A stretch of DNA of 64,000 nucleotides, taken from NCBI GenBank assembly GCA_019636755.1, contig JAHBWZ010000002.1, positions 1-64,000 of the forward strand, in the 5' to 3' direction. Of the stretch, positions 1-64,000 are shown piece by piece (position 1 is the first letter of the stretch; each line of letters begins with the position of its first letter). Both the position numbers and the translations under genes were made by a program. The notes below the pieces were generated by a model. That model saw only the letters and a program-made list of their open reading frames with translations, ran no database searches and had not been told where the DNA came from. This stretch comes from Phycisphaeraceae bacterium. GTDB taxonomy: Bacteria; Planctomycetota; Phycisphaerae; Phycisphaerales; SM1A02.

Positions 1-10
1 CGACCGCGCG

Positions 11-135
11 TGTCAAGCGACGACATGGACCTGACCAAAGCGGTGCCCAGACGGTGCGTACATCGCCTCACGGATGATCTTCGCACATGAACGGCCGTCC
101 CGACAAAGCGCCGTCATGGCAGGTCCGCCGAAACG
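11..135. repeat. Degenerate copy of a dispersed intergenic repeat
   Basis: This stretch aligns by eye with 18927-19048, sharing blocks such as TGTCAAGC, CAGACGGTG, CCTCACGGAT and GTCATGGCAGGTCCGC in the same order and spacing. I estimate about 70 percent identity; no alignment was computed. It lies in non-genic DNA at the window edge and has no convincing reading frame. From 136 to 369 I see no gene. Confidence 0.6.
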
Positions 136-369
136 CCAGGCTCCATCCGGATGCTCTCGCGAAGACGCCAAGAGCGCCAGAAGAAATGCGCTCATCCGCT
201 GCACGCACCGTTCAAGTGATGCTCGACAGCATCCAGAGCCGTGCAGCTCCTGAACACGATCACCTCATCATCTTCGCGACCTTCGCGCCTTGGCGAGAGA
301 ACTGGAGCGGGCAGGCGCACCAACATGCCAACGGCTCAAGCGACCGCGGCGACCATCCCCCCACCCCAC

Positions 370-576
370 TCATCGCTTCCCCGGCGTCCACAGCGCCGCG
401 TCCAGGATCGACCAGAGATGGATGATCCACCCCAGCAGGATGAACCAGAGCAGGAACGCGAGCACGAAGTGAATGAGCGCCATGAGCAGCCGGCCCTGGA
501 CAAGCTGTCCCAGCCCCGGGATGAAGAAACTGCAGAGTGCGGCGATGACGTTGCCGGCTGTTCCCTGTCCTGCCAT
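370..576 (-). CDS. Small two-helix membrane protein, TM2-like
   Basis: A 68-residue protein beginning MAGQGTAGN. It has one hydrophobic segment around residues 11-27 (a FFIPGLGQL core with a PGLGQ turn) and a second, Leu/Trp-rich segment at about 31-52. The PGxGQ-type first helix followed by a second helix resembles TM2-domain and related small membrane proteins of unknown function. The ATG at 576 was chosen because the upstream part of the open frame is Arg-rich and overlaps the next gene. It lies downstream of, and in the same direction as, the peptidase gene, with a 115-bp gap. The role is unknown. Confidence 0.6.
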   Translation of the reverse strand: MAGQGTAGNVIAALCSFFIPGLGQLVQGRLLMALIHFVLAFLLWFILLGWIIHLWSILDAALWTPGKR

Positions 577-691
577 GCCATACGACTCCTGTCTCGCAGC
601 CGGGGGGACCGCGACCGGGAGGTCCCGATCCGGCGTCGTGCCAGCGTAGCAGAAGGGTGCGACGGGACGGCATGGGCGCCGCCCGCCGTCG

Positions 692-2173
692 TCATCGCGT
701 CGGCCCGACCAGGTCGAACGAAAGCCTCCCGGACTCGTGATCGCGCCGCCAGGCGACGCGGATCTCCAGCGGGCGAAGACCCTTCGTCCGGATCTCGGCG
801 GGCGTCGGCCAGCGCCGCTCGGCCTCCAGTTCGCGCGTGGTCCGGGCGACCGGCGTGCGCGCATGCAGCGTGAAGACCGGCGCCCCGACCGACAGGTCAT
901 CCATCGGGATCTCGAAGTTCGCATCGTCCGAGGCCCGCAGGATGCGCCGTCGATCATGGCTCTCCATGACATAGGTGAAGTCGATCCCGCGCAGTTCGCG
1001 CTGCAGCGACTCCAGCGAGTCCGGACGCAGGCCGCGGAGCGCCAGTTCCCCGGCTCCCGCGGCCAGGAACTCGAGTCGCTCCATCGCCACCAGGAACGCG
1101 CTCGGGCGGGCCGACAGCGCGTGTCGCTTCCACGACGCCTCGAACGCGTCGATGTCCTCCCCGAAGACGCGCGTGAACGCCTCGTGCGGCGGAAGCGCGC
1201 TGTTGAGCAGTCGAAGGTATCGATCGAAGGCGGGCTGGTACCGGCCATCATCGCCGTACACGAGGAACGACACGATCGACCAGGCCTGCCGGTAGAGCAG
1301 GTCCGCATCGGCGTCGCCGAGCGCCACCTTCCGGCTCCACTCCTGCGGCGTCATCTCCAGCAGCCGCGCGAACGGGATGTGCCGGTCCTCCCGTACCGCG
1401 CTGCGCACCGCGTCCACGACATGCGGTCGCGACTGCCCGATCACGAAGTGCTCGCCAAGCAGCACGGACTCGCCGAAGAACTCCGCCAGTCCCTCGTTCA
1501 CCCAGATGGGCAGGTCCTGTCCAAAGCGGCTGTAGGCGAACTGGTGGAACCCCTCGTGCTGGATCACGTGCTCGATCCGGCGGCGCGGCAGGTCTGCGGT
1601 CCAGAAGGCCAGGCCCTCGCCCTGTCGCGTCGCGAAGAACATGCCGCCGGTCCCCCGGGCGTCGATCCCGAAGCGGATCCGCAGTGTTTCCACGTAGGCG
1701 TCGCGATCCTCGAAGATGAAGACGTTGAGTTTCTCCGGGGTGCGCGGACGCAGGTCCGCCATCCGCGCCTGGTACTCCTCGTACATGCGATCGAGGTGAC
1801 GTCCCCACGACGCCGCGACTGCGCGATCCATCGCCGCGCGGATCGTGTAGTACCGGGAGGTCTCCACCCAGGAGCGCTGCCACCAGCCCGCGGCGGACCC
1901 GAGCGCGGACGGCCCGCCTGCGGTCCCCTGCACCCGGGCGGCGCGGGCGGCCGGGTCCGCGGCCTGGACCACGGGACCGCCCGCGGCCGGCGACAGAAGC
2001 ATCAGCAGCAGCAGCAGCATCGGCATGAAGGCGCGGACCCGGACGATCCGCAGCGCCCGGACCGATCGGTCCCGCGCCGCCGGGACGATGGTGCCGGATG
2101 CCCGGCCGGCTCCGCGCCCGCGGCGCACGATCCGCGCGGAGGTCCCCGGAAGTGCGGGCGAACGACGCACCAT
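692..2173 (-). CDS. Secreted DUF1570-like gluzincin metallopeptidase
   Basis: A 493-residue protein. It carries a zinc site HEGFH at residues 206-210 and a downstream glutamate-bearing WVNEGLAEFF at 224-233. This HExxH plus NEGxAE arrangement is characteristic of gluzincin peptidases of the DUF1570 type, which are common in planctomycetes. A Leu-rich hydrophobic segment (residues 51-60, encoded by a CTG run) looks like a signal-peptide core, so the protein is probably exported. The start is uncertain. ATG 2173 lies 7 nt from a TATACT box, but gives an Arg-rich 49-residue extension before the signal core. ATG 2026 would give a conventional signal peptide. The gene is divergent from the 2277 gene. 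Substrate unknown. Confidence 0.75.
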   Translation of the reverse strand: MVRRSPALPGTSARIVRRGRGAGRASGTIVPAARDRSVRALRIVRVRAFMPMLLLLLMLLSPAAGGPVVQAADPAARAARVQGTAGGPSALGSAAGWWQRSWVETSRYYTIRAAMDRAVAASWGRHLDRMYEEYQARMADLRPRTPEKLNVFIFEDRDAYVETLRIRFGIDARGTGGMFFATRQGEGLAFWTADLPRRRIEHVIQHEGFHQFAYSRFGQDLPIWVNEGLAEFFGESVLLGEHFVIGQSRPHVVDAVRSAVREDRHIPFARLLEMTPQEWSRKVALGDADADLLYRQAWSIVSFLVYGDDGRYQPAFDRYLRLLNSALPPHEAFTRVFGEDIDAFEASWKRHALSARPSAFLVAMERLEFLAAGAGELALRGLRPDSLESLQRELRGIDFTYVMESHDRRRILRASDDANFEIPMDDLSVGAPVFTLHARTPVARTTRELEAERRWPTPAEIRTKGLRPLEIRVAWRRDHESGRLSFDLVGPTR

Positions 2174-2179
2174 GCCCCG

Positions 2180-2185
2180 AGTATA
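2180..2185 (-). promoter_or_regulatory. -10 box TATACT, leaderless-type
   Basis: On the minus strand TATACTCGGGGC precedes ATG 2173, leaving 6 nt between the hexamer and the start codon. That spacing predicts a transcript beginning at or next to the start codon. The same TANACTCG shape recurs before several other genes here. Confidence 0.5.
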
Positions 2186-2276
2186 GAAGTGATGCGATTC
2201 GCGCCCCGGTCCGACCGGGACGCAAGAATGTTCCCCGCCGGCCCCCCGTTGAACGGCTGCACACGTACCAGGCCCC

Positions 2277-4457
2277 ATGTCCCTCTCACCGGAACTCGAT
2301 CGACTGATCACCAGCGCCACGCGGCGACTGCGGCTCGCCGCCGCGCTTGACGCGGCCGCGTCCGCCGCGGTGATCGGACTCCTGGTCGGCGTGGGGCTGC
2401 TCTGCATCGATCGACTGACCGCGGCCGAGGTGCCGTGGGCGGTGTTCTGGATACCGGCGATCGCCGGAGCCGCCGCATTCGCCCTGATCGCCGCCGTGCG
2501 CCCGACGGACCCGGGCCGCGCGGCGGCCCGGCTGGACCGTCACTTCGATCTCGGAGACCGGCTGGCGTCGGCCCTGGCGACGGACCGCGCCGATCCGGAC
2601 ATCGCGGCGTTCGTCGTCATGGACGCAGGCCGGCGATCCGCCGGCCTGCGCGCCCGGGATGCCATCGCGATCCGGGTCTCCCGCCGGTGGATCGGCAGTC
2701 TTGCGCTGGCCGCGGCACTCCTCCTGGGTGCGCTGGTGGTCCCGCATCGTGCCGGATCCCGTGCGGACGAACGGCTCGACCAGCCCCGCGCCGCGGGTGC
2801 CACGGGCACCAGGGCGCCGGACGCCCGATCCACCGAGGATGGAGACGGCGAGGCGCCGGAGTCCGCGGCCATCGACGCCGCCGCGGAGCAGCTCACCGCC
2901 GCCGCCCGGGCCGCGGACGACGCGGCCATCGATGAACTGCTCGCCGCGCTCGAGCGGCAGTTCCAGCACAGCGATGATCCGGAGCGCGCCGAAGCAGCGC
3001 GGCATGCCATTGCCGCGGACCTCGCCGACCTGGCCGAGTCGCTCGAGTCGGAGACCGCGCTCGAGGACGAGACGGCGCGCCGGCTGTCCGAGCGGTTCGA
3101 GGGTCTCGATCGGCCCGCGCTGCCGCAGCGCATGCAGGCGCTCGCCGACCTGCTGCGCGACGGCCGATGGCGCGATGCCGCGGATCACCTCGACGCACTT
3201 GCCGAGGAGGCACGCGACTCCGACCGGCCGGAGGCCGCCGAGGCGCTCGCGCGCGACCTGGAGGCGCTGCGTGAGTCGCTCGCGCGGGCGCTGGACGTGC
3301 CCGCGAACGAACGGGATGCCGCCGCCGCGACGGACGCGCCACCGCGCGCGGACGAACCACCGCGCCCGGACGAACAGGAACCGACCGACCCGACCGGTGA
3401 CGCGGATGACGCGGATCGCGCGCCCCGGGCCGGGACCGAGCGCGATCCCGAGGCGCCAGCGGAGCGGGCACCCGGACAGGCGGGCGCCGAGGCAGGAGGA
3501 ACCGAACCGCCGCAGATGGATCCCGATCGCACCGCGCCGAGCACCGGCGATCGATCGCCCGACGGCGCGCCGGACGGTGCATCGCCGAAGACCGATACGC
3601 CCGAAGCAGGTGATCGGCGCGACGAGGAGCGCCGGTCTGAGCGCATCGCCGAGCGCACGGCCGAACGGGCGCGGGAGATCACCGACGCCCTGCGCCAGGC
3701 CGTCGAGCGCGTGCGCCGGGAACCGCGCGAGGGCGATGCAGACGCGGCGGCGCATGCCCCGGACGATCGGCCATCCGGCGATGACGCGGCGGACCCGGAG
3801 GCGCTGCCGCGCCCGCAGGCGTCCGAGGACGGTCGGACGGACGCGCCGCCGGCCGCATCCGAGGATCCGCGTCCGGAGCCCGGAGACGCGCTGCGGAGGC
3901 TCGCCGAGGAACAGGGAGCGCGCGAGGCGCAGCGCGCCGACGCGCCCGAGCGCGCCCGGCGCGCCGCGCGGCGGATGCTGGGCGACGATCCTGCGCCGCG
4001 TCGGAACGACGGCCTCAGCGCCCCGGATGACCGGCCGCCGTCGGACGACGATCAGGCCGGGGCGCGCGGCGGTGCAGGCGAGGCGCCGGGAGCGCCGGAC
4101 CGGAGGCGTTCCCGCTTCACGCCGGAGTCCGAAGAGACCATCGATCTCAGCGGCGGAGACGCGGCGGATCGCCTCCTGGCAGAGTGGTTCGGCCCCGAGC
4201 GCGAGGGCGCGGCCGGAACGGACGCGCGTGACGTCGCGCCGCCGGATGCCGCGCGACCGCGCCCCGCCGAGCGCGCGGCCCGTGCCGCGGAGCGCGCGGT
4301 CGAGGACGCGCGGCTGCCGGCGCGCCATCGAGACATGATCCGCCGCTTCTTCCGCGCGCTTCCGTCCGCCGCGCCGCCGGCTGACCCGACCGGGAATCCG
4401 GCCGGGAGTCCGGCCGGTCGCCCGGAGCCCGGATCGACGACGGGATCGCTGCCGTGA
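2277..4457 (+). CDS. Large membrane-anchored, charged low-complexity protein
   Basis: A 726-residue protein. Two hydrophobic pairs lie in the first 165 residues (about 22-43 and 56-72, then about 138-157). A long Asp/Glu/Arg/Ala/Pro-rich region of low complexity follows, with likely helical stretches. The N-terminal layout resembles DUF4175-like hypothetical proteins that sit beside VWA membrane proteins in planctomycetes. The next gene overlaps it by 4 bp (GTGA), so the two are translationally coupled and probably form one envelope complex. The extreme acidic/basic composition fits a disordered or coiled scaffold. No catalytic motif is seen and the function is unknown. Confidence 0.65.
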   Translation: MSLSPELDRLITSATRRLRLAAALDAAASAAVIGLLVGVGLLCIDRLTAAEVPWAVFWIPAIAGAAAFALIAAVRPTDPGRAAARLDRHFDLGDRLASALATDRADPDIAAFVVMDAGRRSAGLRARDAIAIRVSRRWIGSLALAAALLLGALVVPHRAGSRADERLDQPRAAGATGTRAPDARSTEDGDGEAPESAAIDAAAEQLTAAARAADDAAIDELLAALERQFQHSDDPERAEAARHAIAADLADLAESLESETALEDETARRLSERFEGLDRPALPQRMQALADLLRDGRWRDAADHLDALAEEARDSDRPEAAEALARDLEALRESLARALDVPANERDAAAATDAPPRADEPPRPDEQEPTDPTGDADDADRAPRAGTERDPEAPAERAPGQAGAEAGGTEPPQMDPDRTAPSTGDRSPDGAPDGASPKTDTPEAGDRRDEERRSERIAERTAERAREITDALRQAVERVRREPREGDADAAAHAPDDRPSGDDAADPEALPRPQASEDGRTDAPPAASEDPRPEPGDALRRLAEEQGAREAQRADAPERARRAARRMLGDDPAPRRNDGLSAPDDRPPSDDDQAGARGGAGEAPGAPDRRRSRFTPESEETIDLSGGDAADRLLAEWFGPEREGAAGTDARDVAPPDAARPRPAERAARAAERAVEDARLPARHRDMIRRFFRALPSAAPPADPTGNPAGSPAGRPEPGSTTGSLP

Positions 4458-7400
4458 ATGTCGTCCTTGGCGAGCCGCGCTGGCTCCTGCTCGGCGCGAT
4501 CATCGTGCCGCTTGCGATCGGGGCCATCGCCGCCCTCCGGGTGCTTGATCCGGCACGACGATGGACGATCCTGCTGCTGCGCACGCTCCTCGTCCTCGCG
4601 CTCGCCCTGCTGATCGCGGATCCGCTGTTCGAGCGGAAGCACGATGCGATCGCGGTGGTCGTGGCGGTGGACGTCAGCGAATCGGTCCGCGAACTGGCAC
4701 TGCCGCCCGATGATGACGCGTGGGCCGGGGGCGGCGGCACGCTCGAGGCGCTCCGCGCCTGGATCGCCCGCGCCCGCGACGGTCAGCGTCCGCAGGACTG
4801 GATGGGGCTCGTGGTCTTCGGCGGGGATGCCGTGGTCGCAAGCGCCCCGGCCGAGGGCGAACTGGTCGAGGACCGCCTGGACCACGACATGGCGCCGGGC
4901 ACCGGCATCGCCGCGGCGCTTCGACTGGCCGGATCGGTCATGCCGCCCACCGCGGAGCGGCGCATCGTCCTGGTCTCCGACGGCAACGAGACGCGCGGCA
5001 GCGCACTCGAGACGGTCCGCGACCTCACCGCGACCACCGGGCTGGCCGCGATGCCGATCGACGTCGTCCCCCTGGCATTCCGCGAGGTGCGCGACGTCGC
5101 GATGGTCCGGCTGGATGCGCCGCCGACCGGGCAGCCCGGGCAGACGATCGCCCTGCGCGCGATGCTGGACAGCACCGTGACCACCACGCTGCGGATGTCC
5201 GTGCGCCACGAGGGCGAGCCGGTCGTCCTGGATGAACAGACCGGCGCCGCGTGGAAGCGCATCCAGGTCCGACCGGGAACCTCGATCGAGATCATCCCGG
5301 TGCGGCTCCGCGGCGTCCCGGTCAACCGCTTCGAGGCGGTGATCGAGCCGGACGTGCCGGACGACGACGTCATCCGATCCAACAACCGCGCCGCCGCCGT
5401 CACCGCGACGCCGTCGGCCGGTCGCGTGCTTCTCGTGCGCCGCGAGACCGCGCCGCCGTCGCCGCTGGCGGCACTTCTTGCCGGGGCGGACATCCCGTTC
5501 GACGAGATCGTCCCGGAGACGATGCCGTCGGACCTGCTCGATCTGCAGAACCACGATCTCATCGTGCTGGACGATGTCCCCGCGTCGCGCTTCTCCACGG
5601 AGCAGATCGATGCCGTTGCCCGGCACGTCACGGAATTCGGCGCCGGACTCCTGATGCTCGGCGGGCACTTCGCATTCGGTGCCGGCGGCTGGATCGGGAC
5701 CGCGGTCGCCGGCATCCTCCCCGTCGAACTGGATCCACCGGCGGAACTGCGGGTTCCTCCGGCGGCGCTGGCGATCGTCCTCGACCGTTCCGGGTCGATG
5801 CGGCGACCGGTCGCCGGGGCGCGGGGCTCGCAGATGGACGTCGCGATCGCCGCGGCCACGCGCGCGATCGAGTCGCTCCAGTCGGAGAACCTTGTCACGG
5901 TCATCTCCTTCAGCGACCGCGCGCAGATCGAGGTCCCGCTGCGGCGCAATGACGACCCGCCGGCGATCCGCAGCGCCATCGAACGCATTGCCGCCGACGG
6001 CGGCACGAGCATCGGCCAGGGACTCCGCACCGCCATCCGGGTGCTCGACCAGGCGGAAACCGAGAATCGCCACCTTGTCCTCCTGACGGACGGCGTCTCG
6101 CGCCCCGACGACTGGGACGACCTGGTCGCCTCCGCGCGGCTGCGCTCGATCCGGATCTCCACGGTGTCGATCGGTGATGAGACCGACGAGTCATTCCTCG
6201 CCTCGCTCGCCGAGCGCGGCGAGGGCCGGTACCACCGCGTGCTCAACCCGAGGAACCTTCCGCGCGTGCTGATCGACGCGGTCCAGATCATGAACCGGCC
6301 GTTCGTGCGCGAGGGGCGCTTCGTCCCGGTCCGGCAGGCGACCGGCACGGGACTGCTCGGCTCGATCACGACGCTGCGCCCGCTGACCGGCCTCGTCGTC
6401 ACCGCGCCGCGCGACGATCCGCGCGCCATCCGCGAACTGCTTCATCCCGACGGCGAGCCGCTGCTCGCCCGCTGGCAGGCAGGGCTCGGTCGTGCGGCGG
6501 CCTACACGAGCGATGTCGGCGGGCCATGGTCCACGGCATGGACGGACTGGCCGGAGATCGCCGCACTCTGGCTCGCGCTCGTCCGCGAGACCGCGCGCCC
6601 GCCCGCCTCCCAGGGATTCGAACTCACGGTGACACCACGGGACGGAGACCTGGACATCATGCTCTCCGACGAGAGCGTCGGCGCGGGTGCAGGCACGGTC
6701 TCCGTGACCGGGCGCGTCTACGGCCCGGACGGGCGCGCCCATCCGTTCCGCGCCACGGAGACGCTGCCGGGGCGATTCACGGCCCGGATCCGCGCCGATG
6801 CCGCAGGCCCGTGGGTGGTCGCGGCCACGCCCGTGCGCGGCGATGAGACGCTCCGGCCCGTCGTCGGCGCCGCCGTGGTGGACGACCATCGCGAGTTCGC
6901 ACGGACCGCGCCTGACCACGCGCTGCTGCGCGAGATCGCGGCGCTCTCCGGCGGTCGAGTCCTCGCGCGGGCGGCCGAGGCAGCGCTCTTCGCGCCCCGC
7001 GGCGCTGAACCGCTGCGCTCGCTTCGCCCCGCGTGGCGCACACTGCTCATCGCCGCGCTCGTGCTGCTCCTGCTCGACATCGCCGCGCGACGCATCGCCT
7101 GGCGCGGGTCGGAGGTTGCCGGCGCCATCCGCCGCGTCGCGCGGCGCCACCCCACGGCCCCGGTCGCGGCCACCATGTCGGCGCTGGAGGCGCGGCGCCG
7201 GCGCGAGCGCGGCAGCGCGGCCGGCGGACGCACGGCGGATGCCGTGGCCCGCGCGGCTCAGCCACGGACGGGATCCGCGCTTGCAGACACCCTGGATGCG
7301 CTCGGGGCGCGGCCCGCATCACCGCCCGTGCCGCACCGCGCCGACGATGGGCCCGCATCGGACCCGACGGCGCGATCCGCGTCGGCGCCGACCGATCGAT

Positions 7401-7552
7401 CGACCGACCGGGGCGCCGTCGACCGGGGAGACGACGGTCGCGCCGCGCCGGAGCCCGGAGCCGCCGGTGCAGGCGACACGCTCGAGAGTCTCCGCCGTGC
7501 CCGTGAACGTGCCCGCCGTCGCCGGGAGGGGCTGGACGACTCCGCGCCCTGA
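4454..7552 (+). CDS. Membrane protein with two VWA domains (BatA-like)
   Basis: A 1032-residue protein starting at GTG 4454 inside the stop of the upstream gene. Two N-terminal hydrophobic helices (about 10-30 and 38-56) lead into a first VWA-like domain starting at VVVAVDVSES. A middle region with NHDLIVLDDV and LLMLGGHFAFGAGGW resembles the glutamine-amidotransferase-like fold found in this family. A second VWA domain has an intact MIDAS motif DRSGSM near residue 443 and a T-D-G further on. A C-terminal helix (about 857-873) precedes an Arg/Ala/Pro-rich tail. Proteins of this build are tied to envelope or stress complexes, with metal-dependent protein binding through the MIDAS site. The partner is likely the coupled upstream protein. 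Confidence 0.8.
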   Translation: MNVVLGEPRWLLLGAIIVPLAIGAIAALRVLDPARRWTILLLRTLLVLALALLIADPLFERKHDAIAVVVAVDVSESVRELALPPDDDAWAGGGGTLEALRAWIARARDGQRPQDWMGLVVFGGDAVVASAPAEGELVEDRLDHDMAPGTGIAAALRLAGSVMPPTAERRIVLVSDGNETRGSALETVRDLTATTGLAAMPIDVVPLAFREVRDVAMVRLDAPPTGQPGQTIALRAMLDSTVTTTLRMSVRHEGEPVVLDEQTGAAWKRIQVRPGTSIEIIPVRLRGVPVNRFEAVIEPDVPDDDVIRSNNRAAAVTATPSAGRVLLVRRETAPPSPLAALLAGADIPFDEIVPETMPSDLLDLQNHDLIVLDDVPASRFSTEQIDAVARHVTEFGAGLLMLGGHFAFGAGGWIGTAVAGILPVELDPPAELRVPPAALAIVLDRSGSMRRPVAGARGSQMDVAIAAATRAIESLQSENLVTVISFSDRAQIEVPLRRNDDPPAIRSAIERIAADGGTSIGQGLRTAIRVLDQAETENRHLVLLTDGVSRPDDWDDLVASARLRSIRISTVSIGDETDESFLASLAERGEGRYHRVLNPRNLPRVLIDAVQIMNRPFVREGRFVPVRQATGTGLLGSITTLRPLTGLVVTAPRDDPRAIRELLHPDGEPLLARWQAGLGRAAAYTSDVGGPWSTAWTDWPEIAALWLALVRETARPPASQGFELTVTPRDGDLDIMLSDESVGAGAGTVSVTGRVYGPDGRAHPFRATETLPGRFTARIRADAAGPWVVAATPVRGDETLRPVVGAAVVDDHREFARTAPDHALLREIAALSGGRVLARAAEAALFAPRGAEPLRSLRPAWRTLLIAALVLLLLDIAARRIAWRGSEVAGAIRRVARRHPTAPVAATMSALEARRRRERGSAAGGRTADAVARAAQPRTGSALADTLDALGARPASPPVPHRADDGPASDPTARSASAPTDRSTDRGAVDRGDDGRAAPEPGAAGAGDTLESLRRARERARRRREGLDDSAP

Positions 7553-7703
7553 AGCGGCGCCGTGCCCCGCGTTCGCGAACCTCCGCCCCACCACCGATCG
7601 TGGATGCCTGGCCGGCTCATCTCCGGATATTGCGCGGCCAATGCATGCGACCGACTCCGCGCCGCATGTCGCCCCCGGGGGAGGCAATTCCTCGACATTC
7701 CGG

Positions 7704-7709
7704 TAGAAT
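7704..7709 (+). promoter_or_regulatory. Possible -10 box TAGAAT upstream of the RRM gene
   Basis: TAGAAT followed by CGCG lies 116 nt upstream of ATG 7826 in a 273-bp gap that otherwise shows no gene. A 5' leader of about 110 nt would be compatible with post-transcriptional control of an RNA-binding protein gene. No -35 element is evident. Confidence 0.3.
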
Positions 7710-7825
7710 CGCGCTTCTGTGGCTCCGGCGGACCGGCGCCCGTTTCTGACATGTGATGCCCGCGTTCCCGGCAGTCGACCGTGTCGCGAGCTTCACCTGT
7801 ATCTTTCTGGTTCGAGGCTGATTCA

Positions 7826-8236
7826 ATGAAGATCTACGTGGGCAATCTTTCCTACAACACCGACGAAGACGCCATCCGCGCGCACTTCGGCGCCTACGGC
7901 ACCCTCAGCGAGGTGTCCGTCGTCGCCGATCGTGAGACCGGGCGGCCGCGCGGCTTCGCCTTCGTCACCATGCCGGATGACGGAGAAGCGAAGGCGGCCA
8001 TCGAGGCGACCAACGGGTCGAGCCTCGACGGTCGGCGTCTCACCGTCAACGAGGCCCGTCCGCGGACGGGCGGCGACGGTGGCGGCGGTGGTTTCCGCCG
8101 TGGCGGTGGTGGTGGCTATGGCGGTGGGGGCGGTGGCGGCTACGGCGGCGGCGGCGGCTACGGCGGTGGCGGTGGTGGCTACGGCGGCGAGCGCGGCGAG
8201 CGCGGCGATCGCGGCTACGACCGTTCGCGCCGATAA
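7826..8236 (+). CDS. Glycine-rich RRM RNA-binding protein
   Basis: A 136-residue protein. Residues 1-80 form one RNA recognition motif with RNP2 at KIYVGNLSY (2-10) and RNP1 at RGFAFVTM. The C-terminal 55 residues are a Gly/Tyr/Arg-rich tail (FRRGGGGGYGG-type repeats, then ERGERGDRGYDRSRR). This layout matches bacterial glycine-rich RRM proteins (cyanobacterial Rbp and planctomycete homologues), which bind single-stranded RNA and are often induced by cold. ATG 7826 was chosen because the RRM begins directly there; an upstream in-frame start would add 15 non-conserved residues. A strong terminator follows 31 bp after the stop. Confidence 0.9.
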   Translation: MKIYVGNLSYNTDEDAIRAHFGAYGTLSEVSVVADRETGRPRGFAFVTMPDDGEAKAAIEATNGSSLDGRRLTVNEARPRTGGDGGGGGFRRGGGGGYGGGGGGGYGGGGGYGGGGGGYGGERGERGDRGYDRSRR

Positions 8237-8266
8237 GCGCCTCGTCGTCCTCGACGAACACGATCA

Positions 8267-8303
8267 GGGACCCGCCTTCGCGACCGCCGCGAAGGCGGGT
8301 CCC
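8267..8303 (+). terminator. Perfect 16-bp stem hairpin after the RRM gene
   Basis: GGGACCCGCCTTCGCG at 8267-8282 pairs fully with 8288-8303 around a 5-nt loop. It starts 31 bp after the RRM stop and is followed by TGCGTTT. This is the clearest intrinsic-type terminator in the window. The short T tract is weak, so the hairpin could also stabilise the mRNA 3' end. Confidence 0.8.
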
Positions 8304-8359
8304 TGCGTTTCCGGTCAACATTCGCCCGGTGAGACGGCGGCGCAGCGGCCGGCGGTGGG

Positions 8360-8365
8360 TAGACT
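8360..8365 (+). promoter_or_regulatory. -10 box TAGACT before the secreted nuclease-fold gene
   Basis: TAGACTCGAAC lies 21 nt upstream of ATG 8387 and just after a terminator. It matches the TANACTCG pattern seen at several starts here. The predicted 5' leader is about 15 nt. Confidence 0.45.
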
Positions 8366-8386
8366 CGAACCGATCGGAACCCCCGC

Positions 8387-10300
8387 ATGGCCACACCACC
8401 CCATCGATTCTCCCGGGGCCTGCGGACGCAGGCACTGTCTCGCCTGGCGCTGGGCGTCCTGACCGTCCTGCTGACGGCCGGGCAGGCCCCGGCGCAACTC
8501 CGCATCGCGAACTACAACACGGCGCGGCTCCAGGGCAGCACCATCGATCTCCGCCATGTCTTCGGCGAACTCGGCGACGACAACACGCCCGGGTTCGCGC
8601 AGCCGCCGCACCTGGTCGTCTTCCAGGAAGTCAACTCCGGGCAGCTCTCGACGCTGCTCTCGCTCATGCAGCAGGCCCATCCGGGCATTCCCTACGCCGC
8701 GGCCACCTACACGAATGCCGGCGAGGATCCGGTCGGCGGCGCCCAGGCCGCGCTGTATCGCACGGACCTGCTCGTGGAGGACGCGGGCGCTCACGCGGAC
8801 ATCTTCACCGGTGCCGGCCGCTTCGCCGATCGCTGGCGATTCCGCCTGGTCGACTACGGCGCCGCGAACAGCGACGCGGCGTTCTACATCTACGGCATGC
8901 ATCTCAAGGCTTCGCCCGGCAGCGAGAACGAGCAGATCCGGCTCGACGGCATCAACGCCGTCCGGGCGAATGCCGCGTCCCTTCCGGCGGGAACCCACAT
9001 CCTCTATGCCGGCGACTTCAACTTCTACTCCCCGGGTGAACCGGGCTACGTCGCGCTGACGGCCGCGGGAACCGCCCGAGGCATCGACCCGCACGGGAAC
9101 GGCTCATGGAGTGGTTCAGGCCACGCGATCAGGCACACCCAGTCGCCGCGGCTCACGTCGTCCGGCGGGCTCGTGGGCGGCGGCATGGATGATCGATTCG
9201 ACTTCCAGTTCCTGACGGCGCCGTTCAATGACGGCGCCGGTCTCACGATCCTCCAGGGCACCTACCGGTCCCTCGGGAACGACGGACTTCACTACGGCAC
9301 CGCGATCAACCAGGGCAACAACTTCTACTTCGCGGGCAACGTGTCCAGGTCGAACGCGCTTGCCGATGCGCTGCACGGCGCCTCGGATCACGTTCCCGTG
9401 GTCGTGGACTACCGCATTCCCGGCCGGATCTCGGCGGCAATCGACGCGACGTTCGGAACGGTCCTGCAGGGCGCGTCCGTCGGTGTCGAACTGCTGGTGT
9501 CCAACGATGCGCCGGTGGTCGTCGCCTACGGCGCGGAGTCGTTCGAATACGCGGCGGCGGGCACCGGCGCGCTCTCGGGCACGCAGGCCGGCTCGGCTGC
9601 GGCCCTCGCCGCACCGAACGTGCACGTGTTCGCCGTGAACACCCTGTCGACCGGCTTCAAGACGGGTGCCGTCCAGGTCTCCTCCAACAACCAGGGGGTC
9701 GGCCGATCACCGACCATCGTGCAGACCAGCGGAACCGTTCTGCTGCACGCCCGACCGTCGTTCCAGTCCGATGCCGATGTCGCGTTCCTCCAGGTCACGG
9801 CGGACGCCGTCGCCGACGGTCCGACGATCGAGATCGACGTCCCGGTCCACAACGCGTTCTGGACCTCCATGCAGGCGGCGCTGGACATCGATGCGGTGAC
9901 CGGATCGGCGACGGAGCCGCCCTTCGCGCTGGTGTCCGGCGTCCAGTCCGGCATCACCGCGACGCCGGGTATCGTCCGGTTCGCATTCGACCCGACGGGC
10001 GCGGCGCCGGGCCAGGTGACGGCGTTCAGTTCGATCGCCGTGAGCGACGAGAATCTTCCCGGCGCCCTGTCGGGGACGCTGATCGTGGCCGTCGCGCTGA
10101 CCGTGTCCCCCGCCGAGGATCCCCCGGGCCCGCCGGGTGACCTGGATGGCAACGGGGTCGTCAACTTCAACGACCTGCTCGAGCTCCTGAGCGCGTGGGG
10201 ACCCTGTCCTCCACGTCCTGAACCCTGTCCGGCCGACCTGGACGGCAACGGAACCGTCGACTTCAGCGACGTCCTCATCCTGCTGGGCAACTGGGGCTGA
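8387..10300 (+). CDS. Secreted endonuclease/exonuclease/phosphatase-fold protein with dockerin-like tail
   Basis: A 637-residue protein. The N-terminal signal peptide ends near AGQAPAQ (about residue 35). Residues about 37-340 resemble the EEP fold: LRIANYNTARL at the start, VVFQEVNSGQ with the metal-binding Glu, AGDFNFY, and GASDHVPVVVDY with the catalytic His. About 200 residues of beta-rich choice-of-anchor-like sequence follow. The end has two EF-hand-like repeats, DLDGNGVVNFNDLLELLSAW and a second beginning DLDGNGTVDFSD. The tail resembles type I dockerin repeats and is shared with three other secreted proteins here. Probable role: extracellular nuclease or phosphodiesterase, substrate unknown. 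Confidence 0.8.
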   Translation: MATPPHRFSRGLRTQALSRLALGVLTVLLTAGQAPAQLRIANYNTARLQGSTIDLRHVFGELGDDNTPGFAQPPHLVVFQEVNSGQLSTLLSLMQQAHPGIPYAAATYTNAGEDPVGGAQAALYRTDLLVEDAGAHADIFTGAGRFADRWRFRLVDYGAANSDAAFYIYGMHLKASPGSENEQIRLDGINAVRANAASLPAGTHILYAGDFNFYSPGEPGYVALTAAGTARGIDPHGNGSWSGSGHAIRHTQSPRLTSSGGLVGGGMDDRFDFQFLTAPFNDGAGLTILQGTYRSLGNDGLHYGTAINQGNNFYFAGNVSRSNALADALHGASDHVPVVVDYRIPGRISAAIDATFGTVLQGASVGVELLVSNDAPVVVAYGAESFEYAAAGTGALSGTQAGSAAALAAPNVHVFAVNTLSTGFKTGAVQVSSNNQGVGRSPTIVQTSGTVLLHARPSFQSDADVAFLQVTADAVADGPTIEIDVPVHNAFWTSMQAALDIDAVTGSATEPPFALVSGVQSGITATPGIVRFAFDPTGAAPGQVTAFSSIAVSDENLPGALSGTLIVAVALTVSPAEDPPGPPGDLDGNGVVNFNDLLELLSAWGPCPPRPEPCPADLDGNGTVDFSDVLILLGNWG

Positions 10301-10499
10301 TCGCGGGCGCCGGGTGACCCGAGGCGCTGTGCCCTGACCGGAACGGCCCGGCGGTCCGCCGTCGTCCGATCGTCGCGGCACGGCACCGGACCGGACGAAT
10401 CCTGCAACCGCCCCCCCGCCTCCGCCGAAAGAGCACGCTCCGCCCCGCACGCCCCGGCCGCCGCGCGGGTGCTTCCCGGGATCCAGACGGCCTGCCGCC

Positions 10500-12110
10500 A
10501 TGAGCAACGCCCCGCCTCCATCCTCTGCCGCGCCCACGGTGCCGGCCGACGCCGGGCGCTTCGTGCCCGCGCTGCGCGAGGTGTGCGCGCTCGCGTGGCC
10601 GACGGTGCTGACGATGACGTCGTACACGATCATGCACTTCGTCGACCGCCTGATGGTCGGCCGTGTCGGTCCGCTCGAGGTCGCGGCGCAGGGCAATGGC
10701 GGGATCTGGGCGTTCACGCCCATCTCGATCCTGCTGGGCGTGGTCACCATGATCAACACGTTCGTCAGCCAGAACCTGGGCGCCGGGACGCCCGAGCGCG
10801 GCGCCCGGTTCGCCTGGAACGGACTGTGGCTCAGCGTCATCTTCTGGCTGGTCGTGCTGGTCCCGATGGCCTTCGGCATCGAGGGCCTCTTTGCGCGCAT
10901 GTACGACCCGGCGCGGATCGACCGCCTCGACGAGATGCTGCCGATGCAGACGTCATACGCGCAGATTCTCCTGTGGGGCGCCGTGATCACGCTCGGCGCG
11001 CGGGCGATCAGCCAGTTCTTCTACGGGCTGCACCGGCCCATGGTCGTCACGTGGTCGACGATCGCCGGCAACGTGGTGAACGTGCTGGCGAATTTCGTGC
11101 TGATCTTCGGCGAGCGGGGCCTGCCCGAACTCGGCCTGCCCGGCATTCCCGGCACGCCCGCCCTCGGCGTCACCGGGGCCGCGATCGGCACGGTGATCGG
11201 CACGAGCGTCGAGTTCGTACTTCCCATGATCGTCTTCCTCGGCCCGAAACTCAGCCGCGAGCTGCGCACGCGCGCGGACTGGCGCCCGGACTTCGCGGCG
11301 ATGCGCAGCCTCCTGCGCCTCGGATGGCCCAACGCCGCGCAGTACGGCAACGAACTCATCTGCTGGTCGATCTTCATGACCGTCCTGGTGGGCATGTTCG
11401 GCACGAATCACCTGGCCGCGGGCTGGATCGCGCTGGCATTCATGCACCTCTCGTTCATGCCGGCGATCGGGTTCTCGGTCGCGGCGACGTCGCTCGTCGG
11501 CCGGTACATCGGCGCGGGGCGTCCGGACCTGGCCGCGCAGCGCGCACGGATCGCCGTGGGCGTCGCCGTCGTCTACATGACCACCTGCGCGATCCTCTTC
11601 GTCGTCTTCCGGCATGCGCTCGTCGGGCTGTTCATCTCGGCGGAGACCGACCCGGCGATGGCCGCCGAGGTCGCGCGGATCGGCGCGGTGCTCCTGATCT
11701 GCGCCGCGGTCTTCCAGACCTTCGACGCGTTCGGACTCGTCTACAGCGGTGCCCTGCGCGGCGCCGGAGACACGGTCTTTCCGGGCATGCTCGTCATGGT
11801 CCTCTCGTGGCTGCTGATCGTCGGCGGCGGCTGGCTCGCAATCGCCCTCGCCCCGGGCCTGGAGTCCCTGGGGCCGTGGATCGCGGCCGCGATCTACATC
11901 AGCGTGACCGGCATGGCCCTCGCCGTCCGGTTCGAGTCCGGGCGCTGGAAGCGGATCCGACTGATTCCCGTGCCGGGCGCGGCCGCCGCGGCCGCCGCCG
12001 CGACCACGGCCGTGGAGCCCGGTGCGCCGGTGCCGGCGCTCGTGGGCGCCGCGGACGCTGGCCCGCCGGCGGCGCCCTCGACGCTTGCGGCCGATCCGCC
12101 GCGTGAGTAG
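10500..12110 (+). CDS. MATE-family multidrug/cation efflux transporter
   Basis: A 536-residue membrane protein with about twelve hydrophobic helices. The N-terminal helix pattern (LAWPTVLTMTSYTIMHFVDR, then VGPLEVAAQGNGG) is typical of MatE domains, and the pattern repeats in the second half starting near LLRLGWPNAAQYG. MATE proteins export organic cations or drugs in exchange for Na+ or H+ across the inner membrane. The last 50 residues form an Ala/Pro-rich tail that is probably cytoplasmic. The stop codon TAG is part of a TAGACT -10 box for the next gene. The start at 10500 is the first ATG before the conserved region; the Pro-rich first 20 residues are not conserved. Confidence 0.9.
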   Translation: MSNAPPPSSAAPTVPADAGRFVPALREVCALAWPTVLTMTSYTIMHFVDRLMVGRVGPLEVAAQGNGGIWAFTPISILLGVVTMINTFVSQNLGAGTPERGARFAWNGLWLSVIFWLVVLVPMAFGIEGLFARMYDPARIDRLDEMLPMQTSYAQILLWGAVITLGARAISQFFYGLHRPMVVTWSTIAGNVVNVLANFVLIFGERGLPELGLPGIPGTPALGVTGAAIGTVIGTSVEFVLPMIVFLGPKLSRELRTRADWRPDFAAMRSLLRLGWPNAAQYGNELICWSIFMTVLVGMFGTNHLAAGWIALAFMHLSFMPAIGFSVAATSLVGRYIGAGRPDLAAQRARIAVGVAVVYMTTCAILFVVFRHALVGLFISAETDPAMAAEVARIGAVLLICAAVFQTFDAFGLVYSGALRGAGDTVFPGMLVMVLSWLLIVGGGWLAIALAPGLESLGPWIAAAIYISVTGMALAVRFESGRWKRIRLIPVPGAAAAAAAATTAVEPGAPVPALVGAADAGPPAAPSTLAADPPRE

Positions 12111-12113
12111 ACT
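12108..12113 (+). promoter_or_regulatory. -10 box TAGACT overlapping the MATE stop codon
   Basis: TAGACTCGCC begins on the TAG stop of the transporter gene. It would give a 5' leader of about 85 nt before ATG 12203, or about 33 nt before an alternative GTG at 12152. The TANACTCG form matches other boxes here. Confidence 0.4.
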
Positions 12114-12202
12114 CGCCTGTTTCGATCCGTATCGATCGACACCGATCGAGGGTGAACCGGCAGACTGGGCAAGGACTCGTCCGCGAAGGACGCAGAGATC
12201 AC

Positions 12203-13147
12203 ATGACGGACACGACCATGGGCGGCGGCAGCGGTCTTGACACGATCATCGGCGCAGACGAGACGCTTGATCCGGAGGCTGCGGCGCAGTTCTTCCAGCG
12301 CGGCCTCGACGCCCTCAAAGCGGGCGACCGGTTGGAAGGCATCGACCTCCTTGAGCGCGCCGCATCCGCGGGCCGCCGGCCCGAGCATCTCTTCCGCCTT
12401 GCGTCCGAACTGGACCTGGCCGGCGAAGAGGATCGCGCCATCGCGATCTACGAGGAACTGGCGGAACTGGATCGACCGCACATCGCCGTGCTGGTCAATC
12501 TTGCCGTGCTGTACGAGGATCGCGGCGACATCACCCGCGCTGAGCGCTGTCTCCGGCAGGTCCTGGAGACCTCGCCCAACCACGAGCGTGCCCGGCTCTT
12601 CTGGAAGGACGTCGTCGCGTCGAAGGACATGTACTACGACGAGGAGCACCTGCGCGACCTTGCCAAGCAGAATGCGCTCCTCGATACGCCGGTGACGGAC
12701 TTCGAACTCTCGGTCCGCGCCCGGAACTGCCTCAAGAAGATGCAGATCCGCACGCTCGGCGACCTGCTTCGCATCAGCGAAGCGGAACTGATGAGTTACA
12801 AGAACTTCGGCGAGACGTCCCTGGTCGAGATCAAGCACATGCTTGCCCAGAAGGGCCTGCGGCTCGGCCAGGGGCTCGAGGGCCAGATGCATCGCGCCCG
12901 CCGCAAGATCTACCAGGAACTCCAGGGCAAGGCGCCGGACCACGTGCTCAACAAGCCGATCTCCGCGCTCGACCTCTCGGTCCGGGCACGGAAGGCGCTC
13001 CAGCTTCTCAACATCCAGACCGTCGGTGATCTCGCCTGCCGGACGGAGGCGGAACTCATGGGCGTCAAGAACTTCGGCGCCACCAGCCTGGATGAGATCA
13101 AGGAGAAGCTCGGCACGCTGAACCTGGAACTCCGCACGCTGGACTGA
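12203..13147 (+). CDS. TPR protein with two RNA polymerase alpha-CTD-like domains
   Basis: A 314-residue protein. Residues about 15-145 form TPR-like helix pairs (FFQRGLDALKAGDRLEGIDL, AIAIYEELAELDRP, AERCLRQVLETSPNHERA). Two helix-hairpin-helix modules of the RpoA C-terminal type follow, at about 160-220 and 250-314. Both have the signature DLSVRARKAL or FELSVRARNCL, then QTVGDL or RTLGDL, then a KNFG..SL.EIK segment. In RNA polymerase this module binds UP elements and activators. Here it is detached from the alpha N-terminal domain and duplicated. Such proteins are known in planctomycetes but their role is not settled; a transcription accessory factor is an inference. ATG 12203 is preferred over GTG 12152 because the extra residues are not conserved. 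The SpoIID-like gene follows after 16 bp. Confidence 0.8.
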   Translation: MTDTTMGGGSGLDTIIGADETLDPEAAAQFFQRGLDALKAGDRLEGIDLLERAASAGRRPEHLFRLASELDLAGEEDRAIAIYEELAELDRPHIAVLVNLAVLYEDRGDITRAERCLRQVLETSPNHERARLFWKDVVASKDMYYDEEHLRDLAKQNALLDTPVTDFELSVRARNCLKKMQIRTLGDLLRISEAELMSYKNFGETSLVEIKHMLAQKGLRLGQGLEGQMHRARRKIYQELQGKAPDHVLNKPISALDLSVRARKALQLLNIQTVGDLACRTEAELMGVKNFGATSLDEIKEKLGTLNLELRTLD

Positions 13148-13163
13148 CGGAGGCGCGCCGATC

Positions 13164-14594
13164 ATGGCGGGGCCGCACCACGAACCATCACGGCGCGCGT
13201 TCCTCCGCGGACTGGCCGCGATCGCGGCGGCGCCCCTGCCGATGGCGGCGTGCTCCCGCGCCGAGCCGGAGGAATCCGCCGGAAGTCAGGCCGCCGCGCC
13301 CGCGCCCGCGCCCGCACCGGCCCGCGGTCCGATCCTCGCCGCGCTGCCGGACCGGGAACCGTGGCTGCGCGTCCGCATCGCGCGGCACCGCGACCCGTTC
13401 GCGTGTGTCCGCTTCGGTGCGGCCGGGGGCTGGATCTGCGTCCGGCAGGCGGAGGATGACCCGATCGCCCTGCGCGGTCCGGTGACCCTCGCGCGTCGCG
13501 CCGGGCAGTTCGTCGCCATCGACGCCCGCGGCGCGCTGCCGATGCTCGATCCGCAGCGATCGATCATCGTCGCGTCGGCCGACGATCCGCGCGCGGCCGG
13601 ATACGTCGACGGCGGGCCGACGATCGCGTCGTCGTCGCTGCTGATCGACGGTGAACTCTGGCCCGGCTTCGTCCAATGCCATCCGACCGCGGGTGACGGC
13701 GACGGTGACGCGTCCACGGACGGCTTCGACCTGGTCAACCACGTCGCGGTCGAGACCTACCTGCCGGGCGTCCTGGTGCGCGAACTCTACCGGCACTGGC
13801 ATCCGGAGACGTTCGCCGCGCAGGCGATCGCGGCACGGAGCTTCGCCGCCGCCGAAGCGGCGTACTTCAGGAACACGCGGCACTTCGACGTGACGGCGAC
13901 ACAGGCGTCACAGATGTACGGGCCGCTCAGCGGGCAGTCGCCGCACGCGCGCTCGCACGATGCGGCGCATGCGACCCGCGGCATCCTGCTCTCCTGGGAG
14001 GGCGGCATCGTGCCCGGCTACTACTCCTCGTGCTGCGGCGGACTGACCGCGTCGGCGCAGGATGCCATCGGCGAACATCCGATCAACGGCGTACCGCCGC
14101 TGCGCGGCGCGGCGGGTGAGGATCCGTGTTCGGAGGCGCGGCTCTACCGGTGGCGCGTGGAGCGGGATCCGCGCGACCTGCTGGCGCGCATCCATGCGTG
14201 GGCGCGGCTGCGCGGCATGCGCGAGATCGCGTCGCTGGGAACGATCGCCGCGATCACCGTCGCCGAGGTCGGACCGACCGGGCGTCCGCGGACGTACGCG
14301 CTGGAGGACACGTCCCGCACCGTGGCGTTCATGCCCGCCGAGCGGCTGCGCCTGGCGGCGAACCACGCCGCCGGCGCGCTCGGACCGCCGCGACGCTCGC
14401 TCTTCTCCGGCTTCGTGACCGCCACGACCGCCACGACGACGACCGGGGACATCCGATTCGACGGGCGCGGCCACGGCCACGGCGCCGGCCTCTGCCAGCA
14501 CGGCGCGGAGGCGCTGGCCCGCGCCGGCACCACCTCCACCGGGATCCTGGCCCGCTACTACCCGGGCGCCGTGCTCAGCCGCGCCTATGCGTGA
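13164..14594 (+). CDS. SpoIID/LytB-like lipoprotein, Tat-type signal
   Basis: A 476-residue protein. The N-terminus has a twin-arginine-like motif SRRAFLRG at 9-16, a hydrophobic stretch and a lipobox-like PMAACS, so it is probably an exported lipoprotein. Residues about 185-440 carry SpoIID-domain landmarks: VETYLPGVLVREL, then AAQAIAARSFA, then the C-terminal RGHGHGAGLCQHGAEALA block. SpoIID-family proteins are lytic transglycosylases that cleave stem-stripped glycan strands, and in non-sporulators they act in cell-wall remodelling. Planctomycete peptidoglycan is unusual, so the substrate is inferred. It lies 16 bp after the TPR/alpha-CTD gene with GGAGG-type sequence before its ATG, and is probably co-transcribed with it. 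Confidence 0.85.
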   Translation: MAGPHHEPSRRAFLRGLAAIAAAPLPMAACSRAEPEESAGSQAAAPAPAPAPARGPILAALPDREPWLRVRIARHRDPFACVRFGAAGGWICVRQAEDDPIALRGPVTLARRAGQFVAIDARGALPMLDPQRSIIVASADDPRAAGYVDGGPTIASSSLLIDGELWPGFVQCHPTAGDGDGDASTDGFDLVNHVAVETYLPGVLVRELYRHWHPETFAAQAIAARSFAAAEAAYFRNTRHFDVTATQASQMYGPLSGQSPHARSHDAAHATRGILLSWEGGIVPGYYSSCCGGLTASAQDAIGEHPINGVPPLRGAAGEDPCSEARLYRWRVERDPRDLLARIHAWARLRGMREIASLGTIAAITVAEVGPTGRPRTYALEDTSRTVAFMPAERLRLAANHAAGALGPPRRSLFSGFVTATTATTTTGDIRFDGRGHGHGAGLCQHGAEALARAGTTSTGILARYYPGAVLSRAYA

Positions 14595-14676
14595 GCGCGC
14601 TGACGCGGCATGATCATGGCGGCCCTGGGATCGACCGTGCTCCTTGAGGGGTGCGAGCGAGCGCGCGCACGCATGC

Positions 14677-14702
14677 GCAGGGGGGCTGAAGCGCCCCCCT
14701 GC
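14677..14702. repeat. G6/C6 hairpin element
   Basis: GCAGGGGGGC and GCCCCCCTGC form perfect 10-bp arms around TGAAGC. The element, with its flanking CAACCCCCC and GGATGGATGATCC, recurs at 19373-19398, and an inverted related copy sits at 19583-19607. It lies 82 bp after the SpoIID-like gene. It could be a bidirectional terminator or a REP/MITE-like element. Confidence 0.6.
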
Positions 14703-15000
14703 AACCCCCCCGGCGGATGGATGATCCCGGGTGCGCCTTGTCGCGCGCCACGCGTCGGTCGCGGACGCGCCGCGCCGGACGCGCGATCGTTCCAGAGATC
14801 CGACACGCCGAAGGCGTGAACGTCTCCATCAGGTTGTTGAACATGCCCGGCACACCTGCCGACCGTGGCTCCTTCGGGGCCGAAGTCGCGCGCATCCCGG
14901 CGCGAGAGCAACCGGGCGCGCCGCCCTCGCAAGGGGGTCAAGGTAGGCACCAGCCCCCATCGGCGTGCGCTCCACGCAGGACCCGGATGCGCAAGTCCGC

Positions 15001-15150
15001 GCCATCGACATCAGATCACCGACATCGCGATCGACGACACCCTCCACGGGGAGGCCCTCAGCCTGCACCGTTCTTCAGCACGCTTCCGGCGGTGTCGCTG
15101 TGCGCCAGGACGCCGCGGCTCTGCGCGTCCAGGCCTACGGCCTGTCGAGT
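15001..15150. repeat. Dispersed intergenic repeat with conserved hairpin
   Basis: This stretch matches 19044-19196 in the same orientation, by eye about 75 percent. It contains CAGGCC-TAC-GGCCTG (15130-15144), a perfect stem; in the other copy only the loop differs (TTC). The minus strand holds a partly conserved frame in both copies, but with no start or domain that supports a gene. The gap 14595-15291 holds this repeat, the hairpin at 14677 and nothing else I can identify. Confidence 0.6.
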
Positions 15151-15291
15151 CCCGCGTGCTCGTCAGCGCCAGAGCGCGCACAGGCCCCGAGGCGCCCGGG
15201 ATGTCCCGGCGGCGGAGCGTGCCGTCCGCCGGGACATCGACAGGCCATGGGTCGATGACATCATGCAGCGCTCGCCGCGGCGGCGTGCGGG

Positions 15292-16932
15292 CTACGGCGT
15301 GCCGTTGATGATCATCGCCTCGATGCACGCTTCCAGTCTGGGGAGATTCTCAGGCGCGAGGCCGATCTCGTTGATGCAATCCCAGATCGAGCCCAGCGTG
15401 ACGTGCGGGCATGACGATGGATCGGTCCACCAGGAGAGCAGGATGAGGAGATCCGGGAAGCCCACGGTGCCGCTCTCGTCGAGATCCCATGGACAGGGGT
15501 CCGGTGACTCGGGACACGCCCCATACGCGGCCAGGAGGATCAGCAGGTCCTGGAAGTCGACCGCCGAGTTGCAGTCGAAGTCCGCCGGGAGAAACGGGCG
15601 TTCGAACGCGCCCTGGTCCACCGTGCCCGACGTGCAGAGCAGACTCGCCGCCACGCGAGCCAGGAGATCCCGATCCGGCGCCGGCTCCTCGAGGTCATCG
15701 TTGCGGTTGATGTCGTAGTAGTCTGCCACCATCAGGCCCTCGTCACCCGCGTCGATCGACGGAGAGCATGGTTCGAGCCGAAGGTCGCCGACGCTGCGAT
15801 TGACGAACAGCGGGTCGTCGTCGATGTTCCCCGTACCTGACCAGCCGCCCTCGATGTTGGTGCAGGCGACCGTGACTGTCCCGCTGCTGCTGATGTGCTC
15901 CAGTACCTCGTCCGCCAGGTTGCCCCGGACGATCGAGTTGTGCACCACCACCTCGGTCAGGTTGCCCCCGTGGAACACCCCGCCTTCGGCGACGGTCTCT
16001 CCCGGGTCACCGCTGATCGCCTCGTTGTCGACGATGGTGCAGTTGACGAATGTGGCGGTGTCCGCGAGTCCGAGCAGGGCGACCGCACCGCCGAATGCGT
16101 CGTAGGGGATGGTGATCTCGGATGCGACGCATGCGCCTCCGATCGCGCCACCACGTCCTTCGAACCAGGCTTCGTTGTCCCTGAACGTGCACGCGACCAG
16201 GTCCAGCGAGCAGTCGTCCTGGATCGTCGTCACGGGCGAGATCTGTGAGTGCTGGAAGATCGCACCGCCCGTTCCCGGGGAGTTCTCGCAGGTGAATGGA
16301 TCAGGGTGGTCCAGACTCCCGGCGCGGTTGTGCTCGAGCGTGCAGAGCGTCAACGCGGCCGCCGTGCTGGAGAGGAAGACCCCTCCGCCGGCGGCTGCGC
16401 TCGGCAACGTGGGCGTCCCGCTGTGCGGATCCCCATCCCGGCCCGTCGCCCAGCCGTGGCGGATCGTGAGCGCGTCCAGACGGTACCGGACGGTCTGCTG
16501 CTGGAACCCAGCCACACCCATGACCACGTGGAACACCCGGTCCTCCGGATCGCCCGGATCCTGCCCGAACAGCCCGCTCAGGATCGTGGCGTGGTCGGGG
16601 TTGACGTGGTCGCGCTCGGCGATGTCCGTCTCCGTCCCGTTGAAGTTGCCGGCGAGGGTGTAGAGGCCGTTTCCAGTCGGCAACACGAACGAGTCGGTGC
16701 GCTCCGTGCCGGGCGCACCGGGCACGTAGGTGCCCTGGTAGATCCAGATCTCGTCCTCGTCTCCGGCAGCTCCAAGCGCCGCTTCGATCGTCGTCACCGC
16801 GCCAGCCCACGGTCCACTCGCCGGCGGATCCGGGTGGACTCGGATGATGGCGCTCTGCGCCGGATGCGCCGCCGCCAGCAGCGCCAGGGTGCACCCACAG
16901 CCGCCGTGCAGAATGTCACGGATCGTCTTCAT
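15292..16932 (-). CDS. Secreted right-handed beta-helix protein with dockerin-like tail
   Basis: A 546-residue protein starting MKTIRDILHGG, with GGAG 13 nt upstream of ATG 16932. The signal peptide is followed by I-x-V-x-P...AL-A-Gly/Asp-rich turns. The body has repeated beta-helix rungs with GGG, N-C-T and D-N motifs (TFVNCTIVDNEA, LVACTFRDNEAWF), as in pectate-lyase-like or right-handed parallel beta-helix proteins. Near the C-terminus are two EF-hand-like repeats, DFDCNSAVDFQDLLILLAAY and DLDESGTVGFPDLLILLSWW. The family is extracellular and often binds or degrades polysaccharide. No catalytic residues can be assigned, so this may be an adhesin or structural protein. Confidence 0.75.
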   Translation of the reverse strand: MKTIRDILHGGCGCTLALLAAAHPAQSAIIRVHPDPPASGPWAGAVTTIEAALGAAGDEDEIWIYQGTYVPGAPGTERTDSFVLPTGNGLYTLAGNFNGTETDIAERDHVNPDHATILSGLFGQDPGDPEDRVFHVVMGVAGFQQQTVRYRLDALTIRHGWATGRDGDPHSGTPTLPSAAAGGGVFLSSTAAALTLCTLEHNRAGSLDHPDPFTCENSPGTGGAIFQHSQISPVTTIQDDCSLDLVACTFRDNEAWFEGRGGAIGGACVASEITIPYDAFGGAVALLGLADTATFVNCTIVDNEAISGDPGETVAEGGVFHGGNLTEVVVHNSIVRGNLADEVLEHISSSGTVTVACTNIEGGWSGTGNIDDDPLFVNRSVGDLRLEPCSPSIDAGDEGLMVADYYDINRNDDLEEPAPDRDLLARVAASLLCTSGTVDQGAFERPFLPADFDCNSAVDFQDLLILLAAYGACPESPDPCPWDLDESGTVGFPDLLILLSWWTDPSSCPHVTLGSIWDCINEIGLAPENLPRLEACIEAMIINGTP

Positions 16933-17052
16933 CTCGGATGTCTCCGTTGTCTCGAGGTACCGGCAGAGCGATCGCGCCGTCCCGCTTCGACGGGACATCC
17001 CGCGTCACACCGCCTGTCGAATCACGTCACACGGCCACCGGCCAGACACCGA

Positions 17053-18639
17053 CTACGGCGCCCACCAGTGGTCGAAGAGATGCCAGAGGTCCTTGTGGTC
17101 GATCACGTCATCGCCGTTGAAGTCGCCGTGATCACTGCTGCCCCACCGGCTCAGCAGGATCAGCAGGTCCCTGAAGTCCACGCGACAGTCACCGTTGAGA
17201 TCCTCATCCGCCGGCGCCGCCGGGATAAGGTGATAACGCCCATGGTCGCCGATCGAAACAACCTGCCCGTTCTCACTGATCGGCGAAGGCGACCCCAGGT
17301 TGATCGGCATGGGACCGAATGTCGGCGGCGCCATCACCAGGTCACGCAGTCGGCGTGGACCGCCGTTCCGCCAGATCAGCGCATGGGCTCCAGCGCCATT
17401 GAGGTAACTGACATGCCCGACCACATCACCCGAGTCGTTGATCCCGCTCGGGATCACCCTGCGGACCAGGTCCGGCGGCCAGTCCGGCATCAGTTCGCAC
17501 AGATAGCCGCTCGCATCTCCCATCACGCCGATCCCGATTCCACCGTTCGCCACGTCGACCACCCGCGCGACGAACCGACCAGCGTCGTCTGCCCCTGTGA
17601 TCACCGTTGCGGGCCATCCGCCATAGCTGGGGATCTCCGTGATGCGACCGTCGATGACCAGGAACGGGTGCACCGGAAGCGGACTCGGATAGATGCCCAC
17701 ATTCCCGGCGATGGCCCCGGATTCTCCGATTGCGATGCCCTGGCTCCGCGTCCCCGAGAACGCCCCCACGAACAGTTCGAACTGCCCGTCCTTCCAGCGG
17801 AACGCGTGCGGGTGACTCTCCGGGTACGCCGTGTAGAAGAACCCGACGACTGTCCTGTCCTCGGAGATGTCCTGCGCTTCGATGATGATGCCCTGCTCAC
17901 CGTCCACGAACGGCGGATAGATCATCTCGAACTCGTTTGTGTGGATGTTCCAGACCCAACTGAGGTGCCCGAACGCGTCACCCTCGATCGCCACAATCCC
18001 CGTCACCCACCCCGCGTCATTGATCGCGAACGCATCGCTCCACCCCGCTCCCGGCGGCCACGGCGGCGTCACGATGCCACCCGTGCTCGGCCACGCCGCA
18101 GCGCGGCGAGATGTCGCCCCGCCGCACACGAAGAAACCACAGATGTCCCCGTGATTGTTCACCGTGCCGACACCCGTACCGCATCCTCCCATCGTGATCA
18201 CCCGCTCGAAGCGGTAGCACGGCGGATACGGAAGGTCCGCCTCGTGCACGCCGGAGCACGGCCCGACCAGTCCGCCCGCGCCGGCGCCCCCGGACCCCCC
18301 GGGATCCCCGCCACCCCCGGAGTCCTTCGCCCCATCACCGGCCTCGGCGCTCTGCGCCGGACCGATGACACCTGAGAGGAAGAGCGCAACCGCGCCTGCA
18401 AAGAGCACTGCCCGAAGCAGCGCGGCGCGCCCACGCCCAGGACTGCGCCGCGGTCGGCCGACCCCGTCGGCGCTGCTCTGCGCGCGGTCCGCCCGGCGCG
18501 CACTCGACACGTCCCTTGCATCTGCCGCCCCCAAAAGCGCAGCCGGCGCCCCCGACACCACCTCCACCCAACCAGGCGCGCACCGACGCCGCACGCCGCA
18601 CCCGATCCGGCCCGTGTCACCCCGCGCTTTCCATCCCAT
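17053..18639 (-). CDS. Secreted HAF-repeat protein with dockerin-like tail
   Basis: A 528-residue frame. A hydrophobic signal core (LLRAVLFAGAVALFLSG) lies at about 75-91, so the first 70 Arg/Ala-rich residues are probably not translated and the real start lies downstream of ATG 18639. A Gly-rich linker is followed by about 320 residues of repeats in the style of extracellular HAF proteins: GTVNNHGDICGFFV, AFAINDAGWVTGIV, AQDISEDRTVVGFF, IPSGINDSGDVVGHV. Two EF-hand-like units follow (DLNGDCRVDFRDLLILLSRW and DFNGDDVIDHKDLWHLFDHW). HAF repeats form propeller-like folds of unknown ligand. It lies 120 bp upstream of the 15292 gene in the same direction. Confidence 0.7.
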   Translation of the reverse strand: MGWKARGDTGRIGCGVRRRCAPGWVEVVSGAPAALLGAADARDVSSARRADRAQSSADGVGRPRRSPGRGRAALLRAVLFAGAVALFLSGVIGPAQSAEAGDGAKDSGGGGDPGGSGGAGAGGLVGPCSGVHEADLPYPPCYRFERVITMGGCGTGVGTVNNHGDICGFFVCGGATSRRAAAWPSTGGIVTPPWPPGAGWSDAFAINDAGWVTGIVAIEGDAFGHLSWVWNIHTNEFEMIYPPFVDGEQGIIIEAQDISEDRTVVGFFYTAYPESHPHAFRWKDGQFELFVGAFSGTRSQGIAIGESGAIAGNVGIYPSPLPVHPFLVIDGRITEIPSYGGWPATVITGADDAGRFVARVVDVANGGIGIGVMGDASGYLCELMPDWPPDLVRRVIPSGINDSGDVVGHVSYLNGAGAHALIWRNGGPRRLRDLVMAPPTFGPMPINLGSPSPISENGQVVSIGDHGRYHLIPAAPADEDLNGDCRVDFRDLLILLSRWGSSDHGDFNGDDVIDHKDLWHLFDHWWAP

Positions 18640-18695
18640 TGCCGCACTCCCCGGCCCCGTGGGCCGATTCGGCGTACCCCGGGCCCAATACGACA

Positions 18696-18750
18696 GGGCC
18701 CTCGACTGGGCCCTCGACTGGGCCCTCGAGTCGACTCACGACTGGGCCCT
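18696..18750. repeat. 12-bp tandem repeat
   Basis: The unit CTCGACTGGGCC occurs twice perfectly (18701-18724), with partial or diverged units on both sides. It lies about 60 bp upstream of the annotated HAF-gene start. The copy number is too low to assign a function; polymerase slippage could vary it. Confidence 0.7.
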
Positions 18751-18926
18751 CACCCGATCCCGGACGCGGGCCCGGCCCGCATCCCTTCCCCGAATGTCGT
18801 CCGGAGTGGTTCGACCGGACTGTCTCGACCGGAGCGGTCCACCGGACCCCTGACTCTCCAACCACCGCGCCCTGACGTGACATGGGGTGACCGGACGGTC
18901 TGCACTGTACCACGTGACCCGACCCT

Positions 18927-19196
18927 GTCAAGCAGTGGTCATGTCCATGAACACGGCGGTGCACAGACGGTGAGCAAGGAGCCTCACGGATCGACCGTCG
19001 CGCACGAACCACCGTCCCTGTAGAGAGACGTCATGGCAGGTCCGCATCATCGACACCAGATGTTCGACACCACGACCGACGACACGCATCTCGGGCAAAC
19101 CTTCAGCCTGCACTGTTCGTCTGCACGCTTCCGCGGGTGTCGCTGCGCTCCAGGACGCTGCGGCTCCGCGCGTCCAGGCCTTCGGCCTGTCGCGTG
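18927..19196. repeat. Fullest copy of the dispersed intergenic repeat
   Basis: Positions 18927-19048 match 11-135, and 19044-19196 match 15001-15150, so this copy joins two blocks that occur separately elsewhere. It contains CAGGCC-TTC-GGCCTG at 19175-19189, the same stem as the 15130 copy. It lies in a 1.27-kb gap (18640-19906) in which I found no credible gene. The order of blocks suggests a composite element that has decayed in the other places. Confidence 0.65.
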
Positions 19197-19372
19197 CATG
19201 GGGAGCAGCGCTCGACCACGAGGAAGATAGCGGCCGACATCGGCGTGCACGCGTGGACGCTGTGAGAGAGATCGAGCGATCGAGCGCACGCCCGCGCATG
19301 CACGAGTCAGCAACCTTGACGATGCACCCGGGCAGAGCGCCGTGCACGCCCTCGCCCTCTGGACGCGCAAGC

Positions 19373-19398
19373 GCAGGGGGGCTGAAGCGCCCCCCTGC
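19373..19398. repeat. G6/C6 hairpin element, second copy
   Basis: This has the same 10-bp arms and TGAAGC loop as 14677-14702, followed by the same CAACCCCCC and GGATGGATGATCC block. Confidence 0.6.
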
Positions 19399-19582
19399 AA
19401 CCCCCCTCGCGGATGGATGATCCGGGGAACGTCTTGACTCGCAACAAGGCGATCACGGACGCGCCGCTCCCGACGCGCCGTCGGCACCGGTCGTTCTGCG
19501 CGCCACCACGGACCCGATGCGCGCAACCACCACCCCTCGCGCGCCGGCTGACCACAACAATCCGCCTGCGCGCAAGGGGGTT

Positions 19583-19607
19583 GCAGGGGGGCCTCAGCCC
19601 CCCCTGC
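19583..19607. repeat. G6/C6 hairpin element, inverted copy
   Basis: GCAGGGGGGC pairs with GCCCCCCCTGC (one extra C) around CTCA. The flanking GGGGGTTGCAGG on its left is the complement of the TGCAACCCCC found on the right of the other copies, so this copy is inverted. With 19373-19398 it encloses about 185 bp as an inverted pair. Confidence 0.55.
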
Positions 19608-19906
19608 GCTCGCGCACCCGTACGGAACACCACATGATCGTCGAGCCCTGACGTCAATCGCGGTCCTTGAAAGACATCGAGCAAGCGATCACGAGTCAGC
19701 GTCCCTGTCGATACATCCACTCGATTCGTGGCATCGACCCATGCGCGCCGGCGCACCGTGATTCCCGGACATGCCACGTCATCTCGCAGGGTCTCCCGAA
19801 GCCGCATCACCGCACCCGCTTCCGCGCGCCCGGCCCGCCGTCAGGCCGCATCGATCCGTGCAGATCGGATGGTCTGCGGTTGGACCTGGTCCATCGGAGC
19901 CACGCC

Positions 19907-21469
19907 ATGCTGCACCCTCTCATGCCGTCCGACACGCCGACGACCGTGCGCCCCCGCGGGGACCGGACCCGCGCCGGACGATCGGGCGCGGGTCTCGCCG
20001 CGCTCGCGGCGCTGTGTCTTCCCGCCCTGGATGCGGCGGCGGCGGATCTGCATGTGCCGTCGGCCTCGTTCCCGACCATCCAGAGCGCGGTGCAGGCCGC
20101 GCAGCCCGGAGACCGCGTGATCGTCGCCGCGGGAACGTACGCCGAGCGGATCGACATGCAGAACCGCATGATCACGCTCACCGCGCCGTCCGGGCCGCAG
20201 TCGACCACGATCCATGCCGGCGGTATCGGCCCCGTGATCAGCAATCCGGGCACCAACGCCGTCATCCACGGCTTCACGCTGGCGGGCGGACTCGGCGGGT
20301 ACGGCGGCGGCATCGCGATCACCGGCACCAGTCCGTGGGTCGTTGACTGCGTCGTGCTGGACAACCTCGCGACGTTCGGAGGCGGCGTCTCCGTGCGCTC
20401 CGGCGGCGCCCCGATGTTCATCCGATGCCGGTTCTCCGACAACACCGCGAACTTCGGTGGCGGCGTGTACCTCCGGGACGGCTCCACCGGTACGTTCTTC
20501 GACTGCGTCGTGCAGGACAACGTGACGCTCACCGGCACCGGCGCGGGCGTACACGTCAACCTCTCCACGCTGGCGATGCGCTCGTGCGTGATCTACCGCA
20601 ACGACTCGATCACGAAGTCCGGCGGCGGCATCTTCGCCTCGTCCAGCACGACGACGCTGATCGACTGCACGATCTCCACCAACCTGGCGCTGGAGAACGG
20701 CGGCGGTCTCATGACCAGCGCCGGCTCGCTCTCCATGGTGGGATGCATCCTCGAGAACAACCACGCCCAGCAGGGCGGCGGCTGGTACGGGTACGCCACC
20801 GCGGCGCACCTGGTGAGCAGCCTGTTCCGCTGGAACTCCGCGGCGTTCGGCGGCGGCGCATTCCTGCTGGGAGCCCAGCCGCGCCTGACGAACACCACGA
20901 TCGCCGACAACTGGGCCTCCGGATCCGGCGGCGGGCTGCGCGTGGTGACCGCGGCACCGGTCCTCTGCAATGCCATCCTCTGGGGGAACTACCCGGACCA
21001 GGTGAGCCGCGTGCAGGACGGCACGTCGTTCTACTTCTCGTGCATCCAGGGCGGATGGACCGGGGCAGGATCCGGGAACATCTCCGACAATCCGCAGTTC
21101 GTCGATGCGCTCAACGGTGATCACCGCCTGCATGCATCGTCGCCGTGCATCAACGCGGGCGACTCGACCGCCCTGCCCGGCGAACTGGCCGGACTCAGCG
21201 ATCCGCAGTCGCTGTCCGCGCTGGGGCTGGACCTGGCCGGCGAGGCCCGGATCATGGGCAGCGCGATCGATCACGGCGCCTACGAGCTTCCGGACGCGGG
21301 ATGCCGCGCTGACCTCAACGATGACGGCGTGGTGAACTTCCGCGACCTTCTCGCGGTCGTCCGCTCGTTCGGTCCGTGCGACGGGTGCCGGGAGGACCTC
21401 ACCGACGACGGCGTCGTCAGCGTGTGGGACCTCATCGCGCTGCTCGCGGCATGGGGTGCCTGCCCCTGA
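19907..21469 (+). CDS. Secreted right-handed beta-helix protein with dockerin-like tail
   Basis: A 520-residue protein; ATG 19907 is preceded by GGAG. The signal region ends near ALDAAAAD. The body begins HVPSASFPTIQSAVQAAQPG, the typical opening of right-handed beta-helix (pectate-lyase-like) domains in which an IQSAV motif precedes AGTYAE. About twelve rungs with GGG and N-x-A motifs follow (GGGVSV, NTANFGGGVYL, GGGIFAS, GGGLMTS). The tail has two EF-hand-like repeats, DLNDDGVVNFRDLLAVVRSF and DLTDDGVVSVWDLIALLAAW. It is extracellular and perhaps polysaccharide-associated; the catalytic role is undetermined. It is paralogous in architecture to the 15292 gene but on the other strand. Confidence 0.8.
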   Translation: MLHPLMPSDTPTTVRPRGDRTRAGRSGAGLAALAALCLPALDAAAADLHVPSASFPTIQSAVQAAQPGDRVIVAAGTYAERIDMQNRMITLTAPSGPQSTTIHAGGIGPVISNPGTNAVIHGFTLAGGLGGYGGGIAITGTSPWVVDCVVLDNLATFGGGVSVRSGGAPMFIRCRFSDNTANFGGGVYLRDGSTGTFFDCVVQDNVTLTGTGAGVHVNLSTLAMRSCVIYRNDSITKSGGGIFASSSTTTLIDCTISTNLALENGGGLMTSAGSLSMVGCILENNHAQQGGGWYGYATAAHLVSSLFRWNSAAFGGGAFLLGAQPRLTNTTIADNWASGSGGGLRVVTAAPVLCNAILWGNYPDQVSRVQDGTSFYFSCIQGGWTGAGSGNISDNPQFVDALNGDHRLHASSPCINAGDSTALPGELAGLSDPQSLSALGLDLAGEARIMGSAIDHGAYELPDAGCRADLNDDGVVNFRDLLAVVRSFGPCDGCREDLTDDGVVSVWDLIALLAAWGACP

Positions 21470-21568
21470 GCGCGTCGTCCCGGTCAAGGACGTCGTCACC
21501 GGAGGCACGACGCGGCGGGACCGCGATCGGCGCGCCGGCTGAGCGGATGACCCGCGGCGCGCGCCACC

Positions 21569-22549
21569 CTACTTCGCGCCCGCCTTCGTGCCGGTGTCGA
21601 TCACCACGTCGGCGCGATGCTCATCCGATGGTTCCAGCCCCTCGCCACGCCCGGGCTGCAGCGAGACCGTGAGCATGCGCACGCCCGGAAGCCGCCGGCG
21701 CAGTTCCAGCACCGTCCCGCCCTCGAAGTCGCTGTGAAACTGCCCGACGAGCAGCACGACGGGCCGATGCCCGCGGCGTACCGCCCTTGCCGTCGACTCC
21801 GCCATCGTGGCATCCCACGTCAATTGGCTTCGAAAGATCGCCGTGACACGCTCGTCATCCTCCGACTCGGCCCCGCCGAACTCGAAGAACCGCTCCCGGT
21901 ACCCGCTCTCCATCGGCAGTTCGTCGGGCCAGTCCACCAGGGCGCGGCGCTCCGGCGGCAGACCGGCCAGGCGCTCGTATCCATGCAGCCGCGCCGCCCG
22001 GACGTACTGCCGCGGCGCATTCGCGGCGATCACCGCACCACCGGCCTCCTTCGCCGCGTCGATCACGGGCTGATACCACGCCGCCCACGATCCCTCGCCG
22101 GCCCACGACTCGCTGTGCGTCAGGCGCGCCAGTTGCGCCGCGTCGATGAACCCGTCCAGGTAGTCGTCCACGAGGCCCTGTTCGTGTCGCTCCAGCATTT
22201 CGAGCGCCACCGCGATGTCCGGAGCGAGCGCGCCCAGGTCCTCGACCAGCGCGCGCTGCACGGCATGGCCAAGCGCGTCATCGTGCTGCTCTCCCAGGAT
22301 CACCACGTCCGCCACCAGCGCGTCCGCGAGAAGTCCGTCCCAGGACAGCCGATCGCCGCTCTGTCCGTCCCAGATCGCGCACGCCCGCGGATCCGCGCTC
22401 GATGCCTGCACCGGCGCGCTCCGCGCCGCGGCGGCGCTGCCCGGGACGGTCCGGCAGGCGCCAAGCAGCCCGGCGACGGACAGGCCCGCCAGGAGAAGGA
22501 ACACGTGCCGGCGTGGTGATGCATGACCCGCCCATCCCGATCCGCTCAT
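21569..22549 (-). CDS. ChaN-like haem-binding lipoprotein
   Basis: A 326-residue protein starting MSGSGWAG with AGGA before the ATG. A lipobox (VAGLLGACR) marks a lipoprotein. The mature part contains LADALVADVVILGEQHDDAL near residue 80, VALEMLERHEQ, and VLLVGQFHSDFEGGT near the end. These are the conserved GE.HDD, E.. and G..H blocks of the ChaN/Tiki-like family (haem-binding uptake proteins). ChaN binds haem at the outer membrane in iron-uptake loci. The neighbours here are Sua5 and TolC rather than iron genes, so an iron role is not supported by context. Confidence 0.8.
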   Translation of the reverse strand: MSGSGWAGHASPRRHVFLLLAGLSVAGLLGACRTVPGSAAAARSAPVQASSADPRACAIWDGQSGDRLSWDGLLADALVADVVILGEQHDDALGHAVQRALVEDLGALAPDIAVALEMLERHEQGLVDDYLDGFIDAAQLARLTHSESWAGEGSWAAWYQPVIDAAKEAGGAVIAANAPRQYVRAARLHGYERLAGLPPERRALVDWPDELPMESGYRERFFEFGGAESEDDERVTAIFRSQLTWDATMAESTARAVRRGHRPVVLLVGQFHSDFEGGTVLELRRRLPGVRMLTVSLQPGRGEGLEPSDEHRADVVIDTGTKAGAK

Positions 22550-22601
22550 TCCTGGCACGCTCCGGTCTCCGGTGTTGCTGCTGATCCTGCCGACGCTGAT
22601 G

Positions 22602-22640
22602 ATGCCGATGATGCCGATGATGCCGATGATGCCGATGATA
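22602..22640. repeat. 9-bp tandem repeat, about 4.3 copies
   Basis: The unit ATGCCGATG is repeated perfectly from 22602 to 22637 and continues partially. It lies in the 145-bp gap between the Sua5 gene and the downstream ChaN-like gene, so copy-number change could alter spacing in a read-through transcript. Confidence 0.85.
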
Positions 22641-22694
22641 GTGGCCCCCGCTCGGCGGGATGCCTCGTCGCCGCCGTCCACCCGCGCGGGTCGC

Positions 22695-23687
22695 TCAGAA
22701 CATCTGCGCCGCCCTCGACAGCCGGTCGTGCACCGCCTGCCAGAGCGCACCTTCGCGCGGCGGTGCGGCCACCACGATGCAGCCGACATCCAGTGCATCG
22801 GCGGCCCTGAGCACGGCGTAGAGGCGCGCAGCGTATGCCTCCGCATCCGCCGGCATGGGGAAGATCACATGCCGTGGATCCAGGCCGCGGACCGTCGCGC
22901 CGCCCGCCATCACGATGGCACATCGCTCCGTCGCCTCGGCCGCCACCTCCGCGACCGCATCCGCGGGCACGATGCGCACCGGCGTGGCCGGGGCGTAGTG
23001 GCGAAGCGCGGTGCCGGGCGAGGCATCCTGCCCGGCGATCCGCACATCGACCAGGTCCGGCAGGATGTCGCGGAGCATCTCCGGCGTGACCGATCCCGGG
23101 CGCAGCACGCGCGGCGGCACCGACGTCAGGTCGAGCACCGTGGACTCCAGCCCGACCTCGCAGGGGCCGCCGTCCAGCACCAGGATGTCCGGCTCGCGGA
23201 CGAAGTCCGCCAGCACATGCGCGGCGGTGGTCGGCGAGACGCCCCCGGACCGGTTGGCCGACGGCGCCGCCAGCGGCGCGCCGACCTGCCGAAGCAGTTC
23301 GCGCGCCACCGGGTGCCGCGGCGAACGGACGGCGACGGTGTCGCGCCCGGCGCTCACGACCCGCGGAAGCGCCGGATGGCGCGGAAGCACCATCGAGAGC
23401 GGACCGGGCCAGAAGCGGGCGGCGCAGCGTTCCACCACGGCGCGCTGCGCGACGGTGAGCGCGTCGGCCACCTGGCCGATCTCGCGCGCCGATGCGACAT
23501 GCACGATGAGCGGGTTGTCCGCGGGACGCCCCTTGAGCTCGAAGATCCGCCGGACGGCTGCCTCGTCGAAGGCGCATGCACCCAGCCCGTACACGGTCTC
23601 CGTCGGGAATGCCACGACGCCGCCCGCGCGGAGCTGCGCGGCGGCCTCCTGGATCCCCTGCGGGGAGGGCTCAAGACGACGGGCCAT
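22695..23687 (-). CDS. L-threonylcarbamoyladenylate synthase (Sua5/YwlC type)
   Basis: A 330-residue protein. The YrdC-like catalytic domain spans about 10-205: FPTETVYGLG at 27-36, KGRPADNPL at 52-60, and SANRSGGVSPTTA around 142-154. An extra C-terminal Sua5 domain of about 110 residues makes this the long Sua5 form rather than short TsaC. The enzyme makes threonylcarbamoyl-AMP from threonine, bicarbonate and ATP for t6A37 on ANN-decoding tRNAs, in the cytoplasm. Its start overlaps the end of the upstream TolC-like gene by 17 bp, so the two are probably co-transcribed. A housekeeping role is expected. Confidence 0.92.
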   Translation of the reverse strand: MARRLEPSPQGIQEAAAQLRAGGVVAFPTETVYGLGACAFDEAAVRRIFELKGRPADNPLIVHVASAREIGQVADALTVAQRAVVERCAARFWPGPLSMVLPRHPALPRVVSAGRDTVAVRSPRHPVARELLRQVGAPLAAPSANRSGGVSPTTAAHVLADFVREPDILVLDGGPCEVGLESTVLDLTSVPPRVLRPGSVTPEMLRDILPDLVDVRIAGQDASPGTALRHYAPATPVRIVPADAVAEVAAEATERCAIVMAGGATVRGLDPRHVIFPMPADAEAYAARLYAVLRAADALDVGCIVVAAPPREGALWQAVHDRLSRAAQMF

Positions 23688-25488
23688 CGGAGCGTGGTCG
23701 ATCCTTTCCGAACGCCGACTCCACGTCCATGACGGATGGCGGCAGCGACTCGAACGTGAATCCGTTCGCCTCCAGCCCCGTGCCGACCGCGCGATCGAGC
23801 TGCGCCAGGGCGCGACGGAAGTCCGCCAGCGCCGCGAACTCCTGCCGCGTCGCGGACGCCATCAGGTCCTGCTGCTGGAACTTGAGGTTCAGGAACTCCG
23901 GCGTCAGGCCCGTGATCTTCTCCTCGCGCACCAGGAGCGCCCGGAGATTCTCGGCCTGCGCGACGCGGAACGAGCGCGTAGCCTCGATCAATTCATGCCC
24001 GGCGAAGACGCCGCGCAGCGCGTCCTTCACCTCCACGATGACGTCCTGCACGGACTGGCGGTACCGCACCCACGCCTGGGTGCGCTGCAGTCGCGCCGAG
24101 CGCTCGCCCGCCTCGGCGGCGCGGTTGCCCAGCGGATACTCCAGGGCCAGTGCCACCAGGTACTGCGCGGCATCGAGGTCCGCCGCGGCCCGCGCCGCAC
24201 TGCCGGCGCCGCCGCGCGTGCCGAAGTACGCGGCCTCCGCGCGAAGGCTGAGATCCGGGAGCCGGGCGTTGTCCGCCAGTCCGAGCCGGATCGACGCATC
24301 GACCACCGCCAGCCGCGCCCGCTCGATCTCGCCGCGGCGCTCCAGGGCGGTGGTGATGAGTCCGTCGAAGTCAGCGCGGAGCGCCGCGGCCGCAACGCCG
24401 TCGGACGTCCGCAGCAGCGCCTCGGAGCCGATCGGCAGATCCGGATCGTTCATGAGCACCTTCAGCCGGTCCGATGCCGATCGGACCGCGCGCTGCGCGC
24501 GGATGATGTCCGCCCGGCGCTGCTCCACGCGCGCCACCGCGTCCGCGTACTCGGCGGGTCGCGCGTCGAACGAACGCCGCCGCTCCAGGACATCGCGGAC
24601 CTGCGTGCCCACTTCATACAGCCACTCGGCCACCGTCAGGTCGTTCCACGCCTGCGCCAGATTCCAGTACGCGTCCTGCACCTCCAGCAGCACGCGCTCC
24701 AGTTCCACCCGGACCTGCGTCCGTGCGCTCTCCTCGCGCGCCGCGGCCAGGCGGATGTTCGCCGTCGTCACCGCCGACCCGAACCCGCGCAGCAGCGGCT
24801 GCACGATCGAGGCGCGGACCGCCGCGGTCCAGGTGGGATCGAAGGGAAGCTGGAACGACGTCTGCCGGAGCCGGAACCGCTCCAGTTCACCCTGCACGCT
24901 GATCGTGCCGCCGGAGCGCATCAGCATGCGCACACCCGTGTCCAGCCGGTACCGCTCGAACGCCTGCGATCCGGCGAAGAACACGCCCGGCGGAAGACTC
25001 TGGTCGTTCTGTGCGAACTCGGCGTTGCCGAAGAGCACGACGTCGAACGCCGCCTCCGCCGCCAGTCGATCCTCGGCGCCGATCTCGGGCTCCAGCCGCG
25101 CGGCGCCGAGGGCCAGGTTCCGCGTGACCGCGGAGTCGACCGCGTGCCGCATGTCGATCGCGATGATGCGCTGCGCCTCCCCGTGGAGGTCGGGGCCCAT
25201 CATGCGCCCGGTCTCCGGCGCGTCGCGCTGCGGACCGATCGCCGCCAGTTCGTCCAGCCGCGCCGCGAGCATCTGCTCCACTGGACCGGGTCCCGGTTCC
25301 GCCGGAATCTCCCGGACGCGCGAGGATCGATCGGCGGCGGCGGGGGCGTGCCGGGCGCGCGCCGGCTCCGCGAGTCGGATCGGGCCCGCCTCCTCTTCCG
25401 CCGGGAACAGCGCGCGTCCGGGGCTGCAGGACGCGAGCGACATGAGCGCGGCGGCCAGCACGGCCGGCGCGCCGACGCGAACAGTCAT
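23671..25488 (-). CDS. TolC-family outer membrane efflux lipoprotein
   Basis: A 605-residue protein starting MTVRVGAPAV, with lipobox LMSLASCS giving a mature N-terminal Cys at residue 21. The body has the long helical hairpins of outer membrane efflux proteins: repeated Ala/Arg/Glu-rich helices (LEVQDAYWNLAQAWNDL, ARVEQRRADIIRAQRA, LVALALEYPLGNRAAEAGER). TolC proteins form trimeric outer-membrane channels for RND or type I export. No membrane-fusion or pump gene is adjacent. It could be a non-canonical efflux or secretion channel. Other in-frame ATGs upstream (such as 25530) would lengthen the n-region; 25488 gives the standard signal. Confidence 0.85.
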   Translation of the reverse strand: MTVRVGAPAVLAAALMSLASCSPGRALFPAEEEAGPIRLAEPARARHAPAAADRSSRVREIPAEPGPGPVEQMLAARLDELAAIGPQRDAPETGRMMGPDLHGEAQRIIAIDMRHAVDSAVTRNLALGAARLEPEIGAEDRLAAEAAFDVVLFGNAEFAQNDQSLPPGVFFAGSQAFERYRLDTGVRMLMRSGGTISVQGELERFRLRQTSFQLPFDPTWTAAVRASIVQPLLRGFGSAVTTANIRLAAAREESARTQVRVELERVLLEVQDAYWNLAQAWNDLTVAEWLYEVGTQVRDVLERRRSFDARPAEYADAVARVEQRRADIIRAQRAVRSASDRLKVLMNDPDLPIGSEALLRTSDGVAAAALRADFDGLITTALERRGEIERARLAVVDASIRLGLADNARLPDLSLRAEAAYFGTRGGAGSAARAAADLDAAQYLVALALEYPLGNRAAEAGERSARLQRTQAWVRYRQSVQDVIVEVKDALRGVFAGHELIEATRSFRVAQAENLRALLVREEKITGLTPEFLNLKFQQQDLMASATRQEFAALADFRRALAQLDRAVGTGLEANGFTFESLPPSVMDVESAFGKDRPRSDGPSS

Positions 25489-25746
25489 GCAACCGGAGCG
25501 TGAGACCGACTGGCAGGTTGTCCACTTCATATCGACAGGATTCCCACTTCGCCCGGGACGCGACTGGCGCGGCGCCGATCGGCCCCGCGGCACGATCCCG
25601 CGTCCGGGGCAGGGAGCGTATGGCGTCATCCATCGCTCGCGCCGCCCGGGCACCGAGGTTCGCCGAACGGCCGGTCCGGTCCGGCGAAACCGCTATCGTA
25701 CGGGCCCTGCCACGATCCGGCTGACTCTCGATCCTCCGAGCCTGCC

Positions 25747-27267
25747 ATGACAACCAGCACACCGATCCGACCCGCCGCTTCGTCCGCCCTCCGCACCGCC
25801 GGCCGGACCGCGGCCGCCGCACTCATCGCACTCGGGCCGTGGTTCGCCGCGATCCCGTCGCCGGCGCTGGGCGCCCAGTCCGCGCGACAGGGCACGGGAC
25901 CGGCCGAGTCGGCATGGACCTTCGCGGTGGTCACGAACGATGACGTGTACCTTCGCTGCGGTCCCGGCGACACCTACTACCCCATGGGCCGGCTGCGCGC
26001 GGGCGATGTCGTCGTCACGCGCGGCGACACCTACGGCTGGATGCGCGTGCATGCGCGCGGCCCGGCGTTCCGCGCGTTCTTCGGCTACATCCGCGCCGAG
26101 GGCGACGCCGCGGCACGCCTGGAGTTCAGCGGCGAGCCGAACGTCGCCCGCACCGTCGGACGCGTCGATCTGCTGGCGCCGAATCTCAACACCGCCTTCC
26201 GACCGCGCGACAGCTGGAAGCGCCTGACGCTGCTTCCGAACGGTGCCGCCCTCACTGTCCTCGAGACGCTCCGCGACGACACGGACACCGTCTACAAGGT
26301 CGCGCTGCCCGAGGAGACCGAGGTCTGGATCTCCGCGGCGTATCTCCAGCCGGCGACCCGGGCGCAGTATGACGCGTTCGTCGCGCGGAGCACCGAGACG
26401 ACGACGCCCCGGGCGCCATCGCCTGGCGTGACGCCCGGCGCGACCCCCGGCGCGACCCCCGGTCCGACCCCCGGTCCGACCACCCCCACTCCCGGGGAGT
26501 CCACGCCCGGGACGCCGCCGACCGACGGCGCCGCGCGCCCCCTCGCCCGCGAGACGCCGACCGCCCCCGCCACCACGCCGCCGTCGCCCGGCACCGCGGC
26601 GGCACCGGGCGCCGCGGACCGCACCGCGGAACCCGGGACCCCGGCCGGCCCGGCGGACGCGACGACACCCGCGCAAGGGACGCCCGCACCAGGCACGTCG
26701 ACGACCACGGAGCGCAGCGCCGTCATCGCGCCGTCCCAGGAACTGGAGTCGCTGGAAGCCGCCTTCGCGAAACTCCAGAACGAACCCATCGAGTCCGCCG
26801 AGGTCCTGCCGCTGCGCGACCTCTATCGAGCGCTCAGTCAGCGCGCCGCCGCCTCGGACGCGGCCGGCGTGGCGCGGTACGCCGATCGCCGCGCCGAGCA
26901 GTTGACGGTCTGGGGCCAGCTCCAGGAGCGCCGGCAGCGGCTGCTGGACCTGGAGAAGCGGCTGGAAGTCACCACGGAGGATGTCCACGCCTCAAGGACC
27001 CGTGCCATCACCACCGGCACCTACACCGCCGTCGGCCGACTCATGGCGTCGACGATCTTCGAGGGCCAGCGCCTGCCCCGCCTGCTTCGACTCCAGGAGG
27101 CGACCACCGGTCGGACCCTGGCGTACCTGAAGCCCGATGACGCGTTCGACCTGGCCGGCATGCTCGGACAGACCATCGGTGTCGTCGGTGAGCGCAGTTT
27201 CGACCCCGGCCTGCGCATCGACATGATCACCCCGCGGCGGATCGATCTCCTGGTACCCGATCGCTGA
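25747..27267 (+). CDS. Secreted SH3-like domain protein with Pro/Thr-rich linker
   Basis: A 506-residue protein. The signal peptide ends near IPSPALGAQ. Residues about 55-105 resemble a bacterial SH3 (SH3b) domain: VVTNDDVYLRCGPGDTYYPM followed by G-x-VV..GD..GW..V. A second similar region follows at about 150-205. Residues about 220-320 are a Pro/Thr/Gly linker with PGATPG-type units. A C-terminal helical region (350-506) has coiled-coil-like LEKRLEVTTEDV. SH3b domains usually bind cell wall or peptides, so an envelope-associated role is likely. It is divergent from the TolC gene, with a 258-bp gap. Confidence 0.65.
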   Translation: MTTSTPIRPAASSALRTAGRTAAAALIALGPWFAAIPSPALGAQSARQGTGPAESAWTFAVVTNDDVYLRCGPGDTYYPMGRLRAGDVVVTRGDTYGWMRVHARGPAFRAFFGYIRAEGDAAARLEFSGEPNVARTVGRVDLLAPNLNTAFRPRDSWKRLTLLPNGAALTVLETLRDDTDTVYKVALPEETEVWISAAYLQPATRAQYDAFVARSTETTTPRAPSPGVTPGATPGATPGPTPGPTTPTPGESTPGTPPTDGAARPLARETPTAPATTPPSPGTAAAPGAADRTAEPGTPAGPADATTPAQGTPAPGTSTTTERSAVIAPSQELESLEAAFAKLQNEPIESAEVLPLRDLYRALSQRAAASDAAGVARYADRRAEQLTVWGQLQERRQRLLDLEKRLEVTTEDVHASRTRAITTGTYTAVGRLMASTIFEGQRLPRLLRLQEATTGRTLAYLKPDDAFDLAGMLGQTIGVVGERSFDPGLRIDMITPRRIDLLVPDR

Positions 27268-27299
27268 ACCTGGGCGGCGTCGGCCCGGCGCCGCTCGCG

Positions 27300-27305
27300 T
27301 ATACT
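27300..27305 (+). promoter_or_regulatory. -10 box TATACT of tRNA-Ala
   Basis: TATACTCGTGG ends 13 nt before the mature tRNA 5' end. It is the same TANACTCG form as at protein genes, which supports calling it a -10 element. Confidence 0.55.
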
Positions 27306-27318
27306 CGTGGTCCCGGAC

Positions 27319-27391
<73 letters not shown>

Positions 27392-27418
27392 CTTCGCCGA
27401 CGACCCCGCGCCGATCGA

Positions 27419-28531
27419 TCATGATCCGCGCGGGGTCGCCCTCGTTTCGGGGAGGGCCCACATGTACTCGCGCGCGATGGGCGCGGGACCGGGTCGGCCA
27501 AGGTCCGACCATGCCCGGACCGGCCAGTACGGCTCGCGCAGCAACTGGCGGCCCAGCAGCACAAGATCCGCATGCCGGTCGCGGATGATCGCCTCCGCCT
27601 GAGCAGGCTCCGTGATCAGGCCGACCGCACCGGTGGGGATCTCCGCCTCGCGCTTCACCTGCGATGCCAGCGGGACCTGGTATCCGGGCCCGGTCGGAAT
27701 GGACGCGCGCCGCGCCGCGCCACCGCTGGAACAGTCGATCAGGTCGACGCCCAGCGCCCGCAGCCGGCGCGCCAGCAGCACGGAATCCCCGATCGTCCAG
27801 CCGCCCTCCACCCAATCCGTCGCCGAGATGCGCACCAGCAGGGGCATCCCCGCCGGGATCACCGCGCGGACCGCGTTCACCGTCTCCACCAGGAACGAGA
27901 CGCGATGATCGAACGGTCCGCCGTAGGCGTCGGTACGGTGGTTCATGAGCGGCGAGAGGAAACTGTGGCTCAGGTACCCGTGCGCCGAGTGGATCTCGAT
28001 CGCGCGGAACCCGGCGCGGACGGCGCGCTGCGCCGCGGCGGCAAAGGCATCGCGCACGCGATGGATCTCCGCGATCGACAGCGCATGGGGCACGGGACCG
28101 TCGTCATTGAACCGCGCCGCCGACGGCCCGACGGGCATCCAGCCTCCCTGCGCCTCCGGGACATAGGCGTTGGGCGTGGGGTGGAACGGCCGGCAGCGCG
28201 ACGCCTTGACCCCCGCGTGCGCCAGCTGGATCGCGGGCACCGCGCCATGCGCTTCGATGAACGCGGTGACACGGCGCAGCGCCTCCACGTGTTCATCCTT
28301 CCACAGTCCCAGGCAGTCCGGCGTGATGCGGCCGATCGCCTCCACGCCGGTCGCCTCCACGATGATCAGGCCCGCCCCGCCGACGGCGCGCGACCCGAGA
28401 TGGCAGAGGTGCCAGTCGGTCGCGAATCCGTCGGTCGAGCTGTACTGGCACATCGGCGACATCGCGATCCGGTTGCGGAGCGTGACGTCGCGCAGGGTGA
28501 GCGGGGTGAAGAGCGTGGGATCGGCGGCCAT
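27419..28531 (-). CDS. NADH:flavin oxidoreductase, old yellow enzyme family (YqjM-like)
   Basis: A 370-residue TIM-barrel flavoenzyme. PMCQYS (27-32) matches the redox-sensing Cys/Tyr pair of the YqjM class. IHSAHGYLSHSFLSP at 180-194 has the substrate-binding His pair (H181 and H184), and NHRTDAYGG follows. Near the end VGLITEPAQAEAI and RQLLREPYW complete the FMN site. Such enzymes reduce activated C=C bonds of enones with NADPH; YqjM-class members are linked to electrophile or oxidative stress. The stop lies 27 bp from the convergent tRNA-Ala gene. The physiological substrate is unknown. Confidence 0.9.
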   Translation of the reverse strand: MAADPTLFTPLTLRDVTLRNRIAMSPMCQYSSTDGFATDWHLCHLGSRAVGGAGLIIVEATGVEAIGRITPDCLGLWKDEHVEALRRVTAFIEAHGAVPAIQLAHAGVKASRCRPFHPTPNAYVPEAQGGWMPVGPSAARFNDDGPVPHALSIAEIHRVRDAFAAAAQRAVRAGFRAIEIHSAHGYLSHSFLSPLMNHRTDAYGGPFDHRVSFLVETVNAVRAVIPAGMPLLVRISATDWVEGGWTIGDSVLLARRLRALGVDLIDCSSGGAARRASIPTGPGYQVPLASQVKREAEIPTGAVGLITEPAQAEAIIRDRHADLVLLGRQLLREPYWPVRAWSDLGRPGPAPIAREYMWALPETRATPRGS

Positions 28532-29173
28532 ACGCGGAGAAGGATCCGCGGTCCGGACGCGGGACGCAAGCGGGTGGGAGATGTCCGGCCGTTGACCGGC
28601 ACGGGCACGTCAGGGAATCGCCTTGCGCCGTACGACGACTGCCCGGTGGTCACATCGCCAGAGAGGACAGGGAGCCGTCCGCCCGCTCCCGCCGTCGCCA
28701 CGAACATGGACGGACGGTCGCCCAAGATGGACGACCGCCGCGCTTCGACCGGCTGCTTCTGCGGGACGCCCGTCACGTTCATGATCGCGATGACTTCGAA
28801 CGCGCCGATCACCTCCGATGCGCAGCCGCCGCAGCGGAAAGAGACCGGCGCATCGCCGCCACCCTGCCGGCCAGGTGTTCACCATCCTCCAGGAACGCAA
28901 GCCCGACCAGCGCAAGCCATCCGTCCGGCACCGTCAGCGCGCGGCCAGCCTCTGTCCGTGCCATGCATCCCGCGACGTCCGCCCGTCCGGCTCATCCGGG
29001 CCGGGCAGGCGCGCCGCAACCGCAGCGCATCCGCGCGCCCAGAGGACGGCCCCCAAGGGAAGCAGTCCCAGGGAGGATGTGCGACTCAGCGTTCAACTGC
29101 GGGGCAGACACATGCTTGGTCCATGCTGTCGGCACTCTGCCGGCCGGCACCTGAGTCCGCCCTTCGGGGACCA
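28532..29173. other. Gap between the oxidoreductase and the CRISPR array
   Basis: No gene with recognisable domain or credible start was found on either strand. The longest frames are Arg/Pro-rich shadows. It lies at the distal (oldest) end of the array and could hold decayed array or neighbouring DNA. TTCAACTGC at about 29092 matches part of the repeat, but over only 9 bp. Confidence 0.5.
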
Positions 29174-30946
29174 CCGCGAGCCGCACCCGAAGGAGCTCAC
29201 TTCGGCACTTCATCTTGAGTTCGCGGATGGACGGAGGAGTCGTGTTTCAACTGCTCCCGAAGGAGCTCACTTCGGCACTCGATGCCGAGGCAGAAGCAAC
29301 GCACCTGATCAGTTTCAACTGCTCCCGAAGGAGCTCACTTCGGCACTCGATGCCGAGGCAGAAGCAACGCACCTGATCAGTTTCAACTGCTCCCGAAGGA
29401 GCTCACTTCGGCACTCCGAGCAACCATGCTTCGGACAACATCCTGTTTCCACTGCTCCCGAAGGAGCTCACTTCGGCACGCGTCTTTCGATGTTCAAAAA
29501 CGCAGGCGTCCGGGAGTTTCAACTGCTCCCGAAGGAGCTCACTTCGGCACCCGTACGGTCCGCTGGTATCACACCGGCCTCGGTTTCAACTGCTCCCGAA
29601 GGAGCTCACTTCGGCACTGTGGCATAAGCCCGATGAAGTCTACCCAGTCCTAGTTTCAACTGCTCCCGAAGGAGCTCACTTCGGCACCCGGCAGAAAGGG
29701 ACGACATGTCCAATAACACGCAGTTTCAACTGCTCCCGAAGGAGCTCACTTCGGCACGCGCGGATGAAGTCGCTCGCATCCTCTCCCTGGCTGTTTCAAC
29801 TGCTCCCGAAGGAGCTCACTTCGGCACTCGCCAAGCGGTTGCCCCAGCACCGCCGTCGTGCAGCTGTTTCAACTGCTCCCGAAGGAGCTCACTTCGGCAC
29901 CAGATGGTCTCCACCATCAAAGCCGCGCTGAAGCGGTTTCAACTGCTCCCGAAGGAGCTCACTTCGGCACCAGACGGGGACGGCCATGGGTTTTATCAAC
30001 CCGTTTCAACTGCTCCCGAAGGAGCTCACTTCGGCACGCGCTCAGCGCTGAGCCCTTCGGTCACATCGGAATCGTTTCAACTGCTCCCGAAGGAGCTCAC
30101 TTCGGCACCGAGGGAAGTCAAGTTGGGGGATGGCAGCGAAGCAGTTTCAACTGCTCCCGAAGGAGCTCACTTCGGCACTCGCGTCGGCGGACACCCCCAT
30201 CAAGGCGCTGCAAACGGTTTCAACTGCTCCCGAAGGAGCTCACTTCGGCACAACTGGATCGATCGATCCGGTTACGACATTCTGTCTGTTTCAACTGCTC
30301 CCGAAGGAGCTCACTTCGGCACGAACCCAGTGTTCAGTAACACGGTGTGGTGGGGAGGTTTCAACTGCTCCCGAAGGAGCTCACTTCGGCACGTCGGAAC
30401 AGAGTGACATCTGTTTCGACGACGACCCGTTTCAACTGCTCCCGAAGGAGCTCACTTCGGCACGCGCTGAAGCGCGTCGGCTACGCGGCGAGCGACCGTT
30501 TCAACTGCTCCCGAAGGAGCTCACTTCGGCACCATGGACGACGAGAAGGTTCATTCCGACGCACCTGAGTTTCAACTGCTCCCGAAGGAGCTCACTTCGG
30601 CACGTGGTGGCAGACATGCTGGTGGTGGTATCCCCCAGGTTTCAACTGCTCCCGAAGGAGCTCACTGCGGCACTGTCAACAAGAGCGAGCAGCCGGAGCA
30701 GCGGCGTTTCAACTGCTCCCGAAGGAGCTCACTTCGGCACGGGAGATCGCCTCCGGCCTGGAAGTCGCGTTCCGAGAGTTTCAACTGCTCCCGAAGGAGC
30801 TCACTTCGGCACAGCGTCCAGCGCGACCTGTACCTGGCGCGTGCGGTTTCAACTGCTCCCGAAGGAGCTCACTTCGGCACTCTGCAGTCATTACAATTTG
30901 CCTTTTGAACTGTTTCAACTGCTCCCGAAGGAGCTCACTTCGGCAC
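29174..30946 (-). CRISPR. Type III-associated CRISPR array, 26 repeats, 25 spacers
   Basis: 25 full 35-nt repeats run from 29244 to 30946; on the plus strand they begin GTTTCAACTGCTCCCGAAGG and end ACTTCGGCAC. A degenerate terminal repeat lies at 29174-29208, with only its last 23 nt conserved. Spacers are 30-38 nt. On the minus strand the repeat ends GTTGAAAC, the usual 8-nt crRNA 5' handle, and the stem CCGAAG/CTTCGG sits upstream of it, suiting Cas6 cleavage. Handle and degenerate end together place the leader at the right (30947). Variant repeats: 29445-29479 (A to C at position 6) and 30639-30673 (T to G at position 29). The spacers at 29279-29311 and 29347-29379 are identical. Confidence 0.97.
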
Positions 30947-31060
30947 CGCCGTCTCTTCTGAAGTTCGCGCCGGATCTTCGCGCAAGTCTCGCCCACAGTG
31001 CCGTTTCTGTGCCTGAGAAGCCCCTCGGGAGGTGTCGGTATCGCGCCATAGTACAGCACT
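30947..31060 (-). promoter_or_regulatory. Predicted CRISPR leader with -10 TACTAT
   Basis: This sequence adjoins the rightmost repeat, on the side away from the degenerate repeat. On the minus strand TGTACTATGG has a candidate -10 TACTAT at 31048-31053, which would start the precursor about 95 nt before the first repeat. The rest of the 431-bp gap to 31377 should also hold the promoter of the divergent effector operon, which I could not locate. Confidence 0.5.
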
Positions 31061-31377
31061 CGACCCCGGAACCGGGTCTTCGGCCCGCCGACCTTTCCCG
31101 GCCGTCCCTCAATCGGGGAGCCGGCGCCGGTCCCGGGCGACGGGAAGGGGCCCGTGCTGCTCGGGCCCCGCTGAGGCCGGAGAGCCGCCGATCTCGGCCA
31201 GCCCCCGGTGATCAACTCATTGTGACCGCACGCGACGGTCCTATCAAGCGGTTCTCCGGATCGCTTCAACCACTTCGTCGCGATACCGTACCATTCGGTT
31301 GGCGTCCCACTGATCCATCGGCACACCGGGCCCCGCGGCGGCGTCCGTGGTCTTGAGCACGAACTCCGCGGAATCCG

Positions 31378-33351
31378 ATGACCGAGGAACTCCCCGTCAA
31401 TGCTCCCGCCATGCGATCGCAAGTCACGCTCCGGAGCGTGACCTGCCGGGTGTGCCTGCCGTTCTCGTTCGAGCCGCGCGACGTTCCGTCGGCCGCAGCG
31501 GAGGTGGATGGCGGCCCGGCCCCGACGTTCGGATCGAAGAGCCTGCCGATCGGCGAGTCTGGCCTCGCCTGGACACGGGAGCAACTCGGCGGCGCGAAGA
31601 ACAGGGGACGGTCGTATCTGAAGAAGCTGATCCCGACTGTCGTCGATGCGGTGTTCGGCGGCGCCGACGGCGCTGCTGACAGGGCAGACCACCTGTCGCC
31701 CGGCTACTTTCGGCTCCGGCCGGAGGTCGTGGACCGACTGCTGCCGCAGGGCACGGTCCTGATCGGGTTGAAGAACAACCGCGCAGCGCACGACACCGGG
31801 TTCAAGCCTGCGAAGCGACATCCACTGGAACTCTTCCTGTCGAGTTTCGGGTTTGGCGTGATCTCTGTGATCGTCGAATGCACGCCCGGCGCGGGTGACG
31901 AGGTCGATCCCGGCGCCGAGGACGATCCCTGGCCCGATCACATCCGCAGGCCGCTCTACGCCGCCGCCAACACCGGCGCAAGCCTGCACATGCGTGTCGG
32001 ACTCACGCGTGCCGACCAATGGCCGCCCGGATTGCTGGCGGTGGCCGACGCCTCGATGCCGGAGAAAGGCGTGCGGTGGCTCCGACTGGTCGATCTCCTC
32101 CGCGTGCTCATTCCGATCCACTGCCAACCGCTCGGACTCCGACTGGCCTCGACGAGTCCGTCGCTGCCGGCCGCTTCGGATCCGCCACCGAGTTCCTGGA
32201 AGGTCATCGGCGGCGAACTCGCCCTTCACACGGTCGTGCGATTGGCGACCAGGGCGGGCTCCCGGTTCGGCGAGGACCAGATGCTGCATGCTTTCAGCCG
32301 CAGACTGGCCCGCAACCTCTCGATCGTGCCCTCGCCCGAGCATCCCGGCATCACCGACGGGCACACGGGCGTGCGCCTGTGTGAACTCACGACCCACCAT
32401 CTTGCCGCCGTCGGCGCGGCGGGTGTCCACGTCATCCTCGACCAGGCACACGATTGCCACCGCGATTCGCACGCCGACGACGACCAGACCTCCGACGGCG
32501 ACGGATTCAACACTGGCCGGCTGCATTCGGCGACGGACGGCTACTTCGTCCCCTTCCTGCTCGCGTTGCACCAGCGCTGGCACAGCGAGACCACGCTCGC
32601 GCGCGCTCGCATGATCCTCGACAGGATTCGTACGGACGGTGGGAGAGACCTCGACGGCGTTACCGACGAGGTTATGCGCCTGACCCGCGACTCGCTCGAC
32701 TTCAGCGTCGCCGGGGACCTCGCGACGGTCAGTGCCAACCAGAATTTCAACGCCTGGTACGACGCGTGCCGGGCCAGCCTCCGATCACGGGAAGGACTTG
32801 AGCGCATCCGCGATGGCCTTCGCGATCTCTCGAATGCCCTGAGTTCAGCACGCGCCTCCGCGCTGGCCCGGAGCCTCCACGAGAATGTCGAGGCCACGCG
32901 GGTCGCCCAGCAGGAGATCGTCGAAACCCAGCGCAAACTCGAGTTCGTCGAGGTCATCCTCGTCACGATCTACGTCGCGAAGCTCTCGTACATACTCTTT
33001 TACGCCGTTGACCGCGGCGGTCTGCACTGGGGACTCCTCCTGCTGTGCATCGCCGTCGGAATCGTCGGCGCGCTGTGGCTGCTCCTCGGCGGCGAGCACG
33101 GCTCCGACCAGCATGCAGCCACGTCGGTCCGGTACCGGCGCCGAGTCTCGGTCCTGTTTGCGATCATCCTGGTCCCGATCGTCGGGTCCATCGGGCTGTG
33201 GATGTTCGGTCCGTCGAAGGGCGCGCCCGTGGTGCCGGAGACGAAGCGGCCGGTTGAGCCCGCTTCCCCCGTCGATCGACCGGATGAAGCCGCTCCGTCC
33301 CAGCCATCGTCGCGCACGGAGGAGTTGACATCGCCGATCGAACGGGGATAG
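31378..33351 (+). CDS. CRISPR-linked membrane protein, CorA-like effector candidate
   Basis: A 657-residue protein. Residues 1-450 are a soluble alpha/beta domain with no family I recognise. Residues about 460-522 are a charged, probably long helix (ARSLHENVEATRVAQQEI). Three hydrophobic segments follow at about 523-543 (LEFVEVILVTIYVAKLSYIL), 551-570 and 590-610, then a Pro/Glu-rich tail. Soluble domain, long helix and C-terminal membrane helices are the architecture of CorA channels. CorA-like proteins without the GMN motif are known effectors of some type III CRISPR systems, where they respond to SAM-AMP. No GMN is visible here and no NrN/DHH partner gene is present. It lies 74 bp upstream of cas10 in the same direction. 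The CorA relation is an inference; it could be a different membrane effector. Confidence 0.55.
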   Translation: MTEELPVNAPAMRSQVTLRSVTCRVCLPFSFEPRDVPSAAAEVDGGPAPTFGSKSLPIGESGLAWTREQLGGAKNRGRSYLKKLIPTVVDAVFGGADGAADRADHLSPGYFRLRPEVVDRLLPQGTVLIGLKNNRAAHDTGFKPAKRHPLELFLSSFGFGVISVIVECTPGAGDEVDPGAEDDPWPDHIRRPLYAAANTGASLHMRVGLTRADQWPPGLLAVADASMPEKGVRWLRLVDLLRVLIPIHCQPLGLRLASTSPSLPAASDPPPSSWKVIGGELALHTVVRLATRAGSRFGEDQMLHAFSRRLARNLSIVPSPEHPGITDGHTGVRLCELTTHHLAAVGAAGVHVILDQAHDCHRDSHADDDQTSDGDGFNTGRLHSATDGYFVPFLLALHQRWHSETTLARARMILDRIRTDGGRDLDGVTDEVMRLTRDSLDFSVAGDLATVSANQNFNAWYDACRASLRSREGLERIRDGLRDLSNALSSARASALARSLHENVEATRVAQQEIVETQRKLEFVEVILVTIYVAKLSYILFYAVDRGGLHWGLLLLCIAVGIVGALWLLLGGEHGSDQHAATSVRYRRRVSVLFAIILVPIVGSIGLWMFGPSKGAPVVPETKRPVEPASPVDRPDEAAPSQPSSRTEELTSPIERG

Positions 33352-33425
33352 GTTGACATTGATCATTCGCAGAGCCGGGGCCACCCCGGGTCGGCGCGTG
33401 CATACACGCATGACGTGGGGAGCGC

Positions 33426-35051
33426 ATGGAACGGGTCCACATCGAGTTCAAGCGGGTTCAGACGTGGCTCTTTGCGGTGCCGCGCCTGCGCGTCATGGTC
33501 GGCGCCAACGCCATCATCGGTCGGGTGATCCGACATGAGCTTCCGCAGCTTGCGCGGACTGAATCAGCGTGGACTCTGGCCGCGGTCACTGGCTGCTTTC
33601 CGACGGCCGATCCGGCCGATCCGATCGCCGCCCATGACGACCCCGCCGCCGACGCCAGAGCGGGAATCATTTCGCGCGATGGCGGCCACTTCGAAGCGAT
33701 GTTCACCGCCGGCGGCACGGAGTTTCTGAAGGCCGCCGCCGAATTGATCAGAACGGAACTGCCTGGGCTTCCCTTCATCGCCAGCGTGGACGACCGTATT
33801 CAGGACATCCCTTCGGCGCATTGCCTCACCGCCCTGCCGACACTTGCCCCGTGCGAGTGGTCGGGGCACGGCTTCGCGTCGGCCGTCATCCGGACAGGCG
33901 ACGACCGGACACCGGTCTCGGCCGAGGTCGCGCGGCGGCACCGTGCGGGCAGGAGTGCAGCGAAGGCGGGAGGTGGCGAAGCAGCCAAGGGCGGCACCGC
34001 CACCGCATTGCTGGACACCACCTCGGTCGGCGCGCTCCAGCCGCCGCTCGATTTCGCGGCCCTCGCATCCGGCGGCTATCTCGCAGTGATCCACGCCGAC
34101 GGCAATGGCGTGGGCTCGGGCCTGCCCGTCGCGGAGCGCGAGGATGCGCGGGCGACGTTCTTCCACCGCAACCGGGTCCTGATACGGCGCGCGGTCACAA
34201 TGGCGATCGACCGGACGTGCCCTGTCGGCGCCGAGGGCAGTTCGGAGGGCGGCCGCGGGACCGCTCCGGTCGCGCCACTCCAGATCCTGATGCTCGGTGG
34301 CGATGACCTGCTCATCGCCTGTCGTGCCGAACTCGCCCTGCCCCTCTGCCGGGCGATGTGCGATGCCCTCGCCACGATCCAGGGCGACCGAACAGGTGCC
34401 GGGCCGTCGTTCAGGCTCACGCTCGGGATCGGTGTGGTGATCGCTCGCCCGACGGTGCCGTTCCATCGCCTCCACGCGGTCGCCGAGGCGCTGGCGGGTT
34501 CTGCGAAGCGGCTCTACCGCGGACTCGATGCGGCGGAGAGGGCATCGGTGATCGACTGGGCGATCTACACGACCGCGTGGGCCGACGATCCTGCGGAGGT
34601 CAGGCGACGCGACTGGATTCGGGGGACCGGCGACGATCGCCGCCTCCTCTCGCATCGGCCCATGCGTGTGCTCGGCGGCGCTCTGCACCACCTCGATGGT
34701 CTGCTCGAGGGAGCGGATCGGCTCAACGCCGACGAGGACACGCCTCGGTCGCAGTTGCGCTTCCTGGTCGAACAGCTCGCGCGCGGGCGGCACCTGTCGA
34801 TGCTGGCCTACAAGGAGCTCTCGGCGAAGGCTCGCAGTGCGCTCGACAATGCCGGCATCCGGGGCAGGTTCGCGCCGTGGACATCACCCGCCGGCGGTCC
34901 GCCGTGGGTGACCTCAGTGCTCGACCTGGTCGAGGTCTACGAGATCGCGCGACTCGGCCGGAGCGCGCGTCCCGTGCAGGTTGTCGACGAAGATGAGGAG
35001 GATCTCGGCGCCGGTCATGACGGCGAGGCGGAGGTTTCCAATGTCGGCTGA
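33426..35051 (+). CDS. cas10: HD-less Cas10 (Cmr2/Csm1-type) with GGDD
   Basis: A 541-residue protein; ATG 33426 has GGGGAG 5' of it. It starts directly with a palm/ferredoxin-like domain (VQTWLFAVPRLRVMVGANAI at 11-30, matching the Cas10 pattern of IF...LR...GAS). The second palm has HADGNGVG at 223-230 and the cyclase motif GGDD at 291-294, followed by LTLGIGVVIA. The C-terminal third is helical. No HD nuclease domain precedes the palm, and the protein is much shorter than full Cas10. It should make cyclic oligoadenylate or a related signal on target RNA binding but not cut DNA. The downstream RAMP gene overlaps it by 11 bp. Confidence 0.85.
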   Translation: MERVHIEFKRVQTWLFAVPRLRVMVGANAIIGRVIRHELPQLARTESAWTLAAVTGCFPTADPADPIAAHDDPAADARAGIISRDGGHFEAMFTAGGTEFLKAAAELIRTELPGLPFIASVDDRIQDIPSAHCLTALPTLAPCEWSGHGFASAVIRTGDDRTPVSAEVARRHRAGRSAAKAGGGEAAKGGTATALLDTTSVGALQPPLDFAALASGGYLAVIHADGNGVGSGLPVAEREDARATFFHRNRVLIRRAVTMAIDRTCPVGAEGSSEGGRGTAPVAPLQILMLGGDDLLIACRAELALPLCRAMCDALATIQGDRTGAGPSFRLTLGIGVVIARPTVPFHRLHAVAEALAGSAKRLYRGLDAAERASVIDWAIYTTAWADDPAEVRRRDWIRGTGDDRRLLSHRPMRVLGGALHHLDGLLEGADRLNADEDTPRSQLRFLVEQLARGRHLSMLAYKELSAKARSALDNAGIRGRFAPWTSPAGGPPWVTSVLDLVEVYEIARLGRSARPVQVVDEDEEDLGAGHDGEAEVSNVG

Positions 35052-37029
35052 GACCAGGAGTGCCGCCGCAACGACCGCGTGGCATCGAGGCACGATCGCC
35101 CTGACCCTGATCGAGGACGCTCATCCGGGATCGGGGGCCGGGGGCGGCGGGCTCGACGGCCTGGTCGCGCGCGACCGGCATGACCGGCCGGTGATCTGGG
35201 CGAGCCATCTCGAGGGGTTGCTGCGCGACGCGGCTCGACGCCTGTACCCCGACCACCTCGTCAACGTCCTGTTCGGCAGAGCGGGTGGCCAGCGGCAGCG
35301 TGCGGTGTTCTCCTCGCTTTACGCCACCGAGAGACCGACCGCGCGTGTCTGGCGTGCGACCGCGCGCGCGTCGTTCGACAATCGGGCACCACGCGCCGAC
35401 ACGCTGCGTGCTCACGAGCATGTACCGCGCGGCACGGTCTTCACCGGGGAGATCGAGTTTCCGGCGGATCTTGTCGACACCTTGGATCGACTCCTGAAAG
35501 AACTCGACGCCGTCGGTCACGGTCGTGCCGTCGGTGTCGGACGTGTCCGGATCGAGTTCAGCGCGACGCCATGCGCTCCAGCGACCGCACCCGATGTCCC
35601 GACCGCCGCGACCAGGATGCTTCTGCGCCTCCGCGCCGTCGATCCGCTGTGCATCGCGGCGACCGCGACACCGGGCAATCTCATCCCGACACTGGCGTAC
35701 CTGCCCGGTCGCACCGTGGCGGGCGCTCTCGCCGCCTGGCTGGTCACGAACGGCCACCAGGCCGAGGCCGAGGCGATCATGGGGCCGGACGTTTCGATCG
35801 GTGACGGTCTGCCGCTTCCGGAGTCGGCATCGGGCGTTTCGCCAGACCGTGTGGAAGTGCTGCCAGCACCGCTCACGCTCATGTCTGCGAAGCCGCCGGG
35901 GCAGGCTGAATCCGTGCCGTGGTGGTCGACCGACTCGTCGGTGCCGGAGCGCTGCGACGGTGCCGCCCGACCGAAGGCGACCGCCGGTCCGAAGCTCAAG
36001 CGGCCGGAGCCCGATCTGCACGTCGCGCGCGTCGACGGCGGCAAGTGGTCGGCCTATCGACCGGAGACGCGCATCCGCCTCCGCAACGGCCGACCCATCG
36101 CAGGCCAGCCCGATCCGTCACTGTTCGCCGTCGAGCACATCTGCGAGGAGACGCACTTCCTCGTGGAGGTCCGTGCGGCGTGCGAGACGCTCCGCTCGCT
36201 CTCGGCGGCGCTCTCGCCGATTCTCGCCCGCTCGCGCTGGATCCGGGTCGGTCGCTCCGGCGCCCCCGTCGAGGTCGCGGCGGTGGCGTTCGCCGGCGAC
36301 CAGTCGCCGCCACCGGCACCAGCAGACGGGGACGTCCTGCTGATCCTCACGTCCGACCTTCTCGTCCGCGACGATCGCCTGTGCTGGCGCACGGCCATGG
36401 GAACCGACGACTGGGCCGCGCTTTCCGGTTGGCCGGGCTCCCTCACGGTGAGCAGCCTGTCGCAGGAAGAAGCACGCATCCACGGCTTCAATGCCACCTC
36501 CGGCATGTGGCGCCTTCCGATCGCAGGCATCCGGCGTGGTTCGGTCTATCGTGTCGAAGGTGCCGGGATTGCCGAACTCGCAAGGCGCGCAACGGCGGGT
36601 GAATGGCTCGGCGAGCGCACGCACGAGGGATTCGGACGCTTCCGGATCGACACGTCGTTGCCCGGCGTCGTAAAGGGGGCAACGCCATCGGAACCGGGCA
36701 TCGTCGCGGACGATCCCGACGACGCCGTCGCGCGAACCACATGCAGCTGGTTCGACACTGCCAGAGAACTCGCCGGACGATCGAGCGCCGAACACCGGCG
36801 GCCGAGCCTCTCCCAGTGGCATGACTTCATCGCGGATCTCGAAGCGCGCGGCGAGCAGGCGATCGCCGAGCGCCGAGAACCCACCACCGCCGGCGCCGCC
36901 GGGTGGCGGCATCGGAAGGCCCATGAAGTCCTGACCAGACTCGTCGCCACCGACCCGGACGAACGCGTCGCGTTCGCGAGGATGTTCGTCCGCTGGCTCC
37001 GCGCCGAGATACAGGGAGTGCGCTCATGA
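35041..37029 (+). CDS. csx10: Csx10-like RAMP protein (Cas5-group, type III-D)
   Basis: A 662-residue protein starting at ATG 35041 inside the end of cas10. Two RAMP-like parts are visible. The first has ATPGNLIPTLAYLPGRTVAG at mid-protein. The second, at the C-terminal side, has GSVYRVEGAG followed by GEWLGERTHEGFGRFRI, the G-x-GER..EGFG loop typical of Csx10. Csx10 caps the 5' handle end of crRNA in III-D effectors, equivalent to Cas5/Csm4. It is longer than usual (most Csx10 are about 350-450 aa), the excess lying in the middle and the C-terminus. The next gene overlaps by 4 bp (ATGA). Confidence 0.65.
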   Translation: MSAETRSAAATTAWHRGTIALTLIEDAHPGSGAGGGGLDGLVARDRHDRPVIWASHLEGLLRDAARRLYPDHLVNVLFGRAGGQRQRAVFSSLYATERPTARVWRATARASFDNRAPRADTLRAHEHVPRGTVFTGEIEFPADLVDTLDRLLKELDAVGHGRAVGVGRVRIEFSATPCAPATAPDVPTAATRMLLRLRAVDPLCIAATATPGNLIPTLAYLPGRTVAGALAAWLVTNGHQAEAEAIMGPDVSIGDGLPLPESASGVSPDRVEVLPAPLTLMSAKPPGQAESVPWWSTDSSVPERCDGAARPKATAGPKLKRPEPDLHVARVDGGKWSAYRPETRIRLRNGRPIAGQPDPSLFAVEHICEETHFLVEVRAACETLRSLSAALSPILARSRWIRVGRSGAPVEVAAVAFAGDQSPPPAPADGDVLLILTSDLLVRDDRLCWRTAMGTDDWAALSGWPGSLTVSSLSQEEARIHGFNATSGMWRLPIAGIRRGSVYRVEGAGIAELARRATAGEWLGERTHEGFGRFRIDTSLPGVVKGATPSEPGIVADDPDDAVARTTCSWFDTARELAGRSSAEHRRPSLSQWHDFIADLEARGEQAIAERREPTTAGAAGWRHRKAHEVLTRLVATDPDERVAFARMFVRWLRAEIQGVRS

Positions 37030-38966
37030 ACACCCTCGTGACCGTCTTCACCGGCACACTGGTGCAGGAGAGCCCCCTCTCGGTCTCGGGGATCGACCGC
37101 GCCAGCGCCGTCGATTCGCCGCTGGCGATGGTCGACGGCAAGCCGATTCTGGCCGGGCGCGGTCTCAAGGGCGCGGCCGTCGCGATGGCCCGACGGTTCT
37201 TCGATCCCCTGCCCCGATCTGTCTCGGAGTCGCTCGGTCAGCAGACTTCGCTCCGGCGCTCGGCGTGGGAGTTCGCCAGCACCCAGCCACAGGGCGACCG
37301 GCGTACGGCGATTCGGGCCAACGTCGGGATCCTCCAGAAGACGGCGGCCCGTGCCAAGGGTGTGCTCTTCGACACCGAGACCGTGCCGACCGGAACTCGA
37401 TGGCCGGTCGTGTTCCGTGTCGATTGGCGCCTCGCCGGAGACGAAGCGGAGGAGGCCGAGGGCATCCTCGGCTATGTGCTCTCTCGGCATTGGGCCGAAG
37501 GACGCTGCTGGCTCGGCGGCTCGGTCGCACGCGGTCTGGGATGGTGTCGAGTGGACAACCTGTTTGCCCACCGGCTCGACTCCGCTGCCTACGAGACCTG
37601 GATCGAGAGCGGCCGAACGACGCTGCGGGGCCCGCTCCCGTCGATTCCCACAGTCGAACCGACCAGGTCATGGCACTTCCGGACGCGCGACGTGCGGATC
37701 CGTTTCGGCGAGTACGTCCCGGAGGCCGACGGCGAGGTCTGGGGACTCGACATGCTGGCCGTCGGTGTCCACGACAGCGAGCAGGGCGTGCAGCGACTCG
37801 GCGACGGGCAGTGGGCGCGGCCGACCTGCGCACTGAACGGACCCGCCATCGCCGAGGTCGCCACCGATCGTCCGATCCTGATGGACGGCGACCGACCAGT
37901 CCTGCCGGGATCGACTGTCCGCGGTCCGTTGCGGCACGCACTGTCGCGAGCCCACCGCGCGGCGGGCGAGACGGTGACGGATCCGCATGAGGTCCACGGC
38001 AAGGTCGGCACGCAGGATGTGGCCGGCAAGGTCTTCGGCACAGTCGACCAGAGCAGTCGCGTGCTGATCCGCGACGGCATCGCCGAGGGCGCGTGGGCCG
38101 CGGCCCGTCTTCACATGCACGCTGAGGACGAGTTCTCTGCAGGCTCGTACGGAAGCGCCAAGCGCGACGCCGTGCGCCTGCTGCGCGGGACGTTTCCGAT
38201 CCGGATCGTGATCGACGGCCCCGATGCTGTGACGGTCAACGATCTGGCGGCCAGGATCGAGCGGCAGTTGGCGCTCGGAGCGCTCAGTCACCTTCCCGTC
38301 GGTGGTCACAAGACGCGAGGCGCGGGCTGGGGCCGATTCGAGCCGGGCGAGTGGCAAGCGACCGATGTCGTGAAGACACGCGACTGGGCTTCAGCGACCG
38401 ACGACGGCGTGTCGAGCAAGCGTGCGATGTCCACCCGACCGCCGGATGGCGGTACCGCGAAGTCCGAGCATCCCGAGCGCCAGCGTGCATCGGTACGCGT
38501 GTCGATCGTCTCGGCGCCCGTCGCGGCGAGCACCCCGATGACCCTCGGTGCGTGCTCGGCGCTGGCGAAGGAGCAGCTCGCTGCGGCAGCGGAAGCGAGC
38601 ATCCGCTGGTGGTGCGAGCCCGCACCGGTCTTCCCGCTTCCAAGGCCGATCCGTTGCTCGGGCATCGGCTGGCCGGTCGACTCAACGCCGATCGAGGAGG
38701 CGATCTTCTTCTCGCCCAACGCCTCATGTCGCATCGCCCCGAGCGGAGGCGGCTGGCGGATGGTGACGATCGCTGAAGTCCCCGACGGCATGGACTCCGC
38801 CACGGCGATCCATGGGGCGACCGTGATCGAGACACGGGCGCGACTGCACGGCAACGCGACGCGATTCGCGAACGCGACTCTGGAGCGGGCTACCGTCGTC
38901 GTGCGCGAGTGGCATGTGGATGGCGCGCCCGTCGGATTCACGATGACCTCAGGAGGACGGCGATGA
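37026..38966 (+). CDS. Cas7-Cas7 (double Csm3-like) fusion with extra C-terminal region
   Basis: A 646-residue protein. Domain 1 (about 1-190) has SAVDSPLAMVDGKPILAGRG with candidate catalytic Asp30 and a Gly-rich GGSVARGLGW. Domain 2 (about 215-440) has ATDRPILMDGDRPVLPGSTV with candidate Asp281, then KVFGTVDQSSRVLIRDG and GGHKTRGAGWGRF. Both carry the Csm3-type Asp-x-P segment used for target RNA cleavage, so one chain could supply two backbone subunits. Residues about 450-646 match nothing I know. Fused Cas7 domains are known in III-D and III-E effectors. ATGA overlaps couple it to both neighbours. Confidence 0.75.
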   Translation: MNTLVTVFTGTLVQESPLSVSGIDRASAVDSPLAMVDGKPILAGRGLKGAAVAMARRFFDPLPRSVSESLGQQTSLRRSAWEFASTQPQGDRRTAIRANVGILQKTAARAKGVLFDTETVPTGTRWPVVFRVDWRLAGDEAEEAEGILGYVLSRHWAEGRCWLGGSVARGLGWCRVDNLFAHRLDSAAYETWIESGRTTLRGPLPSIPTVEPTRSWHFRTRDVRIRFGEYVPEADGEVWGLDMLAVGVHDSEQGVQRLGDGQWARPTCALNGPAIAEVATDRPILMDGDRPVLPGSTVRGPLRHALSRAHRAAGETVTDPHEVHGKVGTQDVAGKVFGTVDQSSRVLIRDGIAEGAWAAARLHMHAEDEFSAGSYGSAKRDAVRLLRGTFPIRIVIDGPDAVTVNDLAARIERQLALGALSHLPVGGHKTRGAGWGRFEPGEWQATDVVKTRDWASATDDGVSSKRAMSTRPPDGGTAKSEHPERQRASVRVSIVSAPVAASTPMTLGACSALAKEQLAAAAEASIRWWCEPAPVFPLPRPIRCSGIGWPVDSTPIEEAIFFSPNASCRIAPSGGGWRMVTIAEVPDGMDSATAIHGATVIETRARLHGNATRFANATLERATVVVREWHVDGAPVGFTMTSGGRR

Positions 38967-41434
38967 GTGGAGGCAACGAGAGGCCGCATGCGATCCGAGT
39001 GCGGGTGACGGACGGGAAGCCGCGGAAGTACGGAGTTCTGCGGAACGCGCTCAAGCCGCTCGCGAAGGGGGTGTTTCCGCAGGGTGGGACCAAGGGCGCA
39101 GGTGCGCTCGAGTTCGTTATCGACGCCGGCTCGGCCGTCGAACTCGATCAGGTTCGAGCCAGGCTCGCGTCGGTGCGTCTCGAGGAGATCGCCGCCGTCA
39201 CGGAGGTCTCGAAGCCACCAAAGCAGATCAAGGGCGCTGGTGCACCGGGGCGGTATCGACAGGGCCACCACCAAGGCGGCCACCGATCCTCCCCGTCCCG
39301 ACCATCGGCGTCGTTCGGCCCACTCAAATTGGAGAAGAAGCCGTACGGGTTCATCGCCCTGCCCGGCGAGTTCGTCGAACGCGAACCGGTCTGGCATGAC
39401 GGCTCGATGTCTGCGGGACGGCACTCGGGCGAGATCCGGTTCGAGCTCAAGACCCTCACCCCGATGCTGGTCGGGTGCGAGCGGGTGAAGCTGGATGGGA
39501 GCGGCAGTGATTTCGGGCCAGCGTGCGAATGGCGACAACCGGATGCTGCCACGATCCGCAGCCTGCTGGCGACCGCCGCACGACAGGTCTACCCGGACTC
39601 GACGAAGTCCGATCCCGAAAGGCGAAATCGCGAGCAGAGGGACCTCGAGAGAGACCGCGCCAGGTACGAGCAGGATGATGGTCGTCGCAAGCAGATCTGC
39701 GAGGTCAAGAACGGCGTGGGCTTGACGCGACGCGACAAGTCGGTGCTCGGGCCGCTTCGGGCACCGTGGGGCGATCGGCCGGTGCTCATTCCCGCCGATT
39801 CGATCAAGGGTCTTCTACGGCACGAACTGGGTGCGTTGCTCGGGGCGCCGATGGAGCGCGTGGCGGAGCGGTCGTACTCATATCGGCCGAACTCGATGTA
39901 CCCGGACGCCGAGAATCGTCGCGTTCTCGAGCCGCGACTTGCGAGAGTCCTGCCTGGGAAGGTAGAGAACCGGGCGGTTCCGGACCTCGCCCCCCCCCTG
40001 CTGGCCTGCGTCCCACTCGAGATCGAGTTGGTAGGCGCGATGCTGGACTACAGGAAAAGACCGCCACCACCGAAGCTGGACTATGTCTTCTCGCACGGCG
40101 CCGGTGGACGCGAACCCGGCGACTCGAACTACCGAGGCGGCCAAGGCGCCGGCGATCAGCTCAACGCGAGGCGAGGCGTTTACCAACGGCTCGACCTGAA
40201 CGTAGAGCCCAACACCCACCGCGCAACAGTACCAGAGCCAGCGATCGCAACCTATCTCCGGACAATTCGACATCTCGTTGACATGGACGACGGACACTTC
40301 AGTTCGCGGCATCCTGACAGAAGCCGCGGGGCGGACAAGTTGGTGGAGTGGGCCGAGCGCATCCGGATCGCCGCCGCGCAGGTCGTCTTCCAGCCCGGTG
40401 ACTACATCTTCGTGGAGTGGGACACGGAGAAGGAGGAGATCGTCTCCTTCGGATGGCACTACTACTATCGCTGGGCCTATCAGGACACCGTTCGACACAA
40501 GTCGCTGGGGACGGGCAACCGACCTGGCCTGTTCCCGACGAGCGCCGAGCTCGCGGCGCTTGCTGACTCTCCAGAGAAGCTGACAGCCGTCCGACGCCTC
40601 TTCGGCTACACGGGCGACAACGACGGCAGCCGCGGAATCGGGAAGGACAACTTCAGCCAGCTCATGGGCCGCGTCGCACCGAACACCGCCGTCGAGATCG
40701 TCGGCCGGAACGAGAGCGAGAACGATCGGTTCGAAAGGCCGACGTTCCTGAAGGAACTCGGGTTGCCGAGGCCGAGCGCCGTCGAGCACTACATCCGACA
40801 GCCGGCCGATCCGACCGCGCATCGCCGCGACCGGGCCCCGCTCGTGACCTACGGCGACGCCGCCGGACGCGATTCGCCAGGTGAACTGGCGGGCCGCAAG
40901 TTCTACTTCGATCGCTGTACGACGGATTGGGCGGACGACTCGGAAGCGAACCGACTGAACGAGCGCAGTGCGCTTGCCCTGGAGGCATCGAAGCCGGGTC
41001 GAATGTTCCGGTTCACAGTGCGATTCCGCGATCTCGACACGGACGAGCTCGCCGCGCTGCTCGTGGCCTTCTGTCCGAACCAGTTCTGCGACATACTGGG
41101 CGGCTCGCACGAGGGCGGCTACTGCTCGAAGCTCGGTTCCGCGCGACCGCTCGGCTGGGGAAGCGTGCGGATCGAGGCGCAGTCGCTGCATCTCCTCGAC
41201 ACAACGAGCAATCCTCCGGCGCTGACCCCATGCGATCCCAAGTCGTGGTTCAAAGGCGCCGCTGTTGATCGCTCAAGGTGGCATACCGCCGAATGGCTGG
41301 CGATCCATCGTCGAGGTCATCCCGAGGCTGCCGCCTATCCAACAGGCGCCGACGGCAGGATCTACAGCTACCACACGACCTTACGGGCCGATCACTCTCG
41401 GTCCAGACGCTACGGGGCGGGAGCCCGACCGTGA
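38963..41434 (+). CDS. Large RAMP-superfamily Cas protein (TIGR03986-like)
   Basis: An 823-residue protein; AGGAGG at 38951-38956 is a perfect ribosome-binding site for ATG 38963. The first 115 residues are basic and unplaced. PYGFIALPGEFVEREPVWHD at 127-146, followed by H-SGEI.FELKTLTPMLVG, is the standard RAMP opening of TIGR03986-type proteins. IPADSIKGLLRHELGALLG at 276-294 is the RAMP loop-helix. LFGYTGDNDGSRGIGKDN with GRVAP further on matches the G-x-GR..fsda segment. A final GG.HEGGYCSKLGSARPLGWG supplies the Gly-rich loop. It is probably a further Cas7-group backbone part. It has ATGA overlap upstream and GTGA overlap downstream. Confidence 0.7.
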   Translation: MSGGNERPHAIRVRVTDGKPRKYGVLRNALKPLAKGVFPQGGTKGAGALEFVIDAGSAVELDQVRARLASVRLEEIAAVTEVSKPPKQIKGAGAPGRYRQGHHQGGHRSSPSRPSASFGPLKLEKKPYGFIALPGEFVEREPVWHDGSMSAGRHSGEIRFELKTLTPMLVGCERVKLDGSGSDFGPACEWRQPDAATIRSLLATAARQVYPDSTKSDPERRNREQRDLERDRARYEQDDGRRKQICEVKNGVGLTRRDKSVLGPLRAPWGDRPVLIPADSIKGLLRHELGALLGAPMERVAERSYSYRPNSMYPDAENRRVLEPRLARVLPGKVENRAVPDLAPPLLACVPLEIELVGAMLDYRKRPPPPKLDYVFSHGAGGREPGDSNYRGGQGAGDQLNARRGVYQRLDLNVEPNTHRATVPEPAIATYLRTIRHLVDMDDGHFSSRHPDRSRGADKLVEWAERIRIAAAQVVFQPGDYIFVEWDTEKEEIVSFGWHYYYRWAYQDTVRHKSLGTGNRPGLFPTSAELAALADSPEKLTAVRRLFGYTGDNDGSRGIGKDNFSQLMGRVAPNTAVEIVGRNESENDRFERPTFLKELGLPRPSAVEHYIRQPADPTAHRRDRAPLVTYGDAAGRDSPGELAGRKFYFDRCTTDWADDSEANRLNERSALALEASKPGRMFRFTVRFRDLDTDELAALLVAFCPNQFCDILGGSHEGGYCSKLGSARPLGWGSVRIEAQSLHLLDTTSNPPALTPCDPKSWFKGAAVDRSRWHTAEWLAIHRRGHPEAAAYPTGADGRIYSYHTTLRADHSRSRRYGAGARP

Positions 41435-42993
41435 CCACGAAGCGCCCCGCCGCACTCATCGTCGCCGTTGGGCAGACGGATGTGCAGCTCGTAGAGGACG
41501 GGCAGCGATTCGAGCTCAAGAAGAAGAACGCCAATCGACTCCATCGGGAGATCGAGCACCGCGGCTTCGTCCTCGTCGCTCCGCCCGCAAAGGGGGCTGA
41601 TGCCCGCGGCGAACTGCCCAGGGACGGCGATCTCGTGTTCTGCACACCGAAGGCGGACGCCTACCTCGCGTGGGCTGAGCAGCACGAGCTCGACGTGAAG
41701 GCCGCGCTCATCCTCGACACACGCCGCGACGACACTGGCCGCCACGGCGAGGAGGATCCGGTCATGGCTGGCCGTATCGTGGGTGATCGGCTGCGAGACC
41801 GGTGCACCGTCGAGCCCCGCTTCCAGACCTACCTCAGTGGCCGCGAATCGCTCGAGGCCGACACGCCGGATGGAGAAGCCCGCGCAGGCATCCGGGCAGA
41901 AGTGATCGACCGGATCGACGGCGCCTGTCGAGACCTCGTATCGTGCCTCCCACAGGACGGTGCGCCCTGGAGCATCATCGTCGGCATCGCGGGTGGCTTT
42001 CCCGGCCTGAAGGATCTCGTTGCCGAGTCAACTCGGCTGCGCGCCCGGCTGCGCGGAATCGACTCGGTCCGAATCCTCCACGTGCCCGACCGACGCAGGA
42101 GCGGCTCTCCAGGCCCCGAGACCGCCGAGGAGTGGAACGTGGTGGCGCCGCACATCAGCTTCGAGGCGCGCCGACACGCCATCGAGCTGCTGCAGGAAGG
42201 CCATGTACTCGGCGCGTTCGGCGCGGTGCGCCACCTGCACGACCCCAACGAGCGAGACTGGACGCACGTCTTCGCGTGGCTCAGCCGCTGGGCGGCATCG
42301 CTCCCGCTCCCTGACGACTGCGACATCGCCCTGCTCCGAGATCGCCGCGACGCGGTCCGGGCTGCGCTTCGCGTCGAGTTGGCTCTGCGCGCCGGGCACG
42401 TTCCGGAGGCGGTGCACGCGACGGTCGCCTTCCTCGAGGCCGCGATCTGGGACCATCTGCTTCGAGGCACTGGCAGGTATGAGGTTCGGGAAGCGGACAC
42501 GCTGAGGCGGCTCTACACCATCGAGCCGGCACCGCCGGACTGTGAAGTGCAACAGCCGTGGCCGACGGGGGCGTCGGCGGCGGACCTGAGGGCGTTCGAC
42601 AAAGACAATCGGAAGCGCCCCTTCGCTCGCGTCGACGGCGACAAGTACAGCATCAACACGAACGGCGCGTGCGCGAATCATCTCGCCGAGTACATCATCG
42701 AAGCGCCGAAACTCACAGCGCTGCTGAAACACACTGACGACTGCAGGATCCGGAGTCTGCGCAACGACGCGGCGCACGGCGTCCCGACGCCGGCGACGAT
42801 GGAGCGAGCACGAACGCAGATGGCCAAGTCCGGCGTCTGGTCGAGCGACGGCAAGAGCTTCCTCTCACAGGCATGCGTCCAGCAGGTTCTCCGTGAGCTC
42901 CCCGTACCCGAGGATCTCGGCATCGGTCCGATCACGTACCCGGAGTCGCTCCTCGATCAGCTGTTGAATGAGGTGCGAGCGCGCCTGGGCTGA
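41431..42993 (+). CDS. CARF-HEPN ribonuclease (Csx1/Csm6-like)
   Basis: A 520-residue protein starting at GTG 41431 within the preceding stop. Residues about 1-235 have a Rossmann-like CARF layout: AALIVAVGQTDVQLV at 7-21, DGDLVFCTPKADAYLAW, then APWSIIVGIAGGFPGL around 178-193. The C-terminal half is helical and ends with RSLRNDAAHG, giving the HEPN active-site motif R-x4-H (R444, H449). CARF-HEPN proteins bind cyclic oligoadenylate from Cas10 and degrade RNA nonspecifically. Placement as the last gene of the operon supports this. The exact family (Csx1, Csm6 or another) is not resolved. Confidence 0.75.
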   Translation: MTTKRPAALIVAVGQTDVQLVEDGQRFELKKKNANRLHREIEHRGFVLVAPPAKGADARGELPRDGDLVFCTPKADAYLAWAEQHELDVKAALILDTRRDDTGRHGEEDPVMAGRIVGDRLRDRCTVEPRFQTYLSGRESLEADTPDGEARAGIRAEVIDRIDGACRDLVSCLPQDGAPWSIIVGIAGGFPGLKDLVAESTRLRARLRGIDSVRILHVPDRRRSGSPGPETAEEWNVVAPHISFEARRHAIELLQEGHVLGAFGAVRHLHDPNERDWTHVFAWLSRWAASLPLPDDCDIALLRDRRDAVRAALRVELALRAGHVPEAVHATVAFLEAAIWDHLLRGTGRYEVREADTLRRLYTIEPAPPDCEVQQPWPTGASAADLRAFDKDNRKRPFARVDGDKYSINTNGACANHLAEYIIEAPKLTALLKHTDDCRIRSLRNDAAHGVPTPATMERARTQMAKSGVWSSDGKSFLSQACVQQVLRELPVPEDLGIGPITYPESLLDQLLNEVRARLG

Positions 42994-43106
42994 CGATCAC
43001 CAGGCGCGTCGGCGGCGGCCTGAAACGACCCGATCGCCGGGCTCGCGAGTCGCCGGGCCATGGCGGCGCCACCGCATACGGAAGATCCGCCTCCGCGATT
43101 CCGGAC

Positions 43107-43379
43107 TCACAGCACCACCACCCCGCCCCAGTCCTCCACCGGTCGCTGCCATCGCATCCGTCGCCGCGTGCCGCGCTCGTCGATGGGATAGATGTCGAAG
43201 GCGTCCGAAGCGCGCAGCAGGCTGCCGAGTTCGAAGCGGAGGCTGCCCATGTCGCCCGGTTCGATCCAGACCTCGAACACCGACTCCTGGACGCGCGTGC
43301 CGTAGCGCGTGAGCACCTTTGCGACCCTGGCGCGGCGGCGGTTGTCGGAAATGTCGTATGCGGCAAGAAAGAGGCTCAT
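43107..43379 (-). CDS. cas2: Cas2 adaptation protein
   Basis: A 90-residue protein, the usual Cas2 size. MSLFLAAYDISDNRRRARVA carries the metal-binding Asp of beta-1 (YDISD) followed by the conserved R-R-x-R-VAKVL helix. RVQESVFEVWIE is the typical beta-2/beta-3 block, and FDIYPID follows. Cas2 bridges two Cas1 dimers in the spacer-integration complex. Its ATG overlaps the stop of the upstream Cas6-RT-Cas1 gene by 4 bp. The gene is convergent with the effector operon, whose stop is 113 bp away. Confidence 0.93.
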   Translation of the reverse strand: MSLFLAAYDISDNRRRARVAKVLTRYGTRVQESVFEVWIEPGDMGSLRFELGSLLRASDAFDIYPIDERGTRRRMRWQRPVEDWGGVVVL

Positions 43380-46243
43380 CCCGCGCTCTCCGGTACGCGC
43401 GTCATCGCCTTGCCGGGTCGCGGATGCTCCAGAAGTTCCAGCGGCTTCGACCGGTCGCGCAGGTGGCGTGCCAGTGAACGCGCGGCGGCGTGGATGTGCG
43501 CAGCGTACGACATCGGCGTCGACTTGCACGACGAGAAAGCAGTCATCAGAAACGCCTCGTGGAACGCCTCCATGACCTTCCGCAGCGCCCCTCTCTGAAT
43601 GACCGTGCGATACTCCGCATCGTCCGGGGCCCGGGTGAAGTCGGCCGGCCTGAGGCCGTGCGCGATGTGGAGGACGGCCCGGTCGATCAGGTGCCGGAAC
43701 GGTTCCTGGAGATCGCTCGCCAGCGCGGCGAACCCGCTGCGCGGCGTGTGAAGCAGCCCGATCGACACGCACAGCCCCGCCGCGCGCAACGCCACGGCGC
43801 ACTGCCGATGGAGGAACATCTGGCCGATGTTCAGGAGGATGTTACCGGGATCCTCTGCATCGGGCGCGATTCGCCTCGAGAAGTCACACCAGCTCGGCAG
43901 CAGGCGTCCGAAGAGCCGGTACCACGCCGCTGCCGCCGCTCCTTCGATCCCGAGCAGCGACTCGATCGACTCGGCGCGGTGCGCCGAAGCGGCAAGCCGA
44001 CGCAGGTCGTCGGCGACCGCGCGCATCGGCGCTGACCCGGCGCGGAGGGTCGAGGCGGCGCACGAGGTCTCCGCCAGGACGGCGTGGTTCGCGATCTTGA
44101 CGGAGATCAGGCGACGGGCGAGACCGAGCGCCCAGCGCTCGTCGCGCGACAGGTCGACCTGCGCCGCCACGAGTGTCGCGTCGGGGAACCCGTCACCGGC
44201 GACCAGCTCGACCGGGTGCCGGCACGCCGGGTCGGTGACGACGCAGCTCGCTCCCGCGCCGCCGAGGGCGTCGAGAAGGCGCGGCGTGATCGTCGCGCGA
44301 CCGACAATCACCAGGTCGCGGATCCGGTCTATCGGGAAACGGGAGGGCGTCGGCGTGCCCTCGTGCCGCACGACCACCTGTCCATCGCGGACGTCGACCG
44401 ACTCGACCGCGGGCCCGGCCAGCACCGCCGCCTGCGCATCCGGCGCGCGCTGGTCGGTCTCTCCCGGCAGCGGTGCGGCGTCGACGAGCGGCCTGCGCCG
44501 CGGGTCGGCCTGCCGCCACCCGAGCTCCTCGACCAGGCACGGCTCGTGGACCGGCGTGGCGCGCCATCCGTCGCGGCGCTCGAAGCGGAAGCCGAGGAAC
44601 TCGAACGGCCGGTTCAGATCGACCAGGTACGTCTTCGAGTTGTTCAGGGACAGCGCGAGCGCATCTGCCGCCTCGACGACCGCGCGGTAGGCACGCTGCG
44701 CCTCCGCCTCGGTGCGGTAGAGCACCACGAAGTCATCGGCGTAGCGCACGAGCATCGCCCCCATCTCGGCGATCCGCTCGTCGAACTGGTCGAGAAAGAG
44801 GTTCGCCAGCAGCGGCGAAAGCGGAGATCCGGTCGGGATCCCGCGCTCCGCGTGCGGGCTGCCGGCGCGCACCGCCTCCATGATGTACCCGACACATCGC
44901 TCATCCTGAAGGTACGCCAGAAGTCGATGTTCGAGCAGGCGGTGGTCGATGGTGTCGAAGAACGACGCGAAGTCGGTCCGCAACGCCCAACGATAGCCAC
45001 GGTCGAAGCCGTCTCGCAGTCGCCGCGCCGCGCGATCCCGACCGAGGCCGCGCCGGTACGCCATCGACGACTCTTCGAAGAAGCGGTCGAGCGCCGGCGC
45101 AAGCTGCGTGTGCAGCGCCCGCTGGACGACGCGATCGGGTGTCGGCGGAATCGCCAGCATCCGCACCGGCGCGTCGATCCCCTCGCACTTCGGGATGCCG
45201 ACGCGGATGCACCCCGACGGCCGATCGTGGCCCTTGCGGACCGACGTCACGAGCGCAGCGAGACTGCCGCTGGGCAGATCGTGCAGGTCGGCGGCGCGTT
45301 CGACTTCAGACGACATCAGCGCCAGATCAAGCAGCCCGAGCGCCCGACCGCACGCCGCGGGATCCGGACCGACCTCCTCGATGCGATAGCCGCCGAATCC
45401 GAAGCGTGTGTTCTGGCCGATGTGGACGTACTGGCCGAGCACGAGCGCCCGGATGAGCGAGAGGTCGCGCACCGTCACGACCGCCCGGCCCGCCGAGCCA
45501 CCGAGCGCCGTCCGGCCGTCTGTCCTGCCGCCCCCGGAGCCGCCGCCCGCGCCCTTCCCGCTGCCGGTCCCACCGTAGCTGAAGTCGATCCAGATCAGGC
45601 CGTTCTCGACGATCCTGATCTCGCCCATGCGTTCCTGCGCGCCGGCGGGAACCAGATGAAGCGACTCGAGCCGCTCCAGCAGCCGGCGCCGGAGCTGGAA
45701 TCCGTCGAGGAACCCCTGGTCGACGTGGCCGTGTCCCGGCATGCGATGGTCCTTCGGACGGACAATGCGCATCGGGCTGGTGAAGCGGAGCGTCAGCCGC
45801 TTGTGACCGCCTGCCCGCGCGACCTGCCGGTCGATCTGTTCGCTTGGAAGTGCGCTGAGCGGCGTCCCCTCTGCCCGGACTGCGCCGGTGACGAGATCCT
45901 CGCATCGGACCAGCATGAAGTTTCCACGCAGCGGCATCCCATTCTGCCGCGGCATCGCGCCGATCCGCACGAGACCGCGCTGGACCGCGTCGGCGGTGTG
46001 CCGTACCGAGTCGCCGTCACCCAGCAGCGTCAGGCCGAAGGCGTAGGGCTCGCCTGGCGCGATCCGGATGCGGCACTGCTCGGGCGCCAGCACCATCGCG
46101 CCCTCGGGAAAGAACGCCTTCTCGCCGTGTGCGACGCCATTGGCCTCGCCGATCAGGGCGTAAAGGACGCCCGCCGGATGGGCATGGATCGAGACAGCAT
46201 CGTCGGTCTCGATGACGAATCGGATCCGATGAATCTGCACCAC
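43376..46243 (-). CDS. Cas6-reverse transcriptase-Cas1 fusion
   Basis: A 955-residue three-domain protein from GTG 46243 (a second GTG at 46240 is equally possible). Residues about 1-305 are Cas6-like, with Gly-rich loop GQNTRFGFGGYRIE at 276-289. Residues about 340-570 are a reverse transcriptase: RTDFASFFD with Asp424, GIPTGSPLSPLL at 468-479, YADD at 501-504, NNSKTYL and EFLGFRF. Residues about 605-940 are Cas1, with Glu767 (LLGIEGAA), His832 (GLLHTPRS) and Asp844 (SDLQEPFR). All active-site residues I can place are present. Such fusions acquire spacers from RNA as well as DNA and also process the array. Cas2 follows with ATGA overlap. Confidence 0.95.
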   Translation of the reverse strand: MVQIHRIRFVIETDDAVSIHAHPAGVLYALIGEANGVAHGEKAFFPEGAMVLAPEQCRIRIAPGEPYAFGLTLLGDGDSVRHTADAVQRGLVRIGAMPRQNGMPLRGNFMLVRCEDLVTGAVRAEGTPLSALPSEQIDRQVARAGGHKRLTLRFTSPMRIVRPKDHRMPGHGHVDQGFLDGFQLRRRLLERLESLHLVPAGAQERMGEIRIVENGLIWIDFSYGGTGSGKGAGGGSGGGRTDGRTALGGSAGRAVVTVRDLSLIRALVLGQYVHIGQNTRFGFGGYRIEEVGPDPAACGRALGLLDLALMSSEVERAADLHDLPSGSLAALVTSVRKGHDRPSGCIRVGIPKCEGIDAPVRMLAIPPTPDRVVQRALHTQLAPALDRFFEESSMAYRRGLGRDRAARRLRDGFDRGYRWALRTDFASFFDTIDHRLLEHRLLAYLQDERCVGYIMEAVRAGSPHAERGIPTGSPLSPLLANLFLDQFDERIAEMGAMLVRYADDFVVLYRTEAEAQRAYRAVVEAADALALSLNNSKTYLVDLNRPFEFLGFRFERRDGWRATPVHEPCLVEELGWRQADPRRRPLVDAAPLPGETDQRAPDAQAAVLAGPAVESVDVRDGQVVVRHEGTPTPSRFPIDRIRDLVIVGRATITPRLLDALGGAGASCVVTDPACRHPVELVAGDGFPDATLVAAQVDLSRDERWALGLARRLISVKIANHAVLAETSCAASTLRAGSAPMRAVADDLRRLAASAHRAESIESLLGIEGAAAAAWYRLFGRLLPSWCDFSRRIAPDAEDPGNILLNIGQMFLHRQCAVALRAAGLCVSIGLLHTPRSGFAALASDLQEPFRHLIDRAVLHIAHGLRPADFTRAPDDAEYRTVIQRGALRKVMEAFHEAFLMTAFSSCKSTPMSYAAHIHAAARSLARHLRDRSKPLELLEHPRPGKAMTRVPESAG

Positions 46244-46275
46244 GGCACTTCCCCCGGTCCGCCCGGTGATCCCGC

Positions 46276-46293
46276 GTGCCGCACCTGCGGCAC
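46276..46293. promoter_or_regulatory. 8-bp-arm palindrome upstream of cas6-RT-cas1
   Basis: GTGCCGCA-CC-TGCGGCAC is a perfect inverted repeat, 33 bp before the GTG start of the adaptation operon. A candidate minus-strand -10 TACGAT lies at 46321-46326, so the palindrome would fall in the 5' leader. It could be an operator or an RNA hairpin. Its outer GTGCCG equals the first six bases of the CRISPR repeat. Confidence 0.4.
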
Positions 46294-47143
46294 AATCATC
46301 GCACGGTCGGACCGGGGGGCATCGTATCGGATGCCCGGGTGCGATCGGCGGCTGGGAGGAGGAGGATCCCGCGTGCCCTGGAGTGGCGGGTGCAGGAACA
46401 GGGACTTCCCGACGCGGCGCTCGATTGGAGAGGTCAAAGTGCGGTGCGGCGGGAAGCCCTTCGCCGCGCTTGACATTGACTCAAGGTCGCAGTGACAGCC
46501 GACGAAGAATGACCACTCCACGGAACCGCTCGGCACGACCATCCAGACCTGCTGCCCCTCCGGGCAACTGCGCGGCGTGCGCATCGCCGGGATTGCGAAT
46601 CGCATCGTTCAGGTGGAGTGGCGGAACGTCCGCGGCCAGACGCTGGACGAACGGTGCCGCCCATACGAATGGCCAGGTGCCTGGCCTCGTCGGCGCGGAC
46701 GGGATCATCGGCCTCAATCCAGAGCACCGGCCGGGACGATACCCGAGCGCTGCGCCGGGCAGCGCTCAGCGTCCGGCGGGACGCTCTATTGACCACCGGG
46801 ACCCCCGACGGCGCAGAGATGGATTGGATGGGCCTGCGGGCCAGCACAGGGACGCGCAGTCAGAAGACAGGTGTCCCCTGGTGCAACCGGCTCGCGATGA
46901 CGCTGTGACGCAGGTACACATCGCGCGTTCCCAAGGGGCGCCCCGCCCCCATGGGCGGCGCGTCCTGAGCAGCATGGAGCGGACCGCGGTGCGCGACCGC
47001 CATGCACGGAAGCCGGTCGTCCCGGTGCCGTGCGGGATGGACGGCGTACGCGACCGGCACCCGCCATGGTGCCGCTCTGTGACCTCTGCGGCCCAAGTGG
47101 CGACTATACGTACCCGGGGCGCCCACGCACACCACCACAGCCA
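46294..47143. other. Noncoding gap between the CRISPR locus and the methyltransferase
   Basis: About 850 bp with no frame showing a domain, ribosome-binding site or credible composition. It holds the candidate promoter of the adaptation operon at its left edge and a short CCGCCC/GGGCGG palindrome near 46948-46965. It may mark the border of the CRISPR island. Confidence 0.5.
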
Positions 47144-48223
47144 CTACGGCTTCGCGACGAGGTACGCCACCCACGCCGCGGCGGCGTCGCCCTCTGCGGA
47201 GACCTTCCACTTGCCGTTGCCTTCGCCGGACTTGCGGTCCGTTCCCTCCCAGTACACGACCACGTCGCTGAATCCCGCCTCCGCCAGGATCTCGCGGATC
47301 TCCGGCAGCGTCCAGAGTCGCCAGGTGTACTCGAACGCGCGGCGCAGTTTCGTGCCGTCCGGGAACGAGAAGTGGATGTAGTTGACCGCGCGGCCGGTGA
47401 TCGGATTGAAGCGGTGCTGATCCCAGGTGTACGTGAATCCGTCGAAGTCGCGGTCTTCCTCCATCTCCGCGAAGGATTCACTGCCGCCGTAGGCATCCAG
47501 AAGGAAGAGGCCGTCCGGCTTCAGTCCGCGCCGCACCGCGCGGAAGTAGTTCCGCAGTTCCTCGCGCGTCTGGAAGATGTAGTACGAGAAGTTCATCGCC
47601 AGCACGCTGTCCACCTTCGGACCGCGCACCGTGCGGACATCGGACTGGACCAGGTCGATCCGCTTCGCCTGCGCGGCGGTCAACTGCTCCGGAATCCGCG
47701 CGCGGCCCCAGCCCAGCACCTCCGTGTCCAGGTCGACGCCGAGGGCCGTGTGGTCCTCCTCCCGCTTCACCCACTCCCGGCAGACCGCCGCCGTGCCGCA
47801 GAAATCCTCGCGGATGCTCCGGCACGCCCGGCCGCGCTGCTCGCGCCACGCCTGGTCGATGAGATCACACTCCGCCTCCGGCTCCTGCACCGACTGCTCG
47901 TAGAGCGCATGTCGATCGCAGGTGCGCGCGGTCAGCCAGCGCTTGCGGCTCTTCGCCTTCGTCCCGGACCTGCGGCCCGCCTTCGCGTCCGACTTCTTCG
48001 CGGACTTCCCCGCGGGCTTCCCTTCGAATCGTCCTTCGGATCGGCCGGACCCCCTGCTCCCCGACTTCCGACCGGGTTTGCCCTCGATCTCCGCGACCGC
48101 CTTGACGCCGCGCGCGGCGTCTTTCCCGCCCTTGCGGTCAGCCTTCTTCCTGTCCTTCCGGCCGTCCCCCCGGCCCCCCGTCGTCCGATCTTTCCCGCGC
48201 GGCGTCACTGTGAGCGTTGACAT
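47144..48223 (-). CDS. Class I SAM-dependent methyltransferase with basic N-terminal tail
   Basis: A 359-residue protein. Residues 1-100 are Lys/Arg/Gly/Ser-rich (KDRKKADRKGGKD, KAGRRSGTKAKSRKRW) and disordered-looking, suggesting nucleic-acid contact. The catalytic domain starts near YEQSVQEPEAECDLI. SIREDFCGTAAVCREW is the SAM-binding motif I (E-DFCGTA), ALGVDLDTEVL is motif II and DSVLAMNFSYYIF is motif IV. The E-DFCGTA version of motif I occurs in a small-molecule methyltransferase group of unknown substrate. The gene is isolated, with a 5' leader close to zero (see the promoter at 48231). Confidence 0.8.
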   Translation of the reverse strand: MSTLTVTPRGKDRTTGGRGDGRKDRKKADRKGGKDAARGVKAVAEIEGKPGRKSGSRGSGRSEGRFEGKPAGKSAKKSDAKAGRRSGTKAKSRKRWLTARTCDRHALYEQSVQEPEAECDLIDQAWREQRGRACRSIREDFCGTAAVCREWVKREEDHTALGVDLDTEVLGWGRARIPEQLTAAQAKRIDLVQSDVRTVRGPKVDSVLAMNFSYYIFQTREELRNYFRAVRRGLKPDGLFLLDAYGGSESFAEMEEDRDFDGFTYTWDQHRFNPITGRAVNYIHFSFPDGTKLRRAFEYTWRLWTLPEIREILAEAGFSDVVVYWEGTDRKSGEGNGKWKVSAEGDAAAAWVAYLVAKP

Positions 48224-48230
48224 GCGCGAG

Positions 48231-48236
48231 AGTGTA
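48231..48236 (-). promoter_or_regulatory. -10 box TACACT, leaderless-type
   Basis: On the minus strand TACACT is followed by 7 nt (CTCGCGC) and then ATG 48223, so transcription should start at or within a base or two of the start codon. Confidence 0.5.
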
Positions 48237-48282
48237 GCGGTTCCGGCGCCACGGCGCTGCCGGACCTGCGCCGTACGCGTCG

Positions 48283-50394
48283 TCACGTCGGCAGCGAGAG
48301 GCGGAAGCATGCACCGCCGCCCGGCACATCGACCAGCGTCAACCCGCCGCCCAGGCGCCGCGCCAGACCGCGGGCCAGCGCCAGTCCGAGGCCCACACCG
48401 GGCGCGGTGTCATCGCGATGCGTCCCGCGATCGAACGGCTGGAAGATGGTCGTGCGGCGCGCCGCCTCGACGCCGGGCCCGTGATCACGGACATCGATCT
48501 CGACGACCCCCGCTCGCACCCGTGCGGAGATCTCGATGCGCCGATCCGCTCCCGTGACACCGTACTTGCACGCATTGTCCACGAGGTTCACCAGGATCTG
48601 GCGGACCGACTCGACATCGGTCATCACCGTCACGCCCCGATCCTCGCCGTCGATCGTGATCCCGCACGCCGCATCGACCTCCTGCGCCCGGGCGCGCAGC
48701 GCGGGCCCGATCTCTTCCAGCAGTCCGTCGACGGTGATCCGGCGGCGGCGATCCTGTTCCCCGCCCCGCTCCAGCCGCGCGTACGAAAGCACGTTGCCCA
48801 CCAGCAGCGCGAGCCGGTTGGACTCGGTGCGCAGCGTGCGGATGTATGACCGGCGCACCTGCTCCTCGCGGACCAGGCCCTCGTCCAGCATCTCCGTATA
48901 GAGCCGGAACGTGGTGAGCGGCGTCCGCAGCTCGTGGGTGACGGCCGAGGCGAACCGCGCGCGATGCGCGCCGTAGCGCAGCGCGATCCCGACCGCCGCC
49001 GCCGCGATGGCCAGCGCCGAGAGGCCGCCGAACCACACCAGCCCCAGCGTCCACGCCAGCGGCCCGGCCAGGAGCGCCGGCGGAGCGCCGTCCATTTCCA
49101 CGCCCACTGGAAGGCCTGCCAGCATCGAGCCGGCCAGGCGCCGGGCGTCGTCGTCGGTGCGGATCGCCACGACGTGCGCGCCGGGCAGATCGCCGACCTG
49201 CGGCGAGAGTTCGCGCAGCAGCGTCTCCCAGTCGATGAGCACGCCCTGCCAGAGCACGCCGTCCTCCAGGTCGACGCGCCGGATCGCCGCCAGCATGCAG
49301 TCGTGTCCGACGCGCGCGGCGGCGCCCTCCGGACACGGCAGTTCGATCCAGAGCGGCACCATGTTCGTGGCGGTCATGGCGCGGGCGCGGCGTCCGCGCA
49401 CGCCGCGCGACATCGACTCCGGGATCATGCCGGCCGGCGGCACGGCGAGCTGCGCCTCCGCCAGGTACGTCACGCGGCGCTGCTGCTCCTCCTCCGAGAG
49501 CCAGCGCTGGACGATCGGATCTGCAGTCTGCCGCGGGGCCGCGCGCGCCGACCGCGTGGCCTCGGCGGCATCGGCCGGCGGCGGTCCGGTGGCCTGGCCA
49601 CCAGACGCGGACCCGGGCATCGGGGCACCGCCCGCAGCGCCGCCTCCGGCGCCGGAACGCGCAGGCTCCGGGGCCGCATCGCGCTGCGCGCGCCGCCGCA
49701 GGTCGCCCGGGAGCGCCTTCTCCGCCATCGGCTCGGCGGCGGAGAGCAGCACCGGCTCGTCGCCGCGCCGGGACTCCGGCACCGGCAGGTCCCACGACTC
49801 GTCGCCCATCGCGTCTGCCGCGCCGTCGTCGTCCGCACCATCCTCTCCGCGCGCGGTCCGCTCTTCCGCCGCGGGCTGCGCCAGCAGCGCATGCGCTGCA
49901 TCGGGGCGCCACCCCGCCGCGCAGGCGTCCTGGAGTCGCGCGAGGATCCGCGCCTTCACCTCCGTCCGCTGCGGATCGACCAGCGTTGATTCGGCCAGGT
50001 CGCGCAGATTGCCGCGCGGCACCTGCGGCGACGTGAGTCCGTCCGCCTCCGTCCACTGGAAGTGCAGCGGCAGGAGCGCGGACTCGAACGTCAGCAGCGG
50101 CGACGGCGTCTGCACCTCGCCCGCCACGATCTCCCGGTGCATGCGGTCGTACGCCCGCTGCTGCGGGTAGTACGCGAGCCACTCGAAGTAGGGACGGGAG
50201 GACTCCCGCACCAGCCTGGGTGCGAACCAGGACTCCATGCGCCACAGCGCCAGGCGCAGGACGGCGCGGTCGTCCGCCTGCGCGCGCAGTCGCTCCGCCT
50301 GGAGCAGCGCCCGCGTCAGCCATCCGAGCGCGGCGAGGTACGCGACGGTGCCCACGATCAGCGCGGTCCAGATGGCGGCCGGCGCCCGGTTCAC
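48283..50394 (-). CDS. Membrane sensor histidine kinase
   Basis: A 703-residue protein from GTG 50394, which overlaps the stop of the response-regulator gene (GTGA). One membrane helix lies at about 9-31 and a second at about 439-472, enclosing a periplasmic or extracytoplasmic sensor of about 400 residues with a low-complexity Ala/Gly/Pro insert at 180-290. The DHp helix has THELRTPLTTFRLY with phosphoacceptor His487. The catalytic domain has N603/N607 (LVNLVDNACKYG), DHGPGV and a GVGLGLALARGL G-box. It would phosphorylate the adjacent OmpR-type regulator. The stimulus is unknown; the unusually large sensor region is distinctive. Confidence 0.9.
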   Translation of the reverse strand: MNRAPAAIWTALIVGTVAYLAALGWLTRALLQAERLRAQADDRAVLRLALWRMESWFAPRLVRESSRPYFEWLAYYPQQRAYDRMHREIVAGEVQTPSPLLTFESALLPLHFQWTEADGLTSPQVPRGNLRDLAESTLVDPQRTEVKARILARLQDACAAGWRPDAAHALLAQPAAEERTARGEDGADDDGAADAMGDESWDLPVPESRRGDEPVLLSAAEPMAEKALPGDLRRRAQRDAAPEPARSGAGGGAAGGAPMPGSASGGQATGPPPADAAEATRSARAAPRQTADPIVQRWLSEEEQQRRVTYLAEAQLAVPPAGMIPESMSRGVRGRRARAMTATNMVPLWIELPCPEGAAARVGHDCMLAAIRRVDLEDGVLWQGVLIDWETLLRELSPQVGDLPGAHVVAIRTDDDARRLAGSMLAGLPVGVEMDGAPPALLAGPLAWTLGLVWFGGLSALAIAAAAVGIALRYGAHRARFASAVTHELRTPLTTFRLYTEMLDEGLVREEQVRRSYIRTLRTESNRLALLVGNVLSYARLERGGEQDRRRRITVDGLLEEIGPALRARAQEVDAACGITIDGEDRGVTVMTDVESVRQILVNLVDNACKYGVTGADRRIEISARVRAGVVEIDVRDHGPGVEAARRTTIFQPFDRGTHRDDTAPGVGLGLALARGLARRLGGGLTLVDVPGGGACFRLSLPT

Positions 50395-51092
50395 GCCTCG
50401 ATCTCCGCGTCATCCGCCAGCGCGTAGCCGTGTCCGCGCACCGTCTGCACCAGACCCGACGCCGGTCCCAGCTTCTCCCGCAGCCGTGCCACCTGCATGT
50501 CCACGGTGCGCGTCGCGAGTCCGCGCGGATCCAGTCCCCAGACGCGGTGCAGCAGTTCATCGCGCTCCACGAACCGGCCTCGGGCGGAAGCCAGGTAGCG
50601 CATGATGCCGGCCTCCAGGTCCGTCAGCCGGCGCACGTCGCCGTCGGGAACCTCCACCTCCAGGCGATCGAGCCGGACGCAGACGCCGCCGTGCCGGATC
50701 GCGACCGCGGGCATCGGTCGACCCGGCGATCGGCGCAGCACGGCCTCGACACGGGCGATCAGTTCCATCGCGCTGAACGGCTTGACCACATAGTCATCCG
50801 CGCCGTCGCGCAGCCCGCGGACACGGTCGTCCTCCGCGCCGCGCGCGGTCACCATGATGACCGGCAGGGTCGGCCGGCAGCGCCGGATCTCGCGCAGCAC
50901 CGTGAAGCCGTCGGCCCCCGGGACCACCACATCCAGAAGCACCAGGTCCACCGGCTCCTCGACGGCCAGCGCGATTCCCCGGCGCCCCTCCGCCGCTTCG
51001 CGCACCTCGAATCCCGATGCCGAGAGCGCATCGACCATGCCGCGGCGGATCGCCGCATCATCTTCCACGACCAGGATGAGCGTCTGCGTCAC
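50391..51092 (-). CDS. OmpR/PhoB-type response regulator
   Basis: A 233-residue protein from GTG 51092 with GGAG upstream. The receiver domain (1-120) has acidic EDD at 10-12, phosphoacceptor Asp54 (LVLLDVVVPG), Thr82 and Lys104 (VVKPFS). The C-terminal winged helix (about 130-228) ends with TRTVDMQVARLREKLG and VQTVRGHGYALA, the hallmark of the OmpR/PhoB DNA-binding domain. It forms a coupled pair with the downstream kinase. Targets are unknown; the two VWA genes just upstream are candidates by position only. Confidence 0.93.
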   Translation of the reverse strand: MTQTLILVVEDDAAIRRGMVDALSASGFEVREAAEGRRGIALAVEEPVDLVLLDVVVPGADGFTVLREIRRCRPTLPVIMVTARGAEDDRVRGLRDGADDYVVKPFSAMELIARVEAVLRRSPGRPMPAVAIRHGGVCVRLDRLEVEVPDGDVRRLTDLEAGIMRYLASARGRFVERDELLHRVWGLDPRGLATRTVDMQVARLREKLGPASGLVQTVRGHGYALADDAEIEA

Positions 51093-51236
51093 GTTGATCT
51101 CCGGCGCCGCGCGGCGGTCGGGCGCTCCGTCTCCGGGTCCGTCCGCCCGATGCCGCAGGCGCCGACCGCGTGGATGCTACCCCGGGCATCCACGCCGTCG
51201 ACGGGCGTGCGCATGTTCCGTCGCGGTGACCGGTGT

Positions 51237-52532
51237 TCAGCCACCGGAGCCTCCGGCACCCCCCACCGTGCCGCGATGGGTGCCGCGGTGTCCTGCCTCG
51301 CCGGCGCCGCCGGAATCGCCCGCCTCCGCGGCGCCGCGGGCGGCCGATGCCACCGGCTCGTCGACGGGAAACCGGATGCCCTTCGCCGTCGCCTGCGCAC
51401 GGATGGCGCGGCGAAGCACATCACCGAAACTGGGACCGCGCGCTTCGGCCGCCTGTTCGGCGATCCACGCGGCCCGTCGGCGCCCGGACTCCTGGATCTG
51501 CGCATGGATCTGCCCGCGCTTCTCCGCCTGCCCGGCGATGTACGCGCGCCGCTCCTCCATCGTCATGGTGCGCATGCCCTCCGGCAGATCCTCCGCCTTG
51601 ACGTCCTCCAGCCGGAAGGATGCGTCCCGGCAGGCGTCCACCAGGTCCCAGGCACGATTGCAGTAGAGCACCGCGCTCTTGGAGACCGCCCGCTCGGCGC
51701 CGGCCCATCCGGACGCGCCACCGGCATTCCCGTCCTGCGCGGTCTGGCGCATCTGCCCGCTCTCCGCGAGTGTTCCGAACGGAATGTAGGTGGCGTTGAC
51801 CAGCGTGCTCAGCCGGGTCAGTTCGTCGTCGAACGGCGTGGCGATGGCCACGGCGCCCAGGTCCTGGTCGATCGACGCGAACATGCCGTCGGCAAGCTGC
51901 GCCACCTCGCGCCAGCCCGGCGCGATCGTGTCGGCCTCGTTGCCGCAGTAGATCGCGTTGATGATGATCCCGTCGGCGATCGCGGCACGGCATGCGTCGC
52001 GGAACGGGACGACGTGATCCTGATCGGCGGACTCGTTCCCGGCGACGACCATGATCCGCAGCGGGTTCTCCCCGCTGCGCCATGACAGGCCGGTCCGTGC
52101 GGCCTCGATGACCCGCGCGACGAGTTCGGTGCCGCCGTCGAGCGTCTGCGCGAAGAGTTCCTGGGAGACCAGGTCCAGATCATCCGTCAGGTCCGTGTGC
52201 ACCTTCACCCAGCCGGACCCGGCGGTGTGACCGTTGTTGCCGTAGGTCAGCAGCGCGATGCGCAGGTCGGGCAGCGGCGACGCGGTGGCGAAGTCGTTCA
52301 CGATCGCCCAGAGGCGCTGTCTGGCCGCGTCGAGCAGGCCGTTCATCGACCCGCTGGTGTCGAGCAGGATCGCCAGGTCGACGATCACGCGCTCAGGCGC
52401 GGCCGCGGGCGCCTCGGCGTGCGGGGCCACGGGAGGCGCTGCGGCCGGTACCGGCGGCCCGTCCGTCCCGCGGAGAGGCATGGATGCGGATGCGACCAGG
52501 ATCGGGAGTGCGAGCATCTGGATCGGGAGCAT
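51237..52532 (-). CDS. Secreted VWA-domain protein
   Basis: A 431-residue protein starting MLPIQMLALPILV, a signal peptide, with GGAGA before ATG 52532. An Ala/Pro linker leads to a VWA domain with MIDAS DTSGS at 58-62, DGGTE, and MVVAGNESADQDHV in the position of the third MIDAS element. This last is atypical, since the family usually has T-D-G there. The C-terminal 100 residues are Ala/Gly/Glu-rich. VWA domains bind ligands through a divalent metal. It lies 54 bp downstream of the VIT-VWA gene and probably shares its transcript. Confidence 0.8.
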   Translation of the reverse strand: MLPIQMLALPILVASASMPLRGTDGPPVPAAAPPVAPHAEAPAAAPERVIVDLAILLDTSGSMNGLLDAARQRLWAIVNDFATASPLPDLRIALLTYGNNGHTAGSGWVKVHTDLTDDLDLVSQELFAQTLDGGTELVARVIEAARTGLSWRSGENPLRIMVVAGNESADQDHVVPFRDACRAAIADGIIINAIYCGNEADTIAPGWREVAQLADGMFASIDQDLGAVAIATPFDDELTRLSTLVNATYIPFGTLAESGQMRQTAQDGNAGGASGWAGAERAVSKSAVLYCNRAWDLVDACRDASFRLEDVKAEDLPEGMRTMTMEERRAYIAGQAEKRGQIHAQIQESGRRRAAWIAEQAAEARGPSFGDVLRRAIRAQATAKGIRFPVDEPVASAARGAAEAGDSGGAGEAGHRGTHRGTVGGAGGSGG

Positions 52533-52586
52533 GGAGATTCTCCGTGTGGTTCATGGTGGAATGGTGCGCTCGCGCCGCGCGCGCCC

Positions 52587-54971
52587 TCAGCAGCCGTCCG
52601 GGTTCCGGACAAGCAGGATCCGCGCGCCGTCGAGCAGCAGGATGTCACCGGGCAGGGCAAGGCACGCGCCCTGGTTCCGGGCGCTCAGCCGCTCGAAGAG
52701 CGCCGTCCATTCCGGCGAGGCGAACTCGATCGTGGCGTCGGGCGCGAGATCGCGCTGCTGCGCGACCAGTCGCCCGTCGACCCACCGGCCGCCTTCCTGG
52801 ATGAGCGTGACGTCGCCCGCCTGGCGGAGTTGCGTCGTCGTCTGATTGACCAGGCGCGCCGGTTCTGCGGCGCCGCCACCGGCGCGGCCCCCCATCGCAC
52901 CGCCCGCCTGCGCCTGGCCGGGGGCGGGCGCCATCCAGTACACGTTGTCCTCCACGCACGCGGCCATCTTCTGCCGGTTGAAGTTCAGCGACTGGCTCAC
53001 CGCCTCGGCGCCGGAGCGCGTCTGGATGGCGCGCGAGTCCAGCAGCCCGCGGGCCCGCTCACGGTTGTCGTGCCAGTTCGCAAGCTGGTTGCCCTCGGTC
53101 GCCAGGAACGCGGTGTACTCGGTGAGTACGCCGTACTCGGCGGAGAGCCGGATGATCTCATCGGTCAGTTCCCGCAGGCGCGGATGATCCGGCGAGCCGC
53201 CGTGGACCGGCGGCACCGCGCCGCTGGTCGATTCACCCAGCCGGCGCACCTCGTCCACCAGGTAGGCGATCTGCCTGGCCGCCCAGATGCGCGGCACGAA
53301 GGCGTTCTCCGCCCGCGCCTTGTCCGGATCCAGCGTGAAGTGATGCGTATGACGGACGTCTCCGCGCCGCCCGGAGATCTCCAGGGCGATCGGTCCCGCG
53401 CCGCGATACCGGCCGAGCACCGTGATCTGCTGACCGTCGAAGAGGTCCGGCACCACCGGCGGAACGACTTCGTGCACGCGCGAGACCACCGAGCCGTCGC
53501 TCAGGACTTCCGTGGCGCGGAACGTGATGTCGGTCAGCACCGGACCCTCCAGACGGCGCACGACCTGCTCCACGACGACCTCGACATCCTGCTCCGGCGC
53601 GACGTACGAGGTGATCGATCCGGAATGATCCGCCAGGCGATCCAGCAGCGGCGCATTGACGTCATACCCGACCCCCAGCGAGTACACGCGGCGCCGTCCC
53701 GGATTCGCGTCGGTGACCACCGACACGATCGCCTTTTCCGACGTCTGCCCGACCGTCGGCAGGCCGTCGGTCATGAACAGGACGAGCCCGAGGCAGCCGT
53801 CCGGAACCGCCGGTGCCAGTGCCCGCGTGAGCGCGGCGTGGATGTTCGTACCACCGCCGGCGCGCAGGCGGGCGATGTACTCGCGGACGGTGGCCGTGGT
53901 CGCGGCGCTCTTGACCAGCGACTGCTCGCTCAGCGCGGAGACGCTGGTGGCGTAGTCGATGATGCTGAAGCGCTCGCCTTCCTCGAGCGCTTCGAAGACC
54001 TGCAGTGCCGCGGCGCGCGTCTGGTCCATCTTCTCGCCCGCCATGCTCCCGGAGCGGTCGATCACCAGCGTGACTTCCCGCCGGGGCGCGGGCGTGCCCT
54101 TCTCCCGGCCGGGAAGGCCGGAGATGAAGAGGAAGTGACCGCCGGGCCCGGCCGGGTCCGGGTGGGCAAACACGGTGCCCCAGGCATCGGGCCCCTGCTG
54201 GAGGATCGAGATCTGGAGCGTTCCCGGCGCCAGCAGCCCGGAGGTCGGCGTGTGCAGGTGCCACTCACCCGATTCGAGCTGCGAGATGTCCAGCGCATGC
54301 GTCGGCGAGTAGACCGACGGAACACCGCGCGCCGCCCGGATGCGCACATCCAGCGACCACGGCGCCTGGTCGGTCATCGCGCTGCTCCGGGGAAGCACGT
54401 AGTCCACGCGCTGTCCGTCGCCCTCCAGCACCTGTTCGAACCGGACACGGACCTTCTGGGTCGCGCCCGGGGCGATCGGGAAGACGCTGGACCGGATCGT
54501 CTGGCCGCCGACAAACTCCAGGAGCGCCGGGTCGCGCAGGCCTCGGACGATCTGGTCGTAGATGCGCCGCGCATCCTCGCGGGGCAGGATCTTCGCGGAG
54601 GCGTCGAAGCCGGTGCCCTCGAACCGGAAGTCGGTCACGACCGCGCCCACGGGAACCGGGACCAGGAGGACGCCCTCGGCCTGCACGCGACCGGGATTGC
54701 GAAGCTGCAGGTCGAGCGTGGTGGTCGCGGTCCGTTCGACGATCGAGACCTGCGCGCCGACCTTCTCGACGAAGATGCCGTCCGGCAGCCGCGTGAAGCC
54801 GTGGCGCCGCGCGCTCGGCGCGATCCACTGGACGGCATGCACAGCGGCGTCGGCCGCGCCGTCGGCCTGTCGCGCGACAGCGTCGGCCGTCGGTCCGCAC
54901 GCGAGCCAGGCGGCGGCGAGGATGGCGGTGAGGCTCAGGGCCAGGGGCGGGTGCACGGATGGTCGACGCAT
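52587..54971 (-). CDS. Secreted VIT-VWA protein (inter-alpha-trypsin inhibitor heavy chain-like)
   Basis: A 794-residue protein; ATG 54971 is preceded by GAGGAG. A signal peptide (LALSLTAILAAAWLACG) may end in a lipobox-like LAC. The VIT domain spans about 60-190, with VSIVERTATTTLDLQLRNPG, FRFEGTGFDASAKILPREDA and FPIAPGATQKVRVRF. The VWA domain spans about 297-470, with MIDAS DRSGSM at 305-310, T...GGTNIH and FMTDGLPTVG. A long C-terminal region ends GDILLLDGARILLVRNPDGC. Bacterial VIT-VWA proteins are envelope or secreted adhesion-type proteins (MarR-independent, function poorly known). It is probably in one operon with the VWA gene downstream. Confidence 0.88.
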   Translation of the reverse strand: MRRPSVHPPLALSLTAILAAAWLACGPTADAVARQADGAADAAVHAVQWIAPSARRHGFTRLPDGIFVEKVGAQVSIVERTATTTLDLQLRNPGRVQAEGVLLVPVPVGAVVTDFRFEGTGFDASAKILPREDARRIYDQIVRGLRDPALLEFVGGQTIRSSVFPIAPGATQKVRVRFEQVLEGDGQRVDYVLPRSSAMTDQAPWSLDVRIRAARGVPSVYSPTHALDISQLESGEWHLHTPTSGLLAPGTLQISILQQGPDAWGTVFAHPDPAGPGGHFLFISGLPGREKGTPAPRREVTLVIDRSGSMAGEKMDQTRAAALQVFEALEEGERFSIIDYATSVSALSEQSLVKSAATTATVREYIARLRAGGGTNIHAALTRALAPAVPDGCLGLVLFMTDGLPTVGQTSEKAIVSVVTDANPGRRRVYSLGVGYDVNAPLLDRLADHSGSITSYVAPEQDVEVVVEQVVRRLEGPVLTDITFRATEVLSDGSVVSRVHEVVPPVVPDLFDGQQITVLGRYRGAGPIALEISGRRGDVRHTHHFTLDPDKARAENAFVPRIWAARQIAYLVDEVRRLGESTSGAVPPVHGGSPDHPRLRELTDEIIRLSAEYGVLTEYTAFLATEGNQLANWHDNRERARGLLDSRAIQTRSGAEAVSQSLNFNRQKMAACVEDNVYWMAPAPGQAQAGGAMGGRAGGGAAEPARLVNQTTTQLRQAGDVTLIQEGGRWVDGRLVAQQRDLAPDATIEFASPEWTALFERLSARNQGACLALPGDILLLDGARILLVRNPDGC

Positions 54972-55177
54972 CGGCGGAACTCCTCGGTCGGGGGCGGACT
55001 GGGCGCGTGGGCGTTCGGAGCGGACCGGCGCCGGCATGGCCCTGGTCCGGCCCTCCCCCCGGGGGGGAGAGGCGCGTGGGGAGACAGGGCGGTGACCGAT
55101 CGGCCGTCCGGATCATGTATACGTCCGACGGTCGCCGGACTGCGCAACCGGGGCGCAACCGGGGCGCACGGCGGTGC

Positions 55178-55183
55178 TACACT
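55178..55183 (+). promoter_or_regulatory. -10 box TACACT, leaderless-type
   Basis: TACACTCGGCCCC runs directly into ATG 55191, leaving 7 nt between the hexamer and the start codon, so the mRNA should be leaderless or nearly so. Confidence 0.55.
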
Positions 55184-55190
55184 CGGCCCC

Positions 55191-56180
55191 ATGCTGGACG
55201 TGGCCGCTCGACATCCTGACCTCGCCAGGCAACTCCAGGCGGAACTGGCCGAGGTGACGACGATCTTCGAGCGCGAACTCGCCAGCGAGATATCCGCCGT
55301 CAACCGGCTCTGCCTCCACATCGAGCGGTACCGCGGCAAGATGCTGCGTCCCACGCTGGTCCTGCTGAGCGGGCTCGCCGTTCCCGGACGCGCCGACGGC
55401 GGCCTGCGGGAGAGCCACCGCGTCATCGCCGCGGTCGTCGAAATGATCCACATGGCGACGCTGGTGCACGATGACGTGCTGGACGAAGCCAGCGTGCGCC
55501 GGCGCGGCGCCACCGTGAACCATCTGCGCGGCAACGAGACCGCAGTGATCCTGGGCGACTACCTCATCTCCGGGGCATTCCATCTCTGTTCGACGATCGG
55601 CGATCCCGCCGTCAACCTCGCGCTGGGCAGGGTCACGAACACGCTCTGCGAAGGTGAACTGCTCCAGCTCGATCACCAGGGCGATGCCAGCCTGGACGAG
55701 GCCACCTACTTCGAGATCGTCCGCCGCAAGACCGCGTCGCTCATCGCCGAGTCCTGCCGGCTCGGCGCCGCGCTCTCCGGCGCCGACGCCGATCTGCAGG
55801 CCGCGCTGCACCAGGCGGGGATGCTCCTCGGCATCGCCTTCCAGATCCAGGATGACCTGCTGGACCTCTACGGCGACGAGTCGCGCGTCGGAAAGTCGCT
55901 GGGCCGTGACCTCGGCAAGCGAAAACTCACGCTGCCCGTCATCCGGGGGCTCACCGGCGCGACGCCCGCGATCCGTGCGGAGGCGCTGGAAGCGATCGAG
56001 CGCGGCGACGAGGTCTCGCTTCGCCGCATCCTCGATACCGCCGGTGCCGCGAACGCGGCGCGGGCCACGGCGCAGTCGCTCGTCGCGGAGGCGCGCAGCG
56101 CACTCTCGACGCTGGAGGACGGCCCCGTCCGGGCGCTCTTCCTCGAGATGGCCGATGCCGTCGTCGCGCGCGATCGATAG
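55191..56180 (+). CDS. Polyprenyl diphosphate synthase (trans-isoprenyl)
   Basis: A 329-residue protein. The first Asp-rich motif LVHDDVLDEA (D94, D95, D98) and the second QIQDDLLD (D221, D222, D225) are intact, and RYRGKMLRPTL supplies the IPP-binding Gly-Lys-x-x-Arg-Pro. LRGNETAVILGDYL and GELLQLDHQGD are also typical. The residues before the first motif (EMIHMATLVHDD, with small Ala/Thr near position -5) suit a long-chain product such as the quinone side chain (octaprenyl or heptaprenyl). The substrate is farnesyl diphosphate plus isopentenyl diphosphate. The start was fixed by the adjacent -10 box; a longer open frame upstream is antisense to the VIT-VWA gene. Confidence 0.93.
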   Translation: MLDVAARHPDLARQLQAELAEVTTIFERELASEISAVNRLCLHIERYRGKMLRPTLVLLSGLAVPGRADGGLRESHRVIAAVVEMIHMATLVHDDVLDEASVRRRGATVNHLRGNETAVILGDYLISGAFHLCSTIGDPAVNLALGRVTNTLCEGELLQLDHQGDASLDEATYFEIVRRKTASLIAESCRLGAALSGADADLQAALHQAGMLLGIAFQIQDDLLDLYGDESRVGKSLGRDLGKRKLTLPVIRGLTGATPAIRAEALEAIERGDEVSLRRILDTAGAANAARATAQSLVAEARSALSTLEDGPVRALFLEMADAVVARDR

Positions 56181-56212
56181 CCGTCGGCGCGGGGCGGCGG
56201 ATCGCCCTCATG

Positions 56213-56248
56213 CGCCGGATGGAACGCCGGATGGAACGCCGGATGGAA
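56213..56248. repeat. Three perfect 12-bp tandem repeats
   Basis: The unit CGCCGGATGGAA occurs three times without mismatch just after the polyprenyl synthase stop and before the convergent Hpt gene. A fourth unit is degenerate. Confidence 0.9.
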
Positions 56249-56278
56249 CCCCGATGGCACGCAGGGGCACGCGGGCAG

Positions 56279-56617
56279 CTACACACGGGCGCGGCGGCAG
56301 AGGTCGATGAGATCCCGGACCTGTCGATCCACCTCGGACATGCCGCGACCGTCCGACTGGAGCACGCGCTCGAGGTCGCCCGCCACCGCCGTGATCGCCG
56401 GGAAGCCGTACCCGCCGGCGGCACCCTTGATCTGGTGCGCGAGCATGCGCAACCGGTCCTCGTCACCCTCCGTGAACGCCGCCTGCAGCGCCTCGACGCG
56501 ATTGGAAAGCTCGGCGACGAAGTACGAGATGAGGTCCGCCATCTCGTCGTCACCCGCGAGCGTGCTGTAGAGGGGATGCGGCGCGGGATCACCCGCGGGG
56601 TCGCTCGGCGTCGTCAT
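56279..56617 (-). CDS. Hpt-domain phosphotransfer protein
   Basis: A 112-residue protein starting MTTPSDPAG. The central helix has LAHQIKGAAGGYGFPAI, the Hpt signature H-x-I/L-K-G-(A/S)-(A/S), with phosphorylatable His at about residue 62. The protein is a single Hpt domain of normal size with no kinase attached, so it probably relays phosphate between a hybrid kinase and a receiver. No partner is adjacent; the OmpR pair 5 kb away is not a hybrid system. The ATG at 56617 was chosen because the upstream frame is Ala/Arg-rich. Confidence 0.85.
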   Translation of the reverse strand: MTTPSDPAGDPAPHPLYSTLAGDDEMADLISYFVAELSNRVEALQAAFTEGDEDRLRMLAHQIKGAAGGYGFPAITAVAGDLERVLQSDGRGMSEVDRQVRDLIDLCRRARV

Positions 56618-56753
56618 GGTGCTTCGATCGGCTTCATTGCACCGCGACTTCGGCGCCCCGGCGCGTTCTTCCACCCCCGGGGCGGATCCGGCGGCTCCGG
56701 AAACATCCGCCGCACCGGCAATCGCGCGCAACGGAGGCCGTCCGACGGGCCGA

Positions 56754-56759
56754 TATACT
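56754..56759 (+). promoter_or_regulatory. -10 box TATACT before isocitrate dehydrogenase
   Basis: TATACTCGCG ends 10 nt before ATG 56770, predicting a 5' leader of about 0-4 nt. It has the same TANACTCG form as the others. Confidence 0.55.
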
Positions 56760-56769
56760 CGCGACCCCG

Positions 56770-58236
56770 ATGAGCACGCCCGGAACCGTCACTCCCGCCC
56801 GCCACACGGTCACGGTCGCCCACGGCGACGGCATCGGCCCGGAGATCATGCAGGCCGTCCTGCGGATCCTCGCCGCCGCCGGGGTCCCGATCGACCTGGA
56901 GCCGATCGAGGTGGGCGAGACCGTCTACCGGCGCGGCGTGCTCTCCGGCATCCCGGACGAGGCGTGGGAGAGCATCCGGCGCACGCGCGTCCTCCTCAAG
57001 GCGCCGATCACCACGCCGCAGGGCGGCGGGTACAAGAGCCTCAACGTCACGCTGCGCACGACGCTCGGGCTCTTCGCGAATGTCCGCGAGTGCCGTTCGT
57101 ACACCCCGTACGTGGCATCACCGCATCCCGGCATGAACATCGTGATCATCCGGGAGAACGAGGAGGACCTGTACGCCGGCATCGAGTACCGCCAGACCGC
57201 CGAGGTCTTCCAGTCACTCAAGATCCTGAGCGAGCCCGGGTCCGAGGCGATCATCCGGTACGCCTTCGAGTACGCCCGGGCCTACGGGCGACGGCGCGTC
57301 ACGTGCATGTCGAAGGACAACATCATGAAGCTGTCCGACGGCATGTTCCATCGCGTGTTCGATCGCGTCCGGGCGGAATACGCGGACGTGGAGTCGGACC
57401 ACCAGATCATCGACATCGGCGCGGCCCGGGTGGCCGCGCAGCCGGAACGGCTGGACGTCGTGGTCACGCTCAATCTCTACGGCGACATCATCTCGGACAT
57501 CGCGGCGCAGGTCGCCGGCTCCGTCGGCCTGGCGGGCTCGGCGAACGTCGGTCGCGATGCGGCCATGTTCGAGGCGATCCACGGCTCGGCACCGGATATC
57601 GCGGGCAAGGGCGTCGCCAATCCCTCGGGCCTGCTCATCGCGGCCACGCAGATGCTGGTCCACCTGGGACTGAACGACGATGCCGAGCGGATCCTCAACG
57701 CCTGGCTGTGCACGCTGGAGGACGGCATCCACACCGCGGACATCCACCGCGAAGGCCTCAGCCGCGAGATCGTGGGCACGGAGCACTTCACGGACGCCGT
57801 CATCCGCCGGCTCGGTCGGACGCCGCGGACGTTTCCCGCCGCGCGCTTCGGCGCGGGCGGCATCCGGATGGAGAACCTCTACGGTCCCGTCCGATCGTCG
57901 CAGAAGGCGCTGGTCGGCGCCGACGTCTTCCTGGACTGGTCACCGCCGGACCGGGACCCTGTGGCGCTCGCGGAGCGGCTGACCGCGCTTGCCGGGCACT
58001 TCCGCGTGCATCTCATCTCGAACCGCGGCGTCAAGGTCTGGCCAGGGAAGACACCGGAGACGTTCCGGACCGACCACTGGCGCTGCCGCTTCCTGTCGCC
58101 GGGCGGCCCGACGACGGTCGCGGACGTACTCGCGCTGCTCACGGCGATCGATGCCGCCGGCCTCGACGTGATCAAGGTTGAGCATCTCTACATGTTCGAC
58201 GGCGTGCCCGGCTACTCGCTCGGCCAGGGCGAGTGA
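56770..58236 (+). CDS. icd: NADP-dependent isocitrate dehydrogenase, long form
   Basis: A 488-residue protein. VTVAHGDGIGPEIMQ is the N-terminal nucleotide-fold start. KAPITTPQGGGYKSLNVTLR contains the isocitrate-binding Ser/Asn/Arg set, with RENEEDLYAGIEY following. DNIMKLSDGMF carries the catalytic Lys. LYGDIISDIAAQVAGSVGLA and EAIHGSAPDIAGKGVANP carry the metal-binding Asp and the coenzyme-specificity loop. The extra 150-residue C-terminal domain (from about 335) matches the Thermus/Rickettsia-type IDH of about 490-500 aa. It catalyses isocitrate to 2-oxoglutarate in the TCA cycle. Divergent from the Hpt gene. Confidence 0.93.
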   Translation: MSTPGTVTPARHTVTVAHGDGIGPEIMQAVLRILAAAGVPIDLEPIEVGETVYRRGVLSGIPDEAWESIRRTRVLLKAPITTPQGGGYKSLNVTLRTTLGLFANVRECRSYTPYVASPHPGMNIVIIRENEEDLYAGIEYRQTAEVFQSLKILSEPGSEAIIRYAFEYARAYGRRRVTCMSKDNIMKLSDGMFHRVFDRVRAEYADVESDHQIIDIGAARVAAQPERLDVVVTLNLYGDIISDIAAQVAGSVGLAGSANVGRDAAMFEAIHGSAPDIAGKGVANPSGLLIAATQMLVHLGLNDDAERILNAWLCTLEDGIHTADIHREGLSREIVGTEHFTDAVIRRLGRTPRTFPAARFGAGGIRMENLYGPVRSSQKALVGADVFLDWSPPDRDPVALAERLTALAGHFRVHLISNRGVKVWPGKTPETFRTDHWRCRFLSPGGPTTVADVLALLTAIDAAGLDVIKVEHLYMFDGVPGYSLGQGE

Positions 58237-58350
58237 AGCCCCCGCCGGATCGGCGCACCCCGCTTCGCGCACCCCGCGCCGCCGGGTACAGTGCGGCCCG
58301 CCGGGCCGTGCATCGACCGCTTCGACAGGCCGCGAGGGTGGATCCGCCGC

Positions 58351-59574
58351 ATGCGTCACGCCGTCTTTGTCGCTCCGTACCTTGCCCGCGCCACCATGCG
58401 CTTCGTCGCCGCGGCAGCGCGCATCCCCGGCATCCGCTGCGGCATCATCACGCAGGAGCCGGTCGAGAAACTGCCCGATGACCTGCGACGGGACCTCGCC
58501 GGGCACTGGCGCGTCGACAACGCGCTCGATCCGGAGCAACTGGTCACCGCCGCGCGCGGCATCACCGGTCAGCTCGGTGGTCTCGACCGCATGCTCGCGA
58601 TCCTGGAACAGGTGCAGGAACCGCTCGCCATCGCCCGGCAGCGACTCGGGCTCGCGGGGATGGATCCGCAGACGGCGACCAACTTCCGCGACAAGAACCG
58701 GATGAAGTCGGTCCTGAAGAAGGCCGGCCTTCCGTGTGCACGCCACCTGCTCATCACGCGCCCGGACGAAGCCCATGACTTCGTCCGGCAGGTCGGATTC
58801 CCGATCGTCGTGAAGCCGCCCGCCGGCGCCGGCGCCGCCTCGACGTTCCGCGTGGACGACGAACCGGCGCTGCGACAGGCCCTCGCCGTCTGCCGCATGG
58901 GCCCCGAGCGGCCGACGCTGCTGGAGGAGTACATGCACGGGCAGGAGTTCTCGTTCGATTCCATCATGATGGACGGGCGCGTCGTGTGGCACTCCTTCTC
59001 CCACTACCTGCCTTCGCCGCTGGACGTCCTGCGGAATCCGTGGATCCAGTGGTGCGTGCTGCTTCCGCGGGACATCTCCACGCCGCGCTATCAGCAGGTG
59101 GGGCGGACCTGCGCCGATGCACTCCGCGCCCTCGGACTGCGGGACGGGATGACCCACATGGAGTGGTTCATGCGGACCGACGGCACGATGGCGATCTCCG
59201 AGGTCGCCGCGCGGCCGCCCGGCGCTCAGTTCACGTCACTGCTCTCGTACGCGCACGACCTGGACTTCTACCAGGCGTGGTGCCGCCTCATGATCCTGGA
59301 CGAGTTCCAGCCGCCGGCGCGGAAGTACGCCGTCGGCGCCGCGTACTTCCGGGGCCAGGGCACGGGGCGCGTCGCGGAAGTCCACGGACTCGATCGCGCG
59401 CAGGCGGAACTGGGCGATCTTGTCGTGGAGTCGCGCATTCCCGTGAAGGGGCAGCCCAGGTCGGACGGCTACGAGGGCGACGGATACGCGATCCTGCGGC
59501 ACCCCGACACCGCAACCGTGGAGCGCGCCCTGGCGCGCGTCGTCTCGCTCGTCCGTGTGGAACTCCGCGACTGA
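58351..59574 (+). CDS. ATP-grasp enzyme, paralogue 1
   Basis: A 407-residue protein; ATG 58351 follows GAGGGTGG. The N-terminal pre-ATP-grasp part contains AVFVAPYLARATMRFV. The ATP-grasp fold has NFRDKNRMKSVLKKAGLPCA, VGFPIVVKPPAGAGAASTFR (the P-loop-like glycine segment with the ATP-binding Lys), LLEEYMHGQEFSFD and HMEWFMRTDGTMAISEVAAR with metal-binding Glu and ARPPG. Such ligases join a carboxylate to an amine or thiol via acyl phosphate. The substrate is not evident. The gene is followed by a second, similar gene after 64 bp. TACAGT at 58287 is a possible -10. Confidence 0.85.
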   Translation: MRHAVFVAPYLARATMRFVAAAARIPGIRCGIITQEPVEKLPDDLRRDLAGHWRVDNALDPEQLVTAARGITGQLGGLDRMLAILEQVQEPLAIARQRLGLAGMDPQTATNFRDKNRMKSVLKKAGLPCARHLLITRPDEAHDFVRQVGFPIVVKPPAGAGAASTFRVDDEPALRQALAVCRMGPERPTLLEEYMHGQEFSFDSIMMDGRVVWHSFSHYLPSPLDVLRNPWIQWCVLLPRDISTPRYQQVGRTCADALRALGLRDGMTHMEWFMRTDGTMAISEVAARPPGAQFTSLLSYAHDLDFYQAWCRLMILDEFQPPARKYAVGAAYFRGQGTGRVAEVHGLDRAQAELGDLVVESRIPVKGQPRSDGYEGDGYAILRHPDTATVERALARVVSLVRVELRD

Positions 59575-59638
59575 TCCGGCTCCGCGACTGATCCGATCCC
59601 GATCGACCTCGTCCTCCAGGAAACCGGACCTCCCCGCC

Positions 59639-60859
59639 ATGAACGTCCTGCTGATCTCTCCCGGGTTCCCCAGCGAGATGCCGCTCTTCACCGAGGCGCT
59701 GGCGAAGGTCGGAGCGGGCGTCATCGGACTGGGCGACCAGCCGATCGAGGCGCTGCCCGATGTCGCGCGCCGCGCCCTCTCGCACTATCTCCGCGCCACG
59801 TCCATGTGGGACGAACAGAAGACCGTCCGAGAGGTCCTCGACCTGGCGAAACGGATCCGGATCGATCGCGTGGAGTGTCTCTGGGAACCGGGCATGATCC
59901 TCGCGGCGCGCATCCGCGAAGCACTCGGGGTCCCAGGCCTCTCCGTCGATCAGACCATCGCGTTCCGGGACAAGGAGGTGATGAAGCAGCGGCTCGATGC
60001 GGCCGGCATCCGCACGCCGCATCACCACCGCGCGTCCTCCGCGAACGCCGTGCGCGAGGCTGCGGAGCGCGTCGGCTACCCGCTCATCGTCAAGCCGATC
60101 GCCGGCGCGGGATCCGCCGATACCTATCGCATCGCCGACCGCACCGAACTGGAAGGCGTCATCCCGATGCTCCGACACGTGCCGGAGGTCAGCGTCGAGG
60201 AGTTCATCGAGGCCGAGGAGTTCACGTTCGACACCATCTGCCACGGCGGTCGGATCGGGTACTTCAACATCTGCTGGTACCGACCGCGTCCGCTCGTGGC
60301 GCGCTCGCACGAGTGGATCAGCCCGCAGACGATCGCGCTCCGCGATCCGCACGTCGACCGCCTTGCGCCCGGCCGGCGCATGGGTGCGCGGGTCCTGGAG
60401 GTGCTCGGCTTCCGTGACGGCTTCACGCACATGGAGTGGTATCTCAAGGACAACGGCGAGGCGGTGTTCGGCGAGATCGGCGCACGACCGCCCGGGGCGC
60501 GGACGGTCGAGCTCATGAACTACGCCTGCGACATCGATACCTTCACCGGGTGGGCCGAGGCGATCGTGCACGGGCGCTTCTCGCAGCGCGTCGATCGGAA
60601 GTACAATTGCGCCAGCATCTTCAAGCGGGCGCATGGACAGGGCTGGATCCGGCGGATCGAGGGCGTCGATCACTTCCTCGGCCGGTACGGCCGTCACGTC
60701 ATGGTGATGGACCTGCTTCCCGTCGGGGCGCATCGGCGCGACTGGAAGGCCGTCCTGATCTCGGACGGGATGATCATCGTCCGCCACCCGGACCTGGCGA
60801 AACTGGTCGAGATCGCCGACTCGGCGGGCGCCGACATCACGCTGTACGCCGGCTCGTGA
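59639..60859 (+). CDS. ATP-grasp enzyme, paralogue 2
   Basis: A 406-residue protein starting MNVLLISPGFPSEM. The order of motifs matches paralogue 1: AFRDKEVMKQRLDAAGIRT, VGYPLIVKPIAGAGSADTYR, VEEFIEAEEFTFD and HMEWYLKDNGEAVFGEIGAR followed by PPGAR. The two proteins look like products of a tandem duplication with well-separated sequences. The RuvC-fold gene overlaps its stop by 4 bp (GTGA), so the two are co-translated. The E-x-GARPPG end and the LISPGFPSEM start resemble ATP-grasp ligases acting on amino acids or peptides. The product is unknown. Confidence 0.85.
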   Translation: MNVLLISPGFPSEMPLFTEALAKVGAGVIGLGDQPIEALPDVARRALSHYLRATSMWDEQKTVREVLDLAKRIRIDRVECLWEPGMILAARIREALGVPGLSVDQTIAFRDKEVMKQRLDAAGIRTPHHHRASSANAVREAAERVGYPLIVKPIAGAGSADTYRIADRTELEGVIPMLRHVPEVSVEEFIEAEEFTFDTICHGGRIGYFNICWYRPRPLVARSHEWISPQTIALRDPHVDRLAPGRRMGARVLEVLGFRDGFTHMEWYLKDNGEAVFGEIGARPPGARTVELMNYACDIDTFTGWAEAIVHGRFSQRVDRKYNCASIFKRAHGQGWIRRIEGVDHFLGRYGRHVMVMDLLPVGAHRRDWKAVLISDGMIIVRHPDLAKLVEIADSAGADITLYAGS

Positions 60860-61344
60860 CGGACCCTACCCCCGGCGCTGCCCTGCTCCCAGGCCCGCTG
60901 CTCGCGATCGACCTCGGTCTTCGCAGCGGCTTCGCGGTGTACTCGAGCGACGGACGCCTCCGCCGGTACGGTTCGAAGCACTACGGCAGCCGGACCACGC
61001 TCCGCCGCGGCGCGCAGGCGATGGTCCGGATACTCGCGCCGTCGCACGCGGTGCTTGAAGGCGGCGGCGAGATCGCGCAGGTCTGGCTGGGCGTCCTCAC
61101 CCGCGCGGGCGTCGATGCGACGGTCATCTCGGCGCACGAATGGCGCGCCGACCTGCTCCCGCGTTCGGAGGGGGAACCGGACCCGAAGAAACCCGCACTC
61201 GCCGAGGCCGTCCGCATCGTCGGCGCAGACGGCGCCCGCGGACCACGGACCTTCCGGCACGACGCCGCCGAGGCGATCCTCATCGGGCTGTGGTGGGTCC
61301 GGAAACACGGATGGCGGTCAGTCAAGGCTGAGGACACCCGGTAG
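60856..61344 (+). CDS. Small RuvC-fold (RNase H-like) protein
   Basis: A 162-residue protein from GTG 60856. LLAIDLGLRSGFAVY has the first catalytic Asp in the D-x-G strand. APSHAVLEGGGEIAQ gives the Glu after the third strand. A helix ends in RHDAAEAILIG, with the late Asp of the RuvC triad. These match RuvC-like Holliday-junction resolvases in order and spacing at about the right size (canonical RuvC is about 170 aa). The genomic context with ATP-grasp genes is odd for a resolvase, and the fourth acidic residue is not clear. It could be a RuvC-fold nuclease of another function. Confidence 0.65.
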   Translation: MTDPTPGAALLPGPLLAIDLGLRSGFAVYSSDGRLRRYGSKHYGSRTTLRRGAQAMVRILAPSHAVLEGGGEIAQVWLGVLTRAGVDATVISAHEWRADLLPRSEGEPDPKKPALAEAVRIVGADGARGPRTFRHDAAEAILIGLWWVRKHGWRSVKAEDTR

Positions 61345-61540
61345 TCCGCCCGGGCCGGCTGCGGCGCAACCGGCGCAGTTTCCCGCGCAGCCGCATGCCG
61401 GCGAAGATCACGCGGCCCGGCCGCTTCTTCATCACACGCAGAATGCCGATCCAACGCAACTGAGGCAGCGCGGCGCCGCGATCCTGTCCGGCGGGAGCCG
61501 CATGCGTGGTCCTGATCCCCATCGACGGTTCGATCCACCC

Positions 61541-63508
61541 ATGGCACAGATCTCGATCGAAGACGTTCTTGACAGCCCGGCCATCCCGACGCTGCCGACC
61601 ATCGCCGTCGAACTGCTGAGGCTCACCCGTGACCCGAACGTCAGCCTGGAGCAGATCGAACGGCTTGTGATGACCGATCCGGGCCTCGCCGCCCGCGTGC
61701 TGCGCACGGTGAACTCCAGCCTCTTCGGACTCAAGAGCCGCTGCACGACGATCCGGCGCGCCGTGACGTATCTGGGTCTCAACGGCGTCAAGTCGATCCT
61801 GCTGGGATTCAGCCTGGTCGATGTCGCGGAGATCCTCCACGACGAGCCCGTCTTCGATGTCCAGGCGTACTGGCGGCGGCTCATCTACGGTTCCGCGGCC
61901 GCCCGCCACTTCGCCGTGCGCGCCGGGACCTGCGACCCGGATGAGACGTTCACCTGCGCGATGTTCCAGGACATGGGCATGATCGCCATGCTCGTCACCC
62001 TCGGTGACCGCTATCTCGACCTGCTCATCCGGTGCGGCGACGATCACGAGAGCCTCGTCGCCCTCGAGAGGCAGGCGTTCGGATTCGATCACTGCCAGGC
62101 GGGCGCGGGCCTGGCCGGCCGCTGGCACATGACGGACCTGGTGAGCACGCTCATCCTCCGCCACCACGATCCGTCGCGGGTTCCGTCCGGAATGCAGACG
62201 ATCGCGCATTGCGTCGTCTGCGGGCGCTATGCCGTCACCGCCCTCTTCACGACCGATCCCGCCGGCGACATCCCGCGATTCAACGATGCCATGGGCCGCT
62301 GGTTCAACATCCCCGCCACGGAACTCACCGACGTCCTGGAGACGATCGCCGGGGCCGGAAGGGAACTCGCCGGCGTGCTTGAGCAGCCGACGGGCCCCGC
62401 CCCGCGCATCGAGCAGATTCTCGCGGAGGCGAACCGGCAGCTGGTCGGTCACCAGATCACGCTCAACACGCAGCTTGCCGCCTCGCAGCAGCGTGAACAG
62501 GAACTGGCGGATCGCGCGGAGACCGACGCGCTGACCGGCGCCGGTAACCGCGCGCGGTTCGACACCGAACTCGCCCATCACTTTGCCGCGTACCGGTCGG
62601 ACGCCACGCCGCTGGCCATCATCTTCACGGATGCAGACCGGTTCAAGCAGCTCAACGACACCCACGGACACCAGGCCGGCGATCGCGTGCTGCAGATCCT
62701 CGCCGACCGGATCCGGGGCGTCGTCCAGGCCAGGGGTATCGTCTGCCGCTACGGCGGCGAGGAGTTCGCGGTGCTGCTTCCCGGACTCGACCGCGCGGAC
62801 GTGCTCCGGATGGCCGAATCGATCCGGCGGGCCGCCGCGGAGACGCCGTTCGACATGCGCGACGTGCCCGGCGTGCTGGCGCCGTCGCTCTCCGCGACGC
62901 TCAGTGTCGGCGTCGCCATCGCCGACGCCGCGTCCACCGGGTTCGCATCGCCCGAATCGCTGCTTCGCGCCGCCGATGCGGCCGCCTACGACGCGAAGGA
63001 GACCGGACGGAACCGCGTCCGCGTGCACGGCGATGCCGGCGACCCGCACAGCGCCGTCGCCGGCGCCACCGACGCGGGAGCGCACGCGACTTCGGAGGCG
63101 ATCTCTGCCATTCTCGTCATCGACGACGACGCGCTCGCCACGACCCTCCTGTCCGCCGTCATGGCCAGGGTGACCGGCTGCCCGATCGAACGGTACACGT
63201 CCGTTGCGTCGGCCTCCCGCCGCCTCGCCGAATTCGAGCACGCCGGCCAGCACCCGCAGCTCGTTCTCTGCGACCTCGGCCTCCCGGACGGATCGGGCCT
63301 GGAGATCCTGTCGCGCATGCGCGATTCGGCACTGCTCTCAGGCACGCCGATTCTGGTCGTCACCGGCAACGACGATCCGGCACTGATCGAGCGGTGCCGG
63401 AAGGGAGGCGCCACCGCGGTCTTCCGGAAGGAACAGATCTGCGGCAACCTGGCCCTCTGGACGAAGCAGGTGGTGGACCGGTACCTGAAGAAGCCCGCCG
63501 CCGCGTGA
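61541..63508 (+). CDS. HDOD-GGDEF-REC signalling protein
   Basis: A 655-residue protein. Residues about 8-230 are an HDOD domain (IPTLPTIAVELLRL, then RVLRTVNSSLFGL, FQDMGMIAML and GLAGRWHM). Residues about 325-495 are a diguanylate cyclase with GGEEF at 405-409 (active form), FTDADRFKQLNDTHGHQAGD and VGVAIADAA. A C-terminal receiver domain (about 522-645) has DDD at 528-530 and phosphoacceptor Asp578 (LVLCDLGLPDG). The receiver at the end rather than the start is less usual. The protein should make cyclic di-GMP under phosphorelay control. ATG 61541 is preferred; ATG 61502 would add 13 residues. The 61345-61540 gap shows no other gene I can support. Confidence 0.88.
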   Translation: MAQISIEDVLDSPAIPTLPTIAVELLRLTRDPNVSLEQIERLVMTDPGLAARVLRTVNSSLFGLKSRCTTIRRAVTYLGLNGVKSILLGFSLVDVAEILHDEPVFDVQAYWRRLIYGSAAARHFAVRAGTCDPDETFTCAMFQDMGMIAMLVTLGDRYLDLLIRCGDDHESLVALERQAFGFDHCQAGAGLAGRWHMTDLVSTLILRHHDPSRVPSGMQTIAHCVVCGRYAVTALFTTDPAGDIPRFNDAMGRWFNIPATELTDVLETIAGAGRELAGVLEQPTGPAPRIEQILAEANRQLVGHQITLNTQLAASQQREQELADRAETDALTGAGNRARFDTELAHHFAAYRSDATPLAIIFTDADRFKQLNDTHGHQAGDRVLQILADRIRGVVQARGIVCRYGGEEFAVLLPGLDRADVLRMAESIRRAAAETPFDMRDVPGVLAPSLSATLSVGVAIADAASTGFASPESLLRAADAAAYDAKETGRNRVRVHGDAGDPHSAVAGATDAGAHATSEAISAILVIDDDALATTLLSAVMARVTGCPIERYTSVASASRRLAEFEHAGQHPQLVLCDLGLPDGSGLEILSRMRDSALLSGTPILVVTGNDDPALIERCRKGGATAVFRKEQICGNLALWTKQVVDRYLKKPAAA

Positions 63509-63534
63509 CCGTCAGCGCCGCGCCCGCGCGGACA

Positions 63535-63906
63535 TCACGGCCGTGTGCGCCGACCGAAGCCCGCGGCGATACCCGCGAACGCCGACCCCGCGAACGGAAT
63601 GTGCCCGGCGATGAAGTCGCGGAACGATGCGGTCTGCGCCGACAGCCACGCGGCCGCGCCGTCGTACCGCGCGGCGATGGCGCCCCAGTTCACATCGATG
63701 ACGCCGGCGTACTGCAGCCCGATCAGCAGCAGCGTGAAGAACCCGATCGACACCAGCGAGATGCGGAGGAACGTCCGCAGCGCGTAGCCGATGGAGAATC
63801 CGAGGAAGAATCCGAAGCCGAGTCTGAAGAGCACCGGCGACCAGATCGGCGCCCCGGAGGCCGCGGGCTCCCCGTCCTCGGCGGCGCCGCCCGCAGCGCC
63901 GTCCAT
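63535..63906 (-). CDS. FUN14-like membrane protein
   Basis: A 123-residue protein. Residues about 28-46 (LFRLGFGFFLGFSIGYALR) and 50-70 (SLVSIGFFTLLLIGLQYAG) are two membrane helices with the GF..G..IGY and Y-x-G-V/I patterns of the FUN14 family. YAGVIDVNWGAIAARYD follows. The bacterial function is unknown; the eukaryotic relatives are mitophagy receptors. The frame stays open upstream of ATG 63906 for at least several codons, so the true start may lie beyond the window edge. Convergent with the HDOD-GGDEF gene, 26 bp away. Confidence 0.7.
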   Translation of the reverse strand: MDGAAGGAAEDGEPAASGAPIWSPVLFRLGFGFFLGFSIGYALRTFLRISLVSIGFFTLLLIGLQYAGVIDVNWGAIAARYDGAAAWLSAQTASFRDFIAGHIPFAGSAFAGIAAGFGRRTRP

Positions 63907-64000
63907 CGGTTCACCCGGCAGCAGGCCGCGGACCGCGCCCGGCGTGAGCGCGCCCGGCGTGGGCGAGGATGACCCGACCGGCCCCCCGCCGTCGCTGCCG

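Follow-up and report, generated by a model that had tools for sequence, protein, structure and literature searches.

According to our analysis, the repeated blocks that flank two secreted-protein genes in this DNA are the conserved arms of a secreted-protein operon module that occurs in multiple copies, has recombined, and has the layout A1-P-Y-X-3' block-A2, a reading to which we assign a probability of about 0.8. The window, i.e., the whole stretch of 64,000 nucleotides analyzed here, corresponds to the initial 64 kb of contig C12, and the genome searched comprises 4.11 Mb in 20 contigs and is 99% complete. The initial annotation rightly recognized a repeat family, but it missed that the repeat, here named A, is part of a duplicated operon with shuffled arms and cores, and it also missed a hairpin repeat, B, which is much more numerous and directly adjoins A.

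The proposal that blocks in direct orientation surround both genes was borne out, since positions 14991-15150 and 19036-19195 align over 160 bp with 82% identity at a spacing of 4045 bp. The similarity reported between 18927-19048 and 11-135 was likewise recovered, with 75% identity over 120 bp (18926-19045 against 11-128; E = 4e-14). A genome-wide search with the 170-bp block returned 10 matches at E ≤ 0.01, which confirms that the family is dispersed and extends beyond these copies. The window and C12 start at the same base, and the A matches on C4 (76990-77129) and C20 also sit at contig ends, as expected of dispersed repeats, which tend to break assemblies. The block located 3' of X (A2; 14991-15160, plus strand) contains the stem CAGGCC-TAC-GGCCTG at 15130-15144, while the block located 5' of P (A1; approximately 19036-19195, plus strand, taken to 19046 in the module order) contains CAGGCC-TTC-GGCCTG at 19175-19189. 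Two genomic copies lack the 84-bp core of A delimited by CTTCAGCCTG/CTTCGGCCTG, an absence that fits a deletion between these short direct repeats.

The A copies do bracket two secreted-protein genes, as had been annotated, and the bracketed unit was found to be duplicated, set in tandem, and recombined. In transcription order, on the minus strand, the module consists of A1 (19195-19046), P, Y, X, the 3' block, and A2. At least seven copies of P-Y-X are present in the genome, two of them in tandem, and three types of core can be distinguished. Type I comprises M0 (this window), M1 (C14:23.2-27.3k), and M2 (C12:559.9-563.8k); type II comprises M3 (C12:555.0-559.2k), which is in tandem with M2, and M4 (C4:24.6-27.4k), where X aligns in traces only; type III comprises M5 (C12:498.1-501.8k) and M6 (C12:133-136.4k). 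Over 3.1 kb, M6 and M5 share 92% identity, but M6 is split into short frames, so it is probably a decayed copy, or else the frames are broken by sequencing errors. The neighborhood of M6 (C12:130-136k) includes a short open reading frame (ORF) for an RHS-core fragment (TIGR03696). The ends of further modules were detected at the start of C12 and at the ends of C4 and C14, together with an A fragment at the end of C20. The one at the start of C12 (11-334, minus strand) is the upstream end of a module cut by the contig start, with P-like sequence at 11-128 and M2-type upstream DNA at 24-334, the latter being 89.7% identical to the upstream region of M2 over 311 bp.

P (18640-19045, minus strand; 405 bp) includes the upstream region, promoter, and leader, and it is represented by partial copies and by seven long ones, which are 83 to 90% identical to the P of the window. 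The predicted promoter, TTGACA-16 bp-TACAGT (18904-18931, minus strand), matches the consensus, and its hexamers are invariant in all seven of the P copies compared. In the leader, a 12-bp repeat, TCGAGGGCCCAG (18688-18760), varies in copy number among modules and could affect expression. The 3' block (15161-15334, minus strand) covers the last ~14 codons of X, the stop codon, and downstream DNA with a palindrome; its seven long copies, including that of M5, align with 85 to 100% identity. The 13-bp palindrome GATGTCCCGGCGG/CCGCCGGGACATC at 15200-15238, behind X, has a folding z-score of -2.75 and lacks a T-run, and despite this lack it is a better candidate terminator than the hairpin of A. 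Apart from one 39-bp hit, P and A had no match in 60 relatives, none of them congeneric, which suggests that, within the relatives compared, the dispersed family is confined to its own lineage.

Y (17053-18639, minus strand) encodes a secreted HAF-repeat protein with a dockerin-like C terminus, and it scores above the cut-off of the HAF-repeat family (TIGR02913; E = 1.2e-9). Four other full-length copies were found in the genome, with protein identities of 86, 81, 56, and 52%, and a search of the genome collection revealed no relative. Along the initial ~88 codons of the ORF as called, Ka/Ks is ~1 or above in most pairs, as in noncoding DNA, which places the true start further inside the ORF, whereas the mature part, with Ka/Ks values of 0.26 to 0.34 within a type, is under purifying selection. 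X (15292-16998, minus strand) encodes a secreted, beta-helix-like protein, also with a dockerin-like C terminus, whose real start is probably the methionine of MKTIRDIL. Its full-length paralogs are 67 to 86% identical in type I and 43 to 51% identical in type II, and Ka/Ks between M0 and M1 is 0.32. X is 36% identical to the neighboring beta-helix protein encoded at 19667-21469 (Beta_helix), and X copies of different types have the C-terminal tail CIEAMIINGTP in common. Dockerin-like C-terminal segments occur at ~100 places in the genome, which by this feature would seem to belong to a Phycisphaera-type planctomycete; with respect to GC-type dockerin-anchored proteins (NF041540), the ends found here are dockerin-like, with matches below the curated cut-offs.

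The arms and the cores differ markedly in their conservation. P and the 3' arms are 81 to 96% identical across modules, while the DNA of mature Y is only 59 to 60% identical between types I and II and that of type III is unalignable. M5 is 87% identical to M0 in P, 93% in A1, and 95% in the 3' block, with a core that has no DNA match to M0. Similarly, M2 and M3 are 99.6% identical over the 270 bp that lead up to the signal peptide (18376-18639), compared with 59% in mature Y, and their silent divergence rises from 0 in the former to 0.96 in the latter. Part of the arm conservation may reflect regulatory constraint.

Several observations point to recombination between the modules. In P, 22 informative sites separate {M0, M2, M3} from {M1, M4, M5, M6}, a split that crosses the core types, and the histories of arm and core therefore conflict. 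By maximum chi-square, the switch point between the 5' arm with the signal peptide and the mature Y core was placed at 18375-18353 (minus strand): in a five-copy alignment, 32 sites upstream of it support M1+M4 and 1 supports M3+M4, while downstream the corresponding counts are 2 and 330. The maximum chi-square at the Y signal peptide was 330, against 27 as the best of 1000 permutations; this test and the PHI test were our own simple versions of the published ones. Since the 5'-arm conflict by itself hinges on M3, which could be misassembled, the test was rerun without M3 and inside the cores. In these reruns, PHI was 0.259 against a permuted mean of 0.601 and 0.297 against one of 0.668 (p = 0.0005, the smallest value possible with 2000 permutations). 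The Y and X cores are mosaics of one another, with the sites shared by M0 and M1, by M1 and M2, and by M0 and M2 lying in separate tracts; in Y, for example, M0+M1 sites are found at 18303-18098, M1+M2 sites at 17990-17885, M0+M2 sites at 17736-17443, and M1+M2 sites again at 17368-17129. The arm/core conflict and the mosaic cores together show that the modules have exchanged segments, on evidence from one genome whose contigs end in repeats, where some joins could be misassembled. An empty site, i.e., a single fused A, was not found.

We propose that duplicated modules traded segments by ordinary homologous recombination, in the form of gene conversion and unequal crossing-over, which would probably be RecA-dependent and in which the shared flanks would act as homology arms. 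As an outcome, a single promoter/secretion-signal unit and a single 3' end would have become joined to different exported proteins. Unequal crossing-over between the direct A copies that flank it could also add or remove an entire operon, and the tandem M3-M2 pair points this way. A more far-reaching version, in which a dedicated and still active shuffling system uses the A repeats, P, and the 3' arms as exchange sites and repeatedly re-pairs one promoter/secretion-signal unit with changing dockerin-tagged exported proteins, is a tentative suggestion that we consider rather doubtful.

Invariant promoter hexamers and purifying selection on the mature proteins would also be expected if the operon had simply undergone segmental duplication and divergence, its flanks being conserved only as regulatory DNA. 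However, such a history needs a single tree for arms and cores, and the trees conflict strongly and the cores are mosaic; it also predicts the opposite of what is seen here, namely, noncoding arms that are more alike than selected coding DNA, and we deem it unlikely. That the mosaic was created by the assembly, with short reads joined across repeats, is quite improbable: the switches in many internal tracts are between sequences 12 to 15% different, which assemblers seldom confuse, and the conflict remains after M3 is removed, although the start of C12 and the ends of C4, C20, and C14 do lie in or beside module sequence and C15, C8, and C13 start within B. We regard it as very improbable that A is a mobile element of the MITE or REP-like kind, independently inserted near genes. 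Its 84-bp core has near-identical 10-bp ends and is cleanly absent from two copies, and the C20 copy begins abruptly at the core edge, which would suit such an element; yet every copy readable on both sides stands in a module context, the missing core fits the deletion described above, and the sole Y1/RAYT-like gene of the genome (C17:82123) has no such flank.

The least probable of the explanations considered is that the CAGGCC/GGCCTG hairpin of A is itself a selected RNA or DNA structure, such as a regulatory RNA, a terminator, or a recombination site. The initial annotation had described the stem as unchanged while the loop varies and had seen in this a sign of selection on structure; the description holds for the two copies of the window (TAC/TTC) but not across the nine genomic copies. 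Two of these show a G-U change (CAGGTC), one of the two with an additional A-A mismatch (GGCCAG), another has two stem mismatches (TGCCGG), and a further one has an inserted G. The stem is thus broken by mismatch or insertion in 3/9 copies, and no compensatory double change was found among the nine. For the 101-nt A-core stretches of the two window copies, the folding z-scores are -0.28 and -2.55; the second value would favor selection, as would the finding that conservation within A is highest in its right part, while the first speaks against it. Hairpins with a 6-bp stem and a loop of 3 to 8 nt are in any case common in such GC-rich DNA, with 353 in the window (70% GC) compared to 252 to 293 in first-order random sequence, and an Rfam search of the window matched only a tRNA and assigned the A hairpin to no family. 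Selection on the structure was therefore not substantiated, and the hairpin is not itself special and is without a demonstrated role.

The second repeat, B, is a family unrelated to A. The B element next to A (19190-19660) is a unit of ~410 bp with the hairpin H1 at 19373-19405 (plus strand) and H2 around 19583 in the opposite orientation; another H1 hairpin of the family (GCAGGGGGG...CCCCCCTGCAACCCCC; 14677-14709, plus strand) adjoins the operon module and is not part of it. The element gave 180 BLAST matches, spread over most contigs, and the H1 pattern with an N{6,9} loop had 88 exact matches in the genome, a number that rises to 102 B hairpins (53 forward, 49 reverse) when up to three mismatches are allowed. 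The hairpins alternate in orientation at ~200 bp, and an array on C1 contains 3.5 copies with a period of 410. The exact hairpin pattern is absent from 80 relatives. In the genome collection, the B hairpin pattern was detected in four stretches, two of which are on one contig of the Phycisphaeraceae MAG ACE_PLA18 (JAHBXK010000004.1), where the likeness to B stops at the hairpin and the surrounding DNA is unrelated; one copy of this B-like hairpin, GCAGGGGGGCCTGAGCGGCCCCCCTGCAACCCCC, lies a short distance past what looks like a stop codon. The genome has a single Y1_Tnp gene, around C17:82123-82302, which is RAYT-like and contains an HFHL motif. Short CATGGACACACCC/GTGTGGCCATGAC repeats, different from the B hairpin, occur on both sides of it, and no B was found in the 3.2 kb around it. 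A further repeat array of the window, at 29169-30979, is CRISPR-like, with 26 repeats of ~35 nt (GTTTCAACTGCTCCCGAAGGAGCTCACTTCGGCAC) at a period of 65 to 73 bp and with two identical repeat-spacer units side by side.

REPs arranged in alternating orientation are known as BIMEs (PMC2817692), and REPs of the CGTC class have a stem of 8 to 9 bp, a loop of 4 to 5, and a tail beside the CGTC tag (PMC3733652). With about 100 hairpins, alternating orientation, and tandem arrays, B resembles REP/BIME sequences (PMC2817692, PMC3733652), but its spacers are longer, at ~170 bp, no GTAG/CGTC tag accompanies the stem in the copies read, and the cognate RAYT flanked by the repeat was not found. The A hairpin was also considered as a REP and discarded: a REP is a palindrome of 20 to 40 bp that is dispersed in high copy irrespective of genes, whereas A has ~10 copies, the readable ones all in module contexts; CGTC precedes its stem, but the stem is 6 bp and the loop 3 nt; and mobilization by a RAYT was rejected, the sole Y1/RAYT-like gene having no A flank.

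Among described systems, the Helicobacter pylori bab outer-membrane-protein genes come closest in behavior. The paralogs babA/babB/babC are almost identical at their ends, diverge in the middle, and form chimeras by intragenomic gene conversion (PMC4552749); the exchange is reported to involve the 5' region, ~60 to 240 bp from the start codon (PMC4552749). Here, too, several paralogs in one genome combine conserved ends with a divergent middle, and intragenomic gene conversion is visible as mosaicism by maximum chi-square and PHI. Unlike in bab, an operon of two genes forms the unit here, its noncoding arms are unusually long, direct repeats accompany it, and the genome is planctomycete-like; its proteins are secreted and dockerin-like and are not known adhesins. 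Integron gene cassettes depend on attC sites and an integrase; the modules are whole operons with their own promoter-like sequence. Literature searches covering repeats in planctomycetes, dockerins in Phycisphaerae, and paralogs whose intergenic DNA is conserved yielded no description of the family.

At the level of the assembly, the module and repeat family accounts for the positions of its breaks. More broadly, the modules clearly illustrate, for a phylum that has received little study, how noncoding arms evolve together while the exported proteins they enclose diverge, the exchange point being sharply defined at the signal peptide. Should exchange be ongoing, a free-living bacterium could use a single promoter for a varying set of exported proteins, and active shuffling, if true, would bring to a free-living planctomycete what is known from antigenic-variation families.
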